Assembly: GCA_022843325.1 (NCBI GenBank)
Contig: JALHNV010000002.1
Span: 36,920-100,919 of the forward strand
DNA from: Pseudolabrys sp.
Lineage (GTDB): Bacteria > Pseudomonadota > Alphaproteobacteria > Rhizobiales > Xanthobacteraceae
Direction of reading: 5' to 3'
Length of the DNA stretch: 64,000 nucleotides
In this document: positions 1-64,000 of the stretch, piece by piece
How the letters are laid out: each line of letters opens with the position of its first letter
Position numbering within the stretch: position 1 is the stretch's first letter
Position numbers and translations under genes: made by a program
The notes under the pieces: generated by a model
The model's input: the letters and a program-made list of their open reading frames with translations, nothing else
The model's database searches: none
What the model was told of the DNA's origin: nothing

Positions 1-287
1 TGACCCGGCTCCTCCGGAATACGCTCGAGTTGCGCCACCCCGCCGATCGGCAACAACGTGACGTAAGGCGTCGCCACGCCGAAATAACGGGCGGTGAAGA
101 TGTGGCCGAACTCGTGCAGCAGGACGCAGCCAAACAGCAGTACGAGGAAAAGGGTGCTGGACCAGGCGGCACCGGCGCCGCCGCTGGCGTAGCTTGCGGC
201 GAAGATCCAGGCCAGAAACAGCAGGAACGTCAGGTGGATGCGCACCACCGTGCCGGCGACCGTGCCGATACTCAATGACCAGGACAT
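1..287 (-). CDS. Site-2 protease / M50 family zinc metallopeptidase, N-terminal part (runs off window start)
   Basis: Reverse translation from ATG at 287: MSWSLSIGTVAGTVVRIHLTFLLFLAW...LLHEFGHIFTARYFGVATPYVTLLPIGGVAQLERIPEEPG; HExxH motif in a TM segment. Confidence 0.85.
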   Translation of the reverse strand, partial: MSWSLSIGTVAGTVVRIHLTFLLFLAWIFAASYASGGAGAAWSSTLFLVLLFGCVLLHEFGHIFTARYFGVATPYVTLLPIGGVAQLERIPEEPG

Positions 288-379
288 GAAAATCCTCGAT
301 ATGCTGTGTTGCAGGAGAAACGTAATACCGGCGCGGACCCATTGCGAGGGTCCTGCGTTGGCCCACGGAGGTTATTGTC

Positions 380-670
380 ATGGCTCAAAAACTCGATGTG
401 CCGGCGCGCAACGCCGCGCTCGGCAAACTAAACGGATGGACCGAGGTTTCCGGCCGCGATGCCATCACGCGCAAATTCACGTTCAAGAATTTCAATGAAG
501 CCTTCGGCTTCATGACGCGCGCGGCGCTGGTCGCCGAAAAAATGGATCATCACCCGGAGTGGTTCAACGTCTACAAGACGGTCGAGGTGACGCTGTCGAC
601 CCACGACGCCGGCGGCGTGACGGAGCTGGATATCAAACTCGCCGAGGCGATGGACAAGATCGCGGGGTGA
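380..670 (+). CDS. 4a-hydroxytetrahydrobiopterin dehydratase (pterin-4a-carbinolamine dehydratase)
   Basis: 96 aa; [56 protein letters not shown] is the PCD signature. Confidence 0.95.
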
Positions 671-710
671 ACACGCGACGCAGCATATTTGTCACGCGCC
701 GCAACGTAGT

Positions 711-794
711 CCGCTCATGCCCGCGGACGCGGGCATCCAGTCTTTGCCGCGGCGCCAGAAGCACTGGGTCCCCGCTTCCGCGGGGACGAGCGGG
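711..794. repeat. Palindromic intergenic repeat, family A copy 1
   Basis: ccgctcatgcccgcggacgcgggcatccag ... ctgggtccccgcttccgcggggacgagcgg; the two arms are reverse complements and each contains a hairpin. Confidence 0.8.
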
Positions 795-986
795 GTGAAT
801 GAGCCGATTCGGTTTTCAAACAGCCAAGACTAATTCAAACAGCCAAGCGCCGCGCGCGGCGGGCCTGCCCGCTTCGCGCCGGACAAGATTCTTCGCCCGT
901 GTTCTTTGTCCGGCGCCGGGTGCGCCGTTAGTCCCAGTCGCCAAGTCCAGTCCCCCGAACGAGGGGAGCGGAGCGCCGGGAAACGC

Positions 987-1073
987 GAGAGCTTGCGAGG
1001 CTCTCCGAGCGGCCGGCGCGGCCACCCGACACGCTTGGCGAAGCGTGTCCTCTCTGTTTGCGATCACAGAGAG
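987..1073. repeat. Three consecutive perfect stem-loops in non-coding DNA
   Basis: gagagc-ttgcgag-gctctc (987-1005), acacgctt-ggcg-aagcgtgt (1029-1048), ctctctgt-ttgcgatc-acagagag (1050-1073). Confidence 0.75.
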
Positions 1074-1485
1074 AACGCTTCTCGGCGCTCCGCTGGCGGC
1101 GATTTGTGTCCCCGGGGCCGTGCTTCCGGAGGTCGACAGGATGTGCCTCAGGCCCATCCGATGCGGGCGGCTGCGCCACCCGTTGTCGCCTCACGTCCAG
1201 CCATTGAAGGCAGACCCCCGTAGTGGGGCCGGACGGCGTCCCGGGGCCTCCCGGGTGCGGGGTTACGAGCCCCGCCCGCAGGCGCCGCATCCTGCTCCAT
1301 CTCGCGGTCTGTCTCGGGAAGACGCCCTCGATGAACAGGACGAAGACAGAGTATTTAAACCTAGGTATTAAGTCAAGAGGCTTCCGGCGCCCCGTGGCTC
1401 GAGACGCGCTGCTGCGCGACGCTCCTCGCCGTGAGGCGGGAGGTGCCTGCTTGCGCGCAGCCTCAGGGGTCACCAAATAACTTTC

Positions 1486-1848
1486 ATGGAATTCGCATAC
1501 ACCGCAGAAGGCCCCAGCGCCGAACAGGGCACGGACAGCGACACCGGTCTGCGCCGGGATTTCTGGCGCAAGGCGCGACGCGTCGCGACGCGCGTGCCGT
1601 TCGCCGACGAACTGCTGGCGGCCTATTACTGCGCCTTCGATCGCGAGACGCCGCTGCCGGTGAAGGCCACGCTGCTCGGCGCCATCGCCTATTTCGTGCT
1701 GCCGGCCGATGCCGTGCCCGACGTGTTGCCGGTGCTCGGCTTCACGGACGATGCCGCCGTGTTGGCGACAACGCTGAAGCTCGTTGCCAGCAGCATCCGT
1801 CCCGAGCACCGTGAAGCGGCGCGCGAGAAGCTGGCCGCGTTCAAGTAG
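1486..1848 (+). CDS. YkvA family protein (DUF1232)
   Basis: PVKATLLGAIAYFVLPADAVPDVLPVLGFTDDAAVLATTLKLV is the YkvA/DUF1232 core. Confidence 0.85.
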   Translation: MEFAYTAEGPSAEQGTDSDTGLRRDFWRKARRVATRVPFADELLAAYYCAFDRETPLPVKATLLGAIAYFVLPADAVPDVLPVLGFTDDAAVLATTLKLVASSIRPEHREAAREKLAAFK

Positions 1849-1854
1849 CGTCGC

Positions 1855-2829
1855 TCACGGCCGCAGCAGCACCTTGCCCATGACCTTGCGCTGCGCCAGC
1901 GCCTTGAGCGCGTCGGCCGCCTGTTCGAGCGGATAGACAGCATGCACATGCGACGACAATTTACCTTCGGCGACCCAAGCCAGAAGCTGTTCGGTGTTGG
2001 CGCGATGGCCCGCGGGTTCGCGCTGCGTCCATGAGCCCCAGAATACGCCGAGCACGTCGCAGCCTTTCAGCAGCACCAGATTGAGCGGCAGCTTGGTGAT
2101 CTCGCCGGCGGCGAAGCCGACCACCAGGAAGCGCCCTTCCCAGGCGATCGACCGCAGCGCCGCTTCGGCCAGCGCACCGCCGACCGGATCGTAGATCACG
2201 TCGGCGCCCTTGCCACCGGTGAGACGCCGCAGTGCGTCCTTGAGGTCTTCGCTGCCGTAATCGATCCCGTGATCGGCGCCATGCGCGCGCGCGAAGGCGA
2301 TTTTCTGCGCCGATGAAGCGCAGGCAATGAGCCTGGCTCCCATCAGTTTGCCGAGTTCGACCGCCGCCAGTCCGACGCCGCCCGACGCGCCGAGCACGGC
2401 CAGTGTTTCGCCCGCCTTCAACCGCGCGCGGTCCTTGAGCGCATGCAGCGTGGTGCCGTAGGTGACGCAGAGGCCGGCTGCATGATCGAAACCGACGCTG
2501 TCTGGAATCTTCACCAGCCGGTCAACGCTGAGCGCGACGCGCTGCCGCGCGGCGCCATAGCCCGAATAGCCGAGCACGCGATCGCCGACCTTGAACGCAG
2601 TGTCGCCGGAACCCAGACTCTCGATCGTGCCGGCGAACTCCGCCGCCGGCGAAAACGGCATTGGCGGCTTGGTCTGATATTTGCCGGCGATAATGAGCGT
2701 GTCGAAAAAATTCAGTGCTGCGGCTTCAACGCGCACCACGGCTTCTCCCGGTGCGGGCGTGGGGTCGGCAATATCGGCCAGTTCGAGATCGTCGGGTGTG
2801 CCGTAACGGGTGCAGAGCAGAGCTTTCAT
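1855..2829 (-). CDS. NADPH:quinone oxidoreductase family / zinc-type alcohol dehydrogenase-like (MDR superfamily)
   Basis: 324 aa; LAVLGASGGVGLAAVELGKLMGARLIACASS nucleotide-binding motif; MDR architecture. Confidence 0.9.
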   Translation of the reverse strand: MKALLCTRYGTPDDLELADIADPTPAPGEAVVRVEAAALNFFDTLIIAGKYQTKPPMPFSPAAEFAGTIESLGSGDTAFKVGDRVLGYSGYGAARQRVALSVDRLVKIPDSVGFDHAAGLCVTYGTTLHALKDRARLKAGETLAVLGASGGVGLAAVELGKLMGARLIACASSAQKIAFARAHGADHGIDYGSEDLKDALRRLTGGKGADVIYDPVGGALAEAALRSIAWEGRFLVVGFAAGEITKLPLNLVLLKGCDVLGVFWGSWTQREPAGHRANTEQLLAWVAEGKLSSHVHAVYPLEQAADALKALAQRKVMGKVLLRP

Positions 2830-2994
2830 GGCGCTTTCGGTCCGGTGGCGTTAACTTTTCGCCGCTAGTCTTGCGGGGGTGGGGCGGCGCATTGCCGCCT
2901 TCACAATGTCGATATTCGCCGGTATTGCGCTAATATCCCAGCGATTCCTCGAGGCGGCTTGAGCGCCGTCGTTCAATACAACCGGTAGGGCCCG

Positions 2995-3540
2995 ATGATG
3001 AAAACTTTTTACTACAGCCCCGCGATTGCATTGTTGACCGCTGTCGCCGTGTTCTCTCCGACCGATGGCCATGCACAATCGAAGAACCCCAGCGAACAGG
3101 CCGTGCTGCTCGGCCAGTTCGGCGACTGGGGCGCCTACAAAGCGACGCCGGCCGGCAAGACGGTCTGCTTTGCGCTGTCGAAGCCGACGTCGGACGTGAC
3201 CGATCCGCCGGGCCGCAACCGCGGCTCGCCCTATGCCTTCGTCTCGACCCGTCCCTCCGAGAAGGTGACGAATGAGGTGTCGGTGATCCTCGGCTATCCG
3301 CAGAAGGGTGGGCACGAAGCCAGCGCCTCCATCGGGGGGGCCAGCTACGTGATGTACACCCAGAATGACGGCGCCTGGGTGAAGAATGCCCCCGAGGAAC
3401 CCCAGATGGTCGACGCTATGCGCAAGGGCGCCGACATGATCGTCCGCAGCGAGTCCACCCGCGGCACCAAGACCACCGATACCTATTCGCTGCGCGGTGT
3501 CGCCGATGCGCTCGACAAGGTGGCGGCGGAGTGCAAATAG
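2995..3540 (+). CDS. Invasion-associated locus B (IalB)-like secreted protein
   Basis: Signal peptide then FGDWGAYKATPAGKTVCFALSKPTS...; resembles IalB family. Confidence 0.7.
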   Translation: MMKTFYYSPAIALLTAVAVFSPTDGHAQSKNPSEQAVLLGQFGDWGAYKATPAGKTVCFALSKPTSDVTDPPGRNRGSPYAFVSTRPSEKVTNEVSVILGYPQKGGHEASASIGGASYVMYTQNDGAWVKNAPEEPQMVDAMRKGADMIVRSESTRGTKTTDTYSLRGVADALDKVAAECK

Positions 3541-3632
3541 GCGCCGCCCGGCCCCGGATCGGGCCTCGGCCGCGTTTATTTGGGCGGCTGGAACGGGTGG
3601 CGCGCGGGGACGATTCCCCCTAGATAGGGGCG

Positions 3633-4850
3633 ATGACACCCGAAACCGCCGTTTTCGTCGAAAAGACGCCGCTGGAGCGCTATGTCGCGCCGGCGAAGCC
3701 ATCGCTGCTCGGCCTGTCGCGGGCCGAGTTGGCCGATGCGCTGGCCGACATCGGCGTGCCGCCGGCGCAGCGCAAGATGCGTGTGCAGCAGCTCTGGCAC
3801 TGGATCTATTTCCGCGGCTTCACCGAATTCGACGCCATGACCAGCATGGGCAAGGACCTGCGCGCCGCGCTGGCCGAGCGTTTCACGCTGGCGCGGCCGG
3901 AGGTCGTGGCCGAACAGGTCTCGGTCGACGGCACCCGCAAATGGCTGCTGCGGCTGCCCGGCGAGACGCAAGGCGAGCGTCCGCATGAGGTCGAGTGCGT
4001 CTACATTCCCGACACCGAACGCGGCACGCTCTGCGTTTCCAGCCAGGTCGGCTGCACGCTGACCTGCTCGTTCTGCCACACCGGCACGCAGCGGCTGGTG
4101 CGCAATCTCACCGCGGGCGAAATCGCCGGGCAGGTGATGGTGGCGCGCGACCGGCTCGGCGACTGGCCGGGCGGCGTCCGCCCGACCGATGGCGTGGTGC
4201 CGAGCGGCGACAACCGTTGCGTCACCAACATCGTGATGATGGGCATGGGCGAGCCGCTCTATAATCTCGATGCGGTGCGCGACGCGCTGCTGATCGTGTC
4301 CGACGGCGAGGGCATCGGCATCTCAAAGCGCCGCATCACGCTGTCGACGTCCGGCGTGGTGCCTAACATCGAGCGCGCCGGAGCTGAGATCGGTTGCATG
4401 CTGGCGATTTCGCTGCACGCGGTACGCGACGAATTGCGCAACGAACTGGTGCCGCTGAACCGGAAATATCCGATCGCCGAACTGCTCGAGGCCTGCCGCA
4501 ATTATCCCGGCGTCTCCAACGCCCGGCGCATCACCTTCGAATACGTCATGCTCAAGGGCGTCAACGATTCGATCGAGGAGGCGAAGGCGCTGGTGCGGCT
4601 GCTCAAGGGCATCCCGGCCAAGATCAATCTCATTCCGTTCAATCCCTGGCCCGGCAGCCGATACGAATGTTCGGACTGGGAGCAGATCGAGAAATTCTCG
4701 CAGGTGGTGTTCGACGCCGGTTATGCCTCGCCGGTGCGTACGCCGCGCGGCCGCGATATTTTCGCCGCCTGCGGCCAGCTCAAGAGCGCCACCGAAAAGC
4801 TGACGGCGCGCGAACGCATGGCGTTGCGCGCCATGGCCATGACGGACTGA
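3633..4850 (+). CDS. rlmN: 23S rRNA (adenine(2503)-C(2))-methyltransferase RlmN
   Basis: Radical SAM motif [24 protein letters not shown]; 405 aa. Confidence 0.96.
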
Positions 4851-4851
4851 C

Positions 4852-5304
4852 GTGGCATTCATCGGCCGCCTCTTTGTCATTGTCTTCGCCGTCCTGCTGG
4901 CCAGCGTTGCCGCCGGCATCGTCATTGCTTTCGGCTTGCTCGGATCGGAATGGCGCGTGTTCAGCGGCGATATCGGCGAGCGCGCCGGATTCTGGATCGT
5001 GACGTTCGCCGGCGCCAGCTTCGCCGGTGCGGCTGGCCTGCTGCCGCTGGCGATCCTGATTGCCGTCTCCGAGGCCCTGAAAATCCGTTCGTTCCTGCTG
5101 CACGGGCTGGCCGGCGCCGCGATGCTGGTGCTCGGGCTTTACAGCAGCGGATTGGCGCGGCCCTCGTACGAAGAATCGATCGACCATGCGCCGCCGATGA
5201 TTGCGCGCGAAACCGAAATCGCCGCCGCCGCCGGCGTCATTTTCGGTCTGGTGTACTGGCTGCTGGCCGGCCGCAAGGCCGGACGCTGGCGCGAGCGAAC
5301 CTAG
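4852..5304 (+). CDS. Small integral membrane protein, uncharacterised
   Basis: 150 aa with four hydrophobic segments; follows rlmN directly (GTG start). Confidence 0.7.
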   Translation: MAFIGRLFVIVFAVLLASVAAGIVIAFGLLGSEWRVFSGDIGERAGFWIVTFAGASFAGAAGLLPLAILIAVSEALKIRSFLLHGLAGAAMLVLGLYSSGLARPSYEESIDHAPPMIARETEIAAAAGVIFGLVYWLLAGRKAGRWRERT

Positions 5305-5409
5305 CGCCGCTTGTCCGCGGCGATTGATCTGCGGCGTGTTCTTTCCATTTTCATGGGGCTCGGCTAGACCGCAGGCGCACGCCGCGCATGGGAGCGCGCA
5401 AGGAACGCA

Positions 5410-6210
5410 ATGAACCGCACCGGCCTTTATACCGCGCTCGCCATCGCCATCGTGACAGGTCTTGTCTTCGGCATTTATCCCGAACTCGATCTGCGCATCT
5501 CGCGCTACTTCCACGAGATCGTCGACTCCGCCGGCAACGTGTTCTTCCTGCGTTTTTCGGAAGCGCTGATGCTGGCGCGCGACACGGGGCTGTGGATCAG
5601 CACCGTTCTGGTTGCGGCGGCGGTGATCGCGGTGGTGGTCAAGCTGCTGCTGCCGCGGCGCAAGATGCTGATGCCGGGGCGCGCCGCGGTATTCCTGATC
5701 GCGACGATGGCGCTCGGACCCGGCCTGCTGGTGAACGTGGTGCTGAAGGAAAACTGGAACCGGCCACGCCCGATCGACGTGCGCCAGTTCGGCGGCGTTG
5801 AGACATTCGTGCCGTGGTGGGACCCGCGCGGCGACTGCGGCAGCAACTGTTCCTTCGTGTCTGGCGACGTCTCCGGCGCGTTCTGGACGCTGGCGCCGGC
5901 GGCGCTGGCGCCGCCGCAGTGGCGGGCAGCCGCCTATGGCGCCGCGCTGGCGCTGGGAACCGCCATGTCGGTGTTCCGCGTGATGGCCGGCGGACATTTC
6001 GTCAGCGACACGATCTTCGCCGGCGTCTTCACGTTCCTGATCATCTGGCTCGCCTACGCCCTGATCTACCGCTGGCCGCGCACGCGGCTGACCGACCGGG
6101 CGGTGGAGCGGGCCATTGAAACCGCCGGCGGACTTCGTTATAAATTAAACAAACGACTGTTTGCCGACAAGGCGAGAAACCAGAACACCCCGGAAGGACG
6201 CTCCCAGTGA
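5410..6210 (+). CDS. PAP2 family phosphatase (membrane)
   Basis: KENWNRPRP...SFVSGDVSGAFW...FRVMAGGHFVSDTIFAG matches PAP2 motifs C1-C3. Confidence 0.9.
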   Translation: MNRTGLYTALAIAIVTGLVFGIYPELDLRISRYFHEIVDSAGNVFFLRFSEALMLARDTGLWISTVLVAAAVIAVVVKLLLPRRKMLMPGRAAVFLIATMALGPGLLVNVVLKENWNRPRPIDVRQFGGVETFVPWWDPRGDCGSNCSFVSGDVSGAFWTLAPAALAPPQWRAAAYGAALALGTAMSVFRVMAGGHFVSDTIFAGVFTFLIIWLAYALIYRWPRTRLTDRAVERAIETAGGLRYKLNKRLFADKARNQNTPEGRSQ

Positions 6211-7184
6211 GTTTACTGAGCCTCAAGCCCCTTTACGCCGCCGTTGCCGCCGCGACCCTCGCCTTGATGCCTGGCGCCGCCCAGGCTGCATGGCCCGAGC
6301 GCACCATCACCCTGGTCGTCCCGTTTGCGCCGGGTGGCCCGACCGACATCATCGCCCGCATCCTGGCCGACTCGCTGACCGCTTCGCTCAAGCAGTCGGT
6401 GATCGTGGAAAACCGCGCCGGCGCCGCCGGCAACATCGGCATGGGCATGGTGGCCCGCGCCGCGCCGGACGGTTACACCTTGCTGCTGGCGTCGACGTCG
6501 ATCGCGGTCAATACCGCGCTGTTCAAGAGCCTGCCCTACGACCCCTTCAAGGATTTTGCGCCGATTTCCGAACTGGTCAATTCGCCGAACATTCTCGTCG
6601 TCAACGCCAAGTCGGACATCATGACGGTGGCCGATCTGGTCAAGCGCGCCAAGGCCGCGCCCGGCACCTTCAACTATTCGTCGCCCGGTGCCGGCACCAA
6701 GTCGCATCTCACCGGCGAAGAGCTGAAGCAGCGCGGCGATTTCGAAATGGCGCATATTCCATATCGCGGCGCCGGTCCGGCGGCGGCGGCAATTCTGGAA
6801 GGATCCGTGCAGCTCGGTTCGGTTGCGCTGCCGGCAGCGGAGCCGATGGTCAAGTCGGGCCAGCTCCGGGCGCTTGCGGTCACCGGCGCCAAGCGCTGGT
6901 TCTCGATGCCGGAAGTTCCGACCATGATCGAGGCCGGTTTCCCGGGCTTCGTGTCGGACACCTTCTCGGCGTTGCTGGCCCCGGCCGGTACGCCGAAGGA
7001 GATCATCGCGCTGCTGGCCAAGCACAGCCGTGACGCGCTCGCCACCGAGAAGGCGCGCGAGCAGGCCCGGGCTGCCGGCTTCGAAGTCGTCGCCGGCACG
7101 CCGGAAGAGCTGACCGCGAAGATGGAGAAGGAAATCCCGGCGGTGAAAGCCCTGGTCGAGCGCGCCGGCATCAAGCCGCAATAA
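6207..7184 (+). CDS. Tripartite tricarboxylate transporter substrate-binding protein (Bug family)
   Basis: Signal peptide, WPERTITLVVPFAPGGPTDIIARILAD...VENRAGAAGNIG typical of Bug proteins. Confidence 0.93.
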   Translation: MSLLSLKPLYAAVAAATLALMPGAAQAAWPERTITLVVPFAPGGPTDIIARILADSLTASLKQSVIVENRAGAAGNIGMGMVARAAPDGYTLLLASTSIAVNTALFKSLPYDPFKDFAPISELVNSPNILVVNAKSDIMTVADLVKRAKAAPGTFNYSSPGAGTKSHLTGEELKQRGDFEMAHIPYRGAGPAAAAILEGSVQLGSVALPAAEPMVKSGQLRALAVTGAKRWFSMPEVPTMIEAGFPGFVSDTFSALLAPAGTPKEIIALLAKHSRDALATEKAREQARAAGFEVVAGTPEELTAKMEKEIPAVKALVERAGIKPQ

Positions 7185-7205
7185 ATCTCTTCGCGCAGAA
7201 CGGAT

Positions 7206-7236
7206 AAAAAACGCCGGGCCCTGGGCCCGGCGTTTT
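7206..7236. terminator. Bidirectional rho-independent terminator
   Basis: aaaaaacgccgggccctgggcccggcgtttt between convergent genes. Confidence 0.85.
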
Positions 7237-7262
7237 CGTTTCTGCGGCAGCGGCGCGAGAGC

Positions 7263-8156
7263 TTACCGCGCCGCGCGCTTGTCCTTGCCCGGCTTGCTGC
7301 CGGTCGTGCCGGGCGCCGGCGCGTCAGCCTGCCGGCCGCTCTCGCCTGCATCGAGCTTCTCGGCGAACAGGGCGATGGTCTTGGCGTAGACCTCGGCCTT
7401 GTTCCATTCCCTGATCGCGGCGAAGTTCGGTTGCCCCGGGCCCCAGCCCTGGCCGCGCTGCCAGCCGTGGCCTTTCAGATAATTGGCGGTCGAGGCGAGC
7501 ACATCCGGCACCGTCTTGACCAGATCGCGGCGGCCGTCGCCGTCGAAGTCGACCGCGTATTTGTCGTAGGACGACGGCAGGAACTGGGTCTGGCCGATTT
7601 CGCCGGCCCATTCGCCGATCATCTGCGCCGGAGTCATGTCGCCGCGATCGATGATGCGCAGCGCCGCGAACAGCTCGCCGTGGAAGCGCTCGCTGCGGCG
7701 GCAGTCGAAGGCCAGCGTTGCCACCGAGCGTACGATCGAACGCTTGCCGTGGACGATGCCATAATCGGTCTCCAGACCCCAGATCGCCACGACGACCGCG
7801 CCCGGTACGCCGTATTGCTGCTCAATGCGCTTCAGCGTCGCGGCGTGTGTTTGCAGCATCCGGGCGCCCTTGGCCAGACGGTCGCGCGAGATCATGCGGC
7901 CGGAAAACTGCTCGAAGGTCTGCTTGAACACGTGCTGGCGCCGGTCGGCGGCGAGCACAGCGTCGTCGATGGTCAGGCCGTCGAGCGCGGCGATCGTCTT
8001 GCGCGAAATGCCCTTGGCGGCGGCTTCCTTGCGGATGTCGGCCATGAAAGCATCGAAGCCGCCTTTGTGTTCGCATTGCGCGGCGAAAGCCGGCGCGCTT
8101 GAAACAAGCACGGCGCCGGCGATCGCGGCGGCGATAGCAGCGTTAAACTTTGACAT
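7263..8156 (-). CDS. Lytic murein transglycosylase (MltB-like)
   Basis: GVPGAVVVAIWGLETDYG, GEIGQTQFLPSSYDKYAVDFDGDGRRDL; signal peptide from MSKFNAAIAAAIAGAVLVSSAPAFAA. Confidence 0.93.
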   Translation of the reverse strand: MSKFNAAIAAAIAGAVLVSSAPAFAAQCEHKGGFDAFMADIRKEAAAKGISRKTIAALDGLTIDDAVLAADRRQHVFKQTFEQFSGRMISRDRLAKGARMLQTHAATLKRIEQQYGVPGAVVVAIWGLETDYGIVHGKRSIVRSVATLAFDCRRSERFHGELFAALRIIDRGDMTPAQMIGEWAGEIGQTQFLPSSYDKYAVDFDGDGRRDLVKTVPDVLASTANYLKGHGWQRGQGWGPGQPNFAAIREWNKAEVYAKTIALFAEKLDAGESGRQADAPAPGTTGSKPGKDKRAAR

Positions 8157-8315
8157 TGATGTAGCCCCACTGTTCGGTCCCGGGCCAGAATTATCGCAAC
8201 GCCCCCTGACTGCCAGCGTCATCGCGGGGTAAGCTTAATCCACATGGTTACGGGGCGATCACGCGATCGGTCCGCGCACTGCTAGAGTTCATCCGATTCG
8301 TGTCAGGAGGGTCCG

Positions 8316-8639
8316 TTGGCAGAGCAATCAGGCGCAGGCGTCAAGCGGGTGTTGCAGTTCAAGGTCCGGGCGCTGGGCGATGCCGGGCCGGTGCTGGCGC
8401 TGACCCGCAGCGCCGCGCCGTTCTACCGCTCGCTCGGCGGCGGCGGTTTCCGCGTGCTGCAAAATGTCGATGACCCGGCCCAGTTGCTGGTCGAGATCGA
8501 GTACGAGGCTCACGCCGCGCTCGAACTCAACCGTCACAAGGTGGCCAGCGACCCGATGGTGCGTGCCTTCCTCCAGGGCTGGCGCACCATGCTAGCCGGC
8601 AGCGCCGACGTCGATGTCTACGAGGACGTGACGGGGTAG
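8316..8639 (+). CDS. Conserved hypothetical protein (107 aa, TTG start)
   Basis: ORF with SD-like aggaggg upstream; no family recognised. Confidence 0.5.
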   Translation: MAEQSGAGVKRVLQFKVRALGDAGPVLALTRSAAPFYRSLGGGGFRVLQNVDDPAQLLVEIEYEAHAALELNRHKVASDPMVRAFLQGWRTMLAGSADVDVYEDVTG

Positions 8640-8687
8640 TCCTGACTTGACCCCGTCCTTGCGGTAGGGGATGCAGGCGCGGTCAGA

Positions 8688-10001
<1,314 letters not shown>

Positions 10002-10063
10002 TGCTGCGGTTGTGCCGCCGCCGGACGGGACCGGAGGGCGTCGCGCGTGAGAGGAGTGCTTCC

Positions 10064-10471
10064 ATGCAGAAAGTGACGCGTTGCGCGACCATGTTTGCCG
10101 CGCTGGCGCTCGGCGCCTGCGCGGGCGGCCAGAGCTCGGACGAGCCCGATCCCAACATTTTCCCGACCCGATACAGGGAAGAGATTGTCTTGGCGCTGAG
10201 CAATACGCTGGACGATGCGACCAACATCCGCGACACCGGCATTACCGAGCCCGCGCTGCGCACGGTCGGCCGGGAGCAGCGTTATGCGGTGTGCGTGCGG
10301 TACAATCCGCGCGACCAGGGCCGCCGGTACACCGGCGTCACGACGAGCATCGCCTATTTCTTTGCCGGCCGGCTGAATCAGATTGTGGCGGCCACCGAGC
10401 AATGCAGCAATGCGGATTTCAAGCCGTTCCCCGAGCTTCAGAACATCTGCCACGCCGCCCGGTGCAACTAG
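10064..10471 (+). CDS. Putative lipoprotein, uncharacterised
   Basis: MQKVTRCATMFAALALGACAGGQ lipobox. Confidence 0.65.
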   Translation: MQKVTRCATMFAALALGACAGGQSSDEPDPNIFPTRYREEIVLALSNTLDDATNIRDTGITEPALRTVGREQRYAVCVRYNPRDQGRRYTGVTTSIAYFFAGRLNQIVAATEQCSNADFKPFPELQNICHAARCN

Positions 10472-10498
10472 CCGGCGTCCCCGCAGGTCCGCATCTCG

Positions 10499-11641
10499 TC
10501 AATCGGCATTGTTGAACGTCACCTCGCCCGGGCCGGCGCTGGCGTGGCTCACCTTCAACTCCGGTGCCAGCGGGATCTGACGGCGCCGCTTGTCGGCGAT
10601 TTCCTCGGCAACTTTCTGCATGAAGATAAATCGCTCGGGCGTGGTCGGGTGGGTGCTGCCGAGCCGGATGCTGGCCGGGCTTTCCAGCGCCAGCGCCCGC
10701 CACACATTCTCGGCGCCGGCGATGTCGTAGCCGGCGCGCGCGGCATAATAGGCGCCGACATAGTCGGCCTCCCGTTCGAAGCCGAGGCTGAAGGCCATCA
10801 GCCCGGTGCGTTGCAGATGCCGGGTGAAGGTGCCGCCGGTATTGATAGAGCCCAGCATCAGCCCGCCATCGGCCACGGCGCCGACCGCGGTGCCGACCAG
10901 CATGTTCTGCATCTTCTTCCGGTAGTGGCCCATGGTGACATGCGCCAGTTCATGGCCGATGACGACGGCGAGGTCCGCGTCGGCCGGCGTCAGGCGGAGC
11001 ATGCCGGAGTGGATGACGATGCGCCGGAAATCGGTGAAGGCATTGGGCGTGGGGTTGATTTCGAGCTGGAATGGGATGGCGCAGCCGATCACCGGCCGGA
11101 TCGTGCGGGTCAGAAACTGACGGTCGCGCCAGAATCTGACCTCGATCGGCGCCACGCCGTTCGTCTTCAGCCAGTCGGCGATCCAGCCGCGCGGCCGCGC
11201 CACCGGCATGAGTTCGCCGTTGAAGGCCACCAGCTCGTCGCCGACAGCGATGCCGGCCTCGGCGGCCGGCGACCCCTCGACAACTGAAATCACCGTTGGC
11301 CGCGCCCAGCTCAGGTCGAGCGCTTCGGACGAGAACGACCGCATGCGCTGCGGCAGGCTTTGCGGTGACACCGCCAGCAGGCCAATCTGGGCCGCGACGG
11401 CTTCGCCGCAGTCATCGCGATTGGCGGTGCGGATGCGGAAGGCGACGCGATCGACGCGGTGAAGTTGCGCGTAATAATCGCGAAGTTGCGCGATTTCCTG
11501 GCGCCGCTTTTCGACGGCGACGTCTTCGGGTGACAGCGACGGCAGGCTGCTGTCGGGCCCCGCGCAGCCCGTCAATGCCAACGCCATCACGCTCGACAAG
11601 AAACGCGAACGCACGCCACCCCCCCCCACCGGGGTCAGCAT
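10499..11641 (-). CDS. M48 family metallopeptidase with PDZ domain, lipoprotein (start ambiguous: ATG 11641 or GTG 11614)
   Basis: VIGHELAHVTMGHYRKK; PDZ-like SVVEGSPAAEAGIAVGDELVAFNG; lipobox MALALTGCAG. Confidence 0.88.
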   Translation of the reverse strand: MLTPVGGGGVRSRFLSSVMALALTGCAGPDSSLPSLSPEDVAVEKRRQEIAQLRDYYAQLHRVDRVAFRIRTANRDDCGEAVAAQIGLLAVSPQSLPQRMRSFSSEALDLSWARPTVISVVEGSPAAEAGIAVGDELVAFNGELMPVARPRGWIADWLKTNGVAPIEVRFWRDRQFLTRTIRPVIGCAIPFQLEINPTPNAFTDFRRIVIHSGMLRLTPADADLAVVIGHELAHVTMGHYRKKMQNMLVGTAVGAVADGGLMLGSINTGGTFTRHLQRTGLMAFSLGFEREADYVGAYYAARAGYDIAGAENVWRALALESPASIRLGSTHPTTPERFIFMQKVAEEIADKRRRQIPLAPELKVSHASAGPGEVTFNNAD

Positions 11642-11725
11642 GCGTCAGCTCCATTCCACGATCAAGCCAAGGTTGCGTCAGGCATCGATACAACCTCTGC
11701 GGACCCGGCGCTGCCGGACGCGCAA

Positions 11726-12202
11726 CTACATGGAAACTTTGCGATTTTCGCCCAATTCAGGCCGGCTTCCGGTGGCGGCGGCGGTCAGCATCTTGATCAT
11801 GGCCACGACCTTGCCCGGACCATCCCAATACTCCGCCTCGATCGGCGTCACTTTGAGAACGCGGATGTTCGGATTGTCGGGCGTATCCCACCAGGCCTTG
11901 GCGGTGGGCTCCCACAATTCCTTGATCTTGGCGCGGTCGTTGGACACGACGGCATTGCCGGACAGCGACACGTAGTTGTGCGCGTCACTGTCGGAGAAGG
12001 ACAGATTGAGCTTGGGGTACTTCGCTATCTCGTCATCGGCGTGATGACGGACGTCGGCGAGGAAATAGATCGCGTTCTGCTCGCGGCGCGTGCGTGCATC
12101 CATGGGACGGGAATGCAGATTGGTGCCGTCCCACGTCGTCAGCATGCAGATGGGAATTTTCTTCATCAGGTCCCAGACCCGATCGGTGTCCTTGTCCGCC
12201 AT
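11726..12202 (-). CDS. Pyridoxamine 5'-phosphate oxidase-like / general stress protein 26 family
   Basis: MADKDTDRVWDLMKKIPICMLTTWDGTNLHSRPMDAR...YFLADVRHHADDEIAKYPKLNLSFSD. Confidence 0.85.
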   Translation of the reverse strand: MADKDTDRVWDLMKKIPICMLTTWDGTNLHSRPMDARTRREQNAIYFLADVRHHADDEIAKYPKLNLSFSDSDAHNYVSLSGNAVVSNDRAKIKELWEPTAKAWWDTPDNPNIRVLKVTPIEAEYWDGPGKVVAMIKMLTAAATGSRPELGENRKVSM

Positions 12203-12307
12203 GGAACGCCTCACGTTTTGTGTGCCGGATTGCCGGCGACAACGTGAGGTGGGAGCTAATGTTCCGGCACGGAGACGTGACAGCGAGTTCCGCTTCAGCG
12301 CACCGAC

Positions 12308-13087
12308 TTAAAGCTGCCGGTCGACCAGCGCCTTTTTCAGCGTGGCGATTTCCTTGGCCGGGTTAAGACCCTTCGGACAGGCCTTGGAGCAGTTCATGAT
12401 GGTGTGGCAGCGATAGAGACGGAACGGATCCTCGAGATTGTCGAGGCGTTCGCCGGTCGCTTCGTCGCGCGAGTCCTGAACCCAGCGGTTGGCCTGCAGC
12501 AGGGCAGCCGGACCGAGGTAACGGTCCGAGTTCCACCAGTAGCTCGGGCACGAGGTCGAGCAGCAGGCGCACAGGATGCACTCGTACATGCCGTCGAGCT
12601 TGGCGCGGTCGGTGTGGCTCTGCTTCCACTCCTTCTCGGGCGTCGCGGTGGTGGTGTGCAGCCACGGCTCAATCGAGGCGTACTGCGCGTAGAAATTCTT
12701 CAGGTCCGGCACCAGGTCCTTCACCACCGGCTGATGCGGCAGCGGATAGATCTTCACCGGGTCCTTGTTGTCGTCGATCGCCTTGGTGCAAGCCAGCGTG
12801 TTGGTGCCGTCGATGTTCATGGCGCAGGAGCCGCACACGCCCTCGCGGCAGGAGCGGCGGAAGGCCAGCGTCGGATCGATGTTGTTCTTGATCCAGATCA
12901 GCGCGTCGAGAACCATCGGGCCGCAGTCGTCGCGATCGACGTAATAGGTGTCGATGCTCGGGTTGGCGTTGCCGTCGGGATTCCAGCGATAGACCTTGAA
13001 TTCGGTCAGGTGCGTGGACTTCGGCGCCCGCGGCCAGGTCTTGCCCTCGGTGACTTTGGAATTCTTCGGCAGCGTGAGTTCGACCAT
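12308..13087 (-). CDS. sdhB: Succinate dehydrogenase iron-sulfur subunit
   Basis: [22 protein letters not shown] ([2Fe-2S]) plus [17 protein letters not shown] and [17 protein letters not shown]. Confidence 0.96.
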
Positions 13088-13109
13088 GTCGATGATCCTG
13101 GTTTCTTTT

Positions 13110-13208
13110 CCCGGGTGCATTGCATCGCGAAAGCGATGCGGCGCAGACCCGGGATCGTTACGGCCCCCGATTGGCGGTGCATCACTGCGTGCTGCACCGC
13201 GTCCGGGG
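13110..13208. repeat. Palindromic intergenic repeat, family C copy 1 (between sdhA and sdhB)
   Basis: cccgggtgcattgcatcgcgaaagcgatgcggcgcagacccggg ... gcgtccgggg; nested hairpin gcatcgc-gaaa-gcgatgc. Confidence 0.75.
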
Positions 13209-13215
13209 AAAGCAG

Positions 13216-15048
13216 CTAATAAACGCGCGCCTTCGGTTCGATGTAGGCGATCTCGTTGGTCAGCGTGTAATTGTGCACCGGCCGGTAATCGAGCGTCACG
13301 CCGCCGCTGTCGTCCATCCACGCCAGCGTGTGCTTCATCCAGTTATTGTCGTCGCGATCCGGATAGTCCTCGCGGGCGTGGCCGCCGCGGCTCTCGGTGC
13401 GGTTGCGCGCCGAGTCCATGGTGACGACGGCCTGGCCGATGAGATTGTCGAGCTCCATCGTCTCGATCAGGTCGGAATTCCAGATCAGCGACCGGTCCGT
13501 CACGCGCAGGTCGGGCATGCCGGCATAGACGTCGTGAATGAGCTTGTGGCCTTCGTCGAGCACTTCGCCGGTGCGGAACACCGCGCAGTTGTTCTGCATC
13601 ACGCGCTGCATCTTGAGGCGCAGCTCGGCGGTCGGCGTGCCACCGGAGGCGTGGCGGAATTTGTCCAGCCGCGCCAGCGCCAGATCGGCGGAATCCTTCG
13701 GCAACTCGGGCTGCTTTTCGCCGGGGGTGAGAATTTCGGCACAGCGCAACGCCGCTGCGCGGCCAAACACCACCAGGTCGATCAGCGAGTTGGAGCCGAG
13801 GCGGTTGGCGCCGTGCACCGAGACGCAGCCGGCTTCACCGAGCGCCATCAGGCCGGGGACGACGGTGTCCGGATCGCCGTTCTTCAGGGTGACCGCTTCG
13901 CCATGATAGTTCGTGGCGATCCCGCCCATGTTGTAGTGCACGGTCGGCAGCACCGGGATCGGCTCGCGGGTGACATCGACGCCGGCGAAGATGCGCGCGG
14001 TCTCGCTGATGCCGGGCAGGCGCTCGGCCAGCACCTTGGGATCGAGATGATCGAGGTGCAGGAAGATGTGGTCCTTGTCCTTGCCAACGCCGCGGCCTTC
14101 GCGGATTTCCATGGTCATCGAACGCGACACCACGTCGCGCGAGGCTAGGTCCTTGGCCGACGGCGCGTAACGCTCCATGAAGCGCTCGCCTTCGGAGTTG
14201 GTCAGGTAGCCGCCTTCGCCGCGCGAACCTTCGGTGATCAGGCAGCCGGCCGGATAGATGCCGGTCGGATGGAATTGCACGAACTCCATGTCCTGCAGCG
14301 GCAGGCCGGCGCGCAACACCATGCCGCCGCCGTCGCCGGTGCAGATATGCGCCGAGGTGCAGGAGAAATAGGCGCGGCCATAACCGCCGGTCGCCAGGAT
14401 GGTCATGTTGCCGGCGAAGCGGTGCAGCGTGCCGTCGTCCATGTTCAGGGCGATCACGCCGCGGCAGCGGCCGGCATCGTCCATGATCAGGTCGATGGCG
14501 AAGTATTCGATGAAGAACTCGGCGTTATGCTTCAGCGCCTGGCCGTACATGGTGTGCAGCATGGCGTGACCGGTGCGGTCGGCGGCGGCGCAGGTGCGCT
14601 GCGCGGTACCCTTGCCGTAATGCGTGGTCATGCCACCGAACGGGCGCTGGTAGATGCGGCCGTCTTCCTCGCGACGCGAGAATGGCAGGCCCCAGTGCTC
14701 CAGTTCGTAGACGGCGGCCGGCGCGTTGCGGCACAGGTATTCGATCGAGTCCTGGTCGCCGAGCCAGTCGGCGCCCTTGACGGTGTCGTACATGTGCCAG
14801 CGCCAGTCGTCCTCGCTCATGTTGCCGAGCGCGGCGGCGATGCCGCCCTGCGCCGCGACGGTGTGGGAGCGGGTCGGGAACACCTTGGTGATGCATGCGG
14901 TACGCAGCCCCGCTTCCGAGCAGCCGACCACCGCGCGCAGGCCCGAGCCGCCGGCGCCGACCACCACCACGTCATAGGTGTGGTCCTCGATCGGATAGGC
15001 CCTGCCGTTGACCGCCGGGCCGCCGTTGAACTTACCATTGCTTGCCAT
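13216..15048 (-). CDS. sdhA: Succinate dehydrogenase flavoprotein subunit
   Basis: [18 protein letters not shown] (covalent FAD His region); [19 protein letters not shown]; 610 aa. Confidence 0.97.
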
Positions 15049-15051
15049 GAC

Positions 15052-15441
15052 TCAGACCCCGAACGACAGCTTGAGAATGGCGAAGGCGGACGCAAGGCCG
15101 ACGACAGACACGAAGAACGTATTCGACATCAGCGCGAGGAATTTCCATTTATCCTCGTGCACGTAGTCGAGGATGATTTCCTGCATGCCGAGCCACATGT
15201 GATACGCGGTGTTGATGATAAACAGCAGCATCAGGATCGCGATCAGCGGCGATCCGAGGATCTGCACGGCCGCTGCATGACTGCGGCCCAGCAATGAAAT
15301 GACGATGACGATCAGCGCCACCGTGAGCAGCACGCCCGCCACCGACGTGACGCGCTGATGCCAGAAATGGCCGGTGCCGGAGCGGGCGGCGCCGAGGCCG
15401 CGGACGCGGCGCAGCGGCGTGCGGAACATCGGTTCGGTCAT
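15052..15441 (-). CDS. sdhD: Succinate dehydrogenase hydrophobic membrane anchor
   Basis: Three TM segments; RVTSVAGVLLTVALIVIV...AYHMWLGMQEIILDYVHEDKWK; adjacent to sdhA. Confidence 0.93.
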   Translation of the reverse strand: MTEPMFRTPLRRVRGLGAARSGTGHFWHQRVTSVAGVLLTVALIVIVISLLGRSHAAAVQILGSPLIAILMLLFIINTAYHMWLGMQEIILDYVHEDKWKFLALMSNTFFVSVVGLASAFAILKLSFGV

Positions 15442-15866
15442 CGCGGGCCTCCCATGGCCAGATAGCCGACGACCCAGAGCGCCACCGTGAGCCCGATCGA
15501 CCCGACCAGCGTCGCGACCGTCATCCATTCGCGGTCGGCCGGATCGAAGCCGTGGAGCGTGTCCCAAACGAGATGGCGGATACCGCCGAGCATGTGATGG
15601 AGCAACGCCCAGGTGTAGCCGAACAGGATCAGCTGCCCGATCAGGCTGCCCATGAACCATTCGACATTGGCGTAGGCATTGGGGCCGGAGGCCGCCGCGA
15701 TCAGCCACCAGGCCAGCAGCAGCATGCCGAAATAGAGCGCCGAGCCCGTGATGCGGTGGACGATGGACATCACCATCGTCAGCATTGGGCGATAAATTTG
15801 CAGGTGGGGGGAGATGGGGCGGGGGCGCCTGGCGCCCGAACTCGTTCTCGCCTCGTAGTCGGCCAT
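15438..15866 (-). CDS. sdhC: Succinate dehydrogenase cytochrome b556 subunit
   Basis: RPISPHLQIYRPMLTMVMSIVHRITGSALYFG; LLHHMLGGIRHLVWDT; overlaps sdhD by 4 nt. Confidence 0.95.
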   Translation of the reverse strand: MADYEARTSSGARRPRPISPHLQIYRPMLTMVMSIVHRITGSALYFGMLLLAWWLIAAASGPNAYANVEWFMGSLIGQLILFGYTWALLHHMLGGIRHLVWDTLHGFDPADREWMTVATLVGSIGLTVALWVVGYLAMGGPR

Positions 15867-16083
15867 CGTCGTTTCTCCCTGCGTCGCCGTAACCCTGTCG
15901 GCAGCGCGGCCGGTTGGTAGCCAAACTCCGCAGATACCGCAACGCACCCGGGGCGCGAGGAACTGCGAAATTCAAACTTTGCCAATTCTAACTTCTTGGA
16001 TTACGAACAAAGCCGTATAGAACTGCTTATGCAATATGTGTTTTGCGTAGTCAGCCTTCGTCAAATAAGAAGGTTCCCGTTTT

Positions 16084-16971
16084 ATGCGTTATGACCTGAC
16101 CGATCTCAATCTGTTTCGCCATATCGTAGAAGCGGGCAGCATCACCCACGGCGCGGCCCGGTCGAACCTGGCGCTGGCCGCGGCCTCGACCCGCATTCGC
16201 AAGATGGAACTCTCGTTCGGCACCGAGCTGCTGGTGCGGGGCCGTCAGGGCGTGGTCCCTACCCAGGCCGGCCGGACCCTGCTGGCCCATGCCCGCTCGA
16301 TCCTGGCGCAGAGCGAGCGCCTGCAGGAGGACCTGACCCCCTATGCGCGCGGATTGGCCGGGCAGGTGCGGGTGCTGTCCAACACCAATGCGCTGACCGA
16401 GTTCCTGCCCGAGACGCTGAGTTCGTTCCTGATGGCCTTCCCCGACATCAGCGTCGATCTGGAGGAGCGGCTGTCGGACGAAATCGTCGGACTGATCGCT
16501 GAAGGCACCGGCGACATCGGCATCGTCGCCGGCACCGTCGACAATGGCGGCTTGCACACGTTTCCGTTCCGCAGCGACCGCTTCGTGCTGGTGGTGGCGA
16601 AGGGCCATCCGCTGGCCAGCCGGCCGCGCATCGGCTTTGCCGAGGTGCTGGACTACGACATGGTCGGGCTCGACCGCGCCAGCGCGATCCAGCGCTTTCT
16701 CGCCGACAAGGCCAACCGGATCGGCCGGCCGCTGCGGCTTCGCGTGCAGCTGCGCTCGTTCGATGCGATCTGCCGGCTGGTCGAGTGCAATGTCGGCGTG
16801 GGGATAGTGCCCGAGACCACGGTGAGCCGCGCCGCGCGCAACATGGCGATCAGCGCCATCCGCCTCACCGACTCGTGGGCGCCCCGCGAGCTGACCATCT
16901 GCGTCCGCGATCTGGAGGCGCTGCCGCCCTATGCACGGCAGCTGGTGGATCATCTGCGCGCGAGCGCGTAG
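16084..16971 (+). CDS. LysR family transcriptional regulator
   Basis: LNLFRHIVEAGSITHGAARSNLALAAASTRIRKMELSFGTELLVRGRQGVVPTQAG HTH; 295 aa. Confidence 0.95.
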   Translation: MRYDLTDLNLFRHIVEAGSITHGAARSNLALAAASTRIRKMELSFGTELLVRGRQGVVPTQAGRTLLAHARSILAQSERLQEDLTPYARGLAGQVRVLSNTNALTEFLPETLSSFLMAFPDISVDLEERLSDEIVGLIAEGTGDIGIVAGTVDNGGLHTFPFRSDRFVLVVAKGHPLASRPRIGFAEVLDYDMVGLDRASAIQRFLADKANRIGRPLRLRVQLRSFDAICRLVECNVGVGIVPETTVSRAARNMAISAIRLTDSWAPRELTICVRDLEALPPYARQLVDHLRASA

Positions 16972-16980
16972 CAACACCTT

Positions 16981-17080
16981 CCGCTCATTCCCGCGCAAGC
17001 GGGAATCCAGTTCTGTCCTAAATTTGGGGGCTGTACTTGCGGCAAATCCTAGACCCCCGCTTCCGCGGGGGTGAGCGGAG
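16981..17080. repeat. Palindromic intergenic repeat, family A copy 2
   Basis: ccgctcattcccgcgcaagcgggaatccag ... cccccgcttccgcgggggtgagcggag. Confidence 0.8.
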
Positions 17081-17107
17081 CCAAGAATGGGCTCTCCGGC
17101 GCAGCAC

Positions 17108-18172
17108 CTACTTCGGCATCAGCACCCAGTAATCCAGCTCAAGGATCACCGCCGGGTCGTAGTCGCTGCCCGTCTTATAGGGGAAGTCCGTGCACGGCTT
17201 GTCCTTGGTGGCGACGGTGCGCAGGCGCAGCGCACCGACATCGCTGCGGCCGTGCAGAGTGGCGGCTTCGAGCACCTCGCTCCAGGCGAACACCGTGAGC
17301 CCGGCAAACAGCGGCGACACGTGACGCCCGCCATTGATGGCGGCGATGTGGAAGGCGTTGCCAAGGCCGTTGAACGACAGCGCCCGCGCCAGCGAGATCG
17401 GGTGCCCGCCATAGATCAGCCGCTTGCCGAACCGGCTTTTGCTTTCGGTGAAGTGGTCGAAGTGGATGCGCGCGGTGTTCTGGTAAAGCCGCGTCGCAAT
17501 CATGTGCTCGGCGTCTTCCACCGTAATGCCGGCGACATGGTCGATCTTCTCGCCGACGCTGTAGTCGCCGAAGCGATGCGGGCTGCCGGCCAGCACATCG
17601 TCGTAAGCCCCGTTGTTGACGATCGGGCAGCCGTCGCCGAGCAGATCGACTTCCACGGCTTCGGGCAGTTCGGGCACAACCTCGTCCGGCGCCGGCGCGC
17701 TCTCGTCGCGCTTGCGCACCATCACCCAACGCACAAACTCCAGCACCGCGGTACCGCTCTCGTCGAAGCCGCGCGAGCGCACATAAACGATGCCGGTCTT
17801 CTTGTTTGAATTCTCTTTCAGCCCGATCACTTCCGACGTCGCGCTCAGCGTCGCGCCCGGATAGACCGGCTTGAGGAAGCGGCAGTCGGCGTAGCCGAGA
17901 TTGGCGACGGCGTTGAGCGAGATGTCCGGCACGGTTTTGCCGAACACGATATGAAACACGAGAAGGTCATCGACCGGCGCCTGGCGGTAGCCGATTGCCT
18001 GCGCAAAATTGTCCGATGATTGCACGGCAAAGCGCGATCCGAACAGCCCGTTGTACAGCGCGACGTCGCCGGTGGTGACGGTGCGCGGGGTCGCGTGGCG
18101 GATCTGCTGACCGAGGCGGAAATCCTCGAAGAAATTATTGGTCGTCGTCTTGGCGTTTGACGGCTCGCTCAC
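17108..18172 (-). CDS. MaoC-like double-hotdog dehydratase, probable mesaconyl-CoA (2-methylfumaryl-CoA) hydratase-like
   Basis: Two MaoC-like halves (FEDFRLGQQIRHATPRTVTTGDVALYNGLFGSRFAVQ; FGDYSVGEKIDHVAGITVEDAEHMIATRLYQNTARIHFD). Confidence 0.7.
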   Translation of the reverse strand: MSEPSNAKTTTNNFFEDFRLGQQIRHATPRTVTTGDVALYNGLFGSRFAVQSSDNFAQAIGYRQAPVDDLLVFHIVFGKTVPDISLNAVANLGYADCRFLKPVYPGATLSATSEVIGLKENSNKKTGIVYVRSRGFDESGTAVLEFVRWVMVRKRDESAPAPDEVVPELPEAVEVDLLGDGCPIVNNGAYDDVLAGSPHRFGDYSVGEKIDHVAGITVEDAEHMIATRLYQNTARIHFDHFTESKSRFGKRLIYGGHPISLARALSFNGLGNAFHIAAINGGRHVSPLFAGLTVFAWSEVLEAATLHGRSDVGALRLRTVATKDKPCTDFPYKTGSDYDPAVILELDYWVLMPK

Positions 18173-18321
18173 GCTTGTACTCCTTCGGCAAGGCGCTCCG
18201 GCGCCGCATTCTCACAAACCCGTGAGACAAATGCCAGCGCCGGTCAACGGGAAACTGAACATGACGTGTTTGCGACAAGTGCTACCGATCGATGCGTCGA
18301 TAAACCTCGGGAGGATATACG

Positions 18322-18534
18322 ATGACGAAGAGTGTTCTGTTTTCCGCGCTGATCGCCGCCGGAGTCGCTGTTGCGCCGGCCGTTATTGCTCAAGACGCCA
18401 TGAAGAAGGACAGCATGGCAAAGGACTCGATGAAGAAGGACACGATGAGCAAGGATTCGATGTCGAAGGACTCGATGTCCAAAGGCGACGCCAAGAAGAA
18501 GGACGGCATGGCCAAGGACAACATGAAGAAATAG
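18322..18534 (+). CDS. Pentapeptide MXKDX repeat protein, secreted
   Basis: Signal peptide then QDAMKKDSMAKDSMKKDTMSKDSMSKDSMSKGDAKKKDGMAKDNMKK. Confidence 0.85.
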   Translation: MTKSVLFSALIAAGVAVAPAVIAQDAMKKDSMAKDSMKKDTMSKDSMSKDSMSKGDAKKKDGMAKDNMKK

Positions 18535-18645
18535 CCGGTTCGCGTTGCGGCCGGACCTGCATCCGTGGGCCCGGCCGCACCGTATAGTGGGTATGCGGCG
18601 CGCCGGACCGGCGCGGCCGTCCCTCGATAGCAAAGGCGTGTTGCC

Positions 18646-19275
18646 ATGACCGCCGAAACCGCCGCCGACACCGTCGCCGAACGGCCGTCGCACCCCGTCA
18701 TTCACCCCGGCTGGCTGCGCCTCTGCCACTGGATCAATGCTGTGGCGATGCTGGTGATGATCGCCTCCGGCTGGCAGATCTATAACGCCGCGCCGCTGTT
18801 CGGCTTCACGTTTCCCGGCAGCGTCACGCTGGGCGGCTGGCTGGCCGGCGGCCTGCTCTGGCATTTCGCCGCGATGTGGGTGCTGGCGATCAACGGGCTG
18901 GTCTATCTGGCGCTTGGCTTCGCCACCGGCCGTTTCCAAGCCAGGCTGTGGCCGATCGCGCCCGCGGCCGTGTTTTCTGACGTCAAAGCCGCGCTGACTT
19001 TCCGGCTCAATCACGCCGACCTGTCGCGCTACAACGCCGTGCAGAAGCTGCTGTACACCGGCGTCATCATCAGCGGTATCGTGATCGTGCTATCGGGACT
19101 GGCGATGTGGAAGCCGGTGCAGCTTCAGGAACTGACCGCGGTGTTCGGCGGCTATGAGTGGGTGCGCTACGTGCACTTCTTTGCGATGGCAGCCATCGTC
19201 GGCTTTCTGGTCGTGCACGTGACGTTGGCGCTGCTGGTGCCGAAGAGCCTGCGCGCCATGGTCACGGGGAGATAG
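18646..19275 (+). CDS. Cytochrome b561-like membrane protein (cytochrome b/b6 domain)
   Basis: HPGWLRLCHWINAVAMLVMIASGWQIYN...YTGVIISGIVIVLSGLAMWKP...HFFAMAAIVGFLVVHVTLALL. Confidence 0.88.
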   Translation: MTAETAADTVAERPSHPVIHPGWLRLCHWINAVAMLVMIASGWQIYNAAPLFGFTFPGSVTLGGWLAGGLLWHFAAMWVLAINGLVYLALGFATGRFQARLWPIAPAAVFSDVKAALTFRLNHADLSRYNAVQKLLYTGVIISGIVIVLSGLAMWKPVQLQELTAVFGGYEWVRYVHFFAMAAIVGFLVVHVTLALLVPKSLRAMVTGR

Positions 19276-19278
19276 CCA

Positions 19279-20055
19279 ATGCGTCGCCTGCGCAACCTGA
19301 TTCCCGGCGTCGATTCCGACCTGTTGATGCGGGACGCGGCCAGGGCGATGCCCGATCCGGCGCGGCGCGGTTTTCTGCGCGGTGCGGCCAGTCTCGGCGC
19401 GCTGACATTTCTCACCGGCTGCGACATTATCGATGGCAATTCCGCCGAGGCCGTGCTGCGCAAGATTTCCGAATTCAACGACGGCGCCCAGGCGCTGCTG
19501 TTCCGGCGCGGCGCGCTGGCGCCGGAATATCCGGCGAGCGCCGTCACCCGGCCGTTTCCGTTCAACGCCTATTACGCTCTGAGCGAAGCGCCGGTGCTCG
19601 ATGGCAGCCTGTACCGGTTCGAAGTCGGTGGGCTGGTCGACAACAAGAAGCCGTGGACCCTCGATGAACTGCATGCGCTGCCGCAGGTGTCGCAGATCAC
19701 GCGGCTGATCTGCGTCGAGGGCTGGAGCGCGATCGGCTCGTGGCAGGGGGCACGGCTGTCGGACTTCCTCGCCCGCGTCGGCGCCGATACCCGCGCCAAA
19801 TACGTCTGGTTCAGATGCGCCGAGGGCTACAGCAACACCATCGACATGGCGACCGCGCTGCATCCGCAGACCCAGATGGCGTTTCGGTTCGACAACGAAA
19901 TCCTGCCGCGCGCCTATGGCTTCCCGATGAAAATCCGCATGCCGACCAAGCTCGGCTTCAAGAACCCGAAATACGTGGTGGCGATGGAAGTCACCAACAC
20001 CGACAAAGGCGGCTACTGGGAGGACCAGGGCTACAACTGGTTCAGCGGATTATGA
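19279..20055 (+). CDS. Molybdopterin-dependent oxidoreductase, sulfite oxidase fold (membrane cytochrome b partner upstream)
   Basis: RRGFLRGAASLGALTFLTGC; LICVEGWSAIGSWQGARLSDFLARVG; IRMPTKLGFKNPKYVVAMEVTN. Confidence 0.9.
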   Translation: MRRLRNLIPGVDSDLLMRDAARAMPDPARRGFLRGAASLGALTFLTGCDIIDGNSAEAVLRKISEFNDGAQALLFRRGALAPEYPASAVTRPFPFNAYYALSEAPVLDGSLYRFEVGGLVDNKKPWTLDELHALPQVSQITRLICVEGWSAIGSWQGARLSDFLARVGADTRAKYVWFRCAEGYSNTIDMATALHPQTQMAFRFDNEILPRAYGFPMKIRMPTKLGFKNPKYVVAMEVTNTDKGGYWEDQGYNWFSGL

Positions 20056-21342
20056 CGACGCCGGCTTCTTCTCCTTTGGCGGGCGGTCGTTTTCGGTGAT
20101 CAGCCGGGCGCCGCGCTGGTAGGTGAGGTAGCTCCAGAACCAGGTGAGGGCGACGTTGAAGCGGTTGCGCGCCCCGATCAGAAAATAGATGTGCGCCAGG
20201 CTCCAGAACAGCCAGCCGATCCGGCCGGTCAGGCGCAGGCGGCCAAACTGCACCACGGCGGCGCGGCGGCTGATGGTGGCGAGGTCGCCGCGATGCCGGT
20301 AGCGGAACGGCGTATCGGCCGGACGGCCGGCCACGCGCGCCGCGATCACCTCACCGACGTAATGGCCCATCTGCTTGGCGGCCGGCGCGATGCCAGGCAC
20401 CGGCTTGCCGTCGCTTTGCGTGACCGAGGCGGTGTCGCCGATGACGAATACATTCGCATGCCCGGGCACCGACAGATCGGGCGCGACTTTGACGCGCCCT
20501 GCGCGGTCGGCCTCGGCGTCGAGCCAGGTTGCCGCCGGCGAGGCTTTCACCCCGGCGGCCCAGATGATGTTCCAGGCGTCGATGCGCCCGGCTTTGGTGT
20601 CGACGCCGTGATCGTCACAGCCGGTCACCGCGGTGTCCGTCATCACCTCGACGCCGGCCTCCTCCAGCGCCTTGCGCACATAGTCGGACACTTCGGGCGG
20701 AAAAGCGGGCAGCACGCGCGGCCCGGCCTCCACCAGGATGATGCGGGCCATGCGCGGGTCAATGCGGCGGAAGTCGGTCGCCAGCGTCTTGCGGGCGATG
20801 TCGGCGATGGCGCCAGCCATCTCGATGCCGGTAGCGCCGCCGCCGATAATGACGAAAGTCAGCCGCCGGCCCCGATCGCCTGTGTCGGCCAGCGTCTCGG
20901 CCCGCTCGAAGGCGACCAGAATGCTGCGGCGTATGCGGGTGGCGTCGTCGATGGTCTTGAGGCCCGACGCCACCGCGGCCCATTCGTCATGGCCGAAATA
21001 GGAATGCATCGCGCCGGTGGCGAGCACCAGGTAGTCGTAGGGGACAGCGCCGGACTCCGTGAGCACCTTTTGCCCCGCGGTATCGACGCCGCGCACCGGC
21101 TCCATAAGCACCGTGGCGTTATGCTGCTCGCGCAGGATGTGACGAATCGGCCAGGCGACGTCGGCCGGCGACAGCGCCGCCGTCGCCACCTGGTACAGCA
21201 AGGGCTGGAAGCAGTGATGGTTCTGCCGGTCGATCACGGTGATGTCGGCCGCGGCGTTGCGAAGCGCCACCGCCGCCTCAAGACCGCCGAAGCCGGCACC
21301 GACGATCACCACTTTCGGCCGGTGCGGCTGATCCGGGTTCAT
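20050..21342 (-). CDS. NAD(P)/FAD-dependent oxidoreductase (type II NADH dehydrogenase-like)
   Basis: KVVIVGAGFGGLEAAVALRNAAADITVIDRQNHHCFQPLLYQVATAALSPADVAWPIR. Confidence 0.93.
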   Translation of the reverse strand: MNPDQPHRPKVVIVGAGFGGLEAAVALRNAAADITVIDRQNHHCFQPLLYQVATAALSPADVAWPIRHILREQHNATVLMEPVRGVDTAGQKVLTESGAVPYDYLVLATGAMHSYFGHDEWAAVASGLKTIDDATRIRRSILVAFERAETLADTGDRGRRLTFVIIGGGATGIEMAGAIADIARKTLATDFRRIDPRMARIILVEAGPRVLPAFPPEVSDYVRKALEEAGVEVMTDTAVTGCDDHGVDTKAGRIDAWNIIWAAGVKASPAATWLDAEADRAGRVKVAPDLSVPGHANVFVIGDTASVTQSDGKPVPGIAPAAKQMGHYVGEVIAARVAGRPADTPFRYRHRGDLATISRRAAVVQFGRLRLTGRIGWLFWSLAHIYFLIGARNRFNVALTWFWSYLTYQRGARLITENDRPPKEKKPASS

Positions 21343-21452
21343 GCCTGATATCCCTGCGTTGCGGCCAGGTGGCAAGTCAGTTGCCAAGCCGAGGCCGAGC
21401 CATTAGCACTGCCGCTCATCGCAAAAGTCGATAGAACGGCGAGGCAACGTCC

Positions 21453-22562
21453 ATGGCAACCCACAATCTCCTGCTGCTCCCCGGTGACGGCATCGGCCCC
21501 GAAGTGATGGGCGAAGTGAAGCGTGTCGTCGACTTCTTCAACAAACGGGGTCCCGACAAGTTCACCACCGAGGACGCTTTGGTGGGCGGCAGCTGCTACG
21601 ACGCGCACGGCGTCTCCATCACGGATGCCACGATGGACAAGGCGAAATCGGCCGCTGCGGTGATCTTCGGTGCGGTCGGGGGACCGAAGTGGGACAAAGT
21701 GCCCTATGAGGCCCGCCCCGAGGCGGGCCTGCTGCGGCTGCGCAAGGATCTCGCGCTCTATGCCAACCTGCGCCCGGCGGTGACCTATCCGGCGCTGGCC
21801 GAGGCCTCCTCGCTGAAGCGCGAGCTGGTCGAAGGCCTCGACATCATGATTTTGCGCGAGCTGACCGGCGGCGTCTATTTCGGCGAGCCGAAGACCATCA
21901 CCGATCTCGGCAACGGCCAGAAGCGCGCCGTCGATACCCAGGTCTATGACACCTACGAGATCGAGCGGATCGGCCGCGTCGCCTTCGAGCTGGCGCGCAA
22001 GCGCAAGAACAAAGTCACCTCGATGGAAAAACGCAACGTCATGAAATCGGGCCTGCTGTGGAACGAAGTCATCACGGCGCTGCACGCGCGCGAGTTCAAG
22101 GACGTCGAGCTGGAGCATCAGCTCGCCGATTCCGGCGGCATGCAACTGGTGCGCAACCCGAAGCAGTTCGACGTCATCGTCACCGACAACCTGTTCGGCG
22201 ACATGCTGTCGGACATCGCCGCGATGCTGACCGGCTCGCTCGGCATGCTGGCCTCGGCCTCGCTCGGTGAGGTCGATCCCAAGACCAAGCGCCGCAAGGC
22301 ACTGTACGAGCCGGTGCACGGATCGGCGCCCGACATCGCCGGCAAGGGAATCGCCAACCCGATCGCCATGATCGCGTCGTTCGGCATGGCGCTGCGCTAT
22401 TCGTTCGACATGGGCAAGGAAGCCGACATGATCGACAAGGCCATCGCCGCCACGCTCGACAAGGGTCTGCGCACCGCCGACATTGCCGGGCCGGGTGCAA
22501 AGTCCGTCGGCACCGCCGAGATGGGCTCGGCCATCATTGCCGAACTGGAAGCGCTGGCCTGA
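21453..22562 (+). CDS. leuB: 3-isopropylmalate dehydrogenase
   Basis: [44 protein letters not shown]; full length 369 aa. Confidence 0.96.
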
Positions 22563-22585
22563 CGCCGACGCGCTCGCCTTCAAAC

Positions 22586-22614
22586 AAAAAACGCGGCCCG
22601 GTGGGCCGCGTTTT
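22586..22614 (+). terminator. Rho-independent terminator after leuB
   Basis: aaaaaacgcggcccggtgggccgcgtttt. Confidence 0.85.
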
Positions 22615-22640
22615 GCATTCCGAGCCTGCCTGAGCGGAAA

Positions 22641-23012
22641 CTAGAAACCGATCCACGGATTGTTGCGGCCCGGCAGCGTCCACATGTCCGGCAGCGACGT
22701 CTGATTGCCGCCGAATACGGTGTTATTGAGCACGTTGCTGGCCGAGTAATTCGACGGATAGGCGTATTTGTGGTCGCTGTTCTCGCCCGGGAAAACTTCG
22801 GTGCCGGGATCGAGGTAGGAACGGCGCTGCACGATGATCCGGGTGCGGGCGCGGCCGTCTTCGCCGCGGGTAGTGACAACCGTGCGTCCGCGCGCGTCAT
22901 ACACGATGGCGCTGTTGCGCTGCTGCCGGGACTGCGCTTCGGCGACCGGCGCGGCCAGCAGGGTGGCGGTGGCAGCGACGGCAAAGGCGCCGGCAACGAC
23001 TTTCAAGAGCAT
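22641..23012 (-). CDS. Secreted hypothetical protein
   Basis: MLLKVVAGAFAVAATATLLAAPVAEAQ signal peptide; no family recognised. Confidence 0.6.
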   Translation of the reverse strand: MLLKVVAGAFAVAATATLLAAPVAEAQSRQQRNSAIVYDARGRTVVTTRGEDGRARTRIIVQRRSYLDPGTEVFPGENSDHKYAYPSNYSASNVLNNTVFGGNQTSLPDMWTLPGRNNPWIGF

Positions 23013-23205
23013 GTGATCCTCAACCGGTTCATGGTGCGATTCAGTGTAGCGGTCTTCGCGCCGGGACAACAGACCTATTCAGCCACATGCCCGGGAGGCA
23101 TTCAGAAAACGCCAACCGGCCGGGTTCGTTCCAGCCCGTTGCTTTTGCCGCACCGCGAACCGATAGTCGGGGCATCGCGACCGCACAGCCACCGGGACAT
23201 GGCCC

Positions 23206-23709
23206 ATGGCGCTCGACACCCACGCCGCTCTGCCGGCGCTGCTGCCGCGTCTGGTGGCGTTCGCCCGCACCATCGTCAACGACGCCGACGCCGCCCGCGA
23301 CCTGGTGCAAGAGGCGGTGGCCCGCGCGCTCGGCGCCGGCCGTATCCCGGCCGATGCACCGGCCTACCGCGCATGGATGTTCAAGATCGTCCGCAACGCC
23401 GCGCTTGACGAATTGCGGCGGCGGCGTCCCGAACCGGCCGAGCCGGCGCCGGCGGTCGACCTCTGGCGCTTCGACAGCGCCGCCATCGCCAAAATCACCG
23501 TCGAGCAGGGCATGGCGTCGCTGCCGCCGCTGCACCGCGAAATAATCGCCTTGATCGACATTGCCGGTTTCAGCTACGCCGAGGCGGCCGATGTCCTGAG
23601 CGTCCCCATCGGGACGGTCATGAGCCGCATCACCCGGGCCCGGCTGGCGCTGCTGGCGGCCATTGAAGCGAGCTCGGTGAGGCCGATGAAGTCGAAGCAT
23701 GGCACCTGA
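23206..23709 (+). CDS. ECF-family RNA polymerase sigma factor
   Basis: Sigma2-like DAARDLVQEAVARALG...AWMFKIVRNAALDELRRRR and sigma4-like LPPLHREIIALIDIAGFSYAEAADVLSVPIGTVMSRITRARLAL. Confidence 0.9.
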   Translation: MALDTHAALPALLPRLVAFARTIVNDADAARDLVQEAVARALGAGRIPADAPAYRAWMFKIVRNAALDELRRRRPEPAEPAPAVDLWRFDSAAIAKITVEQGMASLPPLHREIIALIDIAGFSYAEAADVLSVPIGTVMSRITRARLALLAAIEASSVRPMKSKHGT

Positions 23710-24409
23710 ACCGAACGATACCGATATCGAGCGGCTGAACGCGCTGATCGATGGCGAACTGCCGCCGGCCGAGCACGCCGCTTTGGCGGCGCGCATTGCG
23801 GCCGGCCGCGAGCTGGCCGAGGCCCATGCGACGCTGGCGCGGCTCAAGGCCTGCATCGTCGAAAGCGCCGAGCAGACCCCGATGGACGCCTTTGTGCTGC
23901 CGGCGCCGAAACGCCGGGGGCTGCCCGCGGTCGGGGCTGCCGCCGCCGCTGCCGCCATTTTGATCGCAGTCCTGGGCTGGTACGCGCAGCGGCCGGTCGA
24001 GCGTACGCCCGCTTTCAGCATCGCACCGCTGGTCACATTGGCGTCGCTGCCGGCGGCGCCGGTGATCCCCGATCTGGCGCCGGCTGGGCTCAACTTGGTG
24101 GGCGCCGAAATCGAACGCGCCGGGGAGGCCGCGGTGCTGGTCGCCGCCTACCGCGGGCCGCGCGGCTGCCGTCTCGAATTGCGGGTGCGGCCGGCGGCGG
24201 TCGACCTTCCGCCGACCGCCGGCACGAGCCGCCGCGCCTGGACGGCGGGCGGCCTCGCCTACGAACTGGTAGCCTTCGGCATGCCGGACGGGCGCTTCCT
24301 CGCTGTCGCCATGGCCGCCGAATCGGCCACCCGATCCGGCCTGTTGCCGGCCGACGCGGACAACCGGCTGCGCCAGGCCGGCCTGCAGGCGCCGCCCTGC
24401 GTCGGCTGA
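23699..24409 (+). CDS. Anti-sigma factor, single TM segment
   Basis: Overlaps sigma gene; LNALIDGELPPAEHAALAARIAAGRELAEAHATLARL N-terminal domain then TM AVGAAAAAAAILIAVLGWYA. Confidence 0.8.
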   Translation: MAPEPNDTDIERLNALIDGELPPAEHAALAARIAAGRELAEAHATLARLKACIVESAEQTPMDAFVLPAPKRRGLPAVGAAAAAAAILIAVLGWYAQRPVERTPAFSIAPLVTLASLPAAPVIPDLAPAGLNLVGAEIERAGEAAVLVAAYRGPRGCRLELRVRPAAVDLPPTAGTSRRAWTAGGLAYELVAFGMPDGRFLAVAMAAESATRSGLLPADADNRLRQAGLQAPPCVG

Positions 24410-24426
24410 TCGCCCCATAAAGTTTT

Positions 24427-24452
24427 GGAATAAATTTCCGGGCTGGTCCGTT
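24427..24452 (+). promoter_or_regulatory. ECF-type promoter-like site GGAAT-N17-CGTT upstream of the sulfite dehydrogenase gene
   Basis: ggaat at 24427-24431, 17-nt spacer, cgtt at 24449-24452; about 72 nt before the ATG at 24524. Confidence 0.45.
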
Positions 24453-24523
24453 TCTTCTCCAAGCGTCATGGCGGAGATCATGACGCAACGTCGCCGCCGC
24501 GAGCGGCCAGGGAGAGAAACATC

Positions 24524-25873
24524 ATGCCGGACAAGATCGAACGTTCGATCGAGGAGCTGTATCGCGATAGCCCCGAACGCGCCGATGCGGAAGTTTTCGG
24601 CCGCGAAACCGGGCCGAGCCGCCGCGGCTTTCTGAACGGCGCCGGTTTGGCGGCCATGAGCGCCGTCGTCGGTGGCGCCATCCCGTTCGCTGCCAACATG
24701 CCGGGCGGATTGATCCCCGCCGCGATGGCGCAGGCGACGCCGCCGACGCCGCCGCCGGCCAAGAAGGGCCCAACCTACCTCAATTATCCCGGCAAGAACG
24801 ACCGGCTGGTGGTGATCGGCGAGCGTCCGCTGGTGGCGGAAACGCCCGAGCATTTGCTCGATGACGACACCACACCGATCGAGAAGTTTTTCATCCGTAA
24901 CAACGGACAGATTCCGGAAGAGGCCAAAGAGGGCGACAAGTGGAAGATCGCCGTCGACGGTGAGGTCAACAACAAGCTCGAGCTGACGCTCGGCGAGCTG
25001 AAGTCGAAGTACAAGGCGCAGACGCGGCGCATGGTGCTGGAGTGCGGCGGCAACGGCCGCGCCTTCTACTCGCCGCCGGCCAGCGGCAACCAGTGGACCA
25101 ATGGCGGCGCCGGTTGCGCCGAATGGACCGGCGTGCGGCTGGGCGACGTGCTGAAGGCCGCCGGCGTCAAGCCGTCCGGCATCTACACGGCGCATTACTC
25201 GTCCGACCTGCATCTGTCCGGCGATGCCAGCCGCGAAGTGCTGTCGCGCGGCATGCGCATGGCCAAGGCGATGGATCCCGACTCCATGATCGTCTGGGCG
25301 ATGAACGGCCAGCCGCTGCCGAATATTCACGGCGGCCCGGTGCGTCTGCTGATCCCCGGCTGGCCGGGTTCGCTGTCGCAGAAATGGCTGACCAAGATTA
25401 CCATCCGCGACAAGGAGCATGACGGTCAGGGCATGACCGGCACGTCCTACCGGCTGGCCATCAAGCCGATGGTGCCGGGCGACAAGGCCGACCCGAAAAA
25501 CTTCCGGGTGATGGAATCGATGCCGGTGCGCTCGATTATCACCAGCCCTGCCAACGGCACCAAGTTGGCCGCCGGATCCAAGGGAGTGAAATTGCGCGGC
25601 GCGTCGTGGGCCGGCGATCTCACCGTCAAGACCGTCGACGTCTCGACCGATTACGGCATGACCTGGCAGCCGGCCAAACTCGAGAAGCCGAAGAACAAAT
25701 ACGACTGGCAGCGCTGGACCGCCGCGGTGAAGCTGCCGGGCGACGGCTATTACGAGATCTGGGCGCGGGCGACGGATTCCAAAGGAAAGATGCAACCGCA
25801 TGTCGCGGCGAACTGGAATCCCAGCGGCTACGGCGGCAATCCGATGCACCGCATCGCGGTGCTGGTCGGCTGA
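24524..25873 (+). CDS. Sulfite dehydrogenase/oxidase-like molybdopterin subunit (SorA-like), Tat-exported
   Basis: Tat motif PSRRGFLNGAGLAAMSAVVGG; RMVLECGGNGRAFYSPPASGNQWTNGGAGCAEWTGVRLGDVL; C-terminal Mo-co dimerisation domain. Confidence 0.9.
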   Translation: MPDKIERSIEELYRDSPERADAEVFGRETGPSRRGFLNGAGLAAMSAVVGGAIPFAANMPGGLIPAAMAQATPPTPPPAKKGPTYLNYPGKNDRLVVIGERPLVAETPEHLLDDDTTPIEKFFIRNNGQIPEEAKEGDKWKIAVDGEVNNKLELTLGELKSKYKAQTRRMVLECGGNGRAFYSPPASGNQWTNGGAGCAEWTGVRLGDVLKAAGVKPSGIYTAHYSSDLHLSGDASREVLSRGMRMAKAMDPDSMIVWAMNGQPLPNIHGGPVRLLIPGWPGSLSQKWLTKITIRDKEHDGQGMTGTSYRLAIKPMVPGDKADPKNFRVMESMPVRSIITSPANGTKLAAGSKGVKLRGASWAGDLTVKTVDVSTDYGMTWQPAKLEKPKNKYDWQRWTAAVKLPGDGYYEIWARATDSKGKMQPHVAANWNPSGYGGNPMHRIAVLVG

Positions 25874-26268
25874 TGCAATTCCCGCACGTCACTGCCGCCG
25901 CGCCATGGGCGCGGCGGCTCACCCTCTTCGCAACGTTGCTGGTTGGCGTCTCGCTGTTAGCGGGCCTTGCTGGCGCACAGCAACAGACCTTCACCCCGCG
26001 CGACGAAAGTCCCGAGGAGTATCCGGCCGGTCCCGGACGCGACGAGACTTTCTATTCCTGCACCGCCTGTCATGGTTTCAAGCTGGTGGCGCAACAGGGC
26101 ATGACGCGCCAGCGCTGGGACGACACGCTGGTCGTCATGACGCAACGGCACGGCATGCCGGCGCTGGAAGGCAGCGACCGCGAGCTGGTGCTGAACTATC
26201 TCGAAACGCACTATCCACCGACCGCGGCGGCGCCGGGCGGTTGGCAAAATCCGTTCCTCAATCGCTGA
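25873..26268 (+). CDS. c-type cytochrome subunit (SorB-like)
   Basis: Signal peptide; single CTACH (CxxCH) haem motif in ETFYSCTACHGFKLV; ATG overlaps previous stop by 1 nt. Confidence 0.85.
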   Translation: MQFPHVTAAAPWARRLTLFATLLVGVSLLAGLAGAQQQTFTPRDESPEEYPAGPGRDETFYSCTACHGFKLVAQQGMTRQRWDDTLVVMTQRHGMPALEGSDRELVLNYLETHYPPTAAAPGGWQNPFLNR

Positions 26269-26306
26269 CGCCTGACACCCTTTGCGCTTGTGAGGGCGTC
26301 CGGGTA

Positions 26307-27500
26307 TTGAACGTGGGTGTGAACACTCACGGCAGCGACGTCAGGAACACCCGCGTGCGAAAGCCAAAGTCTTCCGGCAAGCCGTCGCGTTCGAAGGCAA
26401 AGCGTCTCGTCCTGCCCGGCAAGAGCGCGCGTCTGGTCGTTATCGGCGCAACGCCTCTGGTGGCGGAGACGCCGGAGAGCCTGCTCGACGACGACACCAC
26501 GCCGACCGAGAAGCTTTTCATTCGCAATAACGGCAAGGTGCCGGCGCGGACGCGTCAGCCCGACAACTGGATGCTGACGGTCGATGGCGAAGTGCACCAG
26601 CCGCTCACGATTTCGCTCGGCGACCTGAAGGCACGGTTCAAACCGGTGACGCGTCGCCTGCTGCTCGAATGCGGCGGTAATGGCCGATCGTTTCAATCGC
26701 CGCCCGCCGAAGGCGTGCCATGGACCAATGGCGGTGCCGGCTGTCCGGAATGGACAGGCGTCCGGGTCGCTGACGTGTTGAAGGCGGCGCGACTCAAGCC
26801 GGGTGCGGTGTTCAGCGGCCACTACGGCGCCGATCCGTCACTCGATGGCACCGTCGGCGCGGCGATGTCGCGCGGCGTGCCGATCGCCAAGCTGATGGAC
26901 GAGAGCAACCTGATCGCCTTCGCCATCAACGGCGAGCCGCTGCCGCTGCTGCACGGCTTTCCGGTGCGGCTGGTGATCCCGGGCTGGCCATCGTCGGTAT
27001 CGACCAAGTGGCTGACGCGGATCTGGATTCGCGATCGCTATCACGATGGCGCCGGCATGGGCGGCTTCTCGTATCGCGTCCCGGTCAAGCCGATGGCGCC
27101 GGGTGCCAAGGCCGTTCCGAAGAACTTCGTCGATCTGGAATCGATGCCGGTGCGCTCGATCATCACCAGTCCCGCCGATGGCGCGCAGATCGCCGCCGGC
27201 ACGCGCGCGCTGGCGTTGCGCGGCGCGGCCTGGGCAGGTGATGAGACTGTGGCGAAAGTCGATCTGTCGATCGACGGCGGTGCGACCTGGCAGAAAGCCG
27301 ATCTGGCGAAGCCGAAAAATCGGCACGACTGGCAGCGCTGGACGGCGTCGCTGAAAATCCCGAACGATGGCTATTACGAGATCCTGGTGCGGGCGACGGA
27401 TAGACGCGGCGTCGCGCAGCCCTTTGCCGCCAGTCACTGGAATCCGCACGGCTACGGCGTAAATCCGATGCACCGCATCGCCGTCACCGTCGGCACGTGA
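26307..27500 (+). CDS. Second SorA-like molybdopterin oxidoreductase paralog (start uncertain: TTG 26307 / GTG 26313 or 26319)
   Basis: ARLVVIGATPLVAETPESLLDDDTTPTEKLFIRNNGKVP...LLLECGGNGRSFQSPPAEGVPWTNGGAGCPEWTGVRVADVLKAARL parallels the 24524 product. Confidence 0.85.
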   Translation: MNVGVNTHGSDVRNTRVRKPKSSGKPSRSKAKRLVLPGKSARLVVIGATPLVAETPESLLDDDTTPTEKLFIRNNGKVPARTRQPDNWMLTVDGEVHQPLTISLGDLKARFKPVTRRLLLECGGNGRSFQSPPAEGVPWTNGGAGCPEWTGVRVADVLKAARLKPGAVFSGHYGADPSLDGTVGAAMSRGVPIAKLMDESNLIAFAINGEPLPLLHGFPVRLVIPGWPSSVSTKWLTRIWIRDRYHDGAGMGGFSYRVPVKPMAPGAKAVPKNFVDLESMPVRSIITSPADGAQIAAGTRALALRGAAWAGDETVAKVDLSIDGGATWQKADLAKPKNRHDWQRWTASLKIPNDGYYEILVRATDRRGVAQPFAASHWNPHGYGVNPMHRIAVTVGT

Positions 27501-27513
27501 ATAAGCGTGTGAT

Positions 27514-28365
27514 TTATCGCCCGGCCGCTGCCCTCCAAAGCGCGCGATGCTTTGGCGTCGGTGCCATCAGGGGGCTGCGCTGCCCGCAGTAGCTGCGGGC
27601 GAGTTCGGCCTGCGCGAACAGCGCGCCGACTTTCGGTTCGCTGCCGGCCGCGAGCAGCGTCAGCCGGTCCAACGCGCAGGCCAGCGTCGATCTCTCGATC
27701 AGATCGGGCCCGCTTTGGCAGAACCAGCCGGACATCTGAAGCAGCGGCTCGTCAAAGTCGCGCACAAAAGCGAGGCAGCGCCGCGCCACGCCCTTTGTGG
27801 TGTCGAAACTGACGATGGTCAGCGGCCCGAATTTGCTGTCCAGCGGCGCGGCCGATTGCACGATGGCTGCCGGCCCCAACGCGGCGGCGCTGGCGGCGAT
27901 GTCGGCCCGCGGGTCGCCCAGGAAAGTAACCTCGGTGCCGGGGCGGTAAATCTCGACCTGAAGGTAGGGGCCGGCCCCGTCCGGCTCGCCGAGGCCGAGG
28001 ATGTCCTTGCGGCCCCCACCGGCCGAATGGCGGCGGATGGCGTAGCTTGACGGCATGCCGGCCGCTTCCGGGATCGACAGATTGAACGCCGGGAAGGGAC
28101 GCTCGATCTCGACCCAGGGCGAGCGCTGCGGCGGCGGGTCCGGGTTCGGCACCGGGGCCGGCTGCGATAGGTACACCGTGGCTATGGACAGGACGGCGGC
28201 GGCACCCAGATAAGCCAGCACGCGCACAAAGGCGTCGGGCAGCTCCTCACGCCACGAATGCAGGGCCGGATGCATGGTCCCTCCGGACGGCTCGCTGAGC
28301 GGGCCACCGTTGTCATCCCGCTCTTTCTCGCTTAGAAGCGCTGCCATCCGGTTGTGGATTGCCAA
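27514..28365 (-). CDS. Hypothetical protein with one TM segment
   Basis: 283 aa ORF; VRVLAYLGAAAVLSIATVYLS TM; no family recognised; start may be internal (MHPALHS). Confidence 0.6.
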   Translation of the reverse strand: MAIHNRMAALLSEKERDDNGGPLSEPSGGTMHPALHSWREELPDAFVRVLAYLGAAAVLSIATVYLSQPAPVPNPDPPPQRSPWVEIERPFPAFNLSIPEAAGMPSSYAIRRHSAGGGRKDILGLGEPDGAGPYLQVEIYRPGTEVTFLGDPRADIAASAAALGPAAIVQSAAPLDSKFGPLTIVSFDTTKGVARRCLAFVRDFDEPLLQMSGWFCQSGPDLIERSTLACALDRLTLLAAGSEPKVGALFAQAELARSYCGQRSPLMAPTPKHRALWRAAAGR

Positions 28366-28398
28366 ATCCGGCCGGAATAATTTTTCGGAGAGTTAACA

Positions 28399-29433
28399 AT
28401 GGGTTACAAGGTCGCCGTGGTAGGCGCCACCGGCAATGTCGGGCGCGAAATGCTCAACATTCTGGCCGAGCGGAATTTTCCTGCCGACGAAGTCGTCGCT
28501 CTCGCCTCGCGCAAGAGCATGGGCCAGGAGTGCACCTTCGGCGACAAGACGCTGAAAGTGAAGGCGCTCGACCATTACGATTTCTCCGATGTCGACATCT
28601 GCCTGATGTCGGCCGGCGGCGCCGTGTCGAAGGAGTGGTCGCCGAAGATCGGCGCGCAGGGCGCGGTGGTGATCGACAACTCGTCGGTCTGGCGCATGGA
28701 CCCGGACGTGCCGCTGGTGGTGCCGGAGGTGAACGCCGACGCGGTCGCCGGCTACACCAAGAAGAACATCATCGCCAATCCGAACTGCTCGACGGCGCAA
28801 CTCGTCGTGGCACTGAAGCCGTTGCACGACAAGGCGGTGATCAAGCGCGTGGTGGTGGCGACCTATCAGTCGGTGTCGGGCGCCGGCAAGGATGCGATGG
28901 ACGAACTGTTCTCGCAGACCAAGGCCGTGTTCACGCTCGGCGAGGTGGTCGAGAAGAAGTTTCCCAAGCGCATCGCCTTCAACGTCATTCCGCAGATCGA
29001 TGTGTTCATGGAGGACGGCTACACCAAGGAAGAGTGGAAGATGATGATGGAGACCAAGAAGATTCTTGATCCCAAAATCAGGCTGACCGCGACCTGCGTG
29101 CGCGTCCCCGTCTTCATCGGCCATTCGGAGGCGGTCAACATCGAGTTCGAGAACCCGATCAGCGTTGACGAAGCGCGCGAAATCTTGCGCGCCGCGCCCG
29201 GCTGCCTGGTGATCGACAAGCATGAGCCGGGCGGCTACGTGACGCCGTACGAGGCGGCCGGCGAGGACGCGACCTATATCAGCCGCATCCGCACCGACCC
29301 GACGGTCGAGAACGGCCTTGAGATGTGGGTGGTCGCCGACAACCTGCGCAAGGGCGCGGCGCTGAACGCCATCCAGATCGCCGAGTGCCTGATCAACCGC
29401 AAGCTGATCCAGGCCAAGAAGAAGGCGGCGTAG
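28399..29433 (+). CDS. asd: Aspartate-semialdehyde dehydrogenase
   Basis: GYKVAVVGATGNVGREML; IIANPNCSTAQLVVALKPL; 344 aa. Confidence 0.96.
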   Translation: MGYKVAVVGATGNVGREMLNILAERNFPADEVVALASRKSMGQECTFGDKTLKVKALDHYDFSDVDICLMSAGGAVSKEWSPKIGAQGAVVIDNSSVWRMDPDVPLVVPEVNADAVAGYTKKNIIANPNCSTAQLVVALKPLHDKAVIKRVVVATYQSVSGAGKDAMDELFSQTKAVFTLGEVVEKKFPKRIAFNVIPQIDVFMEDGYTKEEWKMMMETKKILDPKIRLTATCVRVPVFIGHSEAVNIEFENPISVDEAREILRAAPGCLVIDKHEPGGYVTPYEAAGEDATYISRIRTDPTVENGLEMWVVADNLRKGAALNAIQIAECLINRKLIQAKKKAA

Positions 29434-29436
29434 GTC

Positions 29437-29584
29437 TTCCCTCGCCCCGCTTGCGGGGAGAGGGTGGCGAGCGAAGCGAGCCGGGTGAGGGGGCTTCGCT
29501 GTATTTGAGGCGCCTCCTCACCCGACCATCTTCGCTTTGCTCAGACGGTCGACCTCTCCCCGCAGGCGGGGAGAGGTGAAGAAG
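29437..29584. repeat. Palindromic intergenic repeat, family B
   Basis: cttccctcgccccgcttgcggggagagggtggcgagcgaagcgagccgggtgaggggg ... cctctccccgcaggcggggagaggtgaag. Confidence 0.75.
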
Positions 29585-29587
29585 AAA

Positions 29588-30253
29588 TCAAAACCTCGGC
29601 GCGTTGAACGCGACTTTGCCGGGGGCGATCTGGCGGAACTCGCCGGTGGCCTTGTCCAACACAGTCAGTTCGCCGGTGGCGACGCCGAAATAGGCGCCGT
29701 GGGTGGCGATCTTGCCCTTCTCGATTAGCTTGGCGATGTGCGGGAAGGTCATCAGGTTGTCGAGGCTGTTGACGATCGAGGCGCGCTCCAGCTTCGCAAC
29801 ATAGTCCGCCACCGGCATGTCGCCGCGCGGACCGAGTTTCTCCGCCGCCGGCGCCATCAGCGACATCCAGCTGCCGATGAAATCGCCGGCCGACAACGGC
29901 ACGTGGTCGCTGGCGAAGGCCAGCACGCCGCCGCACCTGGCGTGGCCGAGCACCACGATGTCTTTCACGCGCAGCGCGCCAACGGCGAATTCCAGTGCCG
30001 CCGAGACACCGTGCGCGCGGCCGTCCGGCTCGTAGGGCGGGATCAGGTTGGCGACGTTGCGCACCACGAACAATTCGCCCGGACCGGCGTCAAAGATGAC
30101 CTCCGGCGACACCCGCGAATCGCAGCAGCCGACAACCATGATGTGCGGCGACTGGCCACGTTCGGCGAGTTCTTTGTACCGGCTCTGCTCGACCTGCAAC
30201 CGGCCACCGGCGAAGGCGCTGTAGCCCTCGATCAAACGCTGCGGAAAGCTCAT
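29588..30253 (-). CDS. Beta-class carbonic anhydrase
   Basis: MVVGCCDSRVSPEVIFDAGPGELFVVRNVANLIPP; VLGHARCGG. Confidence 0.95.
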   Translation of the reverse strand: MSFPQRLIEGYSAFAGGRLQVEQSRYKELAERGQSPHIMVVGCCDSRVSPEVIFDAGPGELFVVRNVANLIPPYEPDGRAHGVSAALEFAVGALRVKDIVVLGHARCGGVLAFASDHVPLSAGDFIGSWMSLMAPAAEKLGPRGDMPVADYVAKLERASIVNSLDNLMTFPHIAKLIEKGKIATHGAYFGVATGELTVLDKATGEFRQIAPGKVAFNAPRF

Positions 30254-30370
30254 CCTGTCTTGCCCTGTCCTTGATGCCTGAATTTTGTTCCATGCTCGGC
30301 CATTGCGCAAGCATTATGCCGCAGGCCCGATGTTCATCGGTGGTTCAGGTCGACGCGCCGAAGAACGCCC

Positions 30371-32020
30371 ATGCTTTCACCCCACAAGCCGATCAGATCG
30401 AACCTTTCTTTACCGCGATTCCGCGCCCATGGATTTTCCGGACCGCAGATTGCGGTGATGTTCGCCGTCTTCACGCTGCTGATTTCGACGCCGATCTGGA
30501 CGTATCCGTTGCCGCCGCTGTCGGATTACGTCAACCACCTGGCGCGCATGCAGGTGCTGGCGACGCTGTCGACCAACCCGCTGCTGGCCAATTACTACGA
30601 GATCAACTGGCAGGTCATTCCCAACCTGACCATGGACCTCATCGTGCCGCGGCTGGCACAGGTCATGAACATCTATCTGGCCGGCCAGGTTTTCATCGTC
30701 GGCATGTTCGCGCTGATCATCTCCGGCATTCTGATGCTGAACCGTGCGCTGACCGGGCGCTGGTCGATGCTGCCGATGTTCGCGTTTCCGCTGCTCTACA
30801 ATCACGTCTTCCTGGTCGGGCTGATGAACTACATCTTCGGCCTCGGCGTGGCGTTGTGGGCGCTGGCCGGCTGGATCGCCGTGCGCGAGCGGGTCTGGCC
30901 GATCCGTATGGCGCTGGCCACGCTGTGCGTCGTGGTGCTGTTCTTCTGTCATCTGTCGTCGCTCGGCGTGTTCGGTATCGGCGTGCTGTCGTTCGAGCTG
31001 CTGCGGTTGTGGCAGCGGCGGGACGCGCCGTGGACGCCGCGCCTGGTAGATTTCGTGGCCAGCGGCCTGCCGTTTTTGGCCGCCGCGCCGCTGCTTTATC
31101 TCAGCCCGACCATGCAACTGGCTTCGGCGATCTACTGGGACCAGCTCGGCAAGTTCGACGGCCTGATGTACGCGATCGTCAGCTACTCGGACATCTACGT
31201 CGTGGTCTTTCTGGCGGTGCTGGTGGCCAGCATCGTCTGGGCGGTGCGCCACGTCGTGCTGCGCTTCCATCCGCTGGTCTACGTGCTGCTGATGGTCGGT
31301 GGCGCGGTCTACCTGGCGCTGCCGCGGGTCATGTTCGACACCTACATGACCGACCAGCGGGTGCCGATCGGCGTCGCCTTCATGCTCATCGCCTGCGGCG
31401 ATCTCGAACTGCGGCGGCGCCTGGTGCGCCGCGCCTTCATGACGGTGCTGATTGTCCTGACCGCCGGCCGGCTGCTGGAAATCGAACTGAACTGGTCGCA
31501 ACTGGCCGACTCGACCAGTCAGTTTCGCTCGTCGGTGCGGCGGATCGCGCCGGGCTCCAAGGTGTTCGTCGCCTATGCCGACCGCGCGTCCGGCGACGAT
31601 GTGCGCGACCTCGGTCTGGTACACGCCGCCAGCATTGCCACCATCGATCGCTCGGCGCTGGTGACGACCATCTTCACGGTGTCCGGCAAGCAGGTGCTGC
31701 AGGTGAAGCCCGAGTACCGCGACTTCGTCGACAGCCATGACGGCACGCCGCCGTCGATCGCACAGCTTCTGGTCGCCGCCGAACTGGCGCCGCCCAATAC
31801 GCCGGAATACTGGGCGAACTGGACAAAGTTCGACTATCTTTATCTGCTGTTCACCGAAGACGAGGCGCCCAATCCGGACCCGTCGCGGCTGAAGCTGGTG
31901 GCCGATGGCGACCGCTTCCAGTTGTACCGAATCGGCAACCGGGCACCGACATCAGCGCGCGTTGACGCTGCCGAAAAACGCGGCAACGCCACGTCTTGCC
32001 AGTTCGCTTTGGCGCGCTAG
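30371..32020 (+). CDS. Polytopic membrane protein, uncharacterised (549 aa)
   Basis: Many hydrophobic segments; possibly GT-C glycosyltransferase-like topology but no motif confirmed. Confidence 0.65.
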   Translation: MLSPHKPIRSNLSLPRFRAHGFSGPQIAVMFAVFTLLISTPIWTYPLPPLSDYVNHLARMQVLATLSTNPLLANYYEINWQVIPNLTMDLIVPRLAQVMNIYLAGQVFIVGMFALIISGILMLNRALTGRWSMLPMFAFPLLYNHVFLVGLMNYIFGLGVALWALAGWIAVRERVWPIRMALATLCVVVLFFCHLSSLGVFGIGVLSFELLRLWQRRDAPWTPRLVDFVASGLPFLAAAPLLYLSPTMQLASAIYWDQLGKFDGLMYAIVSYSDIYVVVFLAVLVASIVWAVRHVVLRFHPLVYVLLMVGGAVYLALPRVMFDTYMTDQRVPIGVAFMLIACGDLELRRRLVRRAFMTVLIVLTAGRLLEIELNWSQLADSTSQFRSSVRRIAPGSKVFVAYADRASGDDVRDLGLVHAASIATIDRSALVTTIFTVSGKQVLQVKPEYRDFVDSHDGTPPSIAQLLVAAELAPPNTPEYWANWTKFDYLYLLFTEDEAPNPDPSRLKLVADGDRFQLYRIGNRAPTSARVDAAEKRGNATSCQFALAR

Positions 32021-32030
32021 AGTCGGTCGC

Positions 32031-32906
32031 ATGACAATTCGCCCCCGCCGCAGCGTTCTCTATATGCCGGGCTCCAATGCCCGGGCGCTCGAAAAAGCCA
32101 AAACCCTTCCCGCCGACGGTGTCATTCTCGACCTCGAGGATTCGGTCGCGCCCGACGCCAAGGAGTCCGCCCGCCTGCAGGTCGCGGCGGTGGCCCAGGC
32201 CGGCGGCTTCGGTTCGCGCGAGCTGTGCATCCGCACCAATGGCATCGATACGCCGTGGTTTGCCGACGATCTTGCGGCGGCGGCACAGGCCGCGCCGGAC
32301 GGCATTGTCGTGCCCAAGATTTCCTCGGCCGGTCAGCTTGAGATGATCGGCAAGAAACTGCGCGACCTTGGCGCCGATCCGAAGACCCGCATCTGGGCGA
32401 TGATCGAATCGCCACAGGCGGTGTTCAACGTGCTGTCGATCGCAGCCTGCGCGCAGAACCCCGACACGCGGCTGGCCGGCTTCGTCATGGGCACCAACGA
32501 CATCGCCAAGGACACCCGGGCGCGGCTGGTGCCGGGCCGCTGGCCGATGATCGGCTGGCTGATGAACTGCATCGCCGCCGCGCGCATTCACGGCATCGAT
32601 GTGCTCGACGGCGTCTACAACAATGTCGGCGATGCCGAAGGCTTCGTGAAGGAATGCGAGCAGGGCCGCGACATGGGCTTCGACGGCAAGACGCTGATCC
32701 ATCCGAACCAGATCGAGCCCTGCAATGTTGCGTTCACGCCGTCGGACGACGAAGTCGCCTGGGCGCGCAAAATGATTGCCGCCTTCGATCTGCCTGAAAA
32801 CAAGTCCAGGGGTGTGGTGTCGATCGATGGCCGCATGGTCGAGCGGCTGCATGCCGACATGGGCCGCCGCACCGTGGCGATCGCCGAGGCCATCGCCGCG
32901 CGCTAG
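32031..32906 (+). CDS. CoA ester lyase (HpcH/HpaI aldolase / CitE family)
   Basis: MTIRPRRSVLYMPGSNARALEKAKTLPADGVILDLEDSVAPDAKESAR; MGTNDIAKDTRARLVPGR. Confidence 0.9.
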   Translation: MTIRPRRSVLYMPGSNARALEKAKTLPADGVILDLEDSVAPDAKESARLQVAAVAQAGGFGSRELCIRTNGIDTPWFADDLAAAAQAAPDGIVVPKISSAGQLEMIGKKLRDLGADPKTRIWAMIESPQAVFNVLSIAACAQNPDTRLAGFVMGTNDIAKDTRARLVPGRWPMIGWLMNCIAAARIHGIDVLDGVYNNVGDAEGFVKECEQGRDMGFDGKTLIHPNQIEPCNVAFTPSDDEVAWARKMIAAFDLPENKSRGVVSIDGRMVERLHADMGRRTVAIAEAIAAR

Positions 32907-33262
32907 CGGCGCAACCCGTCATCCGGGGACGGGGCAAACCGCTCCGCCGGCGGCGCGATCTCCGTCACCAGGTCGCGCACCAGCTTCTTGTTGGACAGCG
33001 GCGTCAGCGTCATCTCTTGCGGCGTCAGCCGCGCGGTGCAGGCATAGACGGTCTTGCCGTCGAGCTCGATCATGCACTCCTTGCAGGCATTGGCGTTGAT
33101 GCAGGAGAAGCGGATCGCCAGGCTCGGATCGCGGTGCACGCGGATCCAGCGCAGGCCGTCGAGCACCGACTGGCCCGGCTCGAACGGCACCTGATGGGTG
33201 TCGAAATGGCCGGCGGCGGCGTCGGTGCCGCGCCAGACTTTCAGGGTCGCCTGTTCGGTCAT
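32903..33262 (-). CDS. Short [2Fe-2S] ferredoxin-like protein resembling only the N-terminal domain of SdhB/FrdB
   Basis: 119 aa; SCINANACKECMIELDGKTVYAC (C-x5-C-x2-C-x11-C); no 4Fe-4S/3Fe-4S Cys motifs. Confidence 0.8.
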   Translation of the reverse strand: MTEQATLKVWRGTDAAAGHFDTHQVPFEPGQSVLDGLRWIRVHRDPSLAIRFSCINANACKECMIELDGKTVYACTARLTPQEMTLTPLSNKKLVRDLVTEIAPPAERFAPSPDDGLRR

Positions 33263-34941
33263 GATGCGGCTTTCTCGGGCGACAGCGCGATGCGGCCATC
33301 GCGCAGCGACACGAACTGGTTGACCGCCCAGTCCGGCGCCGTGTCCGGGTAATCCTCGCGGTGCTGCGCGCCGCGCGTCTCGGTGCGGGCCAGCGCCGCT
33401 TCAGTGACGACGCGCGCCACCTGGATCATGTTGCGCAGATCGAGCCAGTCGACGCGGCGCATGTCGAAGCGGTGGCCGTCGCCTTGCGGGCGGTCGCCAA
33501 GGTCTTGCGCCATCGCTTCGATCTGCGTCAGCGCACGTTTCAATCCAGTCTCGTTGCGCAAGGCGCCGACGTCGTCCTGCATGGTGGCCTGCAGCGTCTG
33601 CACCATCTCGGCGGTGTTGATCTCGCGGTCCGGCGCGCCGGCCGCGATGAGGTCGATCGCCGCCGGGGCATTGTCTGCATCGGCCCGCCCGCGCGTAGCC
33701 TTGCCGGCATAATCGGCGGCGACCCGGCCAGCGCGGCGGCCGAACACAAAGGCCTCGGTGATGGCGTTGCCGGACAGGCGGTTGGCGCCATTAGCGCCGC
33801 CGACCGCTTCGCCCGCCGCGAACAGGCCGGGCACGCCGGTCTGCATTTGCGTGTCGGCCGCGATGCCGCCCATGTGGTAATGCGCGATCGGCGCCACCTC
33901 GATTGGCATCTTGGTCAGGTCGATGCCGTTCTCGGCCAGCTTGTCGATCACCGGGCCGAAGGCCTCGCGCAATTTTGTTTCCGGCACATGCTGGAAGCTG
34001 AGGAAGGCGCCGCCGTTGGGCGAGCCGCGGCCGGCTTCGACCTCCTTGACGATGGCGTAGCTGCCGACGTCGCGGGTGACGACATACTTGCCGTTCTCGA
34101 CGGCGCCGTAGTTCTGGGTGAACTCTTCCATCTTGTTGTTGAGCAAGCGGCCGCCGAGCTTGTAGCGGAACGGGTCCCACATGATGGGGTCCATGCCGAT
34201 CAGCCGCGGCGCCAGATGGCCGATCGGGAAGAACTGCACGAATTCCATGTCGACCAGCCGGGCGCCGGCGCGCAGCGCCAGCGCGTAGCCGTCGCCGCCC
34301 ATGTTCGAGGAGGCGCTGTTGCGCCGGTACAGCCGGGTCAGCCCGCCGGTGGCAAGGATGGTGGCCTTGGCCGAGATGATGACGGGCGCACCGCTGCCGA
34401 GATGCAGCGCGGCGGCGCCGACCACCGCGCCGTCATGGTGCAGCAGATCGACGATGCAGAGATCGCCGGCCTTGGTGATGCCGGCGGTCTTGTTGACGAC
34501 GGTGCGCAGCGTCTTCGACACGGCGGGGCCGGTGTTGAGGAAGTCGACATAGACGCAGCGCGGCCGGTCGTGGCCGGGCGCCATCGCCTGGGTGATGTGG
34601 CCGTCCTTGCGGGCCCAGCCGACACCCCATTCGTCCATGGTGCGGATGCAATCGGGCCCGTCCTCGCACAGCAACTGCGCCAGCGCCGGATTGCTCAGGC
34701 CGCGGCCGGCCTTCAGCGTGTCCTGATAGTGATGCGACCAGTGGTCGTCGGTCTGAGAGCCGAGTGCGACGGCGACCGTCATCTGCGCCATCACCGTGGC
34801 GCCGCCGCGGCCGATCAGGCTGCGGTCGGCGAGCAGCACCTTGGCGCCGCCGCGCGCCGCCTCGATCGCGGCATACATGCCGGCGGCGCCGGAGCCGATC
34901 ACCAGAACGTCGGTTTCGGCGCGCATCGGATCGGCGGTCAT
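33259..34941 (-). CDS. SdhA/FrdA-like FAD-binding flavoprotein subunit
   Basis: TDVLVIGSGAAGMYAAIEAARGGAKVLLADRS; HYHMGGIAADTQMQTGVPGLFAAGEAVGGANGANRLSGNAITEAFVFGRRAG; 4-nt overlap with downstream [2Fe-2S] gene. Confidence 0.88.
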   Translation of the reverse strand: MTADPMRAETDVLVIGSGAAGMYAAIEAARGGAKVLLADRSLIGRGGATVMAQMTVAVALGSQTDDHWSHHYQDTLKAGRGLSNPALAQLLCEDGPDCIRTMDEWGVGWARKDGHITQAMAPGHDRPRCVYVDFLNTGPAVSKTLRTVVNKTAGITKAGDLCIVDLLHHDGAVVGAAALHLGSGAPVIISAKATILATGGLTRLYRRNSASSNMGGDGYALALRAGARLVDMEFVQFFPIGHLAPRLIGMDPIMWDPFRYKLGGRLLNNKMEEFTQNYGAVENGKYVVTRDVGSYAIVKEVEAGRGSPNGGAFLSFQHVPETKLREAFGPVIDKLAENGIDLTKMPIEVAPIAHYHMGGIAADTQMQTGVPGLFAAGEAVGGANGANRLSGNAITEAFVFGRRAGRVAADYAGKATRGRADADNAPAAIDLIAAGAPDREINTAEMVQTLQATMQDDVGALRNETGLKRALTQIEAMAQDLGDRPQGDGHRFDMRRVDWLDLRNMIQVARVVTEAALARTETRGAQHREDYPDTAPDWAVNQFVSLRDGRIALSPEKAAS

Positions 34942-35012
34942 GGATTGCCCTTGAAGGACGCGGGACAATGAAACGGCGCGGCGTTTACCGCCGCGCGAGC
35001 GCTACGCCCAAG

Positions 35013-35618
35013 TCACGCCCAGGGGCGCGCCGCCTTGGTCTGTTCTTCGTAGCTGGCGATCTTGTCGTTCTTCTGGTGCGTCAGGCCGATATCGTCGAGG
35101 CCGTTGAGCATGCAGTGCTTGCGGTGGGCGTCGATCTCGAACTTGATCATGCCACCGTCCGGGCCGCGGATTTCCTGCTTTTCAAGATCGATCGACAGCG
35201 TGGCGTTGGCGCCGCGGTCGGCGTCGTCGAACAGCTTCTCGAGGTCTTCCGGCGAAACGCGGATCGGCAGCACGCCGTTCTTGAAGCAGTTGTTGTAGAA
35301 GATGTCGCCGAACGAGGTCGAGATCACGCAGCGGATACCGAAATCCATCAGCGCCCACGGCGCGTGTTCGCGCGACGAGCCGCAGCCGAAATTGTCGCCG
35401 GCGACCAGGATCTTGGAATTGCGGTAGGCCGGCTTGTTGAGCACGAAGTCCGGGTTCTCGGCGCCGTCGTCGAGATAGCGCTGTTCGGAGAACAGGCCTT
35501 TGCCCAGGCCGGTGCGCTTGATGGTCTTGAGGTACTGCTTGGGGATGATCATGTCGGTGTCGACATTGATGATCCGCAACGGCGCCGCAACGCCTTCCAG
35601 GGTGGTGAACTTGTCCAT
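35013..35618 (-). CDS. leuD: 3-isopropylmalate dehydratase small subunit
   Basis: [56 protein letters not shown]. Confidence 0.96.
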
Positions 35619-35733
35619 GGTCTGTCTGCTTTCCGCTGGGCTGCTCAAGAACCGCTATGTTTCATAGATTGTCCGCGGCCCCGGTCAATAGGCGGGCCCC
35701 GGCGGGAACCCTGACATGCGCGTCATGCGGGTC

Positions 35734-36144
35734 TCAGGCGCCTTTTTCGCGGCCCGGCAGCGCCGCCAGTTCGGCCAGCCAGGGGCGCGCCGAGCGGGTC
35801 CAGTTCTGCGACTTCGGCGTGATCTGCTCGCGCTGGCGCAAGGTGCCGACCCGCAGCGTGTAGGCCGGCGGATTGTCGCCTGCGGCGCTGGCGTAGAGCT
35901 GCGTCCCGCAATTCGGGCAGAACGCCTGCACGCGCTTGTTGCCGCTCTCCGCCGTGGTCTTGAGGTAGCGCGCCGGCTCGCCTTTCAGCAGGGTGAACTG
36001 GGCCGCCGGGACGCTGACATTGACCCGGAAGGCGGTGCCGGTGATCGCCTGGCAGTCCGTACAGTGGCAGATCGAGGCGGTGGCCGGGTCGGCTTCGGCT
36101 TCAAAGGCGATGGCACCACAGTGGCAGCTACCGTCGATTTTCAT
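35734..36144 (-). CDS. GFA family (glutathione-dependent formaldehyde-activating-like) protein
   Basis: GSCHCGAIAFEAEADPATASICHCTDCQAITGTAFRVNV. Confidence 0.9.
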   Translation of the reverse strand: MKIDGSCHCGAIAFEAEADPATASICHCTDCQAITGTAFRVNVSVPAAQFTLLKGEPARYLKTTAESGNKRVQAFCPNCGTQLYASAAGDNPPAYTLRVGTLRQREQITPKSQNWTRSARPWLAELAALPGREKGA

Positions 36145-36156
36145 GTGTCTCCCCCG

Positions 36157-36579
36157 TCAGTCGGCCGCGGCTTCGATCTTGTCGATGTCGTCGTCGCTGA
36201 GCCCGAAATGGTGGCCGATCTCGTGGACCAGCACGTGGGTGACGATCGCGCCCAGCGCTTCCTCGTGCTCGGCCCAGTAATCCAGGATCGGCCGGCGGTA
36301 CAACCAGATCATGTTGGGCACCACCTGCGGCGCCGATTCCGACTGGAACGGCAGCCCGACGCCCTGAAACAGGCCGAGCAGGTCAAATTCGGTCTCGGCC
36401 TGCATGGTTTCGAGGACCTCCTCGGTCGGGAAGTCCTCGACCCGGATCACCAGACCCTCGCACAGCGCGCGGAAATGCTCCGGCAGCCGGGCATAGGCCT
36501 CCTCGGCGAGGCTCTCGATATCGCCCAGGGAGGGGGAGACCATGCCCTTGAGGGCGTGCGGGTCGGTGAATTTGGCCAT
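36157..36579 (-). CDS. Zincin-like metallopeptidase family protein
   Basis: HVLVHEIGHHFGLSDDDID (HExxHxxGxxD). Confidence 0.9.
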   Translation of the reverse strand: MAKFTDPHALKGMVSPSLGDIESLAEEAYARLPEHFRALCEGLVIRVEDFPTEEVLETMQAETEFDLLGLFQGVGLPFQSESAPQVVPNMIWLYRRPILDYWAEHEEALGAIVTHVLVHEIGHHFGLSDDDIDKIEAAAD

Positions 36580-36678
36580 GGCGCTGTTCTAGGCGACCTT
36601 GCCCCGTTCACCAAACGGTTGACGAAATTGTCGAAATAAGCGACCGTTAACCATTGTGGCGAGAATGGGGTGGAGGTC

Positions 36679-37008
36679 ATGTCCGGCAAGGGGATGGCGG
36701 TTGCCGTTGGTTTTTTGAGTGCCGTGCTGCTCGCAAGCGCGACGCCGGCGTCGGCTGAGTTCTTCGGCTGCAACGACAAGTCGGCGCGCAGCGCCCGCAC
36801 CGTTGTGGCCCCCCGCGCTGCTCATGCGGCGCGCGCTCAGGCGCACACCCAGGAATTCGCGGCGCAGTCGCGCACCCGCATCACCGTCTATCCGCGCCGC
36901 ACCCAGCCGGGCCCGAACTCGAAACGTCAGTGCCGGGCGCAGCTGGTGAAGGAATATAGGGCCAGCGGCACGGTGATCGTGCCGAAGATGAACTGCTGGT
37001 GGGAGTAG
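36679..37008 (+). CDS. Secreted hypothetical protein
   Basis: Signal peptide MSGKGMAVAVGFLSAVLLASATPASA; basic C-terminal region. Confidence 0.6.
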   Translation: MSGKGMAVAVGFLSAVLLASATPASAEFFGCNDKSARSARTVVAPRAAHAARAQAHTQEFAAQSRTRITVYPRRTQPGPNSKRQCRAQLVKEYRASGTVIVPKMNCWWE

Positions 37009-37024
37009 CGGCGCGCTGATGCGC

Positions 37025-37825
37025 TCAACCCGGCGGGTCCGCCGGCTTGTCGGCGGTGCTCTCGCCCGGTTCGCCCGTTTCCGCGTTCGCTTTTTCCAGA
37101 CTCTGCTGGTTCAGCGACTTTATGAAATTCTGATACTGGCCGTAGTCGGCCATGCCGTCCACGGGCGTCATTTGAGACGTATAATGAGCCCAGGCCGCCA
37201 AGTTCCCGGCTTTTAGTTTTTTCTTCGCCGCATCATCCAGCACGATTGTGTACGGTAGCATTGAATGGTTGGCGCTGGCCAGCAGCGTTGTTTGCTGGCC
37301 CAAAGTCTTGATGCCGCTTTCGACCGACGCGACGCTTTGCTCGACCTTGGCGATCTGCTCGCGCAACGCCGCGATCCGCGGCAGTTCGTTTTCGATGGTG
37401 GCGATCGAGGCCTGAAGCGTCTGCGCGGTGTTGCCGATCGACTTGGTGTTGGCGGCGAAGACCGCGGGCAGCGTGTTGACTTCCTGCGTCAGCGACGCGA
37501 TCTGGGTTCTGGTTTGCAGGATCTGCTGTTCGAGCGCGCTGAGTTTCAGTTCGAATTTCTGGGTGTCGACCGTGAAATTGATATTCCGAAACAACGGCGA
37601 CACCAGCAGCACCGTGCCGAACCCGAGCAGCAAGGCACTGCCCATCTTGAAGTTCTGAATTCTGAACCACACCCAGGACGGCGAGAAAACGGCGAAGCCG
37701 CCGAAGATGATGGCGCCGAGAATGCTGAGGGCTTTCGCCCAATCCAGAACGCTGTCGGGTGTCATTGTTGGCCCCATGATGAACGCCGCGTCATATGGGT
37801 GCGCTTCGGTCTTGTCCTGGCGCAC
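37025..37825 (-). CDS. Hypothetical protein with N-terminal TM segments and coiled coil
   Basis: TM segments followed by heptad-like FELKLSALEQQILQTRTQIASLTQEVNTL. Confidence 0.6.
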   Translation of the reverse strand: MRQDKTEAHPYDAAFIMGPTMTPDSVLDWAKALSILGAIIFGGFAVFSPSWVWFRIQNFKMGSALLLGFGTVLLVSPLFRNINFTVDTQKFELKLSALEQQILQTRTQIASLTQEVNTLPAVFAANTKSIGNTAQTLQASIATIENELPRIAALREQIAKVEQSVASVESGIKTLGQQTTLLASANHSMLPYTIVLDDAAKKKLKAGNLAAWAHYTSQMTPVDGMADYGQYQNFIKSLNQQSLEKANAETGEPGESTADKPADPPG

Positions 37826-37905
37826 TCACTGCAAGGAGGCAGTGCCCGGATGACGAGATACGCCACAATAGTATAGCGAGAATTTCAGCGAGGCACAACT
37901 TAAGG

Positions 37906-37934
37906 AAAAGGCCCGCGCATTGGCGGGCCTTTTG
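37906..37934. terminator. Rho-independent terminator downstream of leuC
   Basis: aaaaggcccgcgcattggcgggcctttt. Confidence 0.8.
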
Positions 37935-37965
37935 TATTTCGCGGCATCGGTATCGATGTCGTGCG

Positions 37966-39369
37966 TTACTTCCACTCCCGCACGTCGACGAAGTGGCCGG
38001 CAATTGCCGCCGCCGCTGCCATCGCCGGCGACACCAGATGGGTGCGGCCCTTGTAGCCCTGGCGGCCTTCGAAGTTGCGGTTCGAGGTCGAGGCGCAGCG
38101 CTCTTCCGGCTTCAGCTTGTCCGGGTTCATGGCGAGGCACATCGAGCAACCCGGCTCGCGCCAGTCGAAGCCGGCGGCCTTGAAGATCTTGTCGAGGCCT
38201 TCGGCTTCCGCCTGCTCCTTCACCAGGCCGGAGCCCGGCACGATCATGGCGTAGACATTGCCGTTGACGGTCTTGCCTTCGGCGATCTTGGCCGCGGCGC
38301 GCAAATCCTCGATGCGGCCATTGGTGCAGGAGCCGATGAAGACGCGGTCGAGCTTGATGTCGGTGATCTTCTCACCGCCATGCAGGCCCATGTAGGCGAG
38401 CGAGCGTTCGGCGGCGACGCGCTTCTTTTCATCGGCGATTTCGGCCGCCACCGGCACGCGGCCGGACACCGAGATCACCTGCTCCGGGCTGGTGCCCCAG
38501 CTGACGATCGGCGGCAGCTTGGCGGCATCGAGCCGGATTTGGCGGTCGAAATGCGCGCCGTCGTCGGAGCGCAGCGTCTCCCAGTAGCGCATCGCCTGGT
38601 CCCAGCGGTCGCCCTTCGGCGCCATCGGCCGGTCCTTGAGATAGGCGTAGACCTTCTCGTCGGGCGCGATGAAGCCGGCCTTGGCGCCGCCTTCGACCGA
38701 CATGTTGCAGATCGTCATGCGGCCTTCGATGGAGATGTCGCGGATCGCTTCGCCGGCATATTCCAGCGCATAGCCGGTGCCGCCGGCGGTGCCGATCTCG
38801 CCGATGATGGCGAGGATGATGTCCTTGGCGGTGACGCCGTCCGGCAGCTTGCCGTCGACGACGGCGCGCATGTTCTTGGACTTGGTCTGGATCAGCGTCT
38901 GCGTCGCCAGCACGTGCTCGACTTCCGACGTGCCGATGCCATAGGCCAGCGCGCCGAACGCGCCATGCGTCGCCGTGTGGCTGTCGCCGCACACGATGGT
39001 GGTGCCGGGCAGGGTGAATCCCTGCTCGGGGCCGATGATGTGCACGATGCCCTGGCGCCGGTCGAACTCGTCGAAATACTGGATGCCGAAGTCCTTGGCG
39101 TTCTGCGCCAGCGTCGCGATCTGCTCGGCGCTTTCCGGATCGGGATTGGGCAGCTTGCGGTCCGAGGTCGGCACGTTGTGATCGACCACGGCGAGCGTCT
39201 TGTCCGGCGCATGCACCTTGCGGCCGGCGGTGCGCAGGCCTTCGAATGCCTGCGGCGACGTCACTTCGTGGACCAGATGGCGGTCGATGTAGATCAACGC
39301 GGTGCCGTCGGGCTGTTCGTCAACCAGATGGTCGTCCCACATTTTGTCGTAGAGCGTGCGCGGTTTCAT
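37966..39369 (-). CDS. leuC: 3-isopropylmalate dehydratase large subunit
   Basis: [59 protein letters not shown]. Confidence 0.97.
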
Positions 39370-39466
39370 GACTCGATGACCTTGGGTCGGATTTAAGCGT
39401 GTGCGGATGAAGGGAAGTGGCTGGCGAGCAACGCGCCTGGCGCGAGGCCTGCCGGCAGTGCGCCGG

Positions 39467-39562
39467 TCAAAGCCCCACTTGCACCGACGCCAGCCGGCCG
39501 AAAAACCGGGAGGGCAGGCGCTTGTGATCGCTGATGATGATCCGCCGGGCCTTGGAAATCAT
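39467..39562 (-). CDS. Candidate 31-aa small ORF upstream of leuC
   Basis: ATG at 39562: [31 protein letters not shown]; no clear SD. Confidence 0.25.
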
Positions 39563-39612
39563 GTTGGCTATATAGTCGATTGGAATCGTTCCGACAACGC
39601 GAACCGGCCATG

Positions 39613-39640
39613 CAAAAGGGGCCGCTTGCGGCGGCCCCTG
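39613..39640 (-). terminator. Rho-independent terminator downstream of rplS
   Basis: Minus strand aggggccgccgcaagcggccccttttgca. Confidence 0.8.
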
Positions 39641-39666
39641 AATGCAGTCCCCGGCAAATGGCGGGT

Positions 39667-40092
39667 TTACTTGGCGGCGGCCGCAGCGGCCTTTTTCTTC
39701 GGCGCGGCGTTGGCAGCCGAGTCCGGTCCGGTGGTGCTCGCCGCTTCGGTGATGCGGGCCTTCTTGCCGCGCAGGGCGCGGAGGTAATACAGCTTGGCGC
39801 GGCGCACCTTGCCGCGGCGCACAACCTTGATCGAGTCGATCATCGGCGCGTGCAGCGGAAACACGCGCTCGACGCCTTCGCCGTACGAGATCTTGCGGAC
39901 GGTGAAGTTGGCGTTGAGGCCGTGACCGGCGCGGCCGATGCAGACGCCTTCGTAGGCCTGCACGCGGCTCTTGTCGCCTTCGATGACCTTGACGTTCACC
40001 AGCACGGTGTCGCCAGGGCCGAATTCCGGCATCTCTTTGCCGGCGGACAGTCTTTCGACCTGCTCTTTTTCGATGGTCTGGATCAGGTTCAT
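39667..40092 (-). CDS. rplS: 50S ribosomal protein L19
   Basis: [52 protein letters not shown]. Confidence 0.97.
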
Positions 40093-40251
40093 GGCGAATT
40101 CTCCGTCGGCAGCGCCAGCAACCAGCGCGCGGCTATGCTTGGTCTGAATGGGTTGGCGAGCTTCTAGACGATAAAATCGCCTTTGTCACTCTTTCAAAGC
40201 CGACATTTCCGACACCCCCGGGGGACCCGTTGGTCCCCGAAATGACGGAAA

Positions 40252-40947
<696 letters not shown>

Positions 40948-40959
40948 GGCTACCGCCTC

Positions 40960-41053
40960 CCGCTCGTCCCCGCGAAAGCGGGGACCCAGAGGCCAAAATC
41001 AGAGGCGACGGCAGTGCAGCTCTGGATTCCCGCTTGCGCGGAAATGAGCGGAG
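40960..41053. repeat. Palindromic intergenic repeat, family A copy 3
   Basis: ccgctcgtccccgcgaaagcggggacccag ... ctggattcccgcttgcgcggaaatgagcggag. Confidence 0.8.
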
Positions 41054-41076
41054 TTTGCAGCGCGCCTGCCATCATC

Positions 41077-41649
41077 TCACTCCGTCACCGCCGGCAGCAC
41101 GACCACCATCTTGCCGCCAGATATGTCGATCTCCGGCACGGTCGCCGCGGTGAAGGGCAGCAGCATCGGTTCGCCACCGGCATTCGACTTGATCTCGACC
41201 AGATCCCCGGCGCCGAAATTCAGCATCGCGCTGACGGTGCCGATGGCGACGCCGTCCGGCGTCACTGCGCTGAGCCCGATCAGGTCGGCGTGATAATAAG
41301 CGCCGTCTTCGGCCGGCGGCAGCAGGGCGCGGTCGATGAACAGTTCGATGTTGCGCAGCTTCTCGGCCGCGTCGCGGTCGGCGACGCCTTTGAGGCGCAC
41401 CACGAAGTGATCCTTCGCCGCGCGCATGGTCTCGATGTCGAACTGGCGCTTGCCGTCTTCGGTGTGCAGCGGACCGTAAGTGGCGACGTCGGCCGGATCC
41501 TGCGTGAACGACCACAGCTTCATTTCGCCGCGCACACCGTGCGGCGCACCGATACGGGCGATGCAGATTCGATCCGCCGACGGCGCGGACGTCTTCGCCG
41601 CAGGCGGCGAGGCGGGTGAGGGGGAAACATCTCGCCTCGGCTTTCGCAT
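41077..41649 (-). CDS. rimM: 16S rRNA processing protein RimM (alternative start 41691 within repeat sequence)
   Basis: ICIARIGAPHGVRGEMKLWSFTQDPADVATYGPL. Confidence 0.92.
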   Translation of the reverse strand: MRKPRRDVSPSPASPPAAKTSAPSADRICIARIGAPHGVRGEMKLWSFTQDPADVATYGPLHTEDGKRQFDIETMRAAKDHFVVRLKGVADRDAAEKLRNIELFIDRALLPPAEDGAYYHADLIGLSAVTPDGVAIGTVSAMLNFGAGDLVEIKSNAGGEPMLLPFTAATVPEIDISGGKMVVVLPAVTE

Positions 41650-41720
41650 CGAACTCCCCCTCACCCGGTTTCGGGCGCTTCGCTCCCTCAACCACCCTCT
41701 CCCTCAAGGGGAGAGGGTCA
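41611..41720. repeat. Palindromic repeat, family B-like, overlapping the rimM 5' end
   Basis: ggcgggtgagggggaaac ... ccccctcacccggtttcgggcgcttcgctccctcaaccaccctctccctcaaggggagaggg. Confidence 0.6.
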
Positions 41721-41726
41721 GGGCGA

Positions 41727-42149
41727 TCAGGCCTCGGCCTTGGCGGCCTTGTCGGCCGCGGCCTTTTCGGCAGCCTTGGCGGTGGCGGCGGCCTTCGCCG
41801 CGGCGTCGCTGGCTTCCTTGGCCTTGAGCGCTTCTTCCTTGGCGGCCTTGCGATCCTTGCGCGGGATGGCTTTTTCCGGGTTGTTGCGCTTGTCGCGCTT
41901 GACGACGCCGGCGGCGTCGAGGAAGCGCATCACGCGGTCGGACGGCTGCGCGCCCTTCTTCATCCAGTCCTGACACTTTTCGAGATCGAGCTTGAGACGC
42001 TCGGTCTTATCCTTCGGCAGCAGCGGGTTGTAATAGCCGAGCCGCTCGATGAAACGGCCGTCACGCGGCGAGCGCGAGTCGGCCAGCACGATGTGATAGA
42101 ACGGGCGCTTCTTGGTGCCGGCGCGAGCCATGCGGATAACGAGAGACAT
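41727..42149 (-). CDS. rpsP: 30S ribosomal protein S16
   Basis: [44 protein letters not shown]; Ala/Lys-rich C-terminal extension. Confidence 0.97.
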
Positions 42150-42209
42150 TGTAGTTTCCTTTGTTGCGATGTCGTTTGAACGGTGAAGAGAGTGATCGGG
42201 TGAACTAGG

Positions 42210-43736
42210 TCATTTCTTCTTTCCGGCGCCGGGCAGTCCGGCCAGTCCGGGAAATTTTCCGAGGTTGGGCATCCCCGGCATGGTTGGCATCGTCGGCGGC
42301 AGTCCGCCGGCGCCTGGCATGCCGGGCAGCTTGCCGCCCGGCATTTTCTTGGCGAGTTCGGCCATCTGTTCGGGCGAGGGCGCGCCGCCGCCGCCGAAGC
42401 CCATCATCTGGCCGAGATTGCCCATCATGCCGCGCTTGCCGGAGCCCATGGCCTTCATCATGTCGGCCATGCCGCGGTGCATTTTCAGAAGCTTGTTGAT
42501 CGCTTCCGGCGTGGTGCCGGAGCCTTTGGCGATGCGCTTCTTGCGGCTGTTCTTCAAGAGGTCGGGGTTACGCCGTTCCTGCGGCGTCATCGAATCGATG
42601 ATCGCCATCTGCCGCTTCACCATTTTGTCGTCGAGGCCGGCATTGGCGATCTGGTTCTTCATCTTGGCGACGCCGGGCATCATGCCCATCAGACCGCCGA
42701 GGCCGCCCATCGACTGCATCTGCACCAACTGCTCGCGCAGATCGGCGAGATCGAAGGCGCCCTTGCGCATGCGCTCGGCGGTGCGCGCCGCCTTCTCGGC
42801 ATCGATATTGGCGGCAGCTTTCTCGACCAGCGCGACGATGTCGCCCATGCCGAGAATGCGGCCGGCGATGCGCGAGGGGTCGAACTCTTCCAGCGCGTCG
42901 AGTTTTTCGCCGGTGCCGATCAGCTTGATCGGCTTGTTGGTGACGGCGCGCATCGACAGCGCGGCGCCGCCGCGGCCATCGCCGTCGACGCGGGTCAGCA
43001 CGATGCCGGTGAGGCCGACGCGCTCGTCGAAGGCGCGGGCGAGATTGACCGCGTCCTGGCCGGTGAGGCTGTCGGCGACCAGCAGCACTTCATGCGGATT
43101 GGCGGCCTTCTTGACCTCGGCCGCCTCGTTCATCATCTCGTCGTCGAGCGTGGTGCGGCCGGCGGTGTCCAGCATCACCACGTCGTAACCGCCGAGGCGG
43201 GCGGCCTCGATGGCGCGCTTGGCGATCTGCGGCGGCATCTGGCCGGCGACCACCGGCAGCGTGTCGATGCCAGCCTCGCGGCCGAGCACGGCGAGCTGCT
43301 CCATCGCCGCCGGACGGCGCACGTCGAGCGAGGCCATCAGCACTTTCTTGTTCTGACGGTCGGTGAGGCGGCGCGCGATCTTGGCACTGGTCGTGGTTTT
43401 GCCGGAGCCCTGCAGGCCGACCATCATGATGGCGACCGGCGGCGCGGCGTGCAGGTCGATGCTCTGGCCCTCGGCGCCGAGCATGGCGACCAACTGGTCG
43501 TGCACGATCTTGACGACCATCTGGCCGGGCGTGACCGACTTCATCACCTCGACACCGACCGCCTGCTTCTTCACGCCATCGGTGAAGGCGCGGGCCACGT
43601 CGAGCGCCACGTCGGCTTCCAGCAGCGCGCGGCGAACCTCGCGCAGCGCCGCATCGACGTCGGCTTCCGACAGCGCGCCGCGGCGGGTCAGACGGTCGAG
43701 AATGCCGCCAAGTTTTTCCGACAGTGAGTCGAACAT
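42210..43736 (-). CDS. ffh: Signal recognition particle protein
   Basis: GLQGSGKTTTSAKIARRL; LDTAGRTTLDDEMMNE; Met-rich M domain. Confidence 0.97.
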   Translation of the reverse strand: MFDSLSEKLGGILDRLTRRGALSEADVDAALREVRRALLEADVALDVARAFTDGVKKQAVGVEVMKSVTPGQMVVKIVHDQLVAMLGAEGQSIDLHAAPPVAIMMVGLQGSGKTTTSAKIARRLTDRQNKKVLMASLDVRRPAAMEQLAVLGREAGIDTLPVVAGQMPPQIAKRAIEAARLGGYDVVMLDTAGRTTLDDEMMNEAAEVKKAANPHEVLLVADSLTGQDAVNLARAFDERVGLTGIVLTRVDGDGRGGAALSMRAVTNKPIKLIGTGEKLDALEEFDPSRIAGRILGMGDIVALVEKAAANIDAEKAARTAERMRKGAFDLADLREQLVQMQSMGGLGGLMGMMPGVAKMKNQIANAGLDDKMVKRQMAIIDSMTPQERRNPDLLKNSRKKRIAKGSGTTPEAINKLLKMHRGMADMMKAMGSGKRGMMGNLGQMMGFGGGGAPSPEQMAELAKKMPGGKLPGMPGAGGLPPTMPTMPGMPNLGKFPGLAGLPGAGKKK

Positions 43737-43943
43737 CGAACTTCTTTCCTTGACCTCTCCCCACAGCGGAGAGGCGAAGAGGGGCCTCCAAACGACTTAA
43801 CGCCCGAGGGCGCATTGCGCTGTCGGGCGGTGGCCTCCGGCCTCAGGGACCGGGCGGCGAACGGGTCTTCACGTCTCTTGCGAGAGTGGGCGCAACCTAG
43901 AAGCGGCCCGCCTCCGAGTCAAGACACAGAAAAACTATAAATA

Positions 43944-44627
43944 TCAATGCTTTAGTTCAAAACTGACGGTGACGATAGAGCGCAGCACCTGTTCGCCCGG
44001 GGCGACCGGGACCGAGGCGCGCATGGCCTGCATCGATTGCACCGGGCGGACCGGCGGCGAGGCGCCATCTTCGTTGATCGCGACCACGGGGCCGAGGCTG
44101 GCGCCGGCGGCCTTGGCGTAGAGCTCCGCCTTGCGCCGTGCGTCGCTGACGGCGTCGTCGCGGGCCTGGTCGAGCAGCTTGGACTGCTCCGAGACGATGA
44201 ATTCGATTCCCGACATCTCGTTGGCGCCGGCGGCGATGGCGCGGTCGAGGATCGACGGCAGGCTGTCGATGTCGCGGATCCTGATGGTGAGCTGGTTGGT
44301 GACCTGAAAGCCGAGCAGGCGGGCGGTGCCGCCTTTGTTCGGATCGTATTGTGGCTGCAGGGACAGCCGGGAGGTCTGCACGTCGCGGTCGGCGATGCCG
44401 GCGCCGCGGATGGCGGCCAGTACCGTGGTCATCAGTTTGGCGTTGGCGTCACTGGCTTCGCGCGCCGTCTTGCCGAGGCTGCCGACGCCGATGCGGATTA
44501 CCGCGACATCGGGCGCGACCGAGACCGTGGCCTCGCCGGTCACCGTCACCAGCCGGTCGGCGGCGAGCACCGTGGCCGGCGCGCAGGCTACCACCACGGC
44601 GAAAAGGATACGAAAAATCGGGCCCAT
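43944..44627 (-). CDS. SIMPL domain-containing (DUF541) periplasmic protein
   Basis: Signal peptide; VTVTGEATVSVAPDVAVIRIGV...DVQTSRLSLQPQYD. Confidence 0.9.
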   Translation of the reverse strand: MGPIFRILFAVVVACAPATVLAADRLVTVTGEATVSVAPDVAVIRIGVGSLGKTAREASDANAKLMTTVLAAIRGAGIADRDVQTSRLSLQPQYDPNKGGTARLLGFQVTNQLTIRIRDIDSLPSILDRAIAAGANEMSGIEFIVSEQSKLLDQARDDAVSDARRKAELYAKAAGASLGPVVAINEDGASPPVRPVQSMQAMRASVPVAPGEQVLRSIVTVSFELKH

Positions 44628-44667
44628 TGTTCTGTCCTCGGGTGCAGGCTGCACCGCCACAAAGCCG

Positions 44668-45291
44668 CTATTTTACCGGCACGTACACCGTGACGACCAT
44701 GTTATCGGAATTAACGGTCGCCGGGTCGCTCACGTATTCCTCTATAAACATGTCTTTGGCGTCGAGCTGCTTCTCGTCAAGATGGTTGGTGATCGCCTCG
44801 TAGGTCGAATCCATCGCATCATAGGAGCCGCGGTGCACGAACTTGAGTGCCCGGCCGGTTGGCGCCCGGCCGACGGCGATGTCGCCGGTCGGCGGATTGG
44901 CCGGCGCCGCCGCGACCGGCAGCGCCGCCTCAAAGGTAAAGCCGCGATCGTCGGTCTGCGTATAGATGGTCATGGCCAGACCGTTCGGCTTGATGCCCTG
45001 CTTGTCGAGATACTGGTTGAGCGACTTGTAGGCGTCGACCAGCGTCGCGAAGGCTGATTCCCAGGTGCCTTGGCCTTTGAGGAAAATGATGGTCCGTTCC
45101 GGCAGCATCACCTCCTCGCCGAAGGCGTCGCCGGGTTGTAGCGGCAGCGGCGCGGGAGGGACGCCGGGGATCGGCATCGACTCGGCCGGCGCGATGGCCG
45201 GCGGCGTCTGCGCCAGCGCCGGGCCGGCGGCGAATGTCAGCGCCAGGGCAGCCAGAAGCGGCGCCGCAAGGCGTTTCGGCAGGCTGAACAT
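44668..45291 (-). CDS. Secreted GyrI/AraC-effector-binding-like protein
   Basis: MFSLPKRLAAPLLAALALTFAAGPALA; two-domain SOUL/GyrI-like pattern HRGSYDAMDSTYEAITNHLDEKQL. Confidence 0.7.
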   Translation of the reverse strand: MFSLPKRLAAPLLAALALTFAAGPALAQTPPAIAPAESMPIPGVPPAPLPLQPGDAFGEEVMLPERTIIFLKGQGTWESAFATLVDAYKSLNQYLDKQGIKPNGLAMTIYTQTDDRGFTFEAALPVAAAPANPPTGDIAVGRAPTGRALKFVHRGSYDAMDSTYEAITNHLDEKQLDAKDMFIEEYVSDPATVNSDNMVVTVYVPVK

Positions 45292-45433
45292 CGAGATACT
45301 CCGTCCTATCCGCGTGGCGATTCCGCCGATTCGCGGCAACTGACGCCACTCTACCATGCGCCACTGGCCAATCCGCGCCCATTCGCCATATAAACCGGGC
45401 GAAACCCGGGCGGTCGTCCCGAGAGGCTGAATT

Positions 45434-46309
45434 ATGGGCGCGCTCGCCAATCAAGCTTTCGTCAAGATGAACGGCATCGGCAACGAGATCGTCGTCGTCG
45501 ACCTGCGCCCGCAGGCCACCAAGATCACTGCCGACGAGGCGCGGGCCGCCGCCGGCCCGCAGGGCGCGCCATACGATCAATTGATGGCGCTGTACCCGCC
45601 GCTGACGCCGGGCACCGACGCCTATATCCGCATCTACAACAATGACGGCTCGGAAGCCGGCGCCTGCGGCAACGGGATGCGTTGCGTGGCTTCGCTGGTG
45701 GCCGACGCCACGGGCAAGAGTGATCTCACGTTCGAGACAAAAGCCGGCATTCTCAATTGCTGGAAGGGCGAAGACGGACTGTTTACCGTCGATATGGGCA
45801 AGCCGAAATTCGCCTGGAACGAGATTCCGCTGGCCGAGGAATTCCGCGACACGCGCGCCATCGAATTGCAGATCGGGCCGATCGACAATCCGGTGCTGCA
45901 CTCGCCGGCGGTGGTCAACATGGGCAATCCGCATGCTGTGTTCTGGGTCGACGACGTCAATGCCTACGATCTCGGGCGTTTCGGGCCGCTGCTGGAAAAT
46001 CATCCGATCTTCCCGGAGCGCGCCAACATCACGCTGGCGCATATTGTGTCGCGTGACGCCATCACCATCCGCACCTGGGAGCGCGGCGCCGGGCTGACCA
46101 AGGCCTGCGGTTCGGCCGCCTGCGCTGCCGCGGTCGCCGCTGCGCGGCTCAAGCGCACCAACCGCAAGGTCAAGGTGACGCTGCCGGGCGGCGAACTGAC
46201 CATCGACTGGCGCGAGCGCGACGATCACGTGCTGATGACGGGGCCGGTGGCCTTCGAATTTGCGGGGACGTTCGATGCGAAGCTGTTTGATAACGTCGCT
46301 GCACGGTGA
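45434..46309 (+). CDS. dapF: Diaminopimelate epimerase
   Basis: [50 protein letters not shown]. Confidence 0.96.
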
Positions 46310-46354
46310 TCTTTCTTCACCTCCCCCTGGAGGGGAGGGTAAAGGAAGTACTCG

Positions 46355-47584
46355 ATGACCATCGACATCCACACCTTCGGCTGCCGGCTCAACATTGCCG
46401 AATCCGAAGTCATCAAGCGCGAGGCCGCCGCGGCTGGCGTTGCCAATGTCGCGGTGCTGAACACCTGCAACGTCACCGCGGAAGCCGTGAAGCAGGCGCG
46501 CCAGACCATCCGCCGCATCAAGCGCGAAGAGCCCGGCAGGCGCATCGTCGTCACCGGCTGCGCCGCGCAGGCCGCGCCGGATGCGTTCGCCGCCATGCCG
46601 GAAGTCGACCGCGTGCTCGGCAACGAGGAGAAGCTCGACGCCCGCGTCTGGGCGGGGAATGGGCGCGTTGCGGTCGGCGACATCATGGCGATCAAGACGC
46701 ACACCGCGCGCGCCGCCGATCAACTCGACGGTCATACCCGTGCCTTCCTGCAGGTGCAGAACGGCTGCGACCATCGCTGCACCTTCTGCATCATCCCGTT
46801 CGGCCGCGGCAATTCGCGCTCGCTGCCGATGGACGACGCGGTGGCGCAGGCGCGGCGGCTGGTCGAGAACGGCTATCGCGAGATCGTGCTGACCGGCGTC
46901 GACATCACCAGCTACGGCGCCGATATCGACGGCGCGCCGCGCCTTGGCACGCTGGTCAAACGCATCCTGCGCGAACTCCCGGAACTGGCGCGGCTGCGGC
47001 TGTCCTCGATCGATTCGGTCGAGGCCGACGCCGATCTGCTCGATGCGCTGGCGACCGAAGCGCGGCTGATGCCGCATCTGCATCTGTCGCTGCAGGCCGG
47101 CGACAACATGATCCTCAAGCGCATGAAGCGCCGCCATGCGCGCGAGGACGCCATTGCGTTTTGCGACCAGGTGCGGCGGCTGCGGCCCGACATTGCCTTC
47201 GGCGCCGACATCATCGCCGGTTTCCCGACCGAGACCGAGGCCATGTTCGCGCGCTCGCTCGATCTGGTCGACGATTGCGGGTTGACGCAGTTGCACGTGT
47301 TTCCGTTTTCGCCGCGGCCGGGTACGCCGGCGGCCAGGATGCCGCAACTCGACCGCGGCCTGATCAAGGAGCGCGCGGCGCGGCTGCGCGAGCGCGGCGA
47401 CAGGGCATTGCGCGATCATCTCGACGCCCAGGTCGGCGCGCGGCACCGTGTACTGACCGAGCGCGGCGGCATCGGCCGCACCGAACAATTTTTGCCGGTG
47501 CGGCTGTCGCTGCCGACGGACCACGGTAAGATGCTCGACCTGACCATGGCCGGACATAACGGCCGGCAATTACTGGCGGCCTAG
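46355..47584 (+). CDS. mtaB: tRNA (N6-threonylcarbamoyladenosine(37)-C2)-methylthiotransferase MtaB
   Basis: HTFGCRLNIAESEVIKREA; QNGCDHRCTFCIIPFGRGNSRS; MiaB/MtaB family. Confidence 0.94.
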   Translation: MTIDIHTFGCRLNIAESEVIKREAAAAGVANVAVLNTCNVTAEAVKQARQTIRRIKREEPGRRIVVTGCAAQAAPDAFAAMPEVDRVLGNEEKLDARVWAGNGRVAVGDIMAIKTHTARAADQLDGHTRAFLQVQNGCDHRCTFCIIPFGRGNSRSLPMDDAVAQARRLVENGYREIVLTGVDITSYGADIDGAPRLGTLVKRILRELPELARLRLSSIDSVEADADLLDALATEARLMPHLHLSLQAGDNMILKRMKRRHAREDAIAFCDQVRRLRPDIAFGADIIAGFPTETEAMFARSLDLVDDCGLTQLHVFPFSPRPGTPAARMPQLDRGLIKERAARLRERGDRALRDHLDAQVGARHRVLTERGGIGRTEQFLPVRLSLPTDHGKMLDLTMAGHNGRQLLAA

Positions 47585-47609
47585 ATCGCCGGACAAGGGA
47601 GACGACACG

Positions 47610-48233
47610 ATGGGCGCGCCGGAGCATCTGGTCACCAGCATCGAGCAACTCGAGGCGCTGTACGGCCAGCCCTGGGGCCCGTCGGTGGCCAAGGAAATCG
47701 ACCACATCAGCCCGAGCTACCGCAAGATGATCGAGGCATCGCCCTTCGTCGCGCTGGCGACGGGCGGTCCGGAAGGGCTCGATTGCTCGCCCAAAGGCGA
47801 CGCGCCCGGCTTTGTCCGCATCCTCGACGAGCGCACGCTGGCGCTGCCCGACCGGCCCGGCAACAACCGCATCGACGGCTACCGCAACATCCTGCGCGAC
47901 CCGCGCATCGCGCTGCTGTTCCTCATTCCCGGCATCGGCGAGACGCTGCGCGTCAACGGCCGCGGTGCCATCTCGATCGATCCGGAACTGATGCAGAGCT
48001 TCGCCGTCAACGGCAAGCTGCCGCGCAGCGTGCTCATCGTCCACATCGACAGCATCTTCTTCCATTGCTCGAAGGCGATCGTGCGCTCGAAGCTGTGGAG
48101 CGAGGAGGCGAAGATCGATCGCAACAGCCTGCCCTCGACCGGCGCGATTATCGCGGAAGTCAGCCAGGGGTCGTTCGGTGGCGACGACTACGACCGCGCC
48201 GCGCCCGAGCGCATCAAGGCGATGTTGTATTAA
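47610..48233 (+). CDS. Pyridoxamine 5'-phosphate oxidase family FMN-binding protein
   Basis: FVALATGGPEGLDCSPKGDAPGFVRILDERTLALPDRPGNNRIDGYRNILRDPRIALLFLIPG. Confidence 0.88.
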   Translation: MGAPEHLVTSIEQLEALYGQPWGPSVAKEIDHISPSYRKMIEASPFVALATGGPEGLDCSPKGDAPGFVRILDERTLALPDRPGNNRIDGYRNILRDPRIALLFLIPGIGETLRVNGRGAISIDPELMQSFAVNGKLPRSVLIVHIDSIFFHCSKAIVRSKLWSEEAKIDRNSLPSTGAIIAEVSQGSFGGDDYDRAAPERIKAMLY

Positions 48234-48236
48234 AGA

Positions 48237-48329
48237 CCGCTCGTCCCCGCGGAAGCGGGAACCCAGTTTTTTACGCGGGGGGCTTTGAATCGCCGCTCTG
48301 GATTCCCGCTTGCGCGGGAATGAGCGGAG
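48237..48329. repeat. Palindromic intergenic repeat, family A copy 4
   Basis: ccgctcgtccccgcggaagcgggaacccag ... ctggattcccgcttgcgcgggaatgagcggag. Confidence 0.85.
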
Positions 48330-48334
48330 TTCTC

Positions 48335-49153
48335 TCATCCACCCACCCACCCGCACGTCGCCAGCATCTGCCGCATATGCGCCGGCGCCGGCGCGGTAAC
48401 GACGACCGGCGGCTTGTTCTTGGAAATCGGCACCACGATCTCGCGCGCGTGGAGATGCAGCGGCGGCCCGCCGGTGCGCGGCGCGCTGCCATAAATGTTG
48501 TCGCCAACAATCGGCCAGCCCATCTCGGCGCAATGTACCCGCAACTGATGCGTCCGGCCGGTGAGCGGTTCGAGGGAAAGCCAGGTGAACTTTCTTTCAC
48601 CCTCCCCTGGAGGGGGAGGGTCGGATCGCCGAAGGCGATCCGGGGTGGGGTGGTCTTGGACTTGAAGTTCACCCCCTCCCGCCGAACTGCGTTCGGCGAC
48701 CTCCCCCCTCCAGGGGGAGGTCGAGGAAGCAAACCGCCCCATCACCTTCCACACCGTCTGCGCCGGCTTGCCGTCCGGGTCGGGCTTCATCCACCAGCCG
48801 CGATCCTCGTCGAGCTTGCCGAGCGGCATGTCGATGCGGCCTTCGTCGGCGTCCGGCCCGCCTTCGACCACCGCCCAGTAGGTCTTGCCGATCTGGCCGT
48901 TCTTGAACAGCTTGCCCAGCAGCGCCAGCGCCTTGCGGTGACGGCCGAGCACCAGGCAGCCGGACGTGTCCTTGTCGAGCCGGTGGGCCAGCGCCGGATC
49001 GCGCGGCAGCCCGAACCGCAGCGGTTCGAAATAATCCTCCAGGCTGTGGCCGCCCTTCGGCCCGCGATGCACCGACAGCCCGGCCGGCTTGTCGATCACC
49101 AGCATCAGGCCGTCGCGGTACAGCAGGCGGGAAAGCATCTCTTCCGGTGTCAT
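48335..49153 (-). CDS. RluA family pseudouridine synthase carrying an in-frame palindromic insertion
   Basis: MTPEEMLSRLLYRDGLMLVIDKPAGLSVH; LAHRLDKDTSGCLVLG; LEPLTGRTHQLRVHCAEMGWPIVGDNIYG; about 46 extra residues between VMGR and FTWLSLEPL. Confidence 0.92.
   Translation of the reverse strand: MTPEEMLSRLLYRDGLMLVIDKPAGLSVHRGPKGGHSLEDYFEPLRFGLPRDPALAHRLDKDTSGCLVLGRHRKALALLGKLFKNGQIGKTYWAVVEGGPDADEGRIDMPLGKLDEDRGWWMKPDPDGKPAQTVWKVMGRFASSTSPWRGEVAERSSAGGGELQVQDHPTPDRLRRSDPPPPGEGERKFTWLSLEPLTGRTHQLRVHCAEMGWPIVGDNIYGSAPRTGGPPLHLHAREIVVPISKNKPPVVVTAPAPAHMRQMLATCGWVGG
48591..48729. repeat. Palindromic repeat (family B) inside the RluA-type CDS
   Basis: ttctttcaccctcccctggagggggaggg ... cctcccccctccagggggaggtcgaggaag; terminal hairpins in inverse orientation. 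Confidence 0.8.
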
Positions 49154-49193
49154 GCCGAAACCGCTATCACGGGCGCGCCATGAAGACGACAGC

Positions 49194-50123
49194 ATGAACG
49201 ACACGACCCAAGGCGGCAGCTGGTGGAAACGCCTCAGCGGCGGGCTCAAGCGCACCTCGTCGGCACTCGGAACCGCGATCAGCGACCTGGTGTCGAAGCG
49301 CAAGCTCGACGCCGAGGCCATCGAGGACCTCGAAAGCGAGCTGATCCGCTCGGACCTCGGGCCCGATTTCGCCGCCCGCGTGGTCAAGGTGTTCGGCGAA
49401 AGCCGCTTCGAGAAGGGCATAGCGCCCGACGAGGTGAAGGCGGTGCTGGCCGGCGAGATCGAGAAAGTGCTCAGCGCGGTCGCCAAACCGCTCGAGATCA
49501 CGGCGCGGCCTTTTGTCATCCTGGTCGCCGGCGTCAACGGCTCCGGCAAGACCACCACCATCGGCAAGCTGTCCGCCAAGTTCCGCGCCGAGGGCAAGTC
49601 GGTGATGCTGGTGGCCGGCGACACCTTCCGCGCCGCCGCCATCGACCAGCTCAAGATCTGGGCGTCGCGCACCGGCGCCAGTGTGCGCGCCTCGACGCCG
49701 GGCGCCGATGCGGCGAGCCTGGCCTTCGAATCGATCGCCGCCGCCAGGGCCGAGAGCGTCGACGTCGTGCTGGTCGATACCGCCGGGCGTTTGCAGAACC
49801 GCACCGAATTGATGAGCGAACTGGAAAAGATGCTGCGCGTGATGCGCAAGGTCGAGCCGACCGCGCCGCATGCGGTGCTGCTGGTGCTCGACGCCACCGT
49901 CGGGCAGAACGCGCTAAGTCAGGTCGAGATCTTCGGCAAGATGGCGGGAGTCACCGGGCTGGTCATGACCAAGCTCGACGGCACCGCGCGCGGCGGCATC
50001 CTGGTCGCCATCGCCGACCGCTTCAAGCTGCCGGTGCATTTCATCGGCGTCGGCGAGGGTGTCGACGACCTGGCGCCGTTTACCGCGCGCGATTTCGCGC
50101 GGGCGGTGGTGGGACTGGAGTAA
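49194..50123 (+). CDS. ftsY: Signal recognition particle receptor FtsY
   Basis: ILVAGVNGSGKTTTIGKL; LVDTAGRLQNRTELMSELEKM; MTKLDGTARGG. Confidence 0.96.
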   Translation: MNDTTQGGSWWKRLSGGLKRTSSALGTAISDLVSKRKLDAEAIEDLESELIRSDLGPDFAARVVKVFGESRFEKGIAPDEVKAVLAGEIEKVLSAVAKPLEITARPFVILVAGVNGSGKTTTIGKLSAKFRAEGKSVMLVAGDTFRAAAIDQLKIWASRTGASVRASTPGADAASLAFESIAAARAESVDVVLVDTAGRLQNRTELMSELEKMLRVMRKVEPTAPHAVLLVLDATVGQNALSQVEIFGKMAGVTGLVMTKLDGTARGGILVAIADRFKLPVHFIGVGEGVDDLAPFTARDFARAVVGLE

Positions 50124-50129
50124 GCACGC

Positions 50130-50693
50130 ATGACCGAACCGAAAAAGCTCAACCCATCCCTCAAACTCGTGCTCGATATCGGGCCGCTGGTGCTGTTCTT
50201 CGCGGCCAATGCCAAGTTCGGCATCTACGCCGCGACCGGCGCCTTCATGGTGGCGGTGCTGGTGGCGCTGGCGGTGTCCTATGCGCTGACGCGGCACGTC
50301 GCCATGATGCCGGTGGTCACTGCGGTGATCGTGCTGGTGTTCGGCGGGCTGACGCTGTTCCTGCACGACGATCTGTTCATCAAGCTGAAGCCGACCATCA
50401 TCTACGTGCTGTTCGGCGTCACGCTGCTCGCCGGCCTCGCGCTCAACAAGCCGTTCCTCAGCATCCTGTTCGATCAGATGTTTCATCTGACCGCGGAAGG
50501 CTGGCGCAAGCTGACGGTGCGCTGGATCATCTTCTTCTTCGCGGCGGCCGTGCTCAACGAAGTGATCTGGCGCACGCAGAGCACCGACTTCTGGGTCAAC
50601 TTCAAGCTGTTCGGCATGGTGCCGCTGACCATGATCTTCGGCGCCGCGCAGTATCCGTTGTTGATGAAGTACAGCGTGGAGAAGGATGAGTAG
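50130..50693 (+). CDS. Septation protein A / intracellular septation family membrane protein
   Basis: LVLDIGPLVLFFAANAKFGIYAATGAFM...WVNFKLFGMVPLTMIFGAAQYPLLMKY. Confidence 0.92.
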   Translation: MTEPKKLNPSLKLVLDIGPLVLFFAANAKFGIYAATGAFMVAVLVALAVSYALTRHVAMMPVVTAVIVLVFGGLTLFLHDDLFIKLKPTIIYVLFGVTLLAGLALNKPFLSILFDQMFHLTAEGWRKLTVRWIIFFFAAAVLNEVIWRTQSTDFWVNFKLFGMVPLTMIFGAAQYPLLMKYSVEKDE

Positions 50694-50706
50694 GCCGCCA
50701 CAAACG

Positions 50707-50791
50707 CCGCTCATTCCCGCGGCAGCGGGAATCCAGTGCTTGGCGTGATGGTCGGCAAAGGCTGGGTCCCCGCGTCCGCGGGGACGAGCGG
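50707..50791. repeat. Palindromic intergenic repeat, family A copy 5
   Basis: ccgctcattcccgcggcagcgggaatccag ... ctgggtccccgcgtccgcggggacgagcgg. Confidence 0.85.
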
Positions 50792-50798
50792 TCGGGCG

Positions 50799-51386
50799 CT
50801 ATTTCTTCGCCACCGCCTTCTCGATTTCGGGCCGCAGCACCTTCGCCAGATTATCGGCGGTGATCGGGCCGATCAGCTTGTAGGCGATACGGCCATCGCG
50901 GCCGACAATAAACGTTTCCGGCACGCCGTAGACGCCCCAATCGATCGAGGCGCGGCCGCGGTCGTCGACGCCGCTGGCCACGAAAGGATTGCCGTAGCGG
51001 TTGAGGAAGCGCCGCGCATTGTCGGGCGAGTCCTTGTAGTTGATGCCGGCGAGCTGGATGCGGTTGTCCTTGGCCAGTTCGTCGAGGAACGGCACTTCGT
51101 CGTGGCACGGCACGCACCAAGACGCCCAGACATTCACCAGCGTGACCTTGCCCGTGAAGATGTCGTTGCTCAGACCCGGCACCGGCTTGCCGTCGCGCTC
51201 CAGCCCGGCCATCGCCGGCAAATCGGTTTTCGGCGCGGGCTGGCCGATCAGCGCCGACGGCAGCCGCGACGGGTCGCCGCTGCCGAGCCGGAAGAAGAAC
51301 AGCGCGGCCAGCGACAGAAATACCACCAGCGGCAGCAGCACCAGAATATTACGCCGGGTTTTGCCGGCGGAGCCTAGGGTCGTCAT
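50799..51386 (-). CDS. ccmG: DsbE/CcmG thiol:disulfide interchange protein
   Basis: VTLVNVWASWCVPCHDEVPFLDEL; GVYGVPETFIVGRDGRIAYKLIGPIT. Confidence 0.94.
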   Translation of the reverse strand: MTTLGSAGKTRRNILVLLPLVVFLSLAALFFFRLGSGDPSRLPSALIGQPAPKTDLPAMAGLERDGKPVPGLSNDIFTGKVTLVNVWASWCVPCHDEVPFLDELAKDNRIQLAGINYKDSPDNARRFLNRYGNPFVASGVDDRGRASIDWGVYGVPETFIVGRDGRIAYKLIGPITADNLAKVLRPEIEKAVAKK

Positions 51387-51394
51387 ACCAAGAC

Positions 51395-51487
51395 CCGCTC
51401 GTCCCCGCGCAAGCGGGGACCCAGGGGCGACAATCGACGGCTTTGCGACGGGACTCTGGATTCCCGCTTGCGCGGGAATGAGCGGAG
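51395..51487. repeat. Palindromic intergenic repeat, family A copy 6
   Basis: ccgctcgtccccgcgcaagcggggacccag ... ctggattcccgcttgcgcgggaatgagcggag. Confidence 0.85.
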
Positions 51488-51512
51488 CAAGGTGCTGCGG
51501 TCGTTCATCCGT

Positions 51513-51680
51513 CTACTCCTTCCGCTGCGCCCGGCGCGTGACGCCACGGTCTTCGAGATCGCCGATGATGCGGCGTTGCGCGGCGTAATCGAACACGACC
51601 CAGGCGATCAGCGCCGCCACGGCAAAGGCGGTCACCGCATAGGCGGCGACGATGAAGTCGGCGTGCGGCCCGAGGTTCAC
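51513..51680 (-). CDS. ccmD: Heme exporter protein CcmD (GTG start, overlaps ccmC stop)
   Basis: NLGPHADFIVAAYAVTAFAVAALIAWVVFDYAAQRRIIGDLEDRGVTRR. Confidence 0.85.
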   Translation of the reverse strand: MNLGPHADFIVAAYAVTAFAVAALIAWVVFDYAAQRRIIGDLEDRGVTRRAQRKE

Positions 51681-52417
51681 GACCGCGCCTCCGCCATCGT
51701 CTGCGCCTGCATTAGCCGCATGCTGCGCACCCGCCGGCGCAGGATCTCGTTGCGCATGGCGGCCAGATGCAGCGTGATGAACAGCAGCGTGAAGGCGCCG
51801 GCCATGATCAGCAGCGGCACCAAAATCGAGGCGTCGATGGTGGCGCCGCCGAGCCGCAAGACCGACGCCGGCTGGTGCAGCGTGTTCCACCAGTCGACCG
51901 AGAACTTGATGATCGGGATGTTGACGGCGCCGACCAGCGTCAGGATCGCGGCGGCGCGCGCGCCGCGGCCGGGCTCTTCCGCGGTCCAGTACAGCGCCAT
52001 GACGCCGAGATAGAGCAGAAACAGGATCAGCACCGAGGTCAGCCGCGCGTCCCAGACCCAGTAGGTGCCCCAGGTCGGTCGGCCCCACAGCGCGCCGGTG
52101 ATCAAGCAGATGAGCGTGAAGGCGGCACCGATCGGGGCCACGGCCTTGCCGGCGACGTCGGCCAGCGGATGCCGCCACACCAGTGTGCCGAGCGCGGCTG
52201 CGCTCATGATCACCCAGCCCATCATACCGAGCCAGGCAGCAGGCACGTGCAGGAACATGATCTTGACGGTGGCGCCCTGCTGGTAGTCGTCCGGTGCGTA
52301 GGCGGCGCGGTAAAGGCCGATGGCGAACACCAGCGCGGTCGCGGCCACCAGCCAGGGCAGCACGCGGTTGACCAGCGCCAGGAAGCGCGTCGGGTTGGCA
52401 AGATCGATTACAGCCAT
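51677..52417 (-). CDS. ccmC: Heme ABC transporter permease CcmC
   Basis: VKIMFLHVPAAWLGMMGWVIM; GALWGRPTWGTYWVWDARLTSVLILFLLYLG (WWD-type). Confidence 0.96.
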   Translation of the reverse strand: MAVIDLANPTRFLALVNRVLPWLVAATALVFAIGLYRAAYAPDDYQQGATVKIMFLHVPAAWLGMMGWVIMSAAALGTLVWRHPLADVAGKAVAPIGAAFTLICLITGALWGRPTWGTYWVWDARLTSVLILFLLYLGVMALYWTAEEPGRGARAAAILTLVGAVNIPIIKFSVDWWNTLHQPASVLRLGGATIDASILVPLLIMAGAFTLLFITLHLAAMRNEILRRRVRSMRLMQAQTMAEARS

Positions 52418-52454
52418 CGGCGGCCTTCTATCACGCATAAGTTTGACGGGGCCA

Positions 52455-53123
52455 TCATTCGAGGCCGTGCCGCAGCGCCGCAGCCGCGGCAATCGGGCCG
52501 AGCACCAGGCTGGCCAAGGATAAAGCACAAAGAATGGTGAAAGGGGGGCCGAACGGCGCGGGCCCGACAATGGCGGCATTGGCGGCGGCGACGCCGAAGA
52601 TCAGCACCGGCACGGTCAGCGGCAGGATCAGCACCGGCAGCAGCAGGCCGCCGCGCCGCAGCGCCACCGACAGCGCGGCGCCGACCAGGCCGATGAAGGT
52701 CAGCGCCGGGGTGCCGGCGAGCAGCGTCAGCGTCACCCATCCCATCGCCCGCAATTCGACATTCAACATCAGTCCCAGCACCGGCGCGACGATCACGAGC
52801 GGCAGACCGGTGGTGATCCAGTGCGCCAGCGCCTTCGCCAGCACCGCCAGTTCCAGCGGCATCCGGCCCATCATCAGCAGATCGAGCGAGCCGTCGTCCT
52901 GATCCATCGCAAACAGCCGGTCGAGCGCCAGAAGGCTCGCCAGCAGCGCGCCGAGCCACAGAATCGCCGGGCCGATCCGCGCCAGCAGATTGAGGTCGGG
53001 GCCTATGGCGAAGGGCATCAAAGTGACGACGATCAGGAAGAACAGCGCTCCCATCAGCGCGCCGCCGCCGATGCGCAGGCTGAGGCGGATGTCGCGGAGG
53101 AGGAGGGCGGTAAAGGCGGTCAC
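52455..53123 (-). CDS. ccmB: Heme exporter protein CcmB
   Basis: LLLRDIRLSLRIGGGALMGALFFLIVVTLMPFAIGPD...LDRLFAMDQDDGSLDLLMMG. Confidence 0.95.
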   Translation of the reverse strand: MTAFTALLLRDIRLSLRIGGGALMGALFFLIVVTLMPFAIGPDLNLLARIGPAILWLGALLASLLALDRLFAMDQDDGSLDLLMMGRMPLELAVLAKALAHWITTGLPLVIVAPVLGLMLNVELRAMGWVTLTLLAGTPALTFIGLVGAALSVALRRGGLLLPVLILPLTVPVLIFGVAAANAAIVGPAPFGPPFTILCALSLASLVLGPIAAAAALRHGLE

Positions 53124-53141
53124 GATGGAAGCCTCAGCAGC

Positions 53142-53231
53142 CCGCTCGTCCCCGCGGAAGCGGGGACCCAGGTCTTTCGAGGCCGGTGACGAGACAGTTC
53201 TGGATTCCCGCTTTCGCGGGAATGAGCGGAG
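53142..53231. repeat. Palindromic intergenic repeat, family A copy 7
   Basis: ccgctcgtccccgcggaagcggggacccag ... ctggattcccgctttcgcgggaatgagcggag. Confidence 0.85.
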
Positions 53232-53247
53232 TTTTTGGCCGCCGTCC

Positions 53248-53853
53248 TCATCCTTCCGCCCCCAGCCTCAACTCGCGCGCCTGCGTCAGTCCGATCGGGC
53301 CGTGCGCCGCCGCGACGATCAGGCCGCCGCCGGCGAGATGGCCGCGCATCAGCTCCACCAGCCGGGCCTGCGATGGCGTGTCCAGCGCCGAAGTCGGCTC
53401 GTCGAGCAGCCAGATCGGCCGCGGTGCCGCCACCAGCCGGGCAATCGACAGCCGCCGCCGCTGGCCGGCCGACAAATAGGCGGCCGGCAGATCGGCCAGC
53501 GCCGCCAGACCGACGGCCTCGAGCGCCGGCTCGATATCGTCCGCCGCGGCGCCGAGAAAGGCAGCCCAGAACCGCAGATTTTCACCAACCGAAAGCGTCG
53601 GCTTCAGCGCATCCTGGTGGCCGACATAATGGGCCTGCTCGGCGATGCTGGCCTCGGGCTCGCCGCCTTGCAGGTCGAGCGTGCCGCCGGCGATTCGCAC
53701 CAGCCCCGCGATCAGGCGCAGCAGCGAGGACTTGCCGGCGCCATTGCGCCCGGCCACCACCAACGCCTCGCCGCTGGCGACGCTAAAACCGACGCCGGCG
53801 AAGACGTCGCGGCCGCCCCGGCTGCAGGCCAGATTGTCGGCGTTGAGCTGCAT
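53248..53853 (-). CDS. ccmA: Heme ABC exporter ATP-binding protein CcmA
   Basis: [54 protein letters not shown]. Confidence 0.95.
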
Positions 53854-54096
53854 CAGGCGCCCACCGGCTGACGCAAGGCAGCAATGCCGATGGCGGAAAG
53901 ACGTGGAAATCCGTGCATCCTGGCAGCGTTCCCGGTAAATCTTGCGCGAGCCACGAAAATACCTTTAAAGCCCATGCGGGCGGCGCTAGGTTAGCGGAAT
54001 TCAAAGCTGAGTTCCGCCAGCGAGAAAACCCTTTCTTGCGAGGACCTTAGACCGAACCCGCGCCGATGTCCCCGCCGGGAAATGGAAACAGCCGAC

Positions 54097-56802
54097 ATGA
54101 CGTCCCTCGACAGTTTTAAATGCTGCAAAACCCTCACGGTTGGTAGCAAGACCTACGCCTATTTCAGCCTCCCGGTCGCCGAGAAAAACGGACTGAAGGG
54201 CATCTCGCGCCTGCCGTTCTCGATGAAGGTGCTGCTGGAGAACCTGCTGCGCAACGAAGACGGGCGCACGGTCACCAAGGACGACATCAAGGCCTGTGCC
54301 GAATGGCTCAAGACCAAATCCTCCGAGCACGAAATCGCGATGCGCCCCGCGCGCGTGCTGATGCAGGATTTCACCGGCGTGCCGGCGGTGGTCGATCTGG
54401 CCGCGATGCGCGACGCGATGAAATCGCTCGGCGGCGATCCGAAGAAAATCAATCCGCTGGTGCCGGTCGATCTCGTCATCGATCACTCGGTCGCCGTGAC
54501 CTTCTTCGGCGACAACCAGGCCTTCAAGAAAAACGTCGAAGAGGAATACCGGCAGAACCAGGAGCGCTACCAGTTCCTGAAGTGGGCCGCGCTGTCGTTC
54601 GATAACTTCAAGGTCGTGCCGCCCGGCACCGGCATTTGTCACCAGGTCAATCTCGAGTACCTGTCGCGCGTGGTCTGGACCAAGAAGGACAAGGTCCAGG
54701 TCGACGGCAAGGCGGCGACCATGGAAGTCGCCTATCCCGACTCGCTGGTTGGCACCGACTCGCACACCACCATGGTGAACGGCCTCTCGGTGCTCGGCTG
54801 GGGCGTCGGCGGTATCGAGGCGGAAGCCGCGATGCTCGGCCAGCCGCTGTCGATGGTGCTCCCCGAGGTGATCGGCTTCAAGCTGTCGGGCCGCCTCAAG
54901 GAAGGCGTCACCGCGACCGATCTGGTGCTGACCGTCACGCAGATGCTGCGCGCCCGCGGCGTGGTCGGCAAGTTCGTCGAATTCTTCGGCCCCGGCCTGA
55001 CGCATCTGACGATCGCCGACCGTGCCACGCTCGGCAACATGGCGCCGGAATACGGCGCCACCTGCGGCTTCTCGCCGATCGACGATGACACCATCACGTT
55101 CCTGAAGAACACCGGCCGCCCGCCCGAACTGTGCGCGCTGGTCGCGGCCTACGCCAAGGCGCAGGGCATGTTCCGTATCAAGACCACGCCGGATCCGATG
55201 TTCACCGACGTGCTCAAGCTCGAGCTGTCGACGGTCGAGCCGTCGCTCGCCGGTCCCAAGCGCCCGCAGGATCGCGTTGCGCTCAAGGACGTGAAGATGG
55301 GCTTCGCCGGGTCGATGGACAAGGAATTCGGCAAGGCTGCCGAAATGACGAAGCGCGTCCCGGTCGAAGGCCACAAATACGATATCGGCCACGGCGACGT
55401 GGTGATCGCGGCCATCACCTCCTGCACCAACACCTCGAACCCGAGCGTCATGATCGGCGCCGGCCTGCTCGCCCGCAAGGCGGCGGCCAAGGGCCTGACG
55501 GCCAAGCCGTGGGTGAAGACCTCGCTGGCGCCGGGCTCGCAGGTGGTCGGCGAATATCTGGAAAAGTCGGGCCTGCAAAAGGACCTCGACAAGCTCGGCT
55601 TCAACCTGGTCGGCTTCGGCTGCACGACGTGTATCGGCAACTCCGGTCCGCTGCCGCCGCAGAACTCCAAGGCGATCAACGACGGCGACCTGGTCGCCGC
55701 CGCGGTGCTGTCGGGCAATCGTAACTTCGAGGGCCGCGTCAACGCCGACGTGCGCGCCAACTATCTCGCCTCGCCGCCGCTGGTGGTCGCCTACTCGATC
55801 GCCGGTTCGATGAACATCGATCTGATCAAGGACGCCCTCGGCGTCGATCAGAAGGGCAAGAAGGTGTTCCTCAAGGACATCTGGCCGTCGAACAAGGAGA
55901 TCGGCGAGTTCGTCGACAAGAACGTCACCCGCAAGATCTTCGCCACCAAGTACGCCGACGTGTTCAAGGGCGACGCCAGCTGGCGCAAGATCAGCATCAA
56001 GGGCGGCATGACCTATGCGTGGGACAAGAAGTCGACCTACGTGCAGAACCCGCCCTACTTCGTCGGCATGAAGAAGACGCCGAAGCCGCTCGAGGACATC
56101 GTCGATGCCCGCGTGCTGGCGCTGCTGCTCGACTCGATCACCACCGACCACATCTCCCCGGCCGGTTCGATCAAGATCGACTCGCCGGCCGGCAAATATC
56201 TGATCGCCAACAAGGTTAAGCCGGCCGACTTCAACCAGTACGGCACACGGCGCGGCAGCCATGAAGTGATGATGCGCGGTACCTTCGCCAATATCCGTCT
56301 GAAGAACCAGATGGTGCCGGGCGTCGAAGGCGGCGTCACCGTCCACTATCCCTCGAAGGAGCGGATGACGATTTACGATGCGGCCATGAAGTACAAGGCC
56401 GAGAAAGTGCCGCTGGTGGTGTTCGCGGGCAAGGAATACGGCTCGGGTTCGTCGCGCGACTGGGCGGCCAAGGGCTCGCTGCTGCTCGGCATCCGCGCCG
56501 TGATCTGCGAATCCTTCGAGCGCATCCATCGTTCGAACCTTGTCGGCATGGGCATCATGCCGCTGGTATTCGAGGAAGGGACCAGCTGGAAATCGCTCGG
56601 TCTCAAGGGCGATGAGACGGTGACCATTCGCGGCCTGCACGGCGAACTCAAGCCCAACCAGCGGCTGATCGCCGACATCGTGTCAGGGACCGGCACGCTC
56701 AAGCGGGTGCCGCTGATCTGCCGGATCGATACGCTGGACGAACTGGATTATTTCCGGAACGGCGGCATCCTGCAGTACGTGCTGCGGCAATTGGCTGGGT
56801 GA
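54097..56802 (+). CDS. acnA: Aconitate hydratase A
   Basis: [62 protein letters not shown]. Confidence 0.97.
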
Positions 56803-56923
56803 GGACCGCTTCCCCCGACCTGGACCGCCATGCAACAAGCCCCTCACTGCGAAGTGAGTGGCGGGTGATCGATGCCGCTTCTATCAAGGGGCAACATCGG
56901 GGCGGGGGCCAGGTGGAAACGGG

Positions 56924-57685
56924 ATGAACTATCGCCACATCACCATCGCGCTTGCGCTGGCCTGCGCGCCTCTGGCGGCCTCGCCGCCGGCGGCCGCAAG
57001 CGAGCCGCGGGCGGTGATCGAGCTGTTCACCAGCCAGGGCTGCTCGTCATGTCCGGCGGCCGACAAGTTGCTGGCCGAACTGGCGTCCCATGATCCGTCA
57101 TTGCTGGTGATGACGCTGGCCATCGACTACTGGGATTATCTCGGCTGGAAGGACACGCTGGCCTTGCACGGCCACTCCAAGCGACAACGCGGCTATGCCG
57201 AGGCGCGCGGCGACCGCAAGGTCTACACGCCGCAGGTTGTGGTGAACGGGGTCAGCCATGTGCTCGGCAGCGACAAGGTGGCGATCGAGAACGCGGTGGC
57301 GCAGACCCGGCGCAACGCCTCGCCTCTGACCGTGCCGGTTCAGGTAAGCGTCGCCGACGGCATCGTGTCGGTCACGGTGGCGGCCGCCGCCGGCCAGCAT
57401 CGCAGCGGTGAAGTCTGGCTGTGTCCGACCACCAATAAAGTGCCGGTGACGATCGAGCGCGGCGAGAACCGCGGCAACACCGTCACCTACAGCAACGTGG
57501 TGCGCCGCTGGGTCAAGCTCGGCGACTGGGACGGCACCGCGCAAACTTTCAGCGCGACGGTCGCCAGTGTGGCCGGCGCCAAACTTCGTCTTGAGGATGT
57601 CGACCGGCTCACGGTCCTCGTGCAGAGCGGCAACTCTACCAAGCCCGGCCTGATGCTGGGCGCCGCCTCCGCCAGCTTGCGCTGA
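56924..57685 (+). CDS. DUF1223 domain-containing secreted thioredoxin-like protein
   Basis: AVIELFTSQGCSSCPAADKLLAELA...DYLGWKDTLALHGHSKRQRGYA. Confidence 0.92.
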   Translation: MNYRHITIALALACAPLAASPPAAASEPRAVIELFTSQGCSSCPAADKLLAELASHDPSLLVMTLAIDYWDYLGWKDTLALHGHSKRQRGYAEARGDRKVYTPQVVVNGVSHVLGSDKVAIENAVAQTRRNASPLTVPVQVSVADGIVSVTVAAAAGQHRSGEVWLCPTTNKVPVTIERGENRGNTVTYSNVVRRWVKLGDWDGTAQTFSATVASVAGAKLRLEDVDRLTVLVQSGNSTKPGLMLGAASASLR

Positions 57686-57710
57686 CGATTCCCCTTCTCT
57701 CGCCTGTGCT

Positions 57711-57741
57711 AAAAAAACGGGCCGGCACAAAGGCCGGCCCG
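57711..57741 (-). terminator. Minus-strand rho-independent terminator with no annotated minus-strand CDS upstream
   Basis: Minus strand CGGGCCGGCctttgtGCCGGCCCGTTTTTTT; the T-run exists only on the minus strand. Confidence 0.8.
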
Positions 57742-57870
57742 AAGACTTGGGGATTGAACCGTACGCGGTACTCAACTGGCCCGGTCGACTGACCCCCGGG
57801 GGGCTGGGGGGCTGAGGAATCCGGAGATCAACCGGACCGGGCCTTGAGGCAACGGTCCAGTTATCCCCCC
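57711..57870 (-). ncRNA. Candidate structured small RNA (rod-like, 6S-like overall shape; identity unknown)
   Basis: Nested pairings, plus coordinates: 57749-57754/57863-57868, 57756-57762/57852-57858, 57771-57775/57844-57848, 57778-57786/57835-57843; followed by the minus-strand terminator. Confidence 0.55.
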
Positions 57871-58045
57871 GCCGCGTGACCGGCAATTGACGAAAATAGG
57901 GCGTTATTGTGGGAAGTTCTGACGTGTTCGTGAGGGCCGAAAGCGGTGTTCCCGCACCGGATTCTGCCGGTGATTGCCGTCAAATGTCTCTTGCAGCACG
58001 CGTTTCCCGGCGCGATCATTACCGCCAACGTTAAGGAGGCGCCGC

Positions 58046-58426
58046 ATGACGTTCGGTTCCGGCGATGTCGATCCAAGCCAGTCCCCCTCTTTTGGCAACG
58101 TCGTCACGACGCGAGGCGCCACCCCAGCCGCTCAGGTTACTTTCACCCGCCGCGAGCTGACAGCGATTCTCAATCTCTACGGCCGCATGGTCGCCGCCGG
58201 CGAGTGGCGCGACTATTCGATCGACTTCTTCAAGGATCGCGCGGTGTTTTCGGTCTACCGGCGGACCTCGGAGGCGCCGCTCTACCGCATCGAAAAAAAC
58301 CCTAAGCTGGCGCAGCGCCAGGGCGCCTTCAGCGTCATCGCCGCCGCGGGCCTGATCGTGCGCCGCGGCCAGGAGCTCGACCGCGTGCTGCGCGCCATCG
58401 ACAAGTCCTCGCTGTCGCTGGTGTGA
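58046..58426 (+). CDS. DUF2794 domain-containing protein
   Basis: VTFTRRELTAILNLYGRMVAAGEWRDYSIDFFKDRAVFSVYRRTSEAPLYRIEKNPKLAQRQGAFSV. Confidence 0.9.
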   Translation: MTFGSGDVDPSQSPSFGNVVTTRGATPAAQVTFTRRELTAILNLYGRMVAAGEWRDYSIDFFKDRAVFSVYRRTSEAPLYRIEKNPKLAQRQGAFSVIAAAGLIVRRGQELDRVLRAIDKSSLSLV

Positions 58427-58434
58427 TGCGCCGG

Positions 58435-58529
58435 TGCCCCGGACGCAGAACCGGGGCCGTTCCATATTCTGAATGCGGGAAGGTCCCGGGTCTGCAGCGC
58501 ATCGCAAGCGTGCTGCGCTGCGCCCGGGC
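58435..58529. repeat. Palindromic intergenic repeat, family C copy 2
   Basis: gccccggacgcagaaccgggg ... tcccgggtctgcagcgcatcgcaagcgtgctgcgctgcgcccggg. Confidence 0.7.
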
Positions 58530-58537
58530 GCAGGCGA

Positions 58538-59065
58538 CTACGGCTTGCTGCGGCCGCCGTCGCCCAGCGCGCGCTGCATCAGCAGCGTGTCGCACCAGTG
58601 ATCGTGCTTGAAGCCGACGTCCGGCAGGATGCCGATATGGTGGAAGCCTGTCGCCTTGTGCAGCGCGACCGAGCCCGCCTGCCGCGGTGAATCGCCGATC
58701 ACCGCGATCATCTGGCGAAAGCCACGCGCTGCGCAGGCTTCGATCAGCGCCTCCAGCAAGGCGCGGCCGACACCGCGGCCCTGGTGCGTGGGCGCGACAT
58801 AGACCGAGTCCTCCACGGTGAAACGATAGGCCGGCCGCGTCCGGTACAGCGCGGCATAGGCGTAGCCGGCGAGCTGGCCGGCATCGTCGTCGGCGGCGAG
58901 ATAGGGAAAGCCCTTGCCGGTGATCTCTTTCATGCGGCGCGCCATCTCCGCTTCATCCGGCGCCTCAAGCTCGAACGAGGCGGTGCCGGTGCGCACCGAG
59001 TCGCCGTAGATGCGGGTGATGGCGGAAATGTCGGAGGCTGTGGCGGGGCGGATGGCGATGCTCAT
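58538..59065 (-). CDS. GNAT family N-acetyltransferase (phosphinothricin acetyltransferase-like)
   Basis: IRPATASDISAITRIYGDSVRTGTASFELEAPDEAEMARRM; VAPTHQGRGVGRALLEALI. Confidence 0.93.
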   Translation of the reverse strand: MSIAIRPATASDISAITRIYGDSVRTGTASFELEAPDEAEMARRMKEITGKGFPYLAADDDAGQLAGYAYAALYRTRPAYRFTVEDSVYVAPTHQGRGVGRALLEALIEACAARGFRQMIAVIGDSPRQAGSVALHKATGFHHIGILPDVGFKHDHWCDTLLMQRALGDGGRSKP

Positions 59066-59091
59066 GGGAGATTCTGACCACAAAAAAACGC

Positions 59092-59116
59092 CCCGGCACA
59101 AGGGCCGGGGCGTTTG
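59092..59116 (-). terminator. Rho-independent terminator of the Bax inhibitor-1 family gene
   Basis: Minus strand cgccccggcccttgtgccggggcgttttttt. Confidence 0.8.
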
Positions 59117-59155
59117 TCGAAGTCCTGTTCGTTGGGGCGGTTGGCTTTAGCGCCG

Positions 59156-59917
59156 TTAGCGCCGATCGCCCAAGAAGCGCAGCATGAACAGGAACAGCTT
59201 GATGAAGTCCAGGTAGAGCGTCAGCGCGCCCATCACCGTCTTGCGGCCCATGGAGGTGCTGTCGTCGTTGGCGTCATACATCTCCTTGATCTTCTGGGTA
59301 TCCCAGGCGGTGAGGCCGGCGAAGATCAGGACGCCGATCGCCGAGATGGCGAACTCGAGCCCGCTGCTCTGCAGGAACATGTTGACGATCATCGCCAGGA
59401 TCAGACCGAACAGGCCCATGATCAGGAACGAGCCGATCGGGGAGAGGTCACGCTGCGTGGTGTAACCGTACAGGCTCAACGCACCGAACGACGCCGCGGC
59501 GATGAAGAACGTGCGGGCGATCGAGGCGCCGGTGTAGGTCAGCATCACCGACGACAGCATGACGCCGAGCAGTGCCGCATACACCATGAACAGGGTCAGC
59601 GCGGTGCCGGCCTGCAGTTTGTTGATGCGGAAGCTCAGGAAGAACACGATGCCGATGGTGCCGAGGAACAGCACGATCATCAGCGGGCCGCCGTAGATCG
59701 TCTGGCCGAACGGCGTCAGCGCCAGCTTGCCCGCGACCGACGAGTCGACCACGGCGGCGTTGAAGGTGAACCAGGCGACGACGCCGGTCAGAGCAACGCC
59801 GGCGGCCATGTAGTTGTAGATGCTGAGCATGTAAGCGCGCAGACCGGCATCGATCTCCGCGGCACGCGCGGTGCCGAAGCCGCCGCGGGCAGCTACGTTA
59901 CGGTCGAAGTCCGACAT
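59156..59917 (-). CDS. Bax inhibitor-1/YccA family membrane protein
   Basis: Seven hydrophobic segments; GLTAWDTQKIKEMYD; LYLDFIKLFLFMLRFLGDRR. Confidence 0.93.
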   Translation of the reverse strand: MSDFDRNVAARGGFGTARAAEIDAGLRAYMLSIYNYMAAGVALTGVVAWFTFNAAVVDSSVAGKLALTPFGQTIYGGPLMIVLFLGTIGIVFFLSFRINKLQAGTALTLFMVYAALLGVMLSSVMLTYTGASIARTFFIAAASFGALSLYGYTTQRDLSPIGSFLIMGLFGLILAMIVNMFLQSSGLEFAISAIGVLIFAGLTAWDTQKIKEMYDANDDSTSMGRKTVMGALTLYLDFIKLFLFMLRFLGDRR

Positions 59918-60146
59918 CGAATTTCCCTCTCTCAAGTCCCGGCGGTTCGCCGGGCACGTCAGGCGCGCCGGCGATGGCCGTCGCGCTCGTGTTGCCTCGA
60001 ATGTAGTGGTTGATCAGTCTGCGCGCCAGATATGGCTCGATCATGACCCTGCTTCATTGCTGATCGTTAACCAGCTGCAACACCCATTATAGCCGGAAAC
60101 AGCCGCCGCGTCAGGGGGGTAGGCTGACGCGGCGGAATGTCGCTGG

Positions 60147-62741
60147 CTATAGATTGCGCAGGACCGGGGCCGGCTTCTGCCCCAGCGCCGAGAAGGTGCC
60201 GGCGAGGCCGAGCGCCACCGTCACCGTCACCGCCGCCACCGCCGCCACCAGCGCCGGCACCGGCAGCCAGGTGAAGTTCAACCGCATGATTTCCGCGACA
60301 ATCAGCCAGCTGGCGAGCGAGCCGCACAGCACCCCGAACGCCGCGGTGGCGACGCCCAGCATCAGGTATTCGATGGTATAGGCGCCGAGCAGCCGGGCCC
60401 GGGTGGCGCCCAGAGTTTTCAGGATCACCGCGTCATAGACCCGGTGGCGGTGGCCGGCGGCCAGCGCGCCCCCCAGCACCAAGGCCGCGGCCAGCAAGGT
60501 GATGGCGCTGGCGCCGCGAATCGCCAGCACCAGGTTACCGACCAGCGCCGCGATCGCCTCCAGCGCGTCCTTGACCCGGACGCTGGTGACCATCGGGAAT
60601 TCGTCGGCCAGAGCCCGGATGATGGCGCCCTCCTGCTGCGGCGAACCGCCATCCAGGTAGGTCAGCGTTGCCAGATGGGTATGCGGCGCGCCGCGGAACG
60701 TCTGCGGCGAAAACACCATGACGAAATTGATGCTCAGGCTCTGCCAGTCCACGGTGCGGGTATTGGCGATGGTGGCGGTGATGTTGCGGCCGAGCACGTT
60801 GACGGTGACCTCGTCGCCGAGCGTCAGGCCGAGCCCGTCGGCGATCCGTTTCTCGAATGAGACAAGCGGCGGGCCATCGTAATCGGCCGCCCACCACTGG
60901 CCCTCGACCAGACGCGAACCGGCGGGGGTCGTGTTGCTGTAGGTAATGCCGCGGTCGTTCTGCAGCACCCATTCGGTGTCGTCGGTGGCCTTGATGTCCT
61001 CGGCGCGGATTCGTTTCGCCGAAACGATGCGGCCGCGCAGCATCGGCACTTCCTCCACCGACGCCGCCGGCGCCTGCTTGTGCAGGAAGCCGGTGAAGCG
61101 TTCGGCCTGCTCGGACGGAATGTCGAGGAAGTAGAACGACGGGGCCTTGGCCGGCAATTCATTGGCGAACTGCTGGCGCAGATTGGCGTCGATCTGCACC
61201 ACCGTGACCAGCAGGGCGATGCCGAGGCCGAGCGACAGCACGATGGTCGGCGTTAATGCACCCGGCCGGTGGATATTGGCGACCGCCATGCGCAGGCTGG
61301 TGGACCGCGCCCGCGGCGCGCGTGCCGCCAGCGCCATCAGCATCGTCGCCACCAGCCGCAGCAGCACGAACGTCGCGGCGGCGACGCCGACATAGATGAT
61401 GGCCACACGCCGGTCATAGGCCAGCAGCACCGCCGCTGCGGCCAGGATGGCGACGGCAATGACCGTGAGCACCACATAGGTGGGCCGGGGCCAGCCGGAC
61501 CGAGGTGTGACCCCATCGCGAAACAGCGCGCCGACCGGCACGTCGTGGGCGCGGCCGAGCGGCCACAGCGTGAAGGCCAGCGCCGTCAGCAGGCCATACA
61601 GCAGCGCCAGCACCAGTTCGGCCGGATGAAACGCCGGCGTTAGCGGCAACGGGATAATGGCGCCGAAGGTCCAGGAAATCAGGAACGGCAGTGCCGCGCC
61701 GAGGATGGCGCCGATGACGCCGCCGATCAGCGCCAGCACCAGAACCTGCGTCAGGTAGATGGCGAAGACGCGCCGGCCGCTGGCGCCGAGCGCCTTCATG
61801 GTGGCGATGACCTCGCGGCGGCGGTCGAGATGGCTTTTCACCGCATTGCCGACGCCGACGCCGCCGACCAGCAGCGCGGTCAAGCCGACGATGGTGAGGA
61901 ATTGGGTGAAGCGATTGACGTTGCGCTCGAGTTGCGGCGAGGCATTGCTGCGGCTGCGGATTTCCCAGCCGGTTTCCGGCAGTTCCGCGCGCGCCTGCGC
62001 CGTGACGGCTTGCACCGCGGCATCGGTGTTGCCACCGGGCGGCAACTGCAACCGGTAATTCCAGCGCACCAGGCTGCCGGGCTGGATGAGACCGGACGCG
62101 CGCAGCGCCGCCTGATTGACCAACAGGCGCGGGCCGAAGCCGACGCCGGCAGCCAGTTTGTCCGGCTCGGAGGTCAGCGCAGCGCGGATCTCGATGGTCG
62201 CGGTGCCGACCGTCAGCCGCGTGCCTGTGGCGATATTCAGCCGCGCCAGCAGTGTCGGATCGGCCGCGGCGCCGAAAACGCCATCGCGCTCCGCCAGCAC
62301 TTCCGGCAAGGGGCCGGCTGGATCAAGAACGACCTCGCCGAACAGCGGGTAGGCCGCATCGACCGCCTTCACTTCCACCAGCGTGGCGTCGCCGGGTGTG
62401 CCTTGCGCATCGATGACGCGCGCCATCGCCCGCATGGTGGCGGTGTCCGAGAGGGTGCCGCGGCTGGCGAGGAAGGCGCGTTCTTTCGGTGCGGCTTCGC
62501 GCTGGATCAGCGAGAACGACAGGTCGCCGCCGAGGATGACCCGGCCTTGCCGTGACAATCCGTCGGTGAGGCTGGCGGCCAGCGAACTGACGCCGGCGAT
62601 CGCCATGCAGCCGAGCGCGATACAGGCAATGAAAACGTAGAACCCCTTCAGGCCGCCGCGCAGTTCGCGCAGGGCGAACCGGAGGGGCAGAAAGCGGTCA
62701 TGTCCCGGGGCAACGGCGGCGGCGGGAGTGGGCGCCCTCAT
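60147..62741 (-). CDS. ABC transporter permease, FtsX/MacB-like (864 aa)
   Basis: LRFALRELRGGLKGFYVFIACIALGCMAIAGVSSLAASL; repeated FtsX domains. Confidence 0.92.
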   Translation of the reverse strand: MRAPTPAAAVAPGHDRFLPLRFALRELRGGLKGFYVFIACIALGCMAIAGVSSLAASLTDGLSRQGRVILGGDLSFSLIQREAAPKERAFLASRGTLSDTATMRAMARVIDAQGTPGDATLVEVKAVDAAYPLFGEVVLDPAGPLPEVLAERDGVFGAAADPTLLARLNIATGTRLTVGTATIEIRAALTSEPDKLAAGVGFGPRLLVNQAALRASGLIQPGSLVRWNYRLQLPPGGNTDAAVQAVTAQARAELPETGWEIRSRSNASPQLERNVNRFTQFLTIVGLTALLVGGVGVGNAVKSHLDRRREVIATMKALGASGRRVFAIYLTQVLVLALIGGVIGAILGAALPFLISWTFGAIIPLPLTPAFHPAELVLALLYGLLTALAFTLWPLGRAHDVPVGALFRDGVTPRSGWPRPTYVVLTVIAVAILAAAAVLLAYDRRVAIIYVGVAAATFVLLRLVATMLMALAARAPRARSTSLRMAVANIHRPGALTPTIVLSLGLGIALLVTVVQIDANLRQQFANELPAKAPSFYFLDIPSEQAERFTGFLHKQAPAASVEEVPMLRGRIVSAKRIRAEDIKATDDTEWVLQNDRGITYSNTTPAGSRLVEGQWWAADYDGPPLVSFEKRIADGLGLTLGDEVTVNVLGRNITATIANTRTVDWQSLSINFVMVFSPQTFRGAPHTHLATLTYLDGGSPQQEGAIIRALADEFPMVTSVRVKDALEAIAALVGNLVLAIRGASAITLLAAALVLGGALAAGHRHRVYDAVILKTLGATRARLLGAYTIEYLMLGVATAAFGVLCGSLASWLIVAEIMRLNFTWLPVPALVAAVAAVTVTVALGLAGTFSALGQKPAPVLRNL

Positions 62742-63436
62742 GTCGTGCTCACGCTGTCGACACGGCCGGAGCGCAGCCGCACCACGCGGCCGCAGCGTTG
62801 CGCCAGCGCGTTGTCGTGCGTCACCAGCACCAGCGTGGTGCCGCGCTTGGAGTGACCGGCGAACAGGAGATCGACGATCTGCTGGCCGGTGCCCTCGTCG
62901 AGATTGCCGGTCGGCTCGTCGGCCACCAGAATGGCGGGATTGGGCGCCAGCGCGCGCGCCACCGCGACACGTTGCTGCTCGCCGCCGGACAACTGCGCCG
63001 GATAGTGGTTCAGGCGCTGGCCGAGCCCCACCGCGCCGAGTTCGGTCTCGGCGCGCTCCTGGGCATCGGCAATGCCGGCCAGTTCCAGCGGCACCGCGAC
63101 GTTTTCCAGCGCGGTCATGGTGGGGATGAGGTGAAAGGACTGGAAGACGATGCCGACATTGCGGCCGCGGAAGCGGGCCAGCGCGTCCTCGTCCAGCGTG
63201 TTCAGGGCCTCGCCGGCGACATTCACGTGACCGGTATCGGTGCGCTCGAGGCCCGCCATGACCATCAGCAGCGTCGATTTGCCCGATCCGGACGGACCAA
63301 CCAGGCCAACCGCCTCGCCCGTGCCTATATTGAGATCGATATCCTTGAGGATATGAACCCGGGCCGCACCTTGCCCGAGCGATAGATTGACGCCGGCCAG
63401 CGCAATTGCCGGCCCCGCCCTGGAGTTATCTGACAT
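62738..63436 (-). CDS. ABC transporter ATP-binding protein (LolD/YbbA-like)
   Basis: [59 protein letters not shown]. Confidence 0.95.
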
Positions 63437-63476
63437 GTGGCCTCACGGTTATCGATCCGCCTCATATGGGACATTT

Positions 63477-64000
63477 ATGGCCGGGGTCCAGCGCCTTGCG
63501 ATGGCTGCTTTCGTCGCATCAGGCTTTGCCATCACGCCTGCCTCCGGCCAGACGGCCGATAAACCCGTCAAAATCGTGGTGCTGGGGGATTCCCTGTCGG
63601 CCGGCTACGGCCTGCCGGCCAATGCCGCATTCCCGGCCAAACTCGGCGCCGCACTGAAAGCCAAGGGCATTGCCGCCGACGTCGTCAACGCCGGCGTGTC
63701 CGGCGACACCGCCTCGGGCGGCCTCGGCCGGGTCGACTGGTCGGTGCCGGACGGCACCGATGCGGTGATCCTCGAGCTTGGCGCCAACGACGCGTTGCGC
63801 GGCATTGACCCGAAGGTGACGCAGGCGGCGCTGGATTCGATCCTGAAGAAGCTCACCGACCGCCGCATTGAGGTGCTGCTCGCCGGGATGCAGTCGCCGC
63901 CCAACATGGGATCGGACTATGCCCGCTCGTTCGGCGGCCTCTACACGACGCTGGCGGAGAAATACCCGGTCGTGTTTTTTGCGTTGTTTATAGATGGGGG
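63477..64000 (+). CDS. Arylesterase / SGNH hydrolase (TesA-like), truncated by window end (alternative start 63435)
   Basis: KIVVLGDSLSAGYGLPANAAFPAKLGAALKAKG...VILELGANDALRGIDP; GDSL and GxND motifs. Confidence 0.9.
   Translation, partial: MAGVQRLAMAAFVASGFAITPASGQTADKPVKIVVLGDSLSAGYGLPANAAFPAKLGAALKAKGIAADVVNAGVSGDTASGGLGRVDWSVPDGTDAVILELGANDALRGIDPKVTQAALDSILKKLTDRRIEVLLAGMQSPPNMGSDYARSFGGLYTTLAEKYPVVFFALFIDG

Follow-up and report, generated by a model that had tools for sequence, protein, structure and literature searches.

How a palindromic DNA repeat comes to lie, in frame, inside an RluA-type pseudouridine synthase gene, and whether such an insert recurs at the same position in other genomes, is the question raised by one locus in the 64,000-nt stretch of Pseudolabrys sp. 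DNA analysed here (the window). The gene (48335-49153, minus strand) was assigned to the RluA family by Pfam PF00849, the NCBIfam TIGR00005 subfamily and alignments: its product matches PF00849 (PseudoU_synth_2) with an E value of 5.8e-31, the best NCBIfam match is the TIGR00005 subfamily (164 bits, below the cut-off of 192.7), and the protein has the PseudoU_synth_2 domain, the HRLDxDTSG aspartate and the TGRTHQ motif that characterise RluA-type enzymes. Translation likely starts at the ATG at 49153, which yields 272 residues, compared with 520 in the mechanically called open reading frame (ORF). Directly downstream of the gene lies a CGTC-like hairpin dimer (48237-48330), and the C-termini of some RluA orthologs read through repeats of this kind (SREGGNPE).

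The element and its host gene

Codon-level comparison with empty and filled orthologs of the genus (i.e. those without and with an insert) delimits an in-frame insert of 147 nt, or 49 codons, at 48587-48733 (minus strand), in place of the 12-nt beta-hairpin turn of most orthologs. In the ortholog alignment the insert corresponds to residues 141-189, placed after WKVMGR and before TWLSLEPLTGRTHQ. The original prediction of a palindromic repeat in frame within an RluA-type gene is thereby borne out: the translated protein reads as quoted there and the frame is open. The predicted location also holds, while the alignment makes the insert slightly wider than the 48591-48729 and approximately 46 residues first proposed. 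As foreseen, the conserved motifs are kept on both sides, with HRLDKDTSG (containing the catalytic Asp60) N-terminal and TGRTHQLRVHC C-terminal of the insert, and these flanks are under selection (see below).

On the plus strand, the insert is bounded by two inverted arms of 32 nt each that are 78% complementary, the left one (48592-48623) harbouring the hairpin CCTCCCCTGGAGGGGGAGG at 48601-48619 and the right one (48697-48728) the hairpin CCTCCCCCCTCCAGGGGGAGG at 48700-48720, in agreement with the terminal hairpins in inverse orientation that had been noted. Further hairpins are found by folding in the inner part (48624-48696, plus strand), around GATCGCCGAAGGCGATC, GGGGTG...CACCCC and GCCGAACTGCGTTCGGC. 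The whole forms a GC-rich cruciform, and a 151-nt stretch outfolds 200 of 200 dinucleotide shuffles (z of -6.3 as DNA and -6.9 as RNA), with an RNA fold of -92.9 kcal/mol for the element. An Rfam search returned no known structured RNA at the RluA element, and the 49-residue insert peptide has no NCBIfam match at E<=10. Elsewhere in the window, Rfam matched a BjrC174 sRNA (57714-57934, minus strand, 70 bits) and an ffh sRNA (43793-43844, minus strand, 52 bits). Inspection by eye of the RluA site, the helicase site described below and the intergenic empty/filled pairs revealed no target-site duplication, though old insertions may have lost one; comparison of empty and filled RluA alleles suggests that a short part of the turn, amounting to a few nucleotides, was replaced.

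The insert is one member of a dispersed family. In the 3.88-Mb source genome (G000) the best other copies share 77-80% identity over nearly the full length and many further partial copies occur, and the arm patterns CCTCCCCN1-9GGGGAGG and CCTCTCCCCN1-9GGGGAGAGG are found 58 and 31 times, respectively, compared to zero for each reversed control. Outside the arms, many copies start near TTTCTTAC and finish near GTAAGAAA. The intergenic element at 29437-29584 (no strand assigned), whose CCTCGCCCC and CCTCTCCCC arms are of the form CCTC(T/G)CCCC, has the same architecture, confirming the likeness first noticed. At 46320-46338, upstream of a MiaB-like gene, the source genome has a solo arm where a relative with approximately 90% nucleotide identity (G026) has a full two-armed element, suggesting that the rest was lost in the source genome. 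When 55 element places were scanned roughly for codon usage, few fell within ORFs that have coding signal on either side of the element, and most others look intergenic. The coding hosts revealed by this genome-wide search for in-frame copies are the RluA gene, a UvrD/PcrA-type helicase gene and uvrB, in a census that was based on arm patterns and selected stretches and misses divergent copies. The notion that the element is unusually stop-free is not supported, as 14 dispersed copies average 2.29 open frames out of six versus 2.73 expected from composition. Since open frames are not particularly frequent among dispersed copies, those at the RluA site reflect a filter on the enzyme.

An AlphaFold2 model of the filled protein has a mean pLDDT of 85.7, with most of the catalytic domain above 90, whereas residues 145-177 fall below 50 and are flanked by strands 132-140 and 189-196. 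The model thus predicts that the insert is a disordered loop joining two strands of a confidently folded catalytic domain. The solved RluC, RluA and RluD structures align with the host family and are without a comparable insert. The new surface segment that had been envisaged next to the catalytic domain is predicted to be disordered and is weakly constrained, so nothing in the analysis points to a gained function.

Recurrent inserts at one beta-hairpin turn

Alignment with RluA orthologs of relatives, which set the insertion boundaries, recovered the ortholog in 41 of 44 genus genomes, 34 of them empty and seven filled (G000, G026, G002, G012, G010, G016 and G063), with no internal stops in the latter. 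Empty alleles have a turn of 4-9 codons, with 12 nt at this position or, in a few, 24-27 nt. A scan of GTDB genomes unearthed inserts at the same turn beyond the genus, in three further Hyphomicrobiales (L114, L116 and L178), Nitrobacter (L120), Tardiphaga (L176), four Microvirga (L132, L134, L142 and L156) and two Rhodopseudomonas palustris (L139 and L150). The frame is open in all 18 distinct filled alleles and strong hairpins are present in nearly all of the inserts; that of Tardiphaga is short and degenerate, and that of Microvirga L142 contains additional nested palindromes, also in frame. Filled orthologs hold this or another palindromic repeat, and no ortholog was found that shares the segment without repeat DNA. 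In G012, Microvirga and R. palustris, the insert itself belongs to a repeat that is dispersed through the respective genome. While most of the compared genomes are metagenome-assembled, the isolates (Microvirga and R. palustris) show the same.

We consider it very probable that a non-autonomous palindromic repeat landed in the beta-hairpin turn of an RluA-type enzyme and was tolerated at this permissive loop. A repeat of about 140 nt with long inverse terminal hairpins would have entered the turn and would have been retained because the reading frame stayed open. Such repeats presumably enter many places and selection would remove most of those in coding sequence, the exposed turn being one of the few coding spots able to accommodate some 50 disordered residues, which may be why it is filled repeatedly.

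Recurrence could instead stem from target specificity, with the insertion machinery recognising the DNA of the RluA site. This would account for the clustering of all events in one stretch of a few codons, interruptions elsewhere inside the gene not having been seen in the orthologs compared. Yet the flanking DNA is unlike among filled lineages (GTGATGGGGCGC, GTGCTCGGCCGC and GTGATGGGAAGG), inspection by eye disclosed no evident motif common to the RluA, helicase and intergenic empty/filled sites, and unrelated repeat families would need a single target, making this explanation unlikely.

To count insertion events, we used a gene tree built without the insert columns (96 rows, 18 of them filled), a quick tree with many weak branches, on which the presence/absence label needs at least 12 changes, seven of them forced by well-supported branches. 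The insert families cut across this tree: the inserts of G012 and G010 resemble those of R. palustris, that of G002 resembles that of the distant G063, and the source insert resembles those of L114 and L116. Because at least 12 changes are needed and the families do not track the tree, the sequence comparison is better explained by repeated independent insertion, perhaps with some losses, than by one event in a common ancestor. One ancient, basal insertion followed by losses and sequence turnover would explain the identical position in all filled alleles, and sharing does occur, with one insert common to G000 and G026, one to both R. palustris and one family to three Microvirga. It is nonetheless improbable, as each loss would have to restore a short turn, the differing insert families disagree with the gene tree and those inserts that were tested occur as dispersed repeats in the genomes that carry them.

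Selection was then compared between the insert and its flanks. Between G000 and G026, which carry the same insert at 96% protein identity, the flanks have a Ka of 0.024 and a Ks of 0.27 (a ratio of about 0.09), and the insert a Ka of 0.033 and a Ks of 0.07, values that derive from few sites (6 differences). In other pairs that apparently share an insert, Ka/Ks is approximately 0.4 to 0.9 in the insert versus 0.1 to 0.3 in the flanks, and insert length differences amount to whole codons. Thus, the flanks are under strong purifying selection and the insert is under weak constraint. The enzyme is most likely still functional and the added loop mostly a passenger. An adaptive role for the insert, either as an mRNA hairpin with a regulatory effect or as a new surface for protein interactions, could be argued from its highly stable RNA fold (-92.9 kcal/mol, z -6.9) and from the recurrent use of one position, but the peptides are unrelated across families, predicted to be disordered and weakly constrained, and 34 of the 41 genus orthologs do without an insert, so we give this reading little credence. 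An assembly artefact or a decaying pseudogene is very unlikely: although the source assembly is fragmented (137 contigs) and palindromic sequence is difficult to assemble, the same insert is present in G026, isolates have comparable ones and the flanks have a Ka/Ks of about 0.09.

Interrupted loops in other genes and intergenic slots

The other two coding hosts in the source genome each carry two in-frame elements. In the UvrD/PcrA-type helicase (contig C51:15502-18379) one is located between DEYQDTN and VGDDDQS and the second near the C-terminus, and in UvrB (contig C54:1764-5028) they occupy the N- and C-terminal linkers. Across the genus, the first of these helicase sites is interrupted in 35 of the 38 orthologs, leaving aside one further match (the 39th), which is a paralog. 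In the order, a match to the helicase was obtained in 80 genomes, and it appears cut at this loop in only four besides the source genome. A repeat was recognised in 23 of the 27 helicase loops read out, and these repeats belong to unrelated families, including the CCTC(T)CCCC type, CGTC-like GTCATTCCGG dimers, the CTTCGAGACGC type and others. Between the arms, 12 of the 27 loops encode an LEDTW/LADTF-like core peptide (e.g. SLEDTWD), and such cores are flanked by different arm families in different genomes. In two of these 12 (L248 and L258), the left and right sides come from different families; ordinary whole-element insertion is insufficient to explain such loops.

A comparable pattern is seen between genes when G000 is aligned with G026: by eye, the intergenic slots at 13088, 16969, 29434, 40951, 50683 and 58423 hold different families in the two genomes, that at 29434 being the slot of the 29437-29584 element, and two others, at 49175 and 50123, are occupied in G026 but empty in G000. 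It is conceivable, though we put it forward tentatively and with considerable doubt, that a few protein loops act like such intergenic slots, which unrelated repeats enter, in which they replace one another by direct replacement, and which they leave again.

Relation to known palindromic repeats

In-frame palindromic insertions are established in Rickettsia, where Rickettsia palindromic elements (RPEs) lie in genes that include that of a translated, active guanylate kinase (PMC2229807), and RPE-1 has been reported in the tRNA pseudouridine synthase B gene of R. conorii (PMC3733652, PMC2229807). The RluA insert takes the same form, a palindrome of about 100-150 bp with terminal inverted repeats, in frame in a conserved gene, and its family resembles RPEs (palindromic, ~105-150 bp) in being both intergenic and in frame in conserved genes of an alphaproteobacterial host. 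The RPE-like, protein-coding insertion that had been suggested is supported by orthologs with an empty site, by the copies dispersed through the genome, by the intact frame and by the selection on the flanks. No sequence relation to RPEs was found when the insert peptide was compared with NCBIfam, and the peptide gives no support for membership of an RPE family. The RluA insert further differs from RPEs in that it is GC-rich, its hosts are Hyphomicrobiales and several families occur at one codon position.

Di Nocera et al. 2013 listed genes for excinuclease, UvrD/Rep helicase and pseudouridine synthase among those that contain repetitive extragenic palindromes (REPs), and also described two Xanthomonas in which recB carries REPs at about the same site (PMC3733652). 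CGTC- and GTAG-tagged REP dimers are likewise inverted hairpin dimers, mostly intergenic with some intragenic (PMC3733652). CGTC REPs are defined by a CGTC (or TGTC/CCTC) head, an 8-9 bp stem starting with A-T pairs, a 4-5 nt loop and a CCA tail; the RluA insert is not one of them, since its arms (CCTCCCCTGGAGGGGGAGG, with CCTCCCC stems) have neither the A-T stem start nor the CCA tail. In relatives, the helicase loop does contain CGTC-like dimers. In-frame fusions of miniature inverted-repeat transposable elements (MITEs) are also known, namely ERIC, Correia and RPE (PMC2229807, PMC10969869), and the RluA element resembles MITEs in being short and non-autonomous, with terminal inverted repeats and dispersed copies. 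It differs in that it is GC-rich and lacks TA ends, and in that neither a target-site duplication nor a parent insertion sequence was found. A REPIN is similarly an inverted hairpin pair with a spacer. We reject a RAYT/REPIN origin, as the source assembly (94% complete) has no match to PF01797 (Y1 transposase), and this search for a RAYT-type transposase in the source genome identified no mobilising enzyme for the repeat. PF01797 matches were detected in five of the 44 genus genomes, all of them weak, and in none of the genomes of one to four contigs.

The kind of event is therefore already known from RPEs and REPs, and the unusual part is the repeated use of one protein position: in the open-access papers covered by our search, we found no report of one enzyme codon position recurrently filled by several repeat families. 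These findings extend in-frame palindromic insertions from Rickettsia to the Hyphomicrobiales, with many natural empty/filled pairs that include cultured isolates. They also draw attention to a few nucleic-acid enzymes (pseudouridine synthases, UvrB and UvrD) as recurrent hosts, echoing the REP lists from other bacteria. With replicate insertions at one enzyme loop, it becomes possible to test the old question of whether inserts of this kind are carried along neutrally or supply material for new parts of proteins.

Follow-up and report, generated by a model that had tools for sequence, protein, structure and literature searches.

A minus-strand small RNA gene of the BjrC174 family upstream of DUF2794 in Pseudolabrys, and its probable orthology with PmaR

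In the 64,000-nucleotide stretch of Pseudolabrys sp. DNA analysed here (the window), a strong stem-loop followed by seven T's lies on the minus strand between a DUF1223 gene (PF06764; 56924–57685, plus strand; Pfam 218.5 bits) and a DUF2794 gene (PF10984; 58046–58426, plus strand; 133.1 bits). Open reading frames and Pfam matches confirm that both flanking genes are on the plus strand, as had been noticed from the sequence alone, and synteny supports each assignment; DUF1223 is thus the convergent and DUF2794 the divergent neighbour of anything transcribed from the minus strand. The question raised by this arrangement is whether the structure marks a gene of its own and, if so, what its RNA is and how it acts.

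A cmscan of the window gives a match to Rfam RF02355 (BjrC174), which covers the full model (positions 1–201) at 57934–57714 on the minus strand with 70 bits (gathering cut-off 45 bits; E 1.1e-10) and reaches further upstream, to 57934, than the region picked out beforehand. BjrC174 is a known Rfam family that the sequence-only reading had overlooked, and the window RNA is not a new family. In Bradyrhizobium japonicum BjrC174 is described as an abundant sRNA; its promoter drove a reporter, even though mapping gave no promoter motif of a known kind (PMC4842269). The earlier proposal of a structured sRNA that is transcribed independently and ends at a terminator of its own is supported by the RF02355 match, by the covariation described below and, in Bradyrhizobium, by the homologue being expressed and having an active promoter (PMC4842269). 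Judged from its sequence, what lies on the minus strand here is a genuine sRNA gene belonging to the BjrC174 family. It shares strand layout, stem, loop, terminator and neighbours with BjrC174, but has a longer 3′ spacer, six rather than five C in the first loop repeat when compared with the best Bradyrhizobium-like matches, and an otherwise diverged sequence (70 bits, whereas the best matches reach 196).

Fold, terminator and loop

The terminator (57711–57741, minus strand) consists of a 9-bp GC stem, a 6-nt loop and T7, reading CGGGCCGGC-ctttgt-GCCGGCCCG followed by the T run, as first described, and is the sole terminator-like site in 57500–58200. The minimum free energy fold of 57870–57711 (minus strand) has −86.6 kcal/mol; 200 dinucleotide-shuffled sequences average −63.5 ± 4.4 (z = −5.3), and not one of them folds as well. 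Among 56 aligned relatives, 95% of cells are paired in the terminator, with both sides changed in seven of its nine pairs, and 93.7% are paired in the GGCCCGGUC:GACCGGGCC helix, which also carries compensatory changes. This helix forms the conserved rod, or spoon handle (57778–57843, minus strand; 5′ arm GGCCCGGUC at 57843–57835, 3′ arm GACCGGGCC at 57786–57778), that is supported by the minimum free energy fold, RNAalifold and pair counts and encloses a stem of variable sequence. RNAalifold on the same 56 sequences retains the terminator together with the inner part of the rod, and 18 of the 25 pairs show double changes; on four of five measures no shuffle in 500 did as well, and slid controls of the whole structure scored far lower. 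Compensatory changes are thus present in rod and terminator both by RNAalifold and by direct pair counts, and the window RNA combines them with a full-model family match.

The sequence-only reading had stacked four helices into a long rod. All four appear in the minimum free energy fold, but of these only GGCCCGGUC:GACCGGGCC is conserved, as is the terminator; GGGGAU:AUCCCC, GGACCGU:ACGGUUC and CUCAA:UUGAG are paired in merely 43–56% of cells among the 56 relatives. At most, then, the outer half of the rod as first drawn is particular to this species and its close kin. A GUAC-CGC-GUAC hairpin named alongside these helices is present in the sequence but absent from the fold and not conserved. 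Nor is the region strictly free of open reading frames, as had been stated, since a 262-codon TTG-start frame (57098–57886, minus strand) crosses the RNA; running antisense through DUF1223, it looks spurious.

The apical loop of the RNA has a C-rich core, CAGCCCCCCAGCCCCCC (57798–57814, minus strand), that is near-invariant. Among the 56 aligned relatives the loop, CAGCCCCC(C)AGCCCCCC, shows practically no variation, and its core varies little or not at all across 56 sequences of the family, 64 of the order and 37 from a wider range. In the last set the bases of C-C-C-C-A-G-C-C-C hold, or nearly so, across wide-ranging sequences with a mean column identity of 34%, and the CCCCAGCCC core is also kept in genomes of lower G+C content (for example at loci L102 and L240). 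One relative (L067, genome G012) has three CAGCCCCCC repeats in an expanded loop.

Relationship to PmaR

Counting the window and 70 relatives, DUF2794 adjoins the BjrC174-family RNA at 71 of 71 loci and is divergent in all but one, whilst DUF1223 lies on the other side of the RNA in 66, the RNA occupying the slot between the two genes; in the remaining five DUF1223 was not found within the fetched stretch. At L051 the sRNA and a conserved block upstream of it (see below) are inverted together with the order of DUF1223 and DUF2794 unchanged, which argues that block and sRNA form one transcription unit. The orientation of the sRNA relative to DUF2794 is reversed at L051, L144, L154 and L157, apparently through natural inversions. 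In Brucella, the DUF2794 gene BAB1_0087 appears in a table where MucR is treated as a global silencer of genes (PMC10746212), and MucR might act on the DUF1223–DUF2794 intergenic region.

An sRNA of similar appearance is PmaR of Agrobacterium (formerly C10), a functionally studied regulator that is spoon-shaped with a C-rich loop and is flanked by two hypothetical genes (PMC6234868). When 248 genomes from a single family of the order were searched with RF02497 (Atu_C10), three matches passed the cut-off, all in one genus that is Agrobacterium-like by score, and ten weaker ones were found. DUF1223, convergent, lies beside 13 of these 13 loci and DUF2794, divergent, beside 12, both neighbours being found at all three above-cut-off loci and at 12 overall; in Rhizobiaceae Atu_C10 thus occupies the slot that the RNA has in the window. 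The nucleotides that serve as landmarks in the published probing of PmaR (G18, G19, G47, G62 and G81, with CCCA at 58–61; PMC6234868) all fit the three above-cut-off sequences, in which G62 is the sole G within nt 48–66. RF02497 (Atu_C10) is, on these grounds, PmaR.

Several observations connect this RNA with BjrC174. In Sinorhizobium meliloti, acnA is followed by a thioredoxin-family gene that takes the place of DUF1223, then by an intergenic gap and by DUF2794, and the gap contains an opposite-strand rod carrying CCCUCAGCCCCAGCCCC; similar rods and loops lie upstream of DUF2794 in Shinella and in another Sinorhizobium. On one stretch in Shinella, RF02355 (35.5 bits) and RF02497 (28 bits) overlap, both below their cut-offs. 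We also used a core model, R1, whose source alignment held no sequence of the GTDB family (f24) that contains the Atu_C10 matches. In 197 kb searched, R1 finds the Sinorhizobium and Shinella stretches at E 1.2e-6 to 1.6e-6 and the Agrobacterium-like loci more modestly, at about 1.3e-3 to 1.7e-3, the worst value overall being 0.013. The two RNAs have in common the slot between DUF1223 and DUF2794, the spoon shape and the loop core CCCCAGCCCC; CCCAGCCC within the window loop corresponds to PmaR nt 58–65, so that CAGCCCCCCAGCCCCCC contains the CCCA-G nucleotides with which PmaR binds its targets, and CCCA58–61 is among the bases kept in the 37 wider sequences. PmaR/Atu_C10 differs in its shorter model (89 nt), in the partial loss of one C-tract repeat and in a diverged stem sequence. 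Even with E allowed to reach 10, no Atu_C10 match is listed for the window, let alone one at the curated cut-off of 60 bits, which is why the window RNA is filed as BjrC174, and the two Rfam entries share no clan. Nonetheless, we take BjrC174 and PmaR to be, very probably, orthologues that Rfam has split into two entries. The literature searched does not make this link, its coverage of BjrC174 dating from 2016, before PmaR was named, and gives no function for BjrC174. The link gives BjrC174 a testable function and corrects the published view that confines PmaR to Agrobacterium and a single Rhizobium strain. At the Shinella locus (L315), a SAM_alpha riboswitch (RF00521; 6065–6142, plus strand; 79.9 bits) lies downstream of DUF2794 at a distance of about 2.8 kb.

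Upstream block and extent of the family

Conservation across the 71 loci sets in abruptly at TCACG (57933), the sequence further upstream not being conserved. The conserved stretch opens with TCACG-N4-CGTTA and contains an A/T box and GCCCNATTTCGGTCAA; in the window the block occupies 57887–57933 on the minus strand, with TCACG-N4-CGTCA at 57933–57920, CACAAT at 57911–57906 and GCCCTATTTTCGTCAA at 57902–57887. Although it lies inside the Rfam model, the block is probably promoter or regulatory DNA. At Agrobacterium-like loci GCCCNATTTCGGTCAA sits 47–32 nt 5′ of the Atu_C10 model start, ending 31 nt before the first model base, and since the published numbering of PmaR begins at that base, the GCCCNATTTCGGTCAA block there lies upstream of the transcript. 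It is found at a similar distance at window-type loci. A −10-like GATAAC box (57860–57865, minus strand; TGCGATAA consensus in relatives) and the same offset of about 31 nt from the upstream block as that of PmaR nt 1 would place the 5′ end of the window RNA at about 57855–57853, by inference only; a start nearer 57900 is still conceivable. With a start at 57855–57853, the GGGGAU helix mentioned above would fall in the promoter. TCACG-N4-CGTTA shows no excess that would point to a regulon, with 107 genome sites at up to one mismatch versus 196 for the reversed control.

Within the GTDB family, BjrC174 occurs in 177 of 200 genomes and 43 of 47 genera, and is single-copy in nearly every positive genome. 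Across the order, the RF02355 model places 23 of 298 genomes above the cut-off and 78 at E up to 0.001, its weaker matches outside the family having the same loop and, at 16 of 20 fetched loci, a nearby DUF2794. R1 extends this to 177 of the 298 genomes and 84 of 123 genera, and 15 of 20 further fetched R1 matches, mostly weak, adjoin a recognisable DUF2794; the Rfam model thus misses most members in the order. Beyond the order R1 matches thin out to 10 of 386 genomes in a search of the class, two of them from the window's own family; where the loop could be located in these matches, DUF2794 is divergent in six of six. The extent of the family, together with its identity, is the new part of this result.

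An exact scan for the 17-mer CAGCCCCCCAGCCCCCC was also made in 85,462 species genomes. Among the matches listed (80 stretches), a divergent DUF2794 lies within 1 kb in 41 and a DUF2794 in the other orientation in three, these loci including three from Hyphomonadaceae (L141, L158, L184) and one from Ponticaulis (L143). The other 36 of the 80 listed are without DUF2794 and are mostly from other phyla or rod-less; such stretches look like chance matches. A few of the DUF2794-less stretches are alphaproteobacterial, some of these ending at the edge of the fetched DNA. Upstream of DUF2794, on the opposite strand, several other class-level loci (for example L257, L259, L261, L264, L268 and L273) have a motif resembling AGCCCCC(C)A(A)GCCC, which is absent from about two thirds of the 30 class-level DUF2794 loci examined. 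Two loci have tandem sRNA-like cores upstream of DUF2794, L252 (G447:C17, R1 matches at 21200–21302 and 21399–21503) and L268 (1029–1126 and 1222–1318), and one genome (G457) has three R1 matches.

Predicted mode of action and alternative readings

The best explanation as a whole, which we regard as probable, is that of a BjrC174-family sRNA gene, orthologous to that of PmaR, with a product whose loop pairs with G-rich sites in mRNAs. The minus-strand gene would yield, from its own promoter and with its own terminator, a regulatory RNA of roughly 145–165 nt, in which a long, rigid stem rich in GC carries at its tip a C-rich loop (CCUCAGCCCCCCAGCCCCCC) that stays single-stranded. As in PmaR, this loop would base-pair with G-rich stretches of several mRNAs, expression being raised or lowered. 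Binding of the C-rich loop to G-rich mRNA sites had been offered beforehand as an alternative to a 6S-like role, and is the better idea, being the published mechanism of the syntenic counterpart (PMC6234868). The PmaR loop binds mRNAs such as those of murB and ampC directly; PmaR raises the expression of most of its targets and lowers that of one (atu3504), and changing CCCA58–61 to UUUU abolishes target regulation (PMC6234868). Caulobacter GsrN, in which a C-tract loop acts on G-rich mRNA leaders, backed by compensatory mutations (PMC5869019), is an analogue and provides an independent precedent. GsrN differs in lying near general-stress-response genes in most relatives, in its sigma-T promoter and in having its loop near the 5′ end; in place of the ecfG/nepR/phyR position, the window RNA adjoins DUF2794. 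From the mechanism of the PmaR loop, the conserved CCCA bases and the GsrN precedent, we infer that the window RNA, which is presumably made, acts in trans through its C-rich loop, by base pairing with G-rich mRNA sites.

Sites for such pairing do not stand out by number. The loop-complementary GGGGGCTGAGGA, with up to one mismatch, shows no excess in the genome (9 versus 14 for the control). GGGGGCTG is seemingly over-represented in four lower-G+C genomes of one genus, relative to a reversed control that differs in CpG content; the sampled sites there are mostly within coding sequence and not at starts, and no target was called.

The extreme invariance of the loop could also reflect a protein or a single RNA as partner. 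A broader proposal, which we consider improbable, would make BjrC174 and PmaR a single sRNA of ancient origin in the Alphaproteobacteria, extending beyond the order, with the CCCCAGCCC loop frozen by a class-wide conserved partner (a protein or core RNA) and mRNA regulation added on top. Comparably doubtful is a BjrC174-family sRNA acting as a decoy or sponge, its loop taken up mainly by a protein or by one constant RNA and not by a varying set of mRNAs. The persistence of CCCCAGCCC where mean column identity is 34% and in the lower-G+C L102 and L240 would suit such an RNA, as would the mostly coding location of the sampled GGGGGCTG sites. Against this, PmaR binds mRNAs directly and its loop mutation abolishes the regulation of several of them (PMC6234868), and multi-target seeds can be invariant too. 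Pairing with G-rich mRNA sites predicts that nine or so loop bases matter across many genera, and the role of this order-wide, single-locus sRNA becomes directly testable.

If the structure were no separate gene but belonged to the DUF2794–DUF1223 region as an element, untranslated or antisense, that acts in cis on its neighbours, DUF2794 adjacency over wide distances would be accounted for. This reading is very unlikely in view of the terminator on the opposite strand, the joint inversion of sRNA and upstream block at L051, the reversed loops at L144, L154 and L157, the persistence of the sRNA at some loci where DUF1223 is not found nearby, and the promoter activity in Bradyrhizobium (PMC4842269). 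The original hypothesis of a 6S or 6S-like RNA-polymerase decoy, suggested by the length of the rod and its open apical part, can practically be dismissed, as only this outline is shared, RF00013 has no match in the region up to E = 10, conservation lies in the C-rich loop and not in a central bubble of the 6S type, and the same genome has its own 6S gene above the cut-off on another contig (G000:C18; 79 bits). Weak Rfam matches to isrO, suhB, SorY, RyhB and PrrF fall far under their cut-offs and mostly cover the terminator end only. The second Rfam match of the window, at 43793–43844 on the minus strand, is to the 'ffh' sRNA (RF01793; 52.1 bits).
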